Positions 1 through 24,909 of a stretch of DNA of 24,909 nt are shown one piece after another. A model generated the notes under the pieces. That model saw nothing but the letters and a program-made list of their open reading frames with translations, was not told the DNA's origin and searched no databases. The DNA lies in the IMG/VR virus record IMGVR_UViG_3300021469_000007, positions 1 through 24,909 of that record; one strand, 5' to 3'. Position 1 is the first letter of the stretch. Every line of letters starts with the position of its first letter. A program made the position numbers and the translations under genes. The DNA comes from a virus.

Positions 1-1629
1 ATTTAACGGTATAACAGCTTCGGGGCCTTGTTCTCCAAGTAAAGCTATTGTTGGCTTTGTAACTATTCCTCCTTGTTGTAGGCCGATTATTTCTTCTTCA
101 CTTGTCATGGTAGTAATTGTGGCTTCACTTTTTCCTCCACCTGTAAACCATGATCCTAATCCGCTTATTGCTTTTTGAACTGTGTTTATTGCCCCAGCTA
201 TTGCGTCAAGTATTCCTTTTATAAAGTCAAGTGCAGGTTTAACAGTATTCCAAATAATATTTCCAAGATTTTGAAGCCAAGTTATAAATAATTGAATACC
301 GGCAACTATTTTATCAAAATTAGCTACAATAGCAAGAAGGGGACTAATTAAAATTTGTATTACTGGATGTAGATTTTTAAACCAATTCCATGCTTGTTGA
401 ATCCATCCGACAAGTGTTTTTATTCCCGGTATAAAATATTTGGTTAGAAAATTAGCTATTTCAGTTATTACGGGAGCCAAAGCTTGACCAATCTCTAAAT
501 ATAAGTCTTGAACAGCGGCGTTCATTTTCTTCATTACTCCACTTGTAGTTGAAAGTTGTTTTTCCGTTACTTTACTTGCTGTTCCAGTTTTAGCGACTTT
601 TTCACTTAACTGTTCTAATACTTGACTTGCTGTTGTTCCTTCTTTATGCATTGCTTCAAGTCCCATTCGACTTAGACCTAATTCTTTAGCAAGTCTTACA
701 GATTCTTCTTGTGTTACTCCACTTGCTTCACCTAGATTCATTAATGCTAAGGCTGCCCTCATACTTTGACTACCGAAAATTTCAGTTAAATAAGCGTCTC
801 TTTCAGCTTGAGAGCCAAATGTAGCTAAATGGTCACTTAGATTTTGTATAATTTCAGTTAAACTTAACATTTTTCCGCTTTCATCATAGATTGAAAAGCC
901 TAGTTTATCGCTTTTCTCTATTAAGTCTTTGAACATACTAGCTAGATATCGACCGGCTTTTTCAGCGGCTATTCCCTGATTGTTTAAGGCTACTAGGGCC
1001 GCTAATGTTTCTTCTAGACTTATACCCATACTTGCCGCTTGACCACCCACATAGGATAATGCGAGAGCAAAGTCGGCGGCAGTGTCTATTCCTGCGGCTG
1101 AGGCGTTAACTAACATATCGGTTACTTTACTTGCTTCTTCGGCTGTGAATTTAAATTGTGACATTACTCCTACAAGTAAATCAGCCGCTTGACCGGCGTT
1201 AATATTTTCTATTGTTGAGAGTTGTAAAGTTGCGTTTAAAGCTTGTATTGCTTGTTCTCCCTCTAAACCGGCTTTAACTAAACTTTCTAAAGCTTGTGCC
1301 GCCTGATTAGCACCAACACCAAATTGTAGTCCAGCGTCTTTAGATGCTTTTATTAGTTCATCACTTAGTCTTTCAAATTCATCTCCAGTTACACCGCTTA
1401 GTGCAACTGTTCTTGTAATTGTTTCTTCAAAATCGGCGAAATACTTTATACTATCTTCAATGGCTCCCTTTAATGCTCCTAACGCATCATAAGCAAGCAT
1501 TCCACTTAGAACACCAGCAGCCATCCCGGCAATGTTTTTTAAACCACTAAGACTACTGTTTATACGGTTTACTGTTCCACTAACTTGATCCTCTCCAATA
1601 AATTTGAATATAACAGTTCTTTCAGACAT
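1..1629 (-). CDS. Tail tape measure protein (TP901-like), 3' end cut by window edge
   Basis: The reading frame is open from ATG at 1629 to base 1 with no stop, giving 543 residues of a longer protein. The N-terminal two thirds match the TP901-type tape measure core: small-residue-rich helices with phrases such as NAGQAADLLVG, FGSQSMRAALALMNLG and TSGVMKKMNAAVQDLYLEIG. A hydrophobic helical stretch follows at about 380-500. The last visible residues (LLGEQGPEAVIPL) match a motif common in tape measure proteins. It sets tail length and occupies the tail tube lumen. SD GGTGAT sits 4 nt before the ATG. It follows the gp10-like gene, within the usual tail order. Family call is firm; full length is unknown. 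Confidence 0.93.
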   Translation of the reverse strand, partial: MSERTVIFKFIGEDQVSGTVNRINSSLSGLKNIAGMAAGVLSGMLAYDALGALKGAIEDSIKYFADFEETITRTVALSGVTGDEFERLSDELIKASKDAGLQFGVGANQAAQALESLVKAGLEGEQAIQALNATLQLSTIENINAGQAADLLVGVMSQFKFTAEEASKVTDMLVNASAAGIDTAADFALALSYVGGQAASMGISLEETLAALVALNNQGIAAEKAGRYLASMFKDLIEKSDKLGFSIYDESGKMLSLTEIIQNLSDHLATFGSQAERDAYLTEIFGSQSMRAALALMNLGEASGVTQEESVRLAKELGLSRMGLEAMHKEGTTASQVLEQLSEKVAKTGTASKVTEKQLSTTSGVMKKMNAAVQDLYLEIGQALAPVITEIANFLTKYFIPGIKTLVGWIQQAWNWFKNLHPVIQILISPLLAIVANFDKIVAGIQLFITWLQNLGNIIWNTVKPALDFIKGILDAIAGAINTVQKAISGLGSWFTGGGKSEATITTMTSEEEIIGLQQGGIVTKPTIALLGEQGPEAVIPLN

Positions 1630-1634
1630 TTATA

Positions 1635-1976
1635 TCACCTTAAAGCTTTAATAATACGTTCAATAAACTTTTTAGGAAAATATTTCATAATTGCCGGTCT
1701 CAAATAGGGTTTCGGAGACATTCGGGAAGTTCCATATTCAACATAAATTGCATAGGGAGCTGATGCTCCAACTTCTAAAGTTAATTTTCCAGTTTTCTTA
1801 TGATATATTGATGAGCGAAGAAATCCTGTTCTTACGGGAACTATTCTTTTAGCTTCTTTTTCAATGTCTTGCCCGAGTTTTTCAAGTTCACTTGGAACTA
1901 TTTTTTCCATTAAATTTTTTATTTTCTTTAACTCGTCTTCTACATCTTTAGAGTCTATTTTTATTGACATTGACAT
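1635..1976 (-). CDS. HK97 gp10-like tail/head-tail completion protein
   Basis: A 113-residue protein starting at ATG 1976. It shows the HK97-gp10 pattern: an N-terminal helical region, then VPVRTGFLRSSI, a beta-rich middle with YAIYVEYGTSRMSPKPYLRPA, and a basic C-terminus. In the family this protein acts at the head-tail joint or tail completion. An upstream GTG/ATG extension to 1997 is possible, but it would add overlap with the frameshifted chaperone frame; GAGG lies 9 nt before ATG 1976, and ATG 1970 is an alternative. Its place between the chaperone and the tape measure is unusual, because gp10 homologues normally precede the tail terminator gene. Confidence 0.85.
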   Translation of the reverse strand: MSMSIKIDSKDVEDELKKIKNLMEKIVPSELEKLGQDIEKEAKRIVPVRTGFLRSSIYHKKTGKLTLEVGASAPYAIYVEYGTSRMSPKPYLRPAIMKYFPKKFIERIIKALR

Positions 1977-2184
1977 TTTTCCAAGCCTCACGTTCACGTT
2001 TTAAATCCTCATTAATAAGTAAGAGTAAAGCTTGAATTTCAACATCAGTTATATTATCCACTTCTAAAGGTGAAATTCCATAGAAACGAGCTATAAGATG
2101 TTTCACTATTATATGTTGGGTGAAAGTGTCGTATTCTTCTAGGTGTCCTGTTCGGTAGGCTTCAAGTAAAGATGTTACTTGAAG
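1948..2184 (-). CDS. Tail assembly chaperone, gpT-like extension read by -1 frameshift
   Basis: This 78-codon frame (CTT CAA GTA ACA ... CTC TAA) lies in the -1 frame relative to the upstream chaperone gene and ends at 1948. It contains no ATG and has a stop a short way upstream of the slip site, so it has no obvious way to start alone. Its peptide (ending LEVDNITDVEIQALLLLINE followed by DLKREREAWK) resembles the C-terminal T part of lambda-like gpGT. With the slip at 2184-2190 the fusion protein would be about 169 residues: 91 from the G part and 78 from the T part. Such fusions load onto the tape measure during tail assembly. It overlaps the start of the gp10-like gene by about 29 nt. Confidence 0.85.
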   Translation of the reverse strand, partial: LQVTSLLEAYRTGHLEEYDTFTQHIIVKHLIARFYGISPLEVDNITDVEIQALLLLINEDLKREREAWKNVNVNKNRL

Positions 2185-2190
2185 AAAGGG
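2160..2190 (-). promoter_or_regulatory. Programmed -1 ribosomal frameshift element
   Basis: On the minus strand the heptamer C CCT TTC (2190-2184) has the X XXY YYZ form in the zero frame of the chaperone gene, 6 nt before that gene's TAA stop. It is followed at once by a perfect 10-bp inverted repeat, CTTCAAGTAA and TTACTTGAAG (2184-2175 and 2169-2160), with a 5-nt loop. The stem begins at the last base of the heptamer, closer than the usual 5-9 nt spacer. The stop codon lies in the stem. Slippery heptamer, hairpin and open -1 frame all agree. Confidence 0.85.
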
Positions 2191-2456
2191 AGTGTATTGA
2201 ATTCCATGATTTTATTGAAAATATATTCTGCAATTGCTCCATCCATATTTTCTATTTCTTCAAGTGACATTTCAGGTTCTTTTATACCGAAGCGTAAAGC
2301 ATTTAACATTAACTCGTAAACATCCATTGTTTTTATTCGGCCTGTTCTAGGATCAACCTTTGCAGCGGCACGATAGATTAATCCTTTTTCTTTAAAGGTG
2401 AAACGTTTAATGGTGAAAGTTTTTTCTCCTATTTTAATTTGTTTTTCAGTTTCCAA
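2175..2456 (-). CDS. Tail assembly chaperone, gpG-like short form
   Basis: A 93-residue protein from TTG at 2456; AGGTGA sits 5 nt upstream. The in-frame GTG at 2465 is part of that SD and is rejected as start. It lies directly after the tail tube gene and before the tape measure, which is where tail assembly chaperones sit. The short form stops at 2175; a fraction of ribosomes should slip to -1 and make the longer G-T form. The protein binds the tape measure and recruits tube subunits and is not expected in the virion. Identity rests on context, length and the frameshift more than on sequence motifs. Confidence 0.83.
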   Translation of the reverse strand: METEKQIKIGEKTFTIKRFTFKEKGLIYRAAAKVDPRTGRIKTMDVYELMLNALRFGIKEPEMSLEEIENMDGAIAEYIFNKIMEFNTLPFFK

Positions 2457-2467
2457 GTTTATCACCT

Positions 2468-3289
2468 TTACGCTAGTGTTATTGATTTAGCTGTGAATGG
2501 TAGTCTCATGGCTATTAAGTCAGTTGGACGTGCTGGAATTCGATATTCACCCCATTTACAACCGGTTATTTCAACATAGTTTGTCGAACTTAACTTAAAC
2601 TTTAATGTAAAGTCACTGTCATTAGTTATTTCAGTTAATTCATCGAAGTCTTCGAAGGTTGCTGTTATTAGACCTGTTATGTCACGATGTTTTTCAATTA
2701 TTGTTTTTGGTGTTTCAGCCCAGTCAGGTATTCTTTCAAGATTATTTCTAACCCGGACTTCGAAGCTTAACGCCTTTGCCAATGCATTACCACCTTTTTC
2801 AACAGCGTTACTTGGTGGAACTAATGGATCAGATTCAGGGTCTGAAGTTTGTGTGGCGTTGGTTGGAGCTGTTTCACTATGTGTTTTTCCAAACCATGAT
2901 ATTTCAGCGTCAATTGAATATCCCGGTCTTCCTCTAATTAGAAGCTCATTAGCTTTACATCCGGGTATAATGAGTTCTTTTGATGTTTTAGTGAATGTTA
3001 GCCACCATGTGACACTTTTAGTTATATTTGTGATTGCGTATTGCATTACAGTTGTCTGTGTAGGCTTTAAAACTGTTCTTAAATCAACAAGCTCTCTTAT
3101 CTTTCTTATTCTTGCAACATCTCTTGAGCCGGCGAGATATCGTATTAGTTCACGTTCAGGAATAACTGCTGCCTCTATTTCTACAATGTCACCCCAATCA
3201 TAGGTTACGTTGTCAGGCGCTGTTCCCCATTCTGTTTCCTCTTTGTATCCGGCCTTAATGGCCCATCCTCTTTCAATAACTATACTCAT
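2468..3289 (-). CDS. Major tail (tube) protein
   Basis: A 273-residue, beta-rich protein from ATG 3289 with SD GAGGAGTGA. It has the look of a siphovirus tail tube subunit: an N-terminal phrase with GYKEETEWGTAP, several strand-forming segments, a long loop rich in Thr, Ser, Asp and Pro (residues about 135-160), and a C-terminus ending in LPFTAKSITLA. It sits between the tail terminator region and the chaperone gene, as expected. The subunit would polymerise around the tape measure to make the tail tube. The loop may be an exposed surface insertion. No catalytic motifs are seen. Confidence 0.75.
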   Translation of the reverse strand: MSIVIERGWAIKAGYKEETEWGTAPDNVTYDWGDIVEIEAAVIPERELIRYLAGSRDVARIRKIRELVDLRTVLKPTQTTVMQYAITNITKSVTWWLTFTKTSKELIIPGCKANELLIRGRPGYSIDAEISWFGKTHSETAPTNATQTSDPESDPLVPPSNAVEKGGNALAKALSFEVRVRNNLERIPDWAETPKTIIEKHRDITGLITATFEDFDELTEITNDSDFTLKFKLSSTNYVEITGCKWGEYRIPARPTDLIAMRLPFTAKSITLA

Positions 3290-3327
3290 TCTTATTCACT
3301 CCTCTTTTTCGGCTTTCCCACCACGTT

Positions 3328-3540
3328 TTAGTGGTTGGGGCCGTCAACAAGATTAAGTAATTCTTTAATGTCACGTTCAGCTTCCATATATGCGTCTATA
3401 ATCACGTTTACTAAAGCTCTTAACTCATTATCATGTAATTTATATAGTAAACTATAAAGTAAATTTAAAACTATATGTAAATTTGAAGTTTTAAAGATTA
3501 ATGATGCAATTTCACGTTTAACTTTAATTTTATCAATCAT
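3328..3540 (-). CDS. Small helical protein in tail module, function unknown
   Basis: A 70-residue, mainly helical acidic/basic protein (MIDKIKVKREIASLIFKTSN...) with ATG at 3540 and GGTGA 7 nt upstream. The SD overlaps the end of the tail-terminator-like gene, so the two are probably translationally coupled. Leu-rich middle (LHIVLNLLYSLLYKLHDNEL) could form a helical hairpin or dimer but is not clearly a membrane segment because charged residues flank it. I do not recognise a family. Its place between tail terminator and tail tube genes makes a small tail or head-tail assembly role plausible. Confidence 0.6.
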   Translation of the reverse strand: MIDKIKVKREIASLIFKTSNLHIVLNLLYSLLYKLHDNELRALVNVIIDAYMEAERDIKELLNLVDGPNH

Positions 3541-3542
3541 AA

Positions 3543-3932
3543 CTATGTCACCGCCACAACAACTTCGAAATCTAAAACTTTACGGTAAAAACCTTTTTCA
3601 ACCCGTTCAACTAGGTCACGGGCTCCGGTAATTCTCATAAGATAACCATAATCATCAACATTGTCTTTCATAACAGTTAATATATTGTCGGCGTATTCAT
3701 CTCGTTTATCTGGTGTTCTCGCCCAGATATCTATTGTTAATCCTATTACTAGAAATCTTCTTTTTGAGCCGAAGTATTCTAGGTAATCAACTGTTGAATA
3801 AATGTAGAGTATGGCGCAGGGAAGTTTATATCTTTCACCGGGCCAGTAATCATAAACTGTTAAATCTGAAACCTTGTTTGAGAGTAATGTTTTTACATCT
3901 GAAATTAACTTTGAAAATGGAGTTGTAGTCAA
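3543..3932 (-). CDS. Probable tail terminator / tail completion protein
   Basis: A 129-residue protein, start TTG 3932 with GGTGAT 6 nt upstream. The layout matches tail terminators of the gpU/gp17 type: an N-terminal helix (FSKLISDVKTLLSNKV), a strand with YKLPCAILYIYS, a central strand pair around RFLVIGLTIDIWARTPDKRDEYADNIL, and a final strand with FYRKVLDFEVVVAVT. Such proteins cap the end of the growing tail tube and join it to the head. It is packed tightly between the connector and tail tube genes. The assignment rests on pattern and gene order. Confidence 0.6.
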   Translation of the reverse strand: MTTTPFSKLISDVKTLLSNKVSDLTVYDYWPGERYKLPCAILYIYSTVDYLEYFGSKRRFLVIGLTIDIWARTPDKRDEYADNILTVMKDNVDDYGYLMRITGARDLVERVEKGFYRKVLDFEVVVAVT

Positions 3933-3933
3933 T

Positions 3934-4467
3934 TTAAATCACCGTTAATGTTTCGTCTTTTAAATGTTGAATTGTCTTTTCAAATAGATTGTAATACATT
4001 AAAGCTTTCTTTTCTCCACCGGTTAAATGCATTAATGTTAATGATATAGCTAAATATGTTGCCGCTGTGTTGGCTATTTCAAACTCATGGTCACTATCAG
4101 TGAAGCCGTAAGTGTATGTTACTTCAATTATTTTTTCTCCTTCATCAACAGTTGAAGCGAATTTAATCATTCCCTCAGATTTATAAACATAAAAATCAAT
4201 GTCCTCCGTCTGTGCGGTTCCATCAATCTTCAAAGAAGTAACACTTTGTATAGGCCGATGTTTAGTAAATATTTTATCTACTCCACCATTAAAAAATTCA
4301 GTTGCACTAGGTAAAGTTTCACCGGCTGAAACATTAATGAATTTGAATTGTGTTAAAGCTTCAATTGTGTTTTCAGCTTCATTTATAATGTATTGTAATG
4401 TCGCATCATCAATATCATTTTCTGTTAAATTACCTATTTTTCTTACACGCTCTATACTTAACAACAA
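3934..4467 (-). CDS. Head-tail connector protein (gp6/gp15-like)
   Basis: A 177-residue protein starting at TTG 4467; GAGGTG lies 6 nt upstream. The N-terminus is helical (DIDDATLQYIINEAENTIEALTQ), as in HK97 gp6 and SPP1 gp15 connectors, which dock under the portal. A beta-rich middle follows (FFNGGVDKIFTKHRPIQSV, then FYVYKSEGMIKFAS and IIEVTYTYGF), and then C-terminal helices containing NTAATYLAISLTLMHLTGG. The strand phrase 'RPIQSVTSLKIDG' and 'VTYTYGF' are typical of these adaptors. Position after the capsid and before the tail terminator agrees. The central domain makes it longer than minimal gp6 (about 110 residues). Confidence 0.72.
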   Translation of the reverse strand: MLLSIERVRKIGNLTENDIDDATLQYIINEAENTIEALTQFKFINVSAGETLPSATEFFNGGVDKIFTKHRPIQSVTSLKIDGTAQTEDIDFYVYKSEGMIKFASTVDEGEKIIEVTYTYGFTDSDHEFEIANTAATYLAISLTLMHLTGGEKKALMYYNLFEKTIQHLKDETLTVI

Positions 4468-4483
4468 TTTTTACACCTCAAAC

Positions 4484-4807
4484 TTAAATTTCAACAACCG
4501 TTATGGGAAACGGAATACATGAAAGTCTTACACCTGTCTTAGTACATTCAAGAATTCCCCAATACTTGCCTTCTTTGTCAAAATCAGTTGTTTTAATAGT
4601 GTAACTTACAACTCCATTTACAGCGTCTTTTATCATGCATGATCCACCCCAATCTGTTACTTCGGTTTTACGGTCAAAATGAAATATTTTAAGGGTAACT
4701 GTATAACCTGTTAAGTCAATTACGTTTCCCGTTGCTTCATCATAACATGTCATCTCCCATTCTACACCGTAATCGCCTTTACGGATTTCAAAACCTTCTA
4801 TCTTCAC
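4484..4807 (-). CDS. BppU N-terminal-like beta-sandwich structural protein
   Basis: A 107-residue protein with GTG start at 4807 (GGGTGA 6 nt upstream), overlapping the stop of the fibre gene. It shows the pattern of the N-terminal domain of phage baseplate upper proteins: KGDYGVEWEMTCYDEATGN, then IDLTGYTVTLKIFHF, then VNGVVSYTIKTTDFDKEGKY. This is an Ig-like sandwich used in baseplates and as a docking module. Here it is a single domain next to the large fibre-like protein, so an adaptor that anchors that fibre to the virion is a reasonable inference. Confidence 0.65.
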   Translation of the reverse strand: MKIEGFEIRKGDYGVEWEMTCYDEATGNVIDLTGYTVTLKIFHFDRKTEVTDWGGSCMIKDAVNGVVSYTIKTTDFDKEGKYWGILECTKTGVRLSCIPFPITVVEI

Positions 4808-6654
4808 TTCTTTTCACCCTTAAACCAAATTTTACTTTTAAGCTTTCTAAACCAAGCCTTAATTTTTAAACTTCTAAACCATAAACTTGTAGTTTTACTT
4901 CTAAACCATATGGCTCCTTTAATTATTCTCTCAACAACAACGGTTATTACATCAATAGTTGTGGATAAATTGATGGTGTCTTTAATTTTAAGTAATTTAT
5001 CCACAATTATTGACGTAATAACATTAACAGCATCAGTAACAATTAATTTTTTATCAACAGTTAATTCATCTAAAATTGAAACATTATCAGTTAACATTAA
5101 AATTTTATCAATCAAAACATCACTTACACTACTAATATAATCAGAAACAATAAAATTTTTATCACGATAAATATCATCAACAACATTAATATTATCAGAT
5201 ATGGCAAACTGTTTATTAACAATAATTTCATCACTTACTCCAATCACATCACTAATAACATGTATTATTTCCGTTATTACAGTTACAGTTTCAAGTGATG
5301 AAACTTCATCAGAAATAACAATAATTTTATTCCTATAAACTTGGTCACTAACATTAATATTTTCATGAATTGAAAAAACCTTATTACGATAAACATTATC
5401 CGTTAATGAAAGTGTTTCAGTTAAAAGAAAATTTTTATGACTTAACAATGTTTCAGTTGAAGAAACATTATCCTGAATTGAAAGATTTTTATGTGACAAT
5501 GCAACGTCATTTAAACTTACACTATCCGTAACAGTTACAACAGTTGCACCAGATGTATAGGTACAATAAATAGATATCTTTCGACTGTCTGCATATTTAC
5601 TTCCATCAAATGGATCTGGATAACCATTAGAATAAACTTGATATTTATACCAGTGTTCTACACCAGTATCATAGTAAATATAGAGATAACCAGCGAAACT
5701 ATTAGAGTGAGCACATAAAGCATAATCTCCACTTGTTAAACTTGGTGGTGTTGTGAAATTAAAAGTTTTCCAACCTTCAAAGGAAGTAACAGTTAATTCC
5801 TCAGTTACACCTATTAAAGTATTATCACTTTTATATATTCCACATTTAACTTTAGGATGAAAACCACCAGTTTCCTTTAGATATATTGTTATTGATTGAG
5901 CTTCTCCATTTTCAGGTAAATTGTAAAGAGAACCTCGTATTCTATCCTTTATACCACCTGTATCAGTTGAAGAAGTGGCACCTATTTGTTCATATCCAAA
6001 AGTTGGATCAACAGTAATTGGGTAAACCGCTGTCTCTAAAAAAGTTCTGGGAATTTTTATTATAAGTTGATTATTCAATATCTCTATATCAGCCCATGCT
6101 TCTTTTCCTATAGCATCGATTAATTTTGGTCTATAAATATGAAAAGCTTTTCCTGTTTTATATTTTTCAGCTCTTTCCTTTGAAGAGTGATAGTTACTTA
6201 TATTTTTATAATAGACAGCGTATGATCCTACAACTTCAGGTGGACGTATTTCAACTATTTCACCTTTTTCATTTAAAATATATGTTGGATGTTCAGGATG
6301 TAATGGTGGTTGATAATAGAAAACTAAGTTTTTTGTTTCTATATTAAGAATAATTTTTTCCAATGGTTCATAAAGTATTATTTCAACTTCTAGTCCACCT
6401 AAATCACATAAAGTATATGGAAAGTCATGTTCAAGTATTTTGTGAGTTTTAATTTTTTTGTTTAACTTGTAAATTTGAAATTCATGTTTATGTTCAGTTG
6501 ATTTACATATAAGTTTGTTTTCTTTTAATGTCCATGTGTTAGGGTTAGGTAACTTTAATGTTAATTTACATTCTCCTCGCCATCGACATAAATGTATTCT
6601 TGAGTTCACTTTATCTACATCTATATAGTCATCAGTTGTCATGTTGAAACGCAA
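4804..6654 (-). CDS. Fibre-like virion surface protein with 18-residue repeats and basic Trp tail
   Basis: About 616 residues from TTG 6654 (GGTG 6 nt upstream); GTG 6663 is the alternative start. Residues 1-220 form a beta-rich region ending in YPITVDPTFGYE, a phrase common in phage structural proteins. About 225-370 looks like a jelly-roll, carbohydrate-binding-like domain. About 376-577 is a run of roughly eleven 18-residue repeats with the pattern [ST]D-x-[IV]-x-h-x-[DE]-x-[hydrophobic]-x3-K, likely a fibrous beta structure. The end (585-614) has four WF[RK] units in a strongly basic tail. Host binding or head decoration is inferred. Gene position between capsid and connector genes suggests a head fibre rather than a tail-tip fibre. 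Confidence 0.7.
   Translation of the reverse strand: MRFNMTTDDYIDVDKVNSRIHLCRWRGECKLTLKLPNPNTWTLKENKLICKSTEHKHEFQIYKLNKKIKTHKILEHDFPYTLCDLGGLEVEIILYEPLEKIILNIETKNLVFYYQPPLHPEHPTYILNEKGEIVEIRPPEVVGSYAVYYKNISNYHSSKERAEKYKTGKAFHIYRPKLIDAIGKEAWADIEILNNQLIIKIPRTFLETAVYPITVDPTFGYEQIGATSSTDTGGIKDRIRGSLYNLPENGEAQSITIYLKETGGFHPKVKCGIYKSDNTLIGVTEELTVTSFEGWKTFNFTTPPSLTSGDYALCAHSNSFAGYLYIYYDTGVEHWYKYQVYSNGYPDPFDGSKYADSRKISIYCTYTSGATVVTVTDSVSLNDVALSHKNLSIQDNVSSTETLLSHKNFLLTETLSLTDNVYRNKVFSIHENINVSDQVYRNKIIVISDEVSSLETVTVITEIIHVISDVIGVSDEIIVNKQFAISDNINVVDDIYRDKNFIVSDYISSVSDVLIDKILMLTDNVSILDELTVDKKLIVTDAVNVITSIIVDKLLKIKDTINLSTTIDVITVVVERIIKGAIWFRSKTTSLWFRSLKIKAWFRKLKSKIWFKGEKK
4933..5538 (-). repeat. Coding repeat region, about 11 units of 18 codons
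   Basis: This DNA encodes the degenerate repeats of the fibre-like protein. Good examples are SDNINVVDDIYRDKNFIV, TDNVSILDELTVDKKLIV and SDEIIVNKQFAI-type units. Spacing is near 54 nt, with some units one or two codons shorter or longer. On the plus strand it shows as recurrent 'atc-act/aac-att' tracts. Variation in copy number between relatives would be expected. Confidence 0.7.
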
Positions 6655-6672
6655 TTTAGACACCAGTTAATT

Positions 6673-7212
6673 TTAACTGAATGTTATTTTCAGTTCAACT
6701 GTCCATGTTTCACCTGAGCTTTTAGTTCCCTTATCAACCACTTTTCTATTCAGATTTTTACCTGAGTCATCAGAAGCGTTTACAACTGTGAATTCCTGCC
6801 AGCTAAAGTTAGCTTCGGTGCCTCCGAATGATGCTCTCCAAATGGCTGTTTGATTACTTCTCTGTGGGTAACCTGCGTCCATTGTGGCCCAAGCTTTATT
6901 TGTGCCTTGTAAACCTGTTTGTGAAGCGTCTTCGGCTGTCGTGCCGTCGCCGACACCTATTCTTGCGTTTGCGTTGTCCCATTTATTTGAAGTTGTATCT
7001 ATACCTGTGATTATGTCGATTAGTAATTGTAGGCCTTCATTTAAAGCTATATTTCCTTTGACTACTTCTTGGCCAATGAATCTTTCAGGCCATTTAATTA
7101 CAGCTTCGGTTATTTTTCCACCTTTCTTTAGGAAGTCAACTATAATTCCGTCAGGATCTTTAAACTTTGTTATTTTCCATATAGATTTTAATTTCACACT
7201 ATCTTTTAACAT
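6673..7212 (-). CDS. Probable capsid decoration or structural protein
   Basis: A 179-residue protein from ATG 7212, chosen because AGGAGG lies 7 nt upstream; a longer frame to 7251 lacks an SD. The N-terminal part is helical and basic. The C-terminal two thirds carry a pattern seen in many phage virion proteins: NEGLQLLIDIITG, then ARIGVGDGTTAEDASQTGLQG, an Arg-containing strand with WRASFGGTEANFSWQEFTVVNASD, and a terminal strand VELKITFS. It directly follows the major capsid gene, so a head decoration or head fibre subunit is most likely, but some tail proteins share the same pattern. Confidence 0.62.
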   Translation of the reverse strand: MLKDSVKLKSIWKITKFKDPDGIIVDFLKKGGKITEAVIKWPERFIGQEVVKGNIALNEGLQLLIDIITGIDTTSNKWDNANARIGVGDGTTAEDASQTGLQGTNKAWATMDAGYPQRSNQTAIWRASFGGTEANFSWQEFTVVNASDDSGKNLNRKVVDKGTKSSGETWTVELKITFS

Positions 7213-7291
7213 TATTTTTCCTCCTAAATATAATAAAGCCTCGGGCGCCAATAAACCGAGGGGAATTTAAAGTTAATTTAGAAGTTTAATC

Positions 7292-9133
7292 CTAGACAGT
7301 TGCCACTTGTGTCTTTATTTCAACTACTGCCTTATTATCAACAACTGCGATACCGAATGTGTGAGATCCAGTTAACTTGTTCTTTCTTGCGGCGGTGTCT
7401 TTTTCCATTTCAAGTAGTAATTCACGTTTCGGTGCAAATACTAAAGCGTTTTTATGTATTAGGTATGCAGAGCGATAATGGTTTGTGCCATCATGCTCAG
7501 GTAGATAATTACTTATAACTATATTGCATCCTAAGAAGTCACGGATTACACCGGTTCTAACTATGTCTCCACGAACATAAGTTAAAGCTTGAGTTCCGGC
7601 AATGTCTTTAAGTAGATATCCATACATCATTGGATCAATCACTAATATCAAATCACCGACTTCTACATCTTTACCTTGAGACATTAATGTCTGTATAGCT
7701 TCGGCAACCCAATCAGCGTCAAATCCAGCTGTCCCTGACTTATCAAGTTCAGGTACATTAGTATCAGCTAGAAATGTATCAAGTATATGTTTGTCAACGG
7801 CTCTACGTGCAGCTTTAACTGCGGCTGTTTCTATTTTCTCTATTATTTCTGGGCCGAGTTTTTCAACGTCAGCATATGGAATTGTAGTTGTAAATGCAGC
7901 TTCTTTGAGTGTAGTTGCTACTGTACCGTAAAGACCGGTTTTAGCGGTTAAAGTGTCGCCGACATTTGTTAGGATATCCATGTCAAAATCTTTTACATAG
8001 GGAACTGTAACTGTGTCTCCACGTTCTCCTACAAGTATTGGTGACCTCATTACAAAATCAGTTATTTTTGCGGCTGGTGCGAGAGCTTGACCGACGGGTG
8101 GCATGTATTGTTCTATATATACTTTCCATGAAACTACTTTTCCGCTTTCAGTTTTAAGGCTCTTTATCTCTTTGATTAATTTTTCCATATGGATATTTCT
8201 TTTTTCACTTCTCTCTTCTGTTTCAACTATACCTTTTGGTTCAATATTTTCATCCATTGTTATTTCCTCCTCCTTAACTTTTTTACCCCTAATTTTAAGG
8301 TCATTCTCAACCTGTGGGGCTTCAGGTTGAGTTCCCGTTTCGTCAATGGATTTGCTTTCATTTTCATGTTTTTCCATTGTTTTTACTTGTGTTTCAATTT
8401 CAGTGTTTTCTTTGGGATTTTCATTTTCTTCTTTACATGTCAATTCACTTTCAATTTTCTCCATCAAACTTGTCACCTCTTTTATAAAATGCTCATGAAC
8501 AAATTTCTCAAAAGGCTCAATACGTGTTAAAGGAATACCGGGGAAAGCGTCACGTGTTAAGAGAGCTAACCCTGAGAATATTAATCCTTCACATTTTCTT
8601 CCTTCATCATTCCAAGTGAAAGTTCTACATATAGCTTCAATACTTACATGTATTATTTCTTCATTATCAATCATGTCAATAATTCTTTTTCCTTCGAATT
8701 CAGCTTTATTATCTATGAAAATTAGACATTCAACTGAATTATCTTCATATTCAGCGTCAATTATTTCTACATCTTCAAGTTTGAATTCATGATTTATATT
8801 TACAGGTTTACCGACAAGTGTTCTAGCTGCTCGCATTAACTCGTCTTCAGTATATTTATTTAAGTTAAGTGAAACTATTGGAAAAACAGCCCAAACCTTA
8901 TAGTATTTTCCATCTTCACGTTTTATATGTCTTAAATAGCCAGCCCAATCGAAACGTTCTTTTCGTCTAAGTTTTCCACGTTGACTATCAAGACTTTTAG
9001 TGTCGTCTAGACCGTATTTGTTAAGCCATGCATAGTATAGTCGTCGGCCTTTATCTTCACCGTATTGTTGTATGAACATTCTAAGTATTCTTTGAAAATC
9101 AGGATGTATAGGTTCACTAATTTTTTCACTCAT
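7292..9133 (-). CDS. Prohead protease - scaffold - major capsid protein fusion
   Basis: About 613 residues from ATG 9133 (AGGTGA upstream, overlapping the portal end). Domains in order: a short helical N-terminus (HPDFQRILRMFIQQYG); an HK97/herpes-type serine protease with VGKPVNINHE (likely catalytic His) and IIHVSIEAICR (likely catalytic Ser), ending in LALLTRDAFPGIPLTRIEP; a Glu/Lys-rich scaffold-like linker (about 215-335); then an HK97-fold capsid protein with the phrases VGERGDTVTVPYVKDFD, TIPYADVEKLG, DADWVAEAIQTLMSQG, LILVIDPMMYGYLL and a C-terminal HTFGIAVVDNKAVVEIKTQ. The single gene replaces three usual ones. Proteolysis by its own protease, or the internal starts noted separately, could release the capsid protein. 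Confidence 0.88.
   Translation of the reverse strand: MSEKISEPIHPDFQRILRMFIQQYGEDKGRRLYYAWLNKYGLDDTKSLDSQRGKLRRKERFDWAGYLRHIKREDGKYYKVWAVFPIVSLNLNKYTEDELMRAARTLVGKPVNINHEFKLEDVEIIDAEYEDNSVECLIFIDNKAEFEGKRIIDMIDNEEIIHVSIEAICRTFTWNDEGRKCEGLIFSGLALLTRDAFPGIPLTRIEPFEKFVHEHFIKEVTSLMEKIESELTCKEENENPKENTEIETQVKTMEKHENESKSIDETGTQPEAPQVENDLKIRGKKVKEEEITMDENIEPKGIVETEERSEKRNIHMEKLIKEIKSLKTESGKVVSWKVYIEQYMPPVGQALAPAAKITDFVMRSPILVGERGDTVTVPYVKDFDMDILTNVGDTLTAKTGLYGTVATTLKEAAFTTTIPYADVEKLGPEIIEKIETAAVKAARRAVDKHILDTFLADTNVPELDKSGTAGFDADWVAEAIQTLMSQGKDVEVGDLILVIDPMMYGYLLKDIAGTQALTYVRGDIVRTGVIRDFLGCNIVISNYLPEHDGTNHYRSAYLIHKNALVFAPKRELLLEMEKDTAARKNKLTGSHTFGIAVVDNKAVVEIKTQVATV
8255..8275 (-). promoter_or_regulatory. 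Strong internal ribosome binding site inside the protease-capsid fusion
   Basis: On the minus strand, AAGGAGGAGG (8275-8266) lies 8 nt before an in-frame ATG at 8257 (MDENIEPKG...). It is one of the strongest SD matches in the window. It would start a 321-residue protein: about 60 residues of linker plus the complete HK97-like capsid domain. The Glu codons used here are GAG GAG, whereas this AT-rich genome mostly uses GAA. A second, weaker in-frame candidate is GAGGTG before ATG 8464, which would add the scaffold region. Confidence 0.55.
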
Positions 9134-10262
9134 TTTTTTCACCTTTAAAATCTTCTTCTTCAATCGGTAACCCGAAAGTTTTAAGCCACTGTAAAACTGT
9201 GGCTTTACCAATGTAACCGGCTTTAGTTAAAACATCAATTAATTTTCCTAGTTCATCAACATTAAAATCTTCAAGCTTAGTTTTCGGGAAACCCCAATTT
9301 AATCGTGGAACTTCACGTAAACCCTCAACTTCAATGATAGGCCGGAAAATCTCGGCTTCAACTTTACGTTTAACATAACGTTGAATCCCAGCCACATGAC
9401 GCTCAACAGCTTCAAGCATAACGTTAGCCGAAGCCTCAGTTGCATTACGTAAATAAGATAGTAATGGAGCGCCTAAGCCCTCCCAAATCTGAATATTCAA
9501 GTAATCAATGAAATCTTTATAGGGAAGACGGGGATCAATATCGATAACTTTAGGCTCAATTTCACCAGTTATAGCTATGTCTTCGTCTGGCTGTTTGTCA
9601 CGTAAAATAGTAAGTAAGTTTTCACGGGCAGCTTTATTTGGAGCTATCCACACTATTGGAGGTCTAGCATGTCGTTCAAGAATTTTCTTCATGTCTTCAT
9701 TCCATTTCTTCTTTATTTCAAGATAAGAAAAAACAGGTTTAATTATACTGATTCCATAGGCTGATGATCCCAACGGGGAATGTTTAAAATGAACTATTTG
9801 ATTAGGTTTAAAACTAATTTTTTTACCGTAACTAGATTGTTTATATCCTAGTAGTTTTCCATGTTCAGTTCTAACAACCTTCATAGTTGTAGGTGGTAAA
9901 AGTTGTAGGCCGATGATTTTTCGGCCCTTAAAAATCTTCTCAACATAAGCGTCACCGTAAACAAGCATGTTTCTAACAATATTTAAGAGTAGTTGATCCA
10001 TGCCGACTTGTTCAGCGAAATTATCAACTATTTCTTTACTTTTTTCATCTTCACATGTAGTGTAATATCCATTTCCAGCAACCATTTCAGCAAGCATGTC
10101 AATAGCTTGTCTAACTATGGGATCACTTTTATAGTAATCTTCAAAATCAGTTAAATTAGGCTCACTAGGCTCACCTATACGGCCCCAAAAACTAGGGACA
10201 ACTATTCCTTTTGCTTTTTCTCTAATGAAAAAATTTTTTAATCTTTCAAAAATACTTGACAA
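9126..10262 (-). CDS. Portal protein
   Basis: A 378-residue portal of the HK97/SPP1-like type, start TTG 10262 with GAGGG 7 nt upstream. Recognisable elements are the N-terminal DPIVRQAIDMLAEMVAGNGYY, the wing segment MLVYGDAYVEKIF with LQLLPPTTMKVVRT, KPNQIVHFKHSPLGSSAYGISII, and the long clip/stem helix region with VMLEAVERHVAGIQRYVKRKVEAEI. Twelve copies form the ring through which DNA enters the head. It lies after the terminase and overlaps the protease-capsid gene by 8 nt, a classic packaging order. At 378 residues it is compact, lacking a long C-terminal extension. Confidence 0.92.
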   Translation of the reverse strand: MSSIFERLKNFFIREKAKGIVVPSFWGRIGEPSEPNLTDFEDYYKSDPIVRQAIDMLAEMVAGNGYYTTCEDEKSKEIVDNFAEQVGMDQLLLNIVRNMLVYGDAYVEKIFKGRKIIGLQLLPPTTMKVVRTEHGKLLGYKQSSYGKKISFKPNQIVHFKHSPLGSSAYGISIIKPVFSYLEIKKKWNEDMKKILERHARPPIVWIAPNKAARENLLTILRDKQPDEDIAITGEIEPKVIDIDPRLPYKDFIDYLNIQIWEGLGAPLLSYLRNATEASANVMLEAVERHVAGIQRYVKRKVEAEIFRPIIEVEGLREVPRLNWGFPKTKLEDFNVDELGKLIDVLTKAGYIGKATVLQWLKTFGLPIEEEDFKGEKNE

Positions 10263-10330
10263 AACTTTTCCCTCAACAAAGTGAAAAAATTATGAAGAAT
10301 TTACCTGTAAATAAAACGGTCCCGTCTTCC

Positions 10331-10362
10331 AATATATATGGAATGTCCATAAATAAAACAAG
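10331..10362 (-). promoter_or_regulatory. Promoter/operator-like element before the portal gene (copy 1)
   Basis: This block, just past the terminase stop, repeats the sequence found at 15075-15103; 28 of 29 bases match (10334-10362 against 15075-15103). On the minus strand it reads CTTGTTTTATTTATGG and then the palindrome TATGGACATTCCATA (10351-10337). The AT-rich TTTATTTA may serve as a TATA-like box, with the palindrome immediately downstream as operator. It would drive portal and downstream structural genes from a start near 10330 or below. Inference from repetition and position. Confidence 0.55.
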
Positions 10363-11751
10363 TTATTTACTAACATAAAGAAAAATCTTAGGAACCCTTA
10401 TCACATCTGGAGAAGGCCCAGTAAAAGCGGCGTAAACAGCAAGTGCAAAAGCCCACAACATATCATCATGTGTTCCTTCAGGATGATAAAATCTTATTCG
10501 TCCTTGTTTAGTCATCTCATATTTTTCAACATTTAATTCAGCTATAAAATCACGGTCATAAGGAAACTTAACTTTCCCCTCTTTCATTTTCTGTTTAAGT
10601 AAACTCATTATCTCCTCTTTTCTCGGTAAACTGAGCATGACGCCTTCAATATTTCCTAGTCCAATGTTTTTCATATCTTCAACGATATATTCACCAACAC
10701 CAGTTTGATCCACATGAACACTGTTGACACTACTCCACCTGTCACAAAGAACTTTTACATATCCTATTACAGATGCATAACTGGTTCCAAGTGGAAATCT
10801 TTTTAAATGAATATGTCTAACTAAATCATCTTTTTTATCAACAGCACTTATAACTGAATAATCATGTTTTTTACCGAGATCCAATCCAATATAAATTTCA
10901 CGGCCCGAAATCTTATCTTCAAACTCAACATAATCAAGGTCATGGTCTATACACTTAGCTATAAGGCTTTGAGGCAAATAACTTGTTTCATCTTCAACCC
11001 ATTCAGCCTCCATTTCACGTATCCAACGATTTTGGTCTCCCTCATACTGTTTCCGTAATTTCTCAAACATGTTTCTTTTAATCGGGCCATTTGGCTCTAA
11101 TGCTTCACGCCAAGTAATGTGACTTTTAACATAATCTTGAAAAGCCGGCTCATAATGAACTGCATAAAAAACACTATCAATATTAAACGGTGTTGACGCA
11201 CCTATGAATTTACCATATTTTCTAGTTATAAGTGTAAAAAGTATTGCGTCAAACATTTCCTTATCATTAGGAGTAAAATTCATTTCATCCCAAAAAATAA
11301 TGTCAAAAGTCGGCCCACGTATAGTTTCAGGATTATTTGGAAAACACTTTGTAGTTGAACCATTAGTTATTTCAATAATTGTTTTTCTCTTCTTATAATA
11401 CCATTCTTTAGGTAATTTTTCTAGGAAATTATTTATTATCTTGATGATCCGTTTACTTTGACGGAAAGACGGTCCAATAATCGCAATGTTACTGTTCGGA
11501 TACTTTAACATGTACCATAGTAGAAAAGCTGAAACCGTCCAAGTTTTACCACTTTGACGACACCAACGAATAATTGTAAATTGATTTTCCAAAATTTTAT
11601 AAATTAAGTCACGTTGATAACTAAACGGCTTGAAACCTAAAAATTTCTCGAAAAATTCACATGGATCATCAGGAACTCTTATTTTAGAATATTTCTTTTT
11701 TAACATATCTTCAATCTTTTTTGTTAAACGTTCAAGTTCACTTTTACTCAT
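10363..11751 (-). CDS. Terminase large subunit (packaging ATPase-nuclease)
   Basis: A 462-residue protein from ATG 11751 with AGGTGA upstream; the GTG at 11760 lies in the SD. ATPase motifs: Walker A WCRQSGKT (about 63-70) and Walker B IIFWDEM (about 152-157), followed by the coupling phrase GASTP. The C-terminal RNase H-like nuclease shows its three acidic positions in GLDLGKKHD, HVDQTGVGE and THDDMLWAFAL. It pumps and cuts viral DNA during head filling. It starts 5 nt after the DruA-like gene ends. No recognisable small subunit gene is adjacent. The complete motif set indicates an active enzyme. Confidence 0.96.
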   Translation of the reverse strand: MSKSELERLTKKIEDMLKKKYSKIRVPDDPCEFFEKFLGFKPFSYQRDLIYKILENQFTIIRWCRQSGKTWTVSAFLLWYMLKYPNSNIAIIGPSFRQSKRIIKIINNFLEKLPKEWYYKKRKTIIEITNGSTTKCFPNNPETIRGPTFDIIFWDEMNFTPNDKEMFDAILFTLITRKYGKFIGASTPFNIDSVFYAVHYEPAFQDYVKSHITWREALEPNGPIKRNMFEKLRKQYEGDQNRWIREMEAEWVEDETSYLPQSLIAKCIDHDLDYVEFEDKISGREIYIGLDLGKKHDYSVISAVDKKDDLVRHIHLKRFPLGTSYASVIGYVKVLCDRWSSVNSVHVDQTGVGEYIVEDMKNIGLGNIEGVMLSLPRKEEIMSLLKQKMKEGKVKFPYDRDFIAELNVEKYEMTKQGRIRFYHPEGTHDDMLWAFALAVYAAFTGPSPDVIRVPKIFLYVSK

Positions 11752-11756
11752 AAATT

Positions 11757-12458
11757 TCACCTTAAAAGTTCACGACGCCAATAACGATGGAGAGGTTTCA
11801 CATAAATCTGTTTAGGGCCATCAACAGCTTTTACTGTCTTAATATTTCCATTTTTAAAATAAGGCAAACCAGATGATCCTTTACTTACACTTTTAAGCGA
11901 AAATCCACGTGTATAACCTAGAAATATCCAATTAGCTGCTTTAAATATTGTTCCTTTATATTTTCTATGAACAAACGAGACAAGTAAAACAAGTTTATCA
12001 TTATACTTTTCTTTCCAATCATGTTTAACTTGACTATAAAAAAGACTTAAAGCTTTACTAGGAATGTTTTTAGGAGCTTTAGAAGTGAAACATACACGTA
12101 GTAAACATGAAACTTTATTGAAGTTTCTTTTTCTTTGTTCTTTATTCCAGCCGATGAAGGTTTTTAGTGGCTTTGAATCACGTAAAACATAACTACCAAC
12201 AATGAAGGCGCCGACAATTATATTATCATTGAAAATTAAATATCTAATTTGTCGGCCTACAAAATTTGTTGACGGTTTATAACTATGATGATCCAGAATT
12301 ATTTTTCTAACAAGACTTTTTTCTCTACTTGTTCTACAAAGTTTAATTTTTACTTCTCCAAGTTTTAATCTATTGTGAAATGCGGTGGGCCGGATTTGCA
12401 CCGGCGCCGTCAAACTGGGTGTTTGACGCTCTACTTGGTCTAAACTACCACCGCTCAA
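11757..12458 (-). CDS. DruA-like (DUF4338) protein
   Basis: About 233 residues from TTG 12458, chosen because GGTGAT lies a few nt upstream and no ATG, GTG or TTG occurs in frame between the tRNA-like segment and the conserved core. Core motifs fit DUF4338, the family of DruA from Druantia defence: LDHHSYKPSTNFVGRQIRYLI, then FIGWNKEQRKRN, SKALSLF, HDWKEKYNDKLVLLVSFV and GTIFKAANWIFLGYTRG. The last phrase is also reminiscent of Mom-type DNA modification enzymes. Role is unknown: anti-restriction DNA modification or inter-virus defence are both possible. It precedes the terminase by 5 nt and so is probably co-expressed late. The first 25 or so residues are encoded by the tRNA-like gene. Confidence 0.8.
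   Translation of the reverse strand: MSGGSLDQVERQTPSLTAPVQIRPTAFHNRLKLGEVKIKLCRTSREKSLVRKIILDHHSYKPSTNFVGRQIRYLIFNDNIIVGAFIVGSYVLRDSKPLKTFIGWNKEQRKRNFNKVSCLLRVCFTSKAPKNIPSKALSLFYSQVKHDWKEKYNDKLVLLVSFVHRKYKGTIFKAANWIFLGYTRGFSLKSVSKGSSGLPYFKNGNIKTVKAVDGPKQIYVKPLHRYWRRELLR
12381..12454 (-). tRNA. Degenerate tRNA-Gly(CCC)-like gene
   Basis: The minus strand folds as a cloverleaf: acceptor stem GCGGTGG with CCACCGC (7 of 7 pairs), anticodon stem TCAAA with TTTGA (5 of 5), T stem GCCGG with CCGGC (5 of 5), 4-nt variable loop, weak D stem GTTT with GAGC, and discriminator A. The anticodon loop CACCCAG puts CCC at 34-36. G1-C72, C2-G71, G3-C70 and A73 fit archaeal tRNA-Gly. However, normally invariant bases differ: A at 33 in place of U, TGCAAAT in place of TTCAAAT in the T loop, and AAG in the D loop where GG is expected. 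No CCA is encoded. It may be decayed, a tRNA mimic, or a former attachment site. Confidence 0.7.
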
Positions 12459-12835
12459 AAAAATCACCAAAAATAAATAAAGTGGAGTTGAACTCCCAAT
12501 TTATTTAAAAATGAATGTGGATTTTATTCCCAAGTTATTTATAAATATGGTGGGATCAAATCCCACGGGAATAAACATGTTTGTGATAAACACCTTTAAA
12601 ATAATCATAGTTATATAACAACCGTTATAAAAACTAATGATTGTTAGACAAATCACTGTTAGACTAAAATGTTTTAGGGGCCTATAATTCTCATAATCAT
12701 TATTCCCATAATCATAGTCACTATAATTATAATTAACTATAACTTTGGTGTATAATAATATACCAATATGTCATTTTTTGGAATATTATATATAGTGAAA
12801 GAATAATTACTGGTGATATCATCAGTTACTGGTGG
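12459..12835. other. Non-coding, repeat-rich region, candidate control region or origin
   Basis: No convincing gene occurs here. It contains three 34-nt repeats (12481-12582), a nested inverted repeat (TTTATTCCC at 12523-12531 with GGGAATAAA at 12567-12575, enclosing GTGGGAT and ATCCCAC), two TGTTAGAC copies 15 nt apart (12642 and 12657), two ATAATCATAGT copies (about 12600 and 12709), very AT-rich stretches around 12721-12800, and one ATATCATCA (12816-12824), the motif clustered at 19528-19956. TATA-like boxes at 12500-12510 and 12535-12548 could serve the DruA-terminase operon. It has the ingredients of a promoter/operator or replication start. Confidence 0.6.
12481..12582 (-). repeat. Three 34-nt direct repeats with internal dyads
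   Basis: Read on the minus strand, units cover about 12582-12549, 12548-12515 and 12514-12481. The second and third align without gaps: ATTT, A or T, TAAATAA, then TTGGGA..T..A..TCCAC. Each has a dyad of type GGGA-N5/7-TCCC (GGAGTT-G-AACTCC at 12484-12496; GTGGGAT-CAA-ATCCCAC at 12550-12566). Two units also hold a TATA-like TTTATAAATA or TTTAAATAA. Such spacing, about three helical turns, suits an iterated protein-binding site beside a promoter. Confidence 0.65.
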
Positions 12836-13114
12836 TTATTCTGCCATTTCCTCTAAGAGTTTAAGTTTTTCTTTAAGTAGCTGTATTTGTTTTTTAATAT
12901 CTTGTTCATCATAGGCCGACAAAATACTGTTAATGGTTTGAGCGATATAAGCCGCTAGTCGGGCCCATTTTTCACGTCTTTTCGGATTGATCCCGGGATT
13001 AACTGATTTTTCGTAACAGAAATCCATTATTTCTTTTAGTTTGTTGATTAGTTCTTCTCGTATTATCTGTGTGTCCAAACTCATTAAAAAATTAAATATA
13101 TCTTTCATCTTCAT
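12836..13114 (-). CDS. Small helical coiled-coil protein, unknown
   Basis: A 92-residue protein from ATG 13114 (AGGTGA upstream; the GTG at 13123 is inside that SD). It is almost wholly helical, with KRREKWARLAAYIAQTINSIL in the middle and a Leu/Lys/Glu heptad-like C-terminus (IQLLKEKLKLLEEM) that should form a coiled coil. It overlaps the previous gene by 23 nt. I do not recognise the family. A helical oligomer a little upstream of the large terminase could be a small terminase subunit, but no DNA-binding motif is clear. Confidence 0.62.
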   Translation of the reverse strand: MKMKDIFNFLMSLDTQIIREELINKLKEIMDFCYEKSVNPGINPKRREKWARLAAYIAQTINSILSAYDEQDIKKQIQLLKEKLKLLEEMAE

Positions 13115-13283
13115 TTTTTTCACCTAATTCATTTATTTTAAGTTGTTGTCTTACTTTTTCCACTTCTACTTGCCAATTATAATTGAAGGCTTCCCAAATT
13201 TTGATTTGAGCTTCTGGTCTAAATTGGGGGTTGAAAAATTTTTCAAATATTTTTAGTCCTTTAGGTTTTCTAATTCGCTTCAT
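13092..13283 (-). CDS. Small basic protein, unknown
   Basis: A 63-residue protein from ATG 13283 with GGTGA upstream; the start overlaps the end of the transglutaminase-like gene, and its own end overlaps the next gene, so three genes are coupled. The N-terminus is basic (MKRIRKPKGLKIFEKFF), followed by an amphipathic helix around PEAQIKIWEAFNYNWQVEVEKVRQQLKI. No family recognised. It could bind nucleic acid or be a partner of its neighbours. Confidence 0.58.
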   Translation of the reverse strand: MKRIRKPKGLKIFEKFFNPQFRPEAQIKIWEAFNYNWQVEVEKVRQQLKINELGEKNEDERYI

Positions 13284-13953
13284 AATCTTCACCTTGACTT
13301 TGACTTATTATTTTCTCATAATGCATGGCTTTTTTGGAATCTTCAATGTAAACAGTTTGATTGAACCATACGAAGCCATCGTAAATTATACCGTTAAATC
13401 CTGTGGTTGCAGTTTCATGTGAAATTATAGGTAGTGGTTTAGATGGAGCTGTGGTTTCAATTATATGTTTTTTATTTTTATATGTTGTTTCAACCCATGC
13501 GTGTAAGCCAATGAATTTATTTTTTTTCTGATTTAAAATGGCTCCTAAGGTTACAAAACAGTTTATTTTCTTGAAAATGAGTATTGAGGCAAGTAAAAGA
13601 CTTGTATCAATACATATACCATATTTTATTGTTAAAGTTTCACTAGGTTTAAGCCATCCATAATTAAAATGTTTGTCAAATCGGTATTTTTCACTGTAAA
13701 CACGGAAAATTTTTATGTGACGTTCAGTTGCCGCTTTACCTTGCCAATCATGAGGGAAACGTATTTTATTTGTAACAAATTTTGTTGCTTCTTCAATAAT
13801 CTTGTCACGTTCACGAACTGTAATTCGAGCTGCCACTCTAATAACAAGTGGATTCTCACTCTCAATAAAGTCATAGATATATCTTGGCTCTCCTGTTAAA
13901 CCGAAATTTACAATAACTGGTTTAAGGTCACGTGAATATTTTCGAAGCGTCAA
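13270..13953 (-). CDS. Transglutaminase-like cysteine peptidase, possible endolysin
   Basis: A 227-residue protein from TTG 13953 (GGGTGA 7 nt upstream). The transglutaminase-like core is visible: KYGICIDTSLLLASIL with catalytic Cys at about 114, IGLHAWVET with His at about 151, and HIIETTAP supplying the third acidic position (Glu at about 166, where Asp is more usual). No signal peptide. Viral endoisopeptidases PeiW and PeiP, which open methanogen cell walls, belong to this superfamily, though their wall-binding repeats are absent here. The next genes encode small membrane proteins and a membrane protease, so a role in host lysis is plausible; virion maturation is the alternative. Confidence 0.78.
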   Translation of the reverse strand: MTLRKYSRDLKPVIVNFGLTGEPRYIYDFIESENPLVIRVAARITVRERDKIIEEATKFVTNKIRFPHDWQGKAATERHIKIFRVYSEKYRFDKHFNYGWLKPSETLTIKYGICIDTSLLLASILIFKKINCFVTLGAILNQKKNKFIGLHAWVETTYKNKKHIIETTAPSKPLPIISHETATTGFNGIIYDGFVWFNQTVYIEDSKKAMHYEKIISQSQGEDYEAN

Positions 13954-13979
13954 TCCAAGGTCACCCGGACAAAATTATT

Positions 13980-14189
13980 TTAAAATTCAATGAAAATGTA
14001 AAGACATAGAATAATAATAACAATAATAATGACAATAATTGTAAGTAATATTAATCCTGAAATAATATAGACACATAACGTTACAATGATTGCTGGAAAA
14101 GTTCCCGGCCAAAGCTTTTCAATTACAAGTGCTGCAATAACAAGTAGAATAAACCATGGAACATCAATTTTAATTTTTTCATTTTTCAT
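13980..14189 (-). CDS. Small membrane protein, holin-like
   Basis: A 69-residue, extremely hydrophobic protein from ATG 14189 (GGAG 5 nt upstream, formed by the end of the previous gene). After a short charged start (MKNEKIKIDV) it has two or three membrane helices: WFILLVIAALVIEKLW, then FPAIIVTLCVYIISGLILL and a run of Ile/Val to the end. Its length and topology suit a holin or other pore-forming viral peptide, and its neighbours include a candidate lysis enzyme. Sequence gives no specific family. Confidence 0.6.
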   Translation of the reverse strand: MKNEKIKIDVPWFILLVIAALVIEKLWPGTFPAIIVTLCVYIISGLILLTIIVIIIVIIILCLYIFIEF

Positions 14190-14192
14190 TTT

Positions 14193-14414
14193 TTACTCCT
14201 TCTTTTCAGTGAATAAGAAACTTATCACAGCAAGCCATGGACTAAAATATGTTGCAAGCTCCTTCAAAAGCTCCAATGAATCAACACCATGAGTTAAGCC
14301 ATAGAAGCCAATTACTATTCCACCGCCAATGTAAGCAAAAGTAAAAGTTAATGCAGCTACACCTCTTACACTTGCCTTACTAAACCAATCGCTAACTTTA
14401 CTAAAAACTTTCAT
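14193..14414 (-). CDS. Small membrane protein, holin-like
   Basis: A 73-residue protein from ATG 14414; the start overlaps the stop of the metalloprotease gene, with GAGGTGG upstream. It has an amphipathic basic N-terminus (MKVFSKVSDWFSKASVRG) followed by a helix ALTFTFAYIGGGIVIGFYGL, a polar turn, and a second helix SPWLAVISFLF ending in a charged tail TEKKE. Two helices with charged ends is a common holin layout. A second small membrane protein directly follows, so the pair may act as holin and antiholin. Confidence 0.58.
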   Translation of the reverse strand: MKVFSKVSDWFSKASVRGVAALTFTFAYIGGGIVIGFYGLTHGVDSLELLKELATYFSPWLAVISFLFTEKKE

Positions 14415-14995
14415 TTAAACCACCTCTCCCTAAGTTTTCGAACATACAAATACGTGAAAAACGTAAATGACAAAATGGTTCCAAAAGTCGAAATATACAT
14501 CAAATAATCATATATCCAATCAAACCCAGCGAAAGCCAACATCTCACAGAAACCATAAACACCCTGCGCCACAGCATTAGTCATCAAAGCAAACTTATCA
14601 TCAATATCCTGCCCAGGACGTAAAGCTAAAAGTAAGTAAAGAATAGTAACTGATAATCCACCCATCAAAGCCACAACAATAATCTTCCAATAACCACCCA
14701 CCGGTAAAACAGTGGGAAAAACAGCAGCACCCGATGGTAATAACTTAATATAACCATCACCACCAAACATGATTAAAACAAGTAAATGTCCAAATTCATG
14801 AACTGGCAATGTCATCGCCCAAAAAATCAAGTAACAATAGACAAAAATTAGCATATTAAAAATTGTAGGCCGACGAGCAGCAAGTAAAATTAATTTTTCT
14901 CTACTGAAAACATCATGTTTTATAGTTTTTAACTTATAAATAACTAAACTTATAACACAGGCTATCCAAATATGAAGCAAAATAAAATCAACCAT
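14411..14995 (-). CDS. Membrane metalloprotease, HExxH (M50/S2P-like)
   Basis: About 194 residues from ATG 14995, chosen because GGTGAT lies 4 nt upstream; ATG 15007 is upstream but unsupported. It has five to six hydrophobic segments. The zinc motif HEFGH (about residues 66-70) lies at the end of a membrane segment, with GGDGYIKLLPSGAAVFP after it and ALMGGLSVTILYLLLAL further on, as in M50B-type intramembrane proteases. It would cut proteins inside or at the membrane. First in a minus operon with two holin-like genes and a transglutaminase-like peptidase. Substrate unknown: a holin, a host membrane regulator or an envelope protein are possible. Confidence 0.72.
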   Translation of the reverse strand: MVDFILLHIWIACVISLVIYKLKTIKHDVFSREKLILLAARRPTIFNMLIFVYCYLIFWAMTLPVHEFGHLLVLIMFGGDGYIKLLPSGAAVFPTVLPVGGYWKIIVVALMGGLSVTILYLLLALRPGQDIDDKFALMTNAVAQGVYGFCEMLAFAGFDWIYDYLMYISTFGTILSFTFFTYLYVRKLRERWFK

Positions 14996-15000
14996 GAATA

Positions 15001-15027
15001 TCACCATAAAAGAGGGGCGTTAATCAT
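15001..15027 (-). CDS. Possible 8-residue leader peptide
   Basis: On the minus strand, AGGAGG lies 8 nt before ATG 15027, which starts an eight-codon frame MINAPLLW and ends with TGA at 15001-15003. That TGA is part of the GGTGAT ribosome site of the metalloprotease gene, so translation of the leader could control the next start. The leader's own SD falls in the 3' arm of a hairpin. Short frames occur by chance, so this is tentative. Confidence 0.35.
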   Translation of the reverse strand: MINAPLLW

Positions 15028-15034
15028 GGACGTT

Positions 15035-15049
15035 GCCTCCTCTGGAGGC
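15035..15049 (-). promoter_or_regulatory. 5' UTR hairpin that masks a Shine-Dalgarno site
   Basis: On the minus strand GCCTCC-AGA-GGAGGC is a perfect 6-bp stem with a 3-nt loop. The 3' arm is the SD of the leader frame. An alternative pairing exists between GGGGC (15052-15048) and GCCCC (15018-15014), which would break the hairpin. This GC-rich block stands out against the AT-rich surroundings and lies between the copy-2 promoter element and the metalloprotease gene. Confidence 0.5.
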
Positions 15050-15073
15050 CCCGTAACCCACTGGGCCCTCATT

Positions 15074-15103
15074 AATATATGGATTGTCCATAAATAAAAC
15101 AAG
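15074..15103 (-). promoter_or_regulatory. Promoter/operator-like element before the egress cassette (copy 2)
   Basis: The second copy of the 29-nt element (also at 10334-10362), with a single difference. On the minus strand it contains TTTTATTTATGG and the palindrome TATGGACAATCCATA (15092-15078). It lies about 80 nt upstream of the metalloprotease start, facing the same way as copy 1 faces the portal gene. A shared activator or repressor of late genes is the simplest reading. Confidence 0.55.
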
Positions 15104-15140
15104 ATTTCCATGTTGTTTCCTTAAATTCCTAATGGAAATA

Positions 15141-15186
15141 GAAACGTTTATATACTTATTCCAATATACCATTACACAAGGTGTAA
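15141..15186 (+). promoter_or_regulatory. Archaeal promoter with operator for the 15190 operon
   Basis: A purine-rich BRE-like GAAAC precedes the TATA box GTTTATATA (15146-15154). About 25 nt downstream lies the inverted repeat TTACAC-AAG-GTGTAA (15172-15186), which overlaps the expected transcript start and contains the SD (AAGGTG). ATG follows at 15190. The same arrangement occurs at 16200-16238, so both promoters are probably controlled together. Confidence 0.75.
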
Positions 15187-15189
15187 AAA

Positions 15190-15519
15190 ATGACGATTGA
15201 ATTATATCTAAGTTTTAAAGACGCTGAAAAACAAGCCAAACGTTATGAAGAAATAACACAAGGAACAATAAAATTCAAACCAATTAAAGTCAAAATAACT
15301 GATTGGAAAACACTATACTCAGCAGGAGGAACAATAATATTACCACAGTATGAAGGCAGTTTTCTAGAACGAAGCAGTGACGAGCAAGACTTAAAAGACT
15401 TTCAAGAAGAACAAAAACATATTTACATCTTAATCAGTTACGTGCCAGAAATAGATATTGATTGGCGACTAGAATGGCTTGAAGAATGTGGTTTAAAGGT
15501 GGTTGAAAATGGGAACTAG
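15190..15519 (+). CDS. Unknown protein, first gene of plus-strand operon
   Basis: A 109-residue soluble protein with ATG 15190 and AAGGTG 5 nt upstream. The N-terminus (MTIELYLSFKDAEKQAKRYE) looks like a strand-helix unit, a beta-rich middle follows (IKFKPIKVKITDWKTLYSAGG, then TIILPQYEG), and the end has ILISYVPEIDID and WRLEWLEECGLKVVE. This resembles a small alpha/beta fold but I recognise no family. It overlaps the next gene by 11 nt, so both are translated from one message under the operator-bearing promoter. Confidence 0.65.
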   Translation: MTIELYLSFKDAEKQAKRYEEITQGTIKFKPIKVKITDWKTLYSAGGTIILPQYEGSFLERSSDEQDLKDFQEEQKHIYILISYVPEIDIDWRLEWLEECGLKVVENGN

Positions 15520-15985
15520 AGGATTAATATTCATAAGAAAAAAATATCATGCTGAAAATGGAAGTTATTATGTCTATAAGGGAATATACAATCACATGGA
15601 TAGTTACCCAACTTTTCTTGGAATGAAACTATACTTAAAGATGCGTGAATATGGAATAAAAGAAGGACTAAACAGATTAAATTATAACTCAGAAGGAATA
15701 GAAGAATTTGAAAAATATCTTTTAAGTGGAGAATTCAACGGTGAAAATGAAACAATATACTTAACTGAAAGTGTTATTGATTATCTATTTCATGAATGGA
15801 TCTATGTAATAGATAAAACAGGATTCGAAATCTGGAAATCAAGTAATGATGAAAAAAGACTATATTATGTATCATGGATAAGTATCTTTCATACACCTGA
15901 AGAGGTAAAAAATAGATTGTTATTCAGCCAAATGATGGGTTCAGCACTTGAAAGAATAACGTTAAGAGAATTACCGAGAAGGTGA
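15509..15985 (+). CDS. MGTRGL-type phage protein, function unknown
   Basis: A 158-residue protein from ATG 15509 (GGTGG upstream; TTG 15503 rejected). The N-terminus MGTRGLIFIRKK followed by GIYNHMDSYPTFLG is a recurring pattern in uncharacterised phage proteins, where it usually reads MGTRG...YNHWDSYP. The rest is alpha/beta with ETIYLTESVIDYLFHEWIYVID and WISIFHTPEEV. No catalytic motif is clear. It overlaps the preceding gene and is followed 6 nt later by a small zinc-ribbon gene. Confidence 0.68.
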   Translation: MGTRGLIFIRKKYHAENGSYYVYKGIYNHMDSYPTFLGMKLYLKMREYGIKEGLNRLNYNSEGIEEFEKYLLSGEFNGENETIYLTESVIDYLFHEWIYVIDKTGFEIWKSSNDEKRLYYVSWISIFHTPEEVKNRLLFSQMMGSALERITLRELPRR

Positions 15986-15991
15986 AAACTC

Positions 15992-16156
15992 ATGCCCAAA
16001 TGTCGAAATTGTGGAAAAATATATAGTTGGAGAGAAGCTGAAGAAAAAGAAATATCGTTAAATGGTTGTCGATATTATTGTTCATGGGAGTGTTGTCTAG
16101 AACATTATCTTGCTCTCGGTGGCCGAGAAGAAGATTTGAAATGTCCATGTTTTTAA
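15992..16156 (+). CDS. Small cysteine-rich zinc-binding protein
   Basis: A 54-residue protein, MPKCRNCGKIYSWREAEEKE and onward, with ATG 15992 and GGTGA 7 nt upstream. Cys pairs CRNC and later CSWECC and CPC suggest one or two zinc sites. It is the last gene before a T-rich stretch that likely ends the first plus operon. Probable nucleic acid or protein adaptor. Confidence 0.65.
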   Translation: MPKCRNCGKIYSWREAEEKEISLNGCRYYCSWECCLEHYLALGGREEDLKCPCF

Positions 16157-16170
16157 TTTTCTAAATATAT

Positions 16171-16187
16171 TCCTTTTTTTCTATTTG
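16171..16187 (+). terminator. T-rich terminator of the first plus operon
   Basis: Just after the zinc-ribbon gene the plus strand reads TCCTTTTTTTCTATTTG. A run of seven T without a hairpin is the usual archaeal intrinsic end. A new promoter begins about 10 nt later, which supports termination here. Confidence 0.5.
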
Positions 16188-16191
16188 TATT

Positions 16192-16238
16192 CCAAAAGGT
16201 TTAAATATATATTCTAATATATATTACACTAGGTGTAA
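16192..16238 (+). promoter_or_regulatory. Archaeal promoter with operator for the 16242 operon
   Basis: BRE-like CCAAAAGG precedes the TATA box TTTAAATATAT (16200-16210). The inverted repeat TTACAC-TAG-GTGTAA (16224-16238) overlaps the expected start site and SD, 3 nt before ATG 16242. From the TATA box to the ATG it closely matches the promoter at 15146-15190, including AATATA and GGTGTAAAAAATG. Confidence 0.75.
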
Positions 16239-16241
16239 AAA

Positions 16242-16418
16242 ATGGTTGTTAAATGTAGTAAATGTGAAAAATGTCGTTTCTTCGTCAACAAATATCAATA
16301 TTGCACAGTTCTAGATTGTCACCCAGATCCACATATGAAATGTCATAGATTTGAACCTAAAAACAATAATGAAAGAGAATTACTCATACTAGCAAAAAGT
16401 TACGGGTGGAAAAAATGA
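16242..16418 (+). CDS. Small cysteine-rich zinc-binding protein
   Basis: A 58-residue protein from ATG 16242, AGGTG upstream. It has seven Cys and three His in the first 40 residues (CSKCEKCRFF, YCTVLDCHPDPHMKCH), suited to zinc or an iron-sulfur cluster. The stop overlaps the start of the radical-SAM-like gene (ATGA), so the two are coupled; it might be an accessory protein of that enzyme. Confidence 0.65.
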   Translation: MVVKCSKCEKCRFFVNKYQYCTVLDCHPDPHMKCHRFEPKNNNERELLILAKSYGWKK

Positions 16419-17113
16419 CGAGAATGTTTAAATTCATAACGAAAACATGGAACCCAATTGTCGGCTGTTACCACAATTGTTACGGTAAATGTTGGGCCAT
16501 GATAATGGCTAAAAGACGTAAAAATCAATGTAAACTTTGCTATCAATTCAAACCACATCTACATCCTGAGAGATTAAAACCCTTTAAACCACGTAAACCA
16601 ACATTAATATTCACAGTCTCAATGGGTGACTTATTCGGCCAATGGGTTCCAAGCGATTGGATACATGCTGTATTAGACGTTATGAATAAAAGTAACAAGA
16701 AAGTGACGTTTTTCCTAGAAACAAAAAATCCACGAGGATACATAGACTATACTAAATATTTCCCTGAAAAAATAATTCTATCAACAACCATTGAAACAAA
16801 TCGCAATTACAAAGTCTCACATGCACCACCAACAATTGAGCGATATTCAATAATGAAAAAATTTTTCAGAAACTTTAAAAAACACATTAGCATCGAACCA
16901 ATACTAGATTTTGACCACGATGAACTTGTAAAATGGATCTGCCACATAAACCCTGAAAACTCATTCTATGACATTTCAATTGGATACGACAATTATAACA
17001 ACAAGTTACCTGAACCTTCATTAAAGAAAACTTTAAAACTAAAAACAACACTTGAATCACTAGGATTCAAAGTTGAAATAAAAAGTTTACGAAAAGCATG
17101 GTGGGAGAAATAA
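16415..17113 (+). CDS. Gp37/Gp68-like (DUF5131) radical-SAM-type protein
   Basis: A 232-residue protein from ATG 16415 (GGGTGG upstream; GTG 16406 rejected). It matches phage Gp37/Gp68 family features: KTWNPIVGCYHNCYGKCWAM at the start, PTLIFTVSMGDLFGQWVP, TFFLETKNPRGY, IILSTTIETNRNY and HISIEPILDFD. The spacing C-x3-C-x3-C (residues 18, 22 and 26) is the radical SAM 4Fe-4S signature. The reaction is unknown; members are proposed to act on nucleotides or DNA. It is coupled to the cysteine-rich gene upstream and followed by three small genes. Confidence 0.8.
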   Translation: MTRMFKFITKTWNPIVGCYHNCYGKCWAMIMAKRRKNQCKLCYQFKPHLHPERLKPFKPRKPTLIFTVSMGDLFGQWVPSDWIHAVLDVMNKSNKKVTFFLETKNPRGYIDYTKYFPEKIILSTTIETNRNYKVSHAPPTIERYSIMKKFFRNFKKHISIEPILDFDHDELVKWICHINPENSFYDISIGYDNYNNKLPEPSLKKTLKLKTTLESLGFKVEIKSLRKAWWEK

Positions 17114-17114
17114 T

Positions 17115-17321
17115 ATGGCTAAATTGGTTGTCAAAACGGGTGTTGAAGATTTTTCAATTGTTTACGATTTAATGGTCTTTGTAGATGATATCATAGGTAA
17201 CTTTGTTTTTATTAAGATAACTAAATCAGATTTCCAGCACATCCTTGTTCTACATAAACGTGATTTTGAAAAAATGTTTGAGATTTATGAAGAATTAAAG
17301 AAAATAAGGGGGATTGAGTAA
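17115..17321 (+). CDS. Small protein, unknown
   Basis: A 68-residue protein from ATG 17115, 1 nt after the previous stop, with GGGAG upstream. Strand-rich first half (MAKLVVKTGVEDFSIVYDLM) and helical second half (LHKRDFEKMFEIYEELKKI). No family recognised. Its TAA overlaps the ATG of the ribbon-helix-helix gene by one base, so it may be co-translated with that regulator. Confidence 0.6.
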   Translation: MAKLVVKTGVEDFSIVYDLMVFVDDIIGNFVFIKITKSDFQHILVLHKRDFEKMFEIYEELKKIRGIE

Positions 17322-17485
17322 TGCCTGAGAAATATGTTACTATTAAGATTAAAGAGAGTGTTTATAAGAAACTTTTAAAACTTATTAGTGAACTGCAAGA
17401 AGAAAGAGGCCGTAAAGTAAGTTTCAGTAAAGCAATTGAATATTTGTTTGAAAGAATTGAAGAAATACTGAAAACTGAATATTAA
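17321..17485 (+). CDS. Ribbon-helix-helix DNA-binding protein
   Basis: A 54-residue protein from ATG 17321 (GGGGG upstream). The pattern is a short strand KYVTIKIKESVYKKL, a helix KLLKLISELQEERG, a turn and a second helix VSFSKAIEYLFERIEEIL, which is the MetJ/Arc/CopG fold. Dimers insert the paired strands into the DNA major groove at short inverted or tandem sites. It lies in the operon whose promoter carries TTACAC-N3-GTGTAA and so is the obvious candidate for binding both copies (15172 and 16224). Confidence 0.78.
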   Translation: MPEKYVTIKIKESVYKKLLKLISELQEERGRKVSFSKAIEYLFERIEEILKTEY

Positions 17486-17498
17486 AATGGTGAAAATA

Positions 17499-17639
17499 AT
17501 GAAAGAAATTGTCTTTAAAATAATAATAAAAAGTGAAAAAGTACCCCGCTTCATAATGGATAGATTTGCTGAAATACTGGTTTGGGCCGATGAAAAGGGA
17601 ATTTTACTTGAACATGAAATGACTGCAAAAGAAAAATAA
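17499..17639 (+). CDS. Small protein, unknown, last gene of plus operon
   Basis: A 46-residue protein from ATG 17499 with GGTGA upstream (ATG 17487 is part of the leader to that SD). Sequence MKEIVFKIIIKSEKVPRFIM followed by an acidic helix DRFAEILVWADEKG. It resembles small strand-helix proteins found beside regulators but has no known family. It ends 2 nt before the stop of the convergent minus gene. Confidence 0.55.
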   Translation: MKEIVFKIIIKSEKVPRFIMDRFAEILVWADEKGILLEHEMTAKEK

Positions 17640-17664
17640 TTTATTTTCTATTTTTTTGTTTAAA
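17640..17664 (+). terminator. T-rich terminator at convergent gene ends
   Basis: Downstream of TAA 17639 the plus strand reads TTTATTTTCTATTTTTTTG, a T-rich stretch suited to archaeal termination. It lies within the 3' end of the minus gene. On the minus strand the message from that gene meets TTATTTTTCTTTTG just past its stop, so transcripts from both sides could end here. Confidence 0.5.
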
Positions 17665-18024
17665 TCGTTCTAGGTCTAGGGCTGCTTTTATTCTTAGGTT
17701 TCCATGTTCATCTTTCACAATGCTTAATGGATGTGTGTAGCGGGAATATCTTTGTTTAGCTTTACTTATTCGCCATAGATATCTCATTTTAATGCGATTA
17801 CACTTACTATACCACCGCATATACTTCCTCATATATTCCCGTAATTTTTCACGACAACGTTCACGATATCTAGGCATGTATTCCCGCATATACTCACGCA
17901 TATATTTTTTCCGGTATTCTCTTTGGCATTCATCACATCTAATTGCTGGTCCACGCTTACGGAAAATTTTAAAACAAACCCTACAAATTCGGCCCGGAAC
18001 AACTTTCAAAATAAGCTTAACCAA
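17641..18024 (-). CDS. Zinc-finger protein with Tyr/Arg/Met repeat helix
   Basis: A 127-residue protein from TTG 18024 (GGGGTG 8 nt upstream). It begins with a four-Cys knuckle (CRVCFKIF and CDEC) followed by a strongly basic helix with the repeat REYM/RKYM (KKYMREYMREYMPRYRE and KLREYMRKYMRWYSKC). Such zinc knuckle plus basic repeat proteins are common in phage genomes and probably bind nucleic acid; I see no HNH nuclease residues. It is the last gene of the long minus operon. Confidence 0.62.
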   Translation of the reverse strand: MVKLILKVVPGRICRVCFKIFRKRGPAIRCDECQREYRKKYMREYMREYMPRYRERCREKLREYMRKYMRWYSKCNRIKMRYLWRISKAKQRYSRYTHPLSIVKDEHGNLRIKAALDLERFKQKNRK

Positions 18025-18335
18025 TTATTTTTCACCCCAAATCCATGTTTTCTCTCACTTCTTTTTTCAAGTAATTTTTCAACAATTTCACTTTGAATAA
18101 TAAGATAAAAGTAAGCACCAAAAACAGCATGAACTAAACCACAAACCGGACAAACTAATTCTCTAAGAATATCACTGCCCTGATAAAAAACATTTCTAAG
18201 TCTAATTTTACACTCAATACAATGCGTTAAACGAGCCTCAATAAACTCACGTTCATACGGGCCAACAACAACTTTATAAGTAAAACCACCTTGACCAATA
18301 ACAGTAATGAAATGTTGTTTTTTCTCAGTCCTCAT
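18006..18335 (-). CDS. Zinc-ribbon protein, unknown
   Basis: A 109-residue protein from ATG 18335; an unusually G-rich leader (GGGGGTG) supplies the SD. Two Cys pairs (CIEC at about 38-41 and CPVC at about 63-66) make a zinc ribbon between a beta-rich N-terminus (FITVIGQGGFTYKVVVGPYE) and a hydrophobic helix FGAYFYLIIQSEIVEKLLE with a basic end. It overlaps the following gene start by 19 nt. No specific family. Confidence 0.6.
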   Translation of the reverse strand: MRTEKKQHFITVIGQGGFTYKVVVGPYEREFIEARLTHCIECKIRLRNVFYQGSDILRELVCPVCGLVHAVFGAYFYLIIQSEIVEKLLEKRSERKHGFGVKNNWLSLF

Positions 18336-18375
18336 TTTGACACCCCCCACCCCCTATTTTTCGGGAAAAAGTTTT

Positions 18376-18819
18376 TCATATCGTAACACCATATTGAATT
18401 ACAATAACACCTTGTTTTCTCATGAATTTTACAACTTCAGTATTATCTTCAAAATAAACGTTAATACCCAATTCACGTATTTTCTTCACTTTTTCTTTGG
18501 CAACATATTCATACCAACTTTGAAGTTTCATGTTTCTCCAATCTTTTAAACAAAGAACATGCAACTCAAATTCAGGATAAAATTTTTTACACCACTTTTC
18601 TGTTATTTCTTTTACTCTTTCCGGCCTTCCGGTAATAATTACACCTTCATCATCTTCATGAAGAAATAAACGAGGATTTAACAATGGTTTTCTATTTCTA
18701 TAATACCACATTTCAACAATTTTTCTAGTTTTTTCATCTTTTATTCTACCTATCCATGCCAACAATGCTTTATCAACATCACATAAAACACCATCCAAAT
18801 CAAAACCAATCCTCAACAT
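18376..18819 (-). CDS. HAD-family phosphatase
   Basis: A 147-residue HAD hydrolase from ATG 18819. Motif I is FDLDGVLCDVD (nucleophile Asp and acid Asp), motif II IITGRPE, and motif IV YFEDN. The small helical cap lies between motifs I and II. Size and motifs resemble 5'-nucleotidases and polynucleotide phosphatases, so nucleotide salvage or DNA/RNA end repair are likely roles. Its SD (GGAGGTGG) overlaps the last codons of the Cas4-like gene, so the two are translationally coupled. Confidence 0.82.
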   Translation of the reverse strand: MLRIGFDLDGVLCDVDKALLAWIGRIKDEKTRKIVEMWYYRNRKPLLNPRLFLHEDDEGVIITGRPERVKEITEKWCKKFYPEFELHVLCLKDWRNMKLQSWYEYVAKEKVKKIRELGINVYFEDNTEVVKFMRKQGVIVIQYGVTI

Positions 18820-19556
18820 CCACCACCTCCAACTCTTTCACATTCTTCCCTGAATTCACAGGCTATGAAACATTGCCATTTCATTTCTTCATTCATCTTG
18901 GCTTCAGGTTCAGGTAACTCTTTAGCAAGTAAGTGATAATGAAGTCTAACTATACGGTCAAGAAGAAAAATAAATTTTTCAAAATCATATTTTACGAGAA
19001 ATGTTTTTGTTTGGAGATCCATTTTAGAAACATAAACTATGGCTCCGAGTTTTATGTTTAGAGCGTGAAGATATAAGATTAATTGGTCTATATGTTCTTT
19101 ATATGGTAATTTAACTTCTTCCCATTTCCATTTTTTCTTATTAAATTTACTGAAAGACTTTATACTTTTAACTTCAATAACGATTTTTTCATTATAACCT
19201 TGAATTATTATGATGTTGTCGAAACGGCCTTTAATTTTTAAATCTTTAAATGATAGTGTAAATTCACCTTCATTTTCAACAAGCTTAATGTTTTCACTTT
19301 TCTTAAGAACATTTTTAATAAACTCATGAATAATATTACCTGCATGAAAGATCCTGAGTTTTTCTTTGCTTATTTTCTTCGGCCCCAAAGTATAAAGATA
19401 ATATAGCCGTCTAAGGCAATACGGGATCATAGATGGATAATAAACACCGATTTTAAGTTCTTTTGTTTCACGTTCTAGATATTCGTCTATGGCTTGATTT
19501 ATAATATCGTTTAAATCAACTGTTAATATATCATCACTTTTTTGTTGTGTTATCAT
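18813..19556 (-). CDS. Cas4-like Fe-S exonuclease (PD-(D/E)xK)
   Basis: A 247-residue RecB-like nuclease from ATG 19556. Features in order: PYC (first cluster Cys, about 47), a conserved His in AGNIIHEF (about 77), GRFDN (Asp about 113), VIEVKS (Glu about 128 and Lys about 130), HIDQLILYLHAL (Gln and Tyr), then three Cys in CFIACEFREEC (about 229, 233 and 239). These give a complete nuclease site and a 4Fe-4S cluster. Viral Cas4 homologues act in DNA end processing or recombination. No CRISPR genes are nearby. The Gly4-Cys tail is encoded by the SD and start of the HAD gene. Confidence 0.88.
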   Translation of the reverse strand: MITQQKSDDILTVDLNDIINQAIDEYLERETKELKIGVYYPSMIPYCLRRLYYLYTLGPKKISKEKLRIFHAGNIIHEFIKNVLKKSENIKLVENEGEFTLSFKDLKIKGRFDNIIIIQGYNEKIVIEVKSIKSFSKFNKKKWKWEEVKLPYKEHIDQLILYLHALNIKLGAIVYVSKMDLQTKTFLVKYDFEKFIFLLDRIVRLHYHLLAKELPEPEAKMNEEMKWQCFIACEFREECERVGGGGC

Positions 19557-19956
19557 CACTATATCATCACCTTCTTTCTACGGGTATATCATCACGCTTT
19601 GATTGAAGTGATGATATTATATCATCATTTTTCAGAATAGGCCAGCTTGTTAATTTCAAGTATATTGTATTATTTTTTCTTTCAAGAGTTATTTTTCCCT
19701 CTAAAATTAACTGTTCAATTATTTTGTCGGGGTTTGTTATTCCGTTTGTTATACATGTTTTTATGAATGTTTGTTGTGTTATTCCTTCGGGTTGATATTT
19801 GTCTATTAGGTTGATGATCCAGCGTTTTAGACTTAAAGTATCTATATCTGTGGGGAGTGATGATATAATATCATCATTTTCTTGAGTGGGTGATGATATT
19901 TGTTTGGGTTTTAAGTGATGGTTTAATGATGATATTTGTGTTTGTTGTGATGATAT
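19528..19956. repeat. Iteron-like cluster of TGATGATAT motifs inside genes
   Basis: Ten close matches to [AG]TGATGATAT or its complement lie here: 19528-19537, 19550-19559 (one mismatch), 19561-19570, 19586-19595, 19608-19617, 19619-19628, 19857-19866, 19868-19877, 19890-19899 and 19947-19956, with an ATGATGATAT at 19926-19935 as well. Two pairs meet head-to-head with one base between (19608-19628 and 19857-19877), giving perfect 21-base palindromes. They span the 3' end of the AAA+ gene and the 5' end of the nuclease gene, in more than one reading frame. Candidate replication origin or protein-loading site. Confidence 0.75.
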
Positions 19957-21282
19957 TTGTTGTGTAAATAATCTTAATGTAGATGGTTGATATCTTCGTG
20001 CAAGTCTCATTATTAACGCTTCATCATAATATATTGTTGTTCTACTGTCTTCGCTTGACATTCTGGCTTTTTTGAATCCTAGTTTCTTTACTATTCGGCC
20101 GAGTTTTTGTGGTGATATTTTTTGTTTCTCATTTTTATTTTCATTTATATATTCTAGTATTATTTGTAAGGGTATTTTTCCCCGTTCAACAAAGGGTTTA
20201 CTTTTTATTATTGAATCTAAAACTTCTGCTTCAATAGTTGTTAATTCTTCTTCTCTTATTATTCGGCTTATTTTTTCTCCATATTTTATTAATTGTTTTT
20301 TTACTTCTTTTTTAGGTGTAGTTATTAGAGGGGCGATGAATAACTCGGTTAGACGGCCGTTTTCTCCAATTCTAATTATTTTTTCTTCTGAAACTGTGAA
20401 TGGTTCTTGAATTAATTTTTGTATTCTATATCTCATAAGTTTGGCTCTTATTTTTTTCGCCCATTCTTTATCGAGAAGGATTTTTACTTTCCGTATGGCT
20501 CGAGACATATTCATTATGAAGCATCTTGACTGGAAAGTTGGAGAAAGTAATTGTGTGCATGCGACAGCTTTAAATCCATATACATCATATAATCCTAGTT
20601 CAAGTTTATTTTCACCAATTTTTTCGACACGAATGGCACATTGTCCACGTCTATATCCTGAGTTTAAGAGAGCCATGACTTCAAGAAGTTCACTACGGGT
20701 GTAAATTTCAGCCTCATCAAGTAAAACAGTTGGATGCCAAGCTTCACAGGCCCGAAATAATCCTGCCGGCCTAATACTTGTTGACATTAAACCCCTATAA
20801 CAAAGCTGCCATAAAACTTCAAGTAATCTTGTTTTTCCACTGTTAAGTGGGCCGACTACAAAAATATATGGTACAACATCAAATTTTTCTTGTATCCATG
20901 TCGCCATGATCCAACTTGTAACTATCGCGTAATGTTCTTTTTCACTGAAATCTACATGTTCATAAACATAATTGTATATTTCTTGCCATAACTCTATTTC
21001 ATTTATTTTCTCCTTGCTAGGAAATAGAATTTCAGGCCATGGCAATCTTTTTAAACCAACTTCAAAGATTTCATTTCCGTCTTCATCAACTCCTTTCATT
21101 CGTAACGGTGGCCTACTAACACTTATATGAAATTTATTTGGATCTCCACGAATAAAACGAGCTTCACAATAAGCATATTGTCCCTCTTTATCAATTACTT
21201 GTTCAAAAAGATAATTTCTAACCGGATCATAATAACCCGGCGTTTCAATTTTAACTATTTTTTCTTTCTTCTTTTTAGGCAT
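19567..21282 (-). CDS. AAA+ ATPase/helicase with C-terminal winged-helix-like region
   Basis: About 571 residues from ATG 21282 (AGGTGA upstream). ATPase motifs: Walker A VGPLNSGKT (about 143-151), Walker B VLLDEAE (about 186-192), a sensor-1-like strand KAVACTQ and an Arg finger candidate in FQSRCF. The N-terminal 100 residues are beta-rich. After the core come helix-turn-helix-like segments (EAEVLDSIIKSKP and ISPQKLGRIVKKLGFK), a low-complexity Ser/Gln linker with repeated QISS and DDIISSL, and another winged-helix-like end. It most likely is the replicative helicase or initiator. The Ser/Gln linker coincides with the TGATGATAT cluster. Confidence 0.78.
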   Translation of the reverse strand: MPKKKKEKIVKIETPGYYDPVRNYLFEQVIDKEGQYAYCEARFIRGDPNKFHISVSRPPLRMKGVDEDGNEIFEVGLKRLPWPEILFPSKEKINEIELWQEIYNYVYEHVDFSEKEHYAIVTSWIMATWIQEKFDVVPYIFVVGPLNSGKTRLLEVLWQLCYRGLMSTSIRPAGLFRACEAWHPTVLLDEAEIYTRSELLEVMALLNSGYRRGQCAIRVEKIGENKLELGLYDVYGFKAVACTQLLSPTFQSRCFIMNMSRAIRKVKILLDKEWAKKIRAKLMRYRIQKLIQEPFTVSEEKIIRIGENGRLTELFIAPLITTPKKEVKKQLIKYGEKISRIIREEELTTIEAEVLDSIIKSKPFVERGKIPLQIILEYINENKNEKQKISPQKLGRIVKKLGFKKARMSSEDSRTTIYYDEALIMRLARRYQPSTLRLFTQQISSQQTQISSLNHHLKPKQISSPTQENDDIISSLPTDIDTLSLKRWIINLIDKYQPEGITQQTFIKTCITNGITNPDKIIEQLILEGKITLERKNNTIYLKLTSWPILKNDDIISSLQSKRDDIPVERR

Positions 21283-21457
21283 CTTCATCACCTATTTTTT
21301 CAATTATAATCTTGACTTTTCCTTTCCAAATTCGCTTAGTCATAATAACACTCATGTGATTGCTATCTACATGCTCAAAATAGGTTTCATATCTTTCAGC
21401 ATGAAGATAATTACTTCCATCACCAATAGCAATAATAACTTCTTTTTTATTCTCCAT
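21275..21457 (-). CDS. Small protein, unknown
   Basis: About 60 residues from ATG 21457, which overlaps the end of the preceding gene; ATG 21466 is an alternative and neither has a strong SD. Sequence MENKKEVIIAIGDGSNYLHA then RYETYFEHVDSNHMSVIMTK. It appears to be a beta-rich single domain. The stop overlaps the start region of the AAA+ gene. No family recognised. Confidence 0.55.
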   Translation of the reverse strand: MENKKEVIIAIGDGSNYLHAERYETYFEHVDSNHMSVIMTKRIWKGKVKIIIEKIGDEDA

Positions 21458-21698
21458 TATTATCATCTCTTAGTTTTTCAAATGTGAAAACAAGATAATT
21501 CACGGCGTCAATTACATCATCAACTTGTTTATCATGATTATGAGTTAAAGCAGCACGCCAACATTTATATGCAGCAGCCATAAGTAAAACTTCAATCGGC
21601 ATGTAACGCCAATTATCACTATAAATTGTTTGACGATCCTTTTTAATTTCAAGACAAGCGTCAACAAGTCTTAAATACATTTCCTTATCTTCACTCAT
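21447..21698 (-). CDS. Small helical protein, possibly nucleotide-metabolism related
   Basis: An 83-residue helical protein from ATG 21698, whose ATGA overlaps the stop of the preceding gene. Phrases SDNWRYMPIEVLLMAAAYKC and DDVIDAVNYLVFTFEKL resemble small all-alpha phage proteins linked to nucleotide modification or MazG-like functions, where an Asp in DAVNY-type motifs binds metal. The match is weak and by eye; treat as hypothetical. Confidence 0.6.
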   Translation of the reverse strand: MSEDKEMYLRLVDACLEIKKDRQTIYSDNWRYMPIEVLLMAAAYKCWRAALTHNHDKQVDDVIDAVNYLVFTFEKLRDDNNGE

Positions 21699-21985
21699 TT
21701 TCTCTCAACTCCTTCTAGTAAACTCCCCCATGCGAGGTTGACTACGGGAGATTTTCGTGGATTGAAATTTTTAGTCGAATGTGTAGGCGCTAATCCACGG
21801 CCAACCTCTACATGTTTAGGGTTTCTAGGTGGTGGAATAAAAACGGGTTTAGATTTTCTAGTCATTACCAAAAAAATTAAACAGATCCAACTGAATAATA
21901 ATATTAAGAAAAGAATGTAAACTGCCGTTATAAAAACAATCCAAGTTTTCTCCATTAAATTTAAATAATAGAAAAATTTTAACAT
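21695..21985 (-). CDS. Single-pass membrane protein, unknown
   Basis: A 96-residue protein from ATG 21985 with GGTGAT 3 nt upstream. The N-terminal region holds one long or two short membrane helices (WIVFITAVYILFLILLFSW and ICLIFLV), followed by a basic, Pro-rich tail (TRKSKPVFIPPPRNPKHVEV) expected on the cytoplasmic side. No family recognised. In the early operon it may alter the host membrane or anchor another viral protein. Confidence 0.58.
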   Translation of the reverse strand: MLKFFYYLNLMEKTWIVFITAVYILFLILLFSWICLIFLVMTRKSKPVFIPPPRNPKHVEVGRGLAPTHSTKNFNPRKSPVVNLAWGSLLEGVERK

Positions 21986-21989
21986 GATA

Positions 21990-22178
21990 TCACCTTTTTT
22001 CTAAAAGATTTTTGAAAAGTTTATATGTCTCTTTGTCAACTTGAACTACTCTTTCCTTCCCCTTCAAGTCAATAATGATGAGATAATATTCATAATGTTC
22101 TCTAGGGCCATCAATAACATCAATATATAAAAGACGTTCATATCTTAAACCAACAACCAAAATACCTTTTTGAGTCAT
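21990..22178 (-). CDS. Small beta-rich protein, unknown
   Basis: A 62-residue protein from ATG 22178 with GGAGTGA 6 nt upstream; the GTG at 22187 belongs to that SD. Sequence MTQKGILVVGLRYERLLYID then YEYYLIIIDLKGKERVVQVD and a C-terminal helix. It probably forms a small beta barrel or sheet. No family recognised. It overlaps the ribosome site at the end of the phosphoesterase gene. Confidence 0.58.
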   Translation of the reverse strand: MTQKGILVVGLRYERLLYIDVIDGPREHYEYYLIIIDLKGKERVVQVDKETYKLFKNLLEKR

Positions 22179-22183
22179 CTTTA

Positions 22184-22987
22184 TCACTCCATAATGTGTA
22201 AATCAAGTGGTTCAGGACAAATCCAAATTGAAATTATCCCGATTTTATTTGGTGGAAGTAGTTTTCTCTCAGCGTAACTTGCAATTTTATTTTTCTTCCA
22301 TCCACGTAGAAATGTGCCAGTTATGGCGAACACTCTTTTACGCTCAATGATATTACAGTATCTTGTTGCTTTAAGTTGAATATTGCGAAAACCAGCGATT
22401 TCATGAACATGGCCGACAAGATAGATATCTGCATCAAAATATTTCGCTAGATCCTCAATACGATTAATTTTTCCACCAATTTTCCGGCCTGCATAGTAAC
22501 CATGTGTAGCAAATATATCGATTGTTTGATAATGATAACCTGTTTTATAGGGCCGTCTAAATTGAAGTTTAATGAAAGCTGCAAAGTCAAGATATGGAAC
22601 TTCTAGTTTAAAAGCTAAGCTGTCAACCCAGTTATGATAGTGTCGTCTTCGAAGTATATCGTCATGATTTCCTGTTAGTAATCCAAGACATTGACTTTTA
22701 ATTGGTTCAAGTAAATCATAGACATAATTATATTGTTTCTCAGGTGTATTAAGCTCAGGATCTAGAACATCAATGTCAATTCTCTTTTCATTTGGATGTG
22801 GAAAAACAGCGTCACAATAGTCACCCATGCCGATCCAAAGGGCGTTTTGAGTTTTTATAAAATCTCTTATTTCCTCTAACTTCTTTTTATCACAGTTTTT
22901 ATGACCGATATGAAAGTCGCCAAACGGTATAAGCAGGAAAGTGTCGCCGGCCTTCTCATATTCAACTACATGTTTAACTACACGCAA
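22184..22987 (-). CDS. Calcineurin-like metallophosphoesterase
   Basis: About 267 residues; TTG 22987 is preferred because AAGGAG lies about 8 nt upstream, with TTG 22993 as alternative. All metal-binding motifs are present: GDFHIGH, GMGDYCD, GNHDD, THGYY and GHVHE. The set fits a two-metal phosphoesterase. Substrate is not shown; DNA-repair type (Mre11-like) or nucleotide phosphoesterases are both possible, but the length and lack of a capping domain favour a small stand-alone enzyme. It overlaps the zinc-ribbon gene upstream. Confidence 0.86.
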   Translation of the reverse strand: MRVVKHVVEYEKAGDTFLLIPFGDFHIGHKNCDKKKLEEIRDFIKTQNALWIGMGDYCDAVFPHPNEKRIDIDVLDPELNTPEKQYNYVYDLLEPIKSQCLGLLTGNHDDILRRRHYHNWVDSLAFKLEVPYLDFAAFIKLQFRRPYKTGYHYQTIDIFATHGYYAGRKIGGKINRIEDLAKYFDADIYLVGHVHEIAGFRNIQLKATRYCNIIERKRVFAITGTFLRGWKKNKIASYAERKLLPPNKIGIISIWICPEPLDLHIME

Positions 22988-23150
22988 AAACAACTCTCCT
23001 TTTCCTTTTTCTCGGTTTAATTCTAACTTGAAAATTACATTCAGGACAACGAGGTTTTCCTTTACCGTTGTTTTTTACATCTTCTTTTTTAATCCATTTT
23101 CCACATCGACTACAATAAACGAAACCTTTATTATACATACTATAAACCAT
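22974..23150 (-). CDS. Zinc-ribbon protein with basic tail
   Basis: A 58-residue protein from ATG 23150 (GAGTGA 4 nt upstream). Four cysteines in CSRCGKW and CPECNF form a classic zinc ribbon, followed by a strongly basic tail VRIKPRKRKRRVVFACS suited to nucleic acid binding. It overlaps the phosphoesterase start by 14 nt. Could be a transcription-related or nuclease-accessory ribbon. Confidence 0.68.
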   Translation of the reverse strand: MVYSMYNKGFVYCSRCGKWIKKEDVKNNGKGKPRCPECNFQVRIKPRKRKRRVVFACS

Positions 23151-23154
23151 GTTT

Positions 23155-23442
23155 TCACTCTCTAACAAGTTCAATCATCATCACATATCTCATGTTAATT
23201 TCAAGAACAAATGTAGAGATTATTTTCTTAGATCCCTCAAAAACATCAACATTGTTTAAGATTAGATATCGATTATATTTACAAATATAAGCAAGATATC
23301 CTTCAATTTTCCAGCCGTTAAACATGTAAATTCTAAGATAATCACCTGAACTGAAATGAGTAATCAAATTTTTAGCTGGTATAAAAGTAACGGTTGAAGA
23401 ACCCTTAATACTAGAAATTTTATCACCTGTATAATCAGTCAT
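23155..23442 (-). CDS. Small beta-rich protein, possibly Sm-like
   Basis: A 95-residue protein from ATG 23442 with GGAGG 8 nt upstream. From residue 30 on it reads SGDYLRIYMFNGWKIEGYLA, then KYNRYLILNNVDVF and VLEINMRYVMMIELV. The order of strands (binding-loop glycine, G-x-L, then a later strand) faintly recalls Sm/Hfq-like barrels, but the conserved Asp/Asn and RG motifs are not convincing. Function unknown. Confidence 0.6.
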   Translation of the reverse strand: MTDYTGDKISSIKGSSTVTFIPAKNLITHFSSGDYLRIYMFNGWKIEGYLAYICKYNRYLILNNVDVFEGSKKIISTFVLEINMRYVMMIELVRE

Positions 23443-23445
23443 CCA

Positions 23446-23577
23446 TTAATCCTCCTCAATTTCTTTCAAAAATAAAACATCACCCTCATGAAGTAAAACA
23501 TAAAAAAGGTTAAGATCCTCAAGACACACTTCAAACAATTTGACTTTACCTGAAATCTCCCTAACTTCAATCTTCAT
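23446..23577 (-). CDS. Very small protein, unknown
   Basis: A 43-residue protein, MKIEVREISGKVKLFEVCLE and onward, ATG 23577 with AGAGGTGA 9 nt upstream. The start overlaps the stop of the next upstream gene (ATGA). Acidic C-terminus FLKEIEED also encodes the GGAGG ribosome site of the following gene. Small beta-hairpin protein; no family. Confidence 0.58.
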   Translation of the reverse strand: MKIEVREISGKVKLFEVCLEDLNLFYVLLHEGDVLFLKEIEED

Positions 23578-23723
23578 AGTATATCTTCACCTCTTCGCCA
23601 AAATGCAATGTGAATTACAAATTTCCTACCAAATCTTAGACACCAATTATAAGTCCAACCCATCTCAGCCTTGAAAACATGAAATTCAAACGGCCCAAAA
23701 TGTTTTAGAATACCCCAGCCCAT
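23574..23723 (-). CDS. Very small Trp/Phe-rich protein, unknown
   Basis: A 49-residue protein from ATG 23723 with a strong SD AGGAGG. Sequence MGWGILKHFGPFEFHVFKAE then WTYNWCLRFGRKFVIHIAFW. Its aromatic pattern suggests a compact beta sheet, not a membrane helix. The overlap with the next gene (ATGA) supports it as a real gene. No family recognised. Confidence 0.6.
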   Translation of the reverse strand: MGWGILKHFGPFEFHVFKAEMGWTYNWCLRFGRKFVIHIAFWRRGEDIL

Positions 23724-23879
23724 CTATGTTTCCTCCTGAGGTTCACGCCCAAAAACTTCATGAAAAACATCTTTCAGCAATCCAAAATCTTCAAAATCAA
23801 CTGCAATATCATATTCACGGTTTTTGAGAAATGTAAGTAAATTATTGTAAGCTTCATCACTGAGATTAATTTCACTCAA
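23724..23879 (-). CDS. Very small acidic protein, unknown
   Basis: A 51-residue acidic protein from TTG 23879; GGAG lies about 10 nt upstream. Sequence MSEINLSDEAYNNLLTFLKN then YDIAVDFEDFGLLKDVFHEV. Two helices are likely. It ends one base before the next ATG and encodes that gene's SD in its last codons, which supports translation. Confidence 0.55.
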   Translation of the reverse strand: MSEINLSDEAYNNLLTFLKNREYDIAVDFEDFGLLKDVFHEVFGREPQEET

Positions 23880-23880
23880 T

Positions 23881-24228
23881 TTATTTTTCTCCTTTTTTCT
23901 TTATGGGATATCGTTGTATAAATCGGTCTTCATCGCCTGAAAGTCGATATCGAAAACCATCTTTAACTAGATAGTTTGATCCACGTGCATTTTTTGTTTT
24001 AAGTTCTCTTGTTAATTCGGGAAAACTATTACTAAACGCCCATTCACCGTTTCCACTTTTAAATTTCGTCCATTTTGGTTTGGAGGGCTGGGTTTTAGTT
24101 TTTATTTGTTCTTGAATTCTCATTATTTCTTGACGTAAACCGTCAAACTGTTCATCAAAATTATCTAATCGCTTGTTTATTTGTTCTAATAATTCAATTA
24201 TTTTATCAGTTTTAGATTTTTTAACCAT
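23881..24228 (-). CDS. Coiled-coil protein with basic C-terminal domain, unknown
   Basis: A 115-residue protein from ATG 24228 (GGTGAT upstream; the start codons further up belong to the SD region). Residues 1-50 form a coiled coil (IIELLEQINKRLDNFDEQFD then LRQEIMRIQEQIK). The rest is basic with aromatic residues (PKWTKFKSGNGEWAFSNSFP and FRYRLSGDEDRFIQRYPIKK). A DNA-binding or scaffold role is possible but unproven. Confidence 0.6.
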   Translation of the reverse strand: MVKKSKTDKIIELLEQINKRLDNFDEQFDGLRQEIMRIQEQIKTKTQPSKPKWTKFKSGNGEWAFSNSFPELTRELKTKNARGSNYLVKDGFRYRLSGDEDRFIQRYPIKKKGEK

Positions 24229-24233
24229 TAACA

Positions 24234-24416
24234 TCACCATTTTTCAAGAATTTTATTCAAGAAATCATGAAGACGCTTAACATCTTCTTTGTCATCAAAA
24301 ATAACACATGCAGCATCAATTTCATCAATAGCAATAACAAGTTCTTTTTCCCTATCATTATAAAATTCTAAATGTAATTCGAAACCTTCTTTGTCAAATA
24401 ATTTAAATTCATGCAT
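24234..24416 (-). CDS. Small acidic protein, unknown
   Basis: A 60-residue protein from ATG 24416, chosen because AGGTGA lies 6 nt upstream; a longer frame to 24485 overlaps the zinc-ribbon gene and lacks an SD. Sequence MHEFKLFDKEGFELHLEFYN then a strand and a C-terminal helix KEDVKRLHDFLNKILEKW. Fold looks like a small alpha/beta unit. No family recognised. Confidence 0.58.
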   Translation of the reverse strand: MHEFKLFDKEGFELHLEFYNDREKELVIAIDEIDAACVIFDDKEDVKRLHDFLNKILEKW

Positions 24417-24570
24417 CAACTTCACCTTCAAAAAACTTATTACACTTCGGGCAATACCAAAAAATACTGTGTATTTCATTTCCACATATTATTGTTAATT
24501 TATGTATTGATGATCCACAATTATGACAACGTTTTTCCTCAAGTAAAGGTTCAGGCTTAGAAGTTTTCAT
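24409..24570 (-). CDS. Small zinc-ribbon protein
   Basis: A 53-residue protein from ATG 24570 that overlaps the stop of the ribbon-helix-helix gene (TAATG). Cys pairs CHNC (15 and 18) and CPKC (40 and 43) form a zinc ribbon. SD GGAG lies about 8 nt upstream within the preceding gene. Probably a nucleic acid or protein binding module in the early operon. Confidence 0.66.
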   Translation of the reverse strand: MKTSKPEPLLEEKRCHNCGSSIHKLTIICGNEIHSIFWYCPKCNKFFEGEVDA

Positions 24571-24725
24571 TATTTTTCATCTCCTTCAAAAAAATCAATA
24601 AGTTTGTAAACTGCAACTCGTATAGCTTCTTCTTTACTCTTGAAAATTCCCTTAGAAACGAGTTTTTCAAGAGCTTCATCTAGTTCAGTTGAGACGAAAA
24701 CAATTATGTCCTTATTTTTTTCCAT
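24570..24725 (-). CDS. Ribbon-helix-helix regulator, first gene of early minus operon
   Basis: A 51-residue protein from ATG 24725 (GGTGGA 6 nt upstream). Strand MEKNKDIIVFVSTELDEALE leads to helix 1, then a turn KGIFKSKEEAIRVAVYKLID with helix 2, as in CopG/Arc proteins; the phrase FKSKEEAIRVAV is characteristic. It is the first gene after a promoter with a perfect 18-bp palindrome over the start site, so autoregulation of the whole operon is likely. Confidence 0.78.
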   Translation of the reverse strand: MEKNKDIIVFVSTELDEALEKLVSKGIFKSKEEAIRVAVYKLIDFFEGDEK

Positions 24726-24732
24726 ACACATT

Positions 24733-24782
24733 CCACCTGTTTTCTAAATCCATTTAGAATAAACCTATTTATATACTTTTTC
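24733..24782 (-). promoter_or_regulatory. Promoter with perfect palindromic operator for the early minus operon
   Basis: On the minus strand a purine-rich GAAAAAG leads into TATATAAATA (24775-24766). The perfect inverted repeat TTCTAAAT-GG-ATTTAGAA (24759-24742) covers the expected start near 24742-24745, and the SD GGTGG follows at 24737-24733. Binding there would block transcription. Confidence 0.75.
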
Positions 24783-24808
24783 TTTTCTTTTTTACAAAGG
24801 AATATTCG

Positions 24809-24875
24809 GAACCCTTTTATAAAGAGTTCAAAAAACTTATAAATCCTCCACATATACTAAAACATGGAGGTGGAG
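24809..24875 (+). promoter_or_regulatory. Plus-strand promoter at the right edge
   Basis: TATA-like CTTATAAATC (24836-24845) lies about 40 nt before ATG 24880, giving a start near 24864 and a short leader with SD GGAGGTGG. A second AT box sits in the imperfect dyad GAACCCTTT-TAT-AAAGAGTTC (24809-24829), a possible operator just upstream. Together with the minus promoter at 24733-24782 this is a divergent control region. Confidence 0.6.
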
Positions 24876-24879
24876 AAAC

Positions 24880-24909
24880 ATGCCTAAAAAACAATCCGGT
24901 TGGGTAGGT
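24880..24909 (+). CDS. Start of a gene that runs off the window
   Basis: ATG 24880 preceded by GGAGGTGG opens MPKKQSGWVG and stays open to the last base. Only ten residues are visible, so no function can be given. ATG 24864 is upstream but lacks a spaced SD. Confidence 0.5.
   Translation, partial: MPKKQSGWVG

What the first reader, a model, noticed from the sequence alone, without database searches (positions are those of the whole stretch)
2160..2190. Textbook -1 frameshift cassette in an archaeal-virus tail chaperone gene
CCCTTTC sits in the right phase 6 nt before the gpG-like stop and is followed immediately by a perfect 10-bp stem (CTTCAAGTAA/TTACTTGAAG, loop of 5). The -1 frame is open for 78 codons, has no ATG, and reads like a gpT domain. 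Lambda-type G/GT frameshifting is well known in bacterial phages; direct evidence in archaeal viruses is sparse. The C/T-type heptamer and a stem with no spacer are also unusual.
Basis: partly seen in the sequence, partly recalled or inferred. Interest (0 to 1): 0.85.

Follow-up and report, generated by a model that had tools for sequence, protein, structure and literature searches.

The report
Frameshifted tail chaperone, Bathyarchaeia virus
A virus that very probably infects Bathyarchaeia archaea appears to make two versions of a tail-assembly helper protein by letting some ribosomes slip back one base at a fixed site; 89 related virus loci keep a slip site at the same junction, but the neighbouring RNA hairpin is not conserved.

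Summary
On the minus strand, C_CCT_TTC (2190-2184) lies in phase near the 3' end of a gpG-like gene, 6 nt before its TAA. The -1 frame is open for 78 codons without ATG, and a perfect 10-bp hairpin (2184-2160) starts at the heptamer's last base. G is homologous to phage tail assembly chaperones, including a Bacillus phage G with an annotated G/GT join. The closest relative, a syntenic contig in a Bathyarchaeia genome, has C_CCT_TTA at the same place and a homologous T domain in the -1 frame. A T-domain search found 89 distinct G/T loci. All have an in-phase X_XXY_YYZ heptamer (88 in the main script, the last in an earlier one), against 9 and 7 in the two wrong phases. Heptamers fall into three classes: A_AAA_AAN, U_UUU_UUR and C_CCU_UUN. 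So -1 frameshifting is very likely. The hairpin is not shared by any relative and has zero spacing, so it is probably not the stimulator. Archaeal G/GT frameshifting is already annotated (HVTV-1, which I find carries GGGAAAG), and CCCUUUN is a known slip site elsewhere. Verdict: a well-supported new member of a known kind, in a host group where I found no earlier report. Frameshifting itself is inferred, not measured.

The parts
2175..2456 (-). gpG-like tail assembly chaperone (93 aa from TTG 2456; the ORF also offers GTG 2465)
   Evidence: 41% identical to G of the syntenic Bathyarchaeia contig L230; HMM of Bacillus-phage tail chaperones plus L084 finds it alone in the six-frame window at E 1.2e-5; AlphaFold model pLDDT 90, best PDB matches YqbN 3klu and HK97 chaperone 2ob9, TM about 0.57, weak E-values
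2461..2466 (-). GGTGAT Shine-Dalgarno, 4 nt before TTG 2456; same motif and spacing before the tape measure ATG 1629
   Evidence: sequence
2184..2190 (-). slippery heptamer C_CCT_TTC, in phase for -1
   Evidence: in-phase heptamer in all 89 distinct G/T loci (with L108); C_CCT_TTN in 8 relatives
1948..2184 (-). T domain, -1 frame, 78 codons plus stop, no ATG; predicted GT fusion 91 + 78 = 169 aa
   Evidence: phmmer with the L230 T finds this frame alone at E 2.2e-10; HMM of the other T domains at E 2.4e-5
2160..2184 (-). perfect 10-bp hairpin, loop 5, zero spacing from heptamer; contains the G stop codon; not conserved
2468..3289 (-). major tail tube protein
   Evidence: PF18906 1.6e-16
1635..1997 (-). 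HK97 gp10-like gene between T and tape measure (likely start ATG 1976, overlapping the T end)
   Evidence: PF04883 9e-16
1..1629 (-). tape measure protein, 3' end off the window
   Evidence: phrog_1533 6.7e-60, PF10145 9.6e-39
10363..11760 (-). terminase large subunit, used to find relatives

Best explanation
This is the G/GT tail assembly chaperone gene pair of a siphovirus-like tailed virus of Bathyarchaeia. Most ribosomes translate G and stop at TAA 2177-2175. A minority decode CCU (Pro) and UUC (Phe) at C_CCU_UUC, both tRNAs re-pair one base back on CCC and UUU, and translation continues as CUU CAA GUA... to give a 169-aa GT fusion. By analogy with lambda, G coats the tape measure and the T part recruits tail-tube subunits. 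The slip site is what selection keeps; the adjacent hairpin is probably coincidental or lineage-specific. Shown: the frames, homology of G and T, conserved heptamer phase, synteny, presence in archaeal genomes. Inferred: that slippage happens, its efficiency, and what GT does.
For: An in-phase X_XXY_YYZ lies at the G/T junction in 88 of 89 distinct loci, against 9 and 7 in the wrong phases; the 89th, L108, has AAAAAAC in phase. Heptamers: TTTTTTA 33, AAAAAAC 30, TTTTTTG 8, AAAAAAA 6, CCCTTTA 5, CCCTTTT 2, CCCTTTC 1, CCCTTTG 1, AAAAAAT 1, AAATTTT 1. Slip-site codons are fixed: Lys AAA 37/37 versus 50% elsewhere in those G genes, Phe TTT 41/41 versus 30%. The closest relative L230 (G219, a Bathyarchaeia-class genome with an archaeal 16S) is syntenic for TerL, portal, capsid, tube, G, T and gp10 and has C_CCT_TTA at the same place. 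Window T matches L230 T at E 2.2e-10. No start codon lies in the window T frame before the conserved domain (starts ). G homologs in Bacillus phage 019DV002 carry an annotated G/GT join with A_AAA_AAG in phase at the stop. TerL relatives occur in 116 of 257 and T in 40 and 7 of 257 Bathyarchaeia-class genomes, many on long contigs.
Against: No protein or ribosome data. [quoted passage not shown] Some relatives, mostly the A_AAA_AAN group, have an ATG in the T frame that could also give T alone. The 89 loci are related, so they are not independent. The window's own host is inferred from relatives only.
Confidence: 0.93

Rival explanations
1. T is a separate protein made by internal initiation or termination-reinitiation after the G stop.
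For: In the A_AAA_AAN group 35 of 37 loci have an ATG in the searched stretch of the T frame, typically in ...GGGCGATGAG just after the heptamer, so T alone may be made there in addition.
Against: The window T frame has no ATG, GTG or TTG before the conserved domain and no Shine-Dalgarno; 33 of 41 U_UUU_UUR loci have no start at all. Conservation with L230 begins right at the slip site. Reinitiation does not explain the conserved heptamer phase.
Confidence: 0.04
2. A sequencing error or indel split one G-T gene into two frames.
For: Any single metagenome contig can carry an indel.
Against: The same -1 arrangement is in 89 distinct loci from many assemblies and in Bathyarchaeia genomes, with fixed codon choice at the heptamer.
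Confidence: 0.01
3. The hairpin 2160-2184 is a true element of the window virus, e.g. a non-canonical stimulator or an element acting on ribosomes terminating at the UAA inside its 5' arm.
For: Perfect 10 bp adjoining the heptamer; z -2.25 to -3.1. Such hairpins are expected only 0.77 times per window, so falling exactly here by chance is improbable (my estimate below 1e-3).
Against: Absent from all other loci (longest perfect stem 6 bp there), including the closest relative L230. Zero spacing means the stem is unwound when the ribosome is on the heptamer (general knowledge of ribosome footprint). Two such hairpins occur in the window.
Confidence: 0.1
4. The junction is not ribosomal: transcriptional slippage, or +2 or another shift, joins the frames.
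For: A6 and T6 runs in relatives are also prone to polymerase slippage.
Against: The window's site and most other CCCTTTN sites have no run longer than three or four bases, and the in-phase X_XXY_YYZ rule is specific to tandem tRNA slippage.
Confidence: 0.03

Closest known systems
Phage lambda gpG/gpGT tail assembly chaperone (-1 frameshift)
   Same: Gene order tube - G - GT - tape measure; in-phase heptamer near the 3' end of G; T only as a fusion
   Different: Heptamer is C_CCU_UUC, not lambda's G_GGA_AAG (heptamer from memory); a gp10-like gene lies between T and tape measure; T recognised only within its own family
Haloarchaeal virus HVTV-1 (and HCTV-1, -2, -5) tail assembly chaperones
   Same: Archaeal tailed virus; G and joined GT annotated in KC117377; reviewed in PMC8211752 and PMC5009743
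   Different: HVTV-1 uses GGGAAAG; sequence kinship of its G and T to the window's was not tested; different host phylum
Bacillus phage 019DV002 and Andromedavirus tail assembly chaperones
   Same: Homologous G (linked to the window by HMM) and T (group with A_AAA_AAN or U_UUU_UUR); 019DV002 annotated as joined G/GT
   Different: Bacterial host; A_AAA_AAG or A_AAA_AAA site; the nearest relative's G finds no match in phage records by pairwise search
CCCUUUN slip sites: West Nile and Japanese encephalitis virus; Giardiavirus (proposed); E. coli phage 9g CCCUUUUUUU
   Same: Same heptamer class
   Different: Eukaryotic hosts with pseudoknots; phage 9g is described as a -2 shift in the G/T gene

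Membership tests
Lambda-type G/GT tail assembly chaperone with -1 frameshift | Lies between major tail tube and tape measure genes | tested here: met
   Tube upstream, tape measure downstream, with one gp10-like gene between T and tape measure
Lambda-type G/GT tail assembly chaperone with -1 frameshift | G belongs to the tail assembly chaperone family | tested here: met
   HMM from Bacillus-phage chaperones plus L084 hits the window G at E 1.2e-5; model resembles YqbN and HK97 chaperone, though Foldseek E-values are weak
Lambda-type G/GT tail assembly chaperone with -1 frameshift | In-phase X_XXY_YYZ near the 3' end of G, conserved in relatives | tested here: met
Lambda-type G/GT tail assembly chaperone with -1 frameshift | T domain in the -1 frame, conserved, without its own start | tested here: met
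Lambda-type G/GT tail assembly chaperone with -1 frameshift | GT fusion actually made at a low ratio to G and needed for tail assembly | not testable with these tools
   Needs proteomics or genetics
Canonical structure-stimulated -1 frameshift cassette | Stem-loop or pseudoknot 5-9 nt downstream of the heptamer | tested here: not met
   Window stem has spacer zero; z -0.51 for the fold starting 5 nt downstream; no conserved structure in 88 loci; the 5-9 nt spacing rule is quoted in PMC8211752. Pseudoknots were not modelled.
Tailed viruses of Bathyarchaeia | Core proteins most similar to those in Bathyarchaeia genomes | tested here: met
   TerL up to 55% identical to loci in Bathyarchaeia-class genomes, among the best of all loci collected; capsid relative in a Ca. 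Hecatellales MAG; TerL in 116 of 257 genomes of the class
Tailed viruses of Bathyarchaeia | Direct host link of the window virus (CRISPR spacer, integration site, isolation) | not tested
   No spacer search was run; the window record is a linear fragment

The most novel reading that the evidence does not exclude
Across Bathyarchaeia tailed viruses the -1 shift is driven by the slip site alone: lineages have exchanged heptamer class (A_AAA_AAN, U_UUU_UUR, C_CCU_UUN) while the phase and the fused product stayed fixed, and no structured stimulator is needed by these archaeal ribosomes.
Probability: 0.5. Interest if true: 0.6.

Novelty: new member of a known kind. Interest (0 to 1): 0.5.

Why it matters
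Programmed frameshifting is poorly documented in archaea: the review read here lists one experimentally shown -1 case in a cellular gene and a few predicted haloarchaeal virus cases. Here is a natural series of 89 loci, many in genomes of a widespread and largely uncultured archaeal class, with the phase held constant while the slippery sequence changes. That lets archaeal slip-site rules be tested directly in reporters, and warns that annotation of these viruses can miss or truncate the T domain.

Tried and rejected
Single-sequence searches with G, T and the tail tube found no relatives in viral contigs, and phrogs and pfam gave nothing usable for the window G and T. Relatives came only through TerL, capsid and gp10. 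The hairpin as stimulator was tested and rejected as a conserved element. A pseudoknot was not modelled. SD-like upstream stimulators: none in the C_CCT_TTN group; 17 of 37 and 20 of 41 in the other groups, read as codon content (GAG GAG) and not claimed. The two primary papers on haloarchaeal frameshifting are not in the library, so the HVTV-1 heptamer was read from the record itself. L226 (AAATTTT) is an uncertain site. L108 scored 'none' although one search shows AAAAAAC in phase.

Full report
WHAT IS THERE. The window is a 24,909-bp linear virus record. Its structural genes run on the minus strand: TerL, portal, capsid, connector, tail terminator, tail tube, the gene in question, an HK97 gp10-like gene and the tape measure gene. 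G reads ...CTC CCT TTC TTC AAG TAA, so C_CCT_TTC (2190..2184) is in phase for a -1 shift, and the -1 frame continues for 78 codons to 1950-1948. The most likely G start is TTG 2456, behind GGTGAT with a 4-nt spacer, the same arrangement as before the tape measure ATG. The predicted fusion is 169 aa. Without T there would be about 200 nt of non-coding DNA between the G stop and the likely gp10 start in an otherwise packed gene array.

WHO THE RELATIVES ARE. Searches with G, T or tail tube alone found nothing. TerL found seven viral contigs, and the capsid protein found a contig of a Candidatus Hecatellales MAG, an order of Bathyarchaeia. Alignments of TerL and gp10 then brought in about 140 loci. 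In the class of that MAG, TerL relatives occur in 116 of 257 genomes and T domains in 40 and 7 of 257, many on contigs of more than 100 kb. Archaeal 16S was found in 4 of 9 of these genomes searched, among them G219; for G058 and G140 it lies on the same contig as the T locus. The window's TerL is up to 55% identical to loci in these genomes. The window virus is therefore very probably archaeal and probably infects Bathyarchaeia.

WHAT IS CONSERVED. HMMs of the T domain gave 89 distinct G/T loci. In 88 an X_XXY_YYZ heptamer lies in the -1 phase at the junction, against 9 and 7 in the other phases. The remaining one, L108, shows AAAAAAC in phase. Three classes occur: A_AAA_AAN (37), U_UUU_UUR (41) and C_CCU_UUN (9), plus one uncertain AAATTTT. 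At the slip site Lys is always AAA and Phe always TTT, although these codons are used 50% and 30% of the time elsewhere in the same genes. In the U_UUU_UUR group the G frame usually continues 40-46 codons under the T domain, and 33 of 41 loci have no start codon in the T frame.

THE NEAREST RELATIVE. L230 (G219, contig 10) is syntenic with the window: TerL 40%, portal 33%, capsid 36%, tube 30%, G 41%, gp10 39% identity. Its G ends ...FNGVPLPKPNAF* where the window has ...FNTLPFFK*. The DNA reads GTC CCT TTA versus CTC CCT TTC, and both -1 frames continue into a homologous T domain (E 2.2e-10). Heptamer position, phase and product are all kept.

IS IT A TAIL CHAPERONE. An HMM of Bacillus-phage tail chaperones plus L084 picks out the window G alone at E 1.2e-5. 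Bacillus phage 019DV002 has this G annotated with a joined GT and A_AAA_AAG in phase at its stop. The AlphaFold model of the window G (pLDDT 90) has YqbN (3klu) as its best PDB match and the HK97 tail assembly chaperone (2ob9) among the top five, TM about 0.57, with weak E-values. T of the A/U-heptamer group matches phrog_9001, tail assembly chaperone, at 7e-13. The two T groups are related by profile comparison. T of the window folds as helices with moderate confidence (pLDDT 77).

THE HAIRPIN. It is real but not part of a conserved cassette. Of 88 loci folded, only the window has a perfect stem of 7 bp or more near the site. Mean z is -0.35 for folds starting at the heptamer's last base and -0.27 for folds starting 5 nt after it. 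With zero spacing it would be unwound when the ribosome decodes the heptamer. Perfect 10-bp hairpins are expected about 0.8 times per window by chance. Its exact placement remains a coincidence I cannot fully explain away.

NOVELTY. G/GT frameshifting in archaeal tailed viruses has been proposed and annotated for HVTV-1 and HCTV-1, -2 and -5 (PMC8211752, PMC5009743). HVTV-1's record has the joined GT with GGGAAAG in phase. CCCUUUN is a known or proposed slip site in flaviviruses and Giardiavirus (PMC3835772, PMC8230311). A CCCUUUUUUU motif is described in the G/T gene of phage 9g as a -2 site (PMC4276943). The word 'frameshift' does not occur in the main text of two Bathyarchaeia-virus or provirus papers (PMC10848311, PMC11705971), and in PMC8651126 it was not found (its one match, 'frameshifting', is in a reference title). 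This is a new member of a known kind, with unusually strong comparative support and a new host group as far as the held literature shows.

LIMITS. No expression data; the 89 loci are phylogenetically related; the host of the window itself is inferred; pseudoknots were not searched.

Noticed in passing
L017, L063, L058-L062, L065, L019 (TerL region): In several relatives the terminase large subunit is split between the ATPase and nuclease domains, with the nuclease ORF in the +1 frame and in most a short overlap. In L060 and L061 the nuclease ORF has no ATG, GTG or TTG. The ATPase part ends in a shared PDSFFGF* in L058-L061 and L065, where in L065 about 300 nt intervene. This could be a gene split or a second, +1 frameshift; the window's TerL is intact.
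   Followed up: partly
window 12381-12454 (-): A tRNA-Gly (CCC) gene overlaps the 5' part of a DruA-like ORF (11757-12470); the ORF's real start is probably downstream. It might mark an attachment site.
   Followed up: no
L030, L111, L112, L120 and other U_UUU_UUR loci: The G frame runs on 40-46 codons beneath the T domain, so both frames are open there and the unshifted G would carry a Ser/Gln-rich tail.
   Followed up: partly
A_AAA_AAN loci, e.g. L113, L116, L138: An ATG in the T frame lies just after the heptamer, often overlapping or close to the G stop, so T alone might be made there by reinitiation in addition to GT.
   Followed up: partly
window 1635-1997 (-): The gp10-like gene sits between T and the tape measure gene instead of before the tail tube, and the same order is seen in L017, L012 and L230.
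   Followed up: partly
window 19586-19617: A second perfect 10-bp hairpin (loop 12) lies inside the ORF 19567-21291.
   Followed up: no

What the first reader, a model, noticed from the sequence alone, without database searches (positions are those of the whole stretch)
11757..12458. Druantia DruA-family (DUF4338) gene carried by a virus beside its terminase
Core motifs GRQIRYL, FIGWN, DW..KY and GTIFKAANWIFLGYTRG match the family. DruA is known as a defence component, but its biochemistry is obscure. Here it stands alone, 5 nt before the packaging terminase, which fits a role on viral DNA at packaging, for example a Mom-like base modification against restriction, rather than defence.
Basis: partly seen in the sequence, partly recalled or inferred. 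Interest (0 to 1): 0.7.

Follow-up and report, generated by a model that had tools for sequence, protein, structure and literature searches.

The report
Viral Mom-like gene with odd tRNA
A virus of deep-branching archaea (Bathyarchaeia) carries, just before its DNA-packaging gene, a relative of the phage Mu enzyme that disguises viral DNA, preceded by a tRNA for glycine that looks unfit for protein synthesis and might feed that enzyme.

Summary
The gene is real. The protein scores above the Pfam cut-offs of both DruA and Mom, and profile-profile comparison links its viral subfamily to the Mom family (97.4%, E 1e-11). No Druantia partner was found on the contig. Terminase kin place the host in Bathyarchaeia. 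In 60 of 103 related terminase loci the terminase neighbours an ABC ATPase-GNAT gene, in 7 a Dam-like methylase; the window alone has the Mom-like gene and lacks both. A Mom-like gene also sits two genes before the terminase of halovirus HRTV-4. A DNA-base-modifying, anti-restriction role is therefore likely, though unproven. The tRNA keeps all 21 stem pairs through eight compensatory double changes and keeps the glycine identity bases, but lacks U33, G18G19 and U55, so it was probably kept for something other than decoding. The most novel reading is a dedicated glycyl donor for the modification. It rests on one genome: no other Mom locus examined has such a tRNA.

The parts
11757..12347 (-). 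Mom/DruA-like gene, likely true coding region (ATT start at 12347, stop TGA 11759-11757), about 196 aa
   Evidence: PF14236 55 bits, PF25680 27.4 bits; PHROG 1384; hhalign to Mom family 97.4%, E 1.4e-11; GGAG 12 nt before ATT
11757..12470 (-). mechanical open frame as listed; its first ~30 codons lie in the tRNA gene and are not conserved
12381..12454 (-). tRNA-Gly(CCC)-like gene, complete cloverleaf, no encoded CCA; lacks U33, G18G19 and U55
   Evidence: ARAGORN, Rfam tRNA 45.7 bits, no ARAGORN call in 200 shuffled windows, comparison with host tRNA-Gly
12356..12359 (-). ribosome-binding site GGAG, 12 nt before the ATT start
10363..11760 (-). large terminase (TerL); likely start ATG at 11751, or GTG at 11760 overlapping the mom-like stop
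   Evidence: PF03237 75.6 bits; Bathyarchaeal relatives
9126..10262 (-). portal protein, directly after TerL; no ABC-GNAT gene in between
   Evidence: PF04860 and PF06074
12836..13123 (-). small gene in the position of the small gene that abuts TerL in relative L111; function not established
   Evidence: position only; sequence similarity weak
13270..13953 (-). transglutaminase-like gene, synteny marker shared with L111 and L119
   Evidence: 40% identity, E 2e-53 to L111:6659-7309
12484..12566 (-). AT-rich stretch with T-arm-like hairpins just upstream of the tRNA; function unknown
   Evidence: hairpins at 12566-12550 and 12496-12484; repeats

Best explanation
The gene encodes a Mom-superfamily (GNAT-like) enzyme that adds a small group to bases of the virus's own DNA, most likely adenine N6, so that host restriction enzymes do not cut it. 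It was acquired as a cassette (tRNA plus gene) between a small gene and TerL, and is probably translated from the same message as TerL, so the modification would be made late, before or while genomes are packaged. Shown here: family membership and homology to Mom, gene position and spacing, no Druantia partner found on the contig, recurrence of other modification-type genes at the terminase of relatives. Inferred: enzymatic activity, target base, timing and anti-restriction purpose. Not settled: the donor of the added group and the job of the tRNA.
For: Pfam DruA and Mom both above cut-off; PHROG Mom-like; hhalign of the 19-row DruA-like viral family against 8 Mom proteins (Mu, PX29, LP65, HGTV-1 and others) gives 97.4%, E 1.4e-11 over 148 columns; the only histidine invariant in the Mom alignment (H58 of the Mu frame) aligns with the invariant histidine of the HHSY motif, and GVVYQASNF with GTIFKAANW. 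In 103 related terminase loci with enough sequence, 60 have an ABC ATPase-GNAT gene within 3 kb of TerL, usually abutting its 3' end, and 7 a D12/Dam-type adenine methylase; only the window has a Mom-like gene, and it has neither of the others (domains). The window's TerL lies in a supported clade where its nearest rows all carry ABC-GNAT. HRTV-4 gp19, which passes the Mom cut-off (32.6 bits), lies two genes before TerL gp21. Relatives L001 and L005 lie near a DNA methylase gene.
Against: No biochemical data for any DruA-type member are at hand. The Mom Pfam score is only just over its cut-off. The window has Phe where nearly all relatives have Tyr (position 142), and the Glu invariant among Mom proteins (E108) is not kept, so the chemistry may differ. 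DruA homologues also occur in defence loci and beside IS66-type transposases (L153). The 35 of 103 terminase loci without a modification gene show the slot is not obligatory, and many loci are close kin, so counts are not independent.
Confidence: 0.68

Rival explanations
1. The tRNA-Gly-like RNA is a dedicated, non-ribosomal glycyl donor: host GlyRS charges it and the Mom-like enzyme uses the glycyl group to build the modification (Mom's known product on adenine has the composition of a glycine residue). It would work like the staphylococcal cell-wall tRNA-Gly that feeds FemX.
For: tRNA and gene are neighbours in one inserted cassette. The tRNA keeps G1C2G3, CCC and A73 as in host tRNA-Gly but lacks G18G19, U33 and U55, which 28 distinct Bathyarchaeal tRNA-Gly nearly all keep. 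All 21 stem pairs are kept, with eight changed on both sides in the virus row, so the fold was selected, not decaying. GGG is the rarest glycine codon in the window, 21 of 418. Non-proteinogenic S. aureus tRNA-Gly also lack G18G19 (PMC4052509). The donor has only been proposed, as an acyl-CoA such as glycyl-CoA (PMC7824862).
Against: Seen in one genome only. None of the other Mom/DruA-like loci searched, Mu, HRTV-4 and HGTV-1 among them, has a tRNA-Gly beside the gene. Pattern searches for kin of this tRNA found none. No paper in the library describes Mom using glycyl-tRNA. The conserved Gly-specific acceptor end may only reflect descent.
Confidence: 0.2
2. The tRNA-like RNA is a processing or regulatory element: RNase P and tRNase Z cut it out and define the 5' end of the mom-terL message, limiting or timing expression (Mu mom is also under tight translational control, by Com).
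For: The tRNA ends 33 nt before the likely start codon; the start is the weak ATT with its own GGAG; perfect acceptor and T stems, which processing enzymes need, are kept while decoding features are lost.
Against: No transcript data; does not explain why glycine identity bases are kept; no such arrangement in relatives.
Confidence: 0.35
3. The tRNA is an ordinary passenger: a decoding tRNA, perhaps altered to resist host anticodon nucleases, or a relic of integration at a host tRNA-Gly gene.
For: Viruses often carry tRNAs and many archaeal proviruses integrate at tRNA genes (PMC11705971); the sequence clearly descends from archaeal tRNA-Gly.
Against: Loss of U33, G18G19 and U55 together; GGG codons are rare; an integration relic should match a host tRNA closely, but this one is strongly diverged with compensatory changes; no integrase was recognised in the window genes scanned.
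Confidence: 0.3
4. The protein is a defence factor against superinfecting viruses (a Druantia-like function carried by the virus) or a transposon passenger.
For: Family name and Pfam match to DruA; IS66-linked homologue in a Bathyarchaeal genome.
Against: No Druantia partner found in the window; PADLOC DruA1 only 14.5 bits; no transposase beside it; the gene's profile match begins at position 51 of PF14236, without the N-terminal domain seen in L153.
Confidence: 0.12

Closest known systems
Mom of phage Mu (PF25680; N6-carbamoylmethyl-adenine)
   Same: Homologous over ~150 columns; shared His and G-x-x-[YF]-x-A-x-N-[WF]-x-x-x-G motif; short stand-alone viral gene
   Different: Invariant Glu of Mom alignment not kept; Phe instead of Tyr in the GxxY motif; no Com gene recognised; next to TerL and a tRNA-Gly; archaeal host
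DruA / DUF4338 (PF14236), Druantia and IS66-linked proteins
   Same: Highest Pfam score, 55.1 bits; 22 of 23 members of the aligned viral subfamily match it
   Different: Lacks the N-terminal region; no Druantia partners found in the window
ABC ATPase-GNAT gene beside TerL in Bathyarchaeal tailed viruses
   Same: Recurs at the same packaging locus; GNAT domain; a GNAT coupled to an ABC ATPase has been predicted to modify bases (PMC7824862)
   Different: Different architecture, usually downstream of TerL; absent from the window; that it is the published family was not tested
Non-proteinogenic staphylococcal tRNA-Gly (FemXAB donors)
   Same: Glycine identity kept, G18G19 lost (PMC4052509)
   Different: Bacterial, cell-wall pathway; here U33 is lost too; no evidence of charging

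Membership tests
Mom family (PF25680 / PHROG 1384) | Score above the curated cut-off | tested here: met
   27.4 vs 27.1 bits, borderline; PHROG 1384 50 bits; hhalign 97.4%
Mom family (PF25680 / PHROG 1384) | Conserved histidine and G-x-x-Y-x-A-x-N motif | tested here: inconclusive
   His and motif aligned, but Tyr is Phe
Mom family (PF25680 / PHROG 1384) | Glu invariant among the eight Mom proteins aligned (E108 of the Mu frame) | tested here: not met
   Not kept in window or its subfamily; for this reason it is called Mom-like, not Mom
Mom family (PF25680 / PHROG 1384) | Produces N6-carbamoylmethyl-adenine | not testable with these tools
   Needs mass spectrometry
DruA / DUF4338 (PF14236) | Score above the curated cut-off | tested here: met
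   55.1 vs 27 bits
Druantia defence system | Partner genes, DruE-type helicase among them | tested here: not met
   None of the ten further window proteins scanned matches a Druantia model; DruA1 model itself only 14.5 bits
GNAT fold | Three-dimensional structure | not tested
tRNA-Gly | Cloverleaf, CCC anticodon, glycine acceptor end | tested here: met
Decoding tRNA | U33, G18G19, U55 | tested here: not met
   A33, no GG in D-loop, G at 55; host tRNA-Gly keep them

The most novel reading that the evidence does not exclude
A virus encodes its own non-ribosomal tRNA-Gly as the glycyl donor for a Mom-like DNA-modifying enzyme: DNA modification that draws on aminoacyl-tRNA. It would also suggest a donor for Mom's adenine modification in phage Mu.
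Probability: 0.18. Interest if true: 0.92.

Novelty: new variant of a known kind. Interest (0 to 1): 0.62.

Why it matters
It ties the obscure DruA family to Mom by test rather than name, and adds a Bathyarchaeal tailed virus to the users of Mom-like genes. It also exposes a recurring slot for modification-type genes at the terminase of these viruses. The odd tRNA-Gly makes an open question, where Mom gets its glycine-like group, testable with a simple labelling experiment, also in the E. coli/Mu system.

Tried and rejected
Search for kin of the tRNA in viral contigs and 256 Bathyarchaeal genomes by pattern: none. Search for tRNAs at other Mom/DruA loci by ARAGORN, Rfam and an own covariance model: none adjacent; phiSA_BS2 has a tRNA-Arg about 3.4 kb away. 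At other terminase loci only unrelated or edge tRNAs. Mom-like protein in Bathyarchaeal genomes: one hit of 256, an IS66-linked DUF4338. I considered that the tRNA is a false positive (rejected: no call in 200 shuffles, compensatory pairs) and that the extended anticodon stem seen in folding is special (rejected: host tRNAs fold alike). The Rfam gathering scan of the whole window missed the tRNA; the sensitive mode found it. The Mu Mom structure-function paper (Karambelkar 2020) and Iyer 2013 are not held.

Full report
Observation. The gene lies on the minus strand. The mechanical open frame is 12470-11757 and holds every motif quoted. It passes the Pfam cut-offs for DruA (55.1 bits) and, narrowly, Mom (27.4 vs 27.1), and matches PHROG 1384, 'Mom-like DNA modification protein'. 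ARAGORN finds a tRNA-Gly(CCC) at 12454-12381, inside the first part of that frame; the sensitive Rfam search gives it 45.7 bits, and 200 shuffled windows give no tRNA call. The coding region therefore starts after the tRNA. The best start is ATT at 12347, with GGAG 12 nt upstream, the spacing seen in other genes of this genome; this start is inferred. The stop is 5 nt before the terminase ATG at 11751.

Virus and host. The window is the whole IMG/VR record of 24,909 bases, a linear fragment, with terminase, portal and capsid genes. Terminase relatives with organism names are nearly all from Bathyarchaeota genomes; the rest are viral contigs, so the host is most likely a Bathyarchaeon (inference from kinship).

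What the protein is. Relatives at 27-34% identity come from viral contigs, several of them large phages by gene content, and from the halovirus HRTV-4. 22 of 23 aligned members match DruA and two match Mom. A profile of 19 of them, without HRTV-4, aligned to a profile of eight Mom proteins with 97.4% probability, E 1.4e-11, over 148 columns. The histidine invariant among Mom proteins aligns with the invariant histidine of HHSY, and Mom's GVVYQASNF with GTIFKAANW. Differences: Phe for Tyr in that motif, and Mom's invariant Glu is not kept. From established knowledge, Mu Mom converts adenine to N6-carbamoylmethyl-adenine and blocks restriction.

Where it sits. In L111, the relative with the same transglutaminase-like gene (40% identity, E 2e-53), a small gene overlaps the terminase start. 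In the window about 1.1 kb, with the tRNA and the Mom-like gene, lies between the small gene and the terminase. The small genes themselves are too short for firm homology.

A pattern at the terminase. I tallied genes within 3 kb of the terminase in 103 related loci with enough sequence: 60 have an ABC ATPase-GNAT gene, usually abutting the terminase's 3' end, 7 a D12/Dam-type adenine methylase, the window alone a Mom-like gene, and 35 none of these (domain calls). The window has neither of the other two. In the terminase tree the window falls in a supported clade whose members mostly carry ABC-GNAT, and its nearest rows all do, though the basal forks are open. A replacement of one modification gene by another is consistent with this but not proved. 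In HRTV-4 the Mom-like gp19 is two genes before the terminase. Published work predicts a base-modifying role for a GNAT coupled to an ABC ATPase (PMC7824862); that ours is the same family was not tested. Of two papers on Bathyarchaeal and archaeal tailed viruses that I searched by term, one mentions stand-alone methylases, and neither uses the word acetyltransferase.

The tRNA. Against 28 distinct Bathyarchaeal tRNA-Gly and in an alignment with nine of them, the viral copy keeps G1C2G3, the CCC anticodon and A73, but has A33 for U33, no G18G19, and G for U55. All 21 stem pairs are intact, eight of them changed on both sides relative to the common host pair, so the fold appears selected rather than decaying. 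U33 and the G18G19-U55/C56 contacts are normally needed for decoding (established knowledge), and GGG is the rarest glycine codon in the window (21 of 418). Non-proteinogenic S. aureus tRNA-Gly also lack G18G19 (PMC4052509). It is therefore plausible that this RNA is made for something other than translation.

Mechanism. Most likely: a Mom-like enzyme modifies viral DNA late in infection, before or during packaging, protecting it from restriction (0.68). For the tRNA three readings remain: processing or regulatory element, passenger, or glycyl donor for the modification. The donor reading fits the glycine-like composition of Mom's known product and the unsolved donor, but stands on one genome. 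No Mom/DruA locus searched elsewhere has a neighbouring tRNA-Gly, no kin of the tRNA was found, and no paper found in the library supports it.

Verdict.

Noticed in passing
L010:7355-8800, L012:7377-8903, L013:7278-8810 and some 57 further loci: ABC ATPase-GNAT fusion gene next to TerL in most Bathyarchaeal tailed viruses of this terminase clade; the word acetyltransferase does not occur in the two papers searched on these viruses.
   Followed up: partly
window 12484-12566: Three T-arm-like hairpins in an AT-rich stretch just upstream of the tRNA (GTGGGATTTGATCCCAC, GGGAATAAAATCC, GGAGTTCAACTCC).
   Followed up: partly
L153:1150-2052: DUF4338 (DruA-type) gene with an N-terminal domain directly before an IS66-type transposase gene in a Bathyarchaeal genome.
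   Followed up: partly
window 16406-17113: DUF5131 protein (70.7 bits), also matching PADLOC candidate-defence models PDC-M41B and PDC-M30B.
   Followed up: no
window 18813-19559 and 18376-18819: Cas4-like nuclease and a polynucleotide-kinase-like protein, adjacent and overlapping.
   Followed up: no
window 14411-15007: Membrane protein with an HEFGH motif, like site-2 (M50) metalloproteases; no Pfam match.
   Followed up: no
window 7292-9211: Capsid protein of 639 aa whose N-terminal half looks like a separate domain, perhaps a fused maturation protease as in other tailed viruses.
   Followed up: no
L043:9513-9589: tRNA-Ala(TGC) about 130 nt downstream of TerL in a Bathyarchaeal genome.
   Followed up: no
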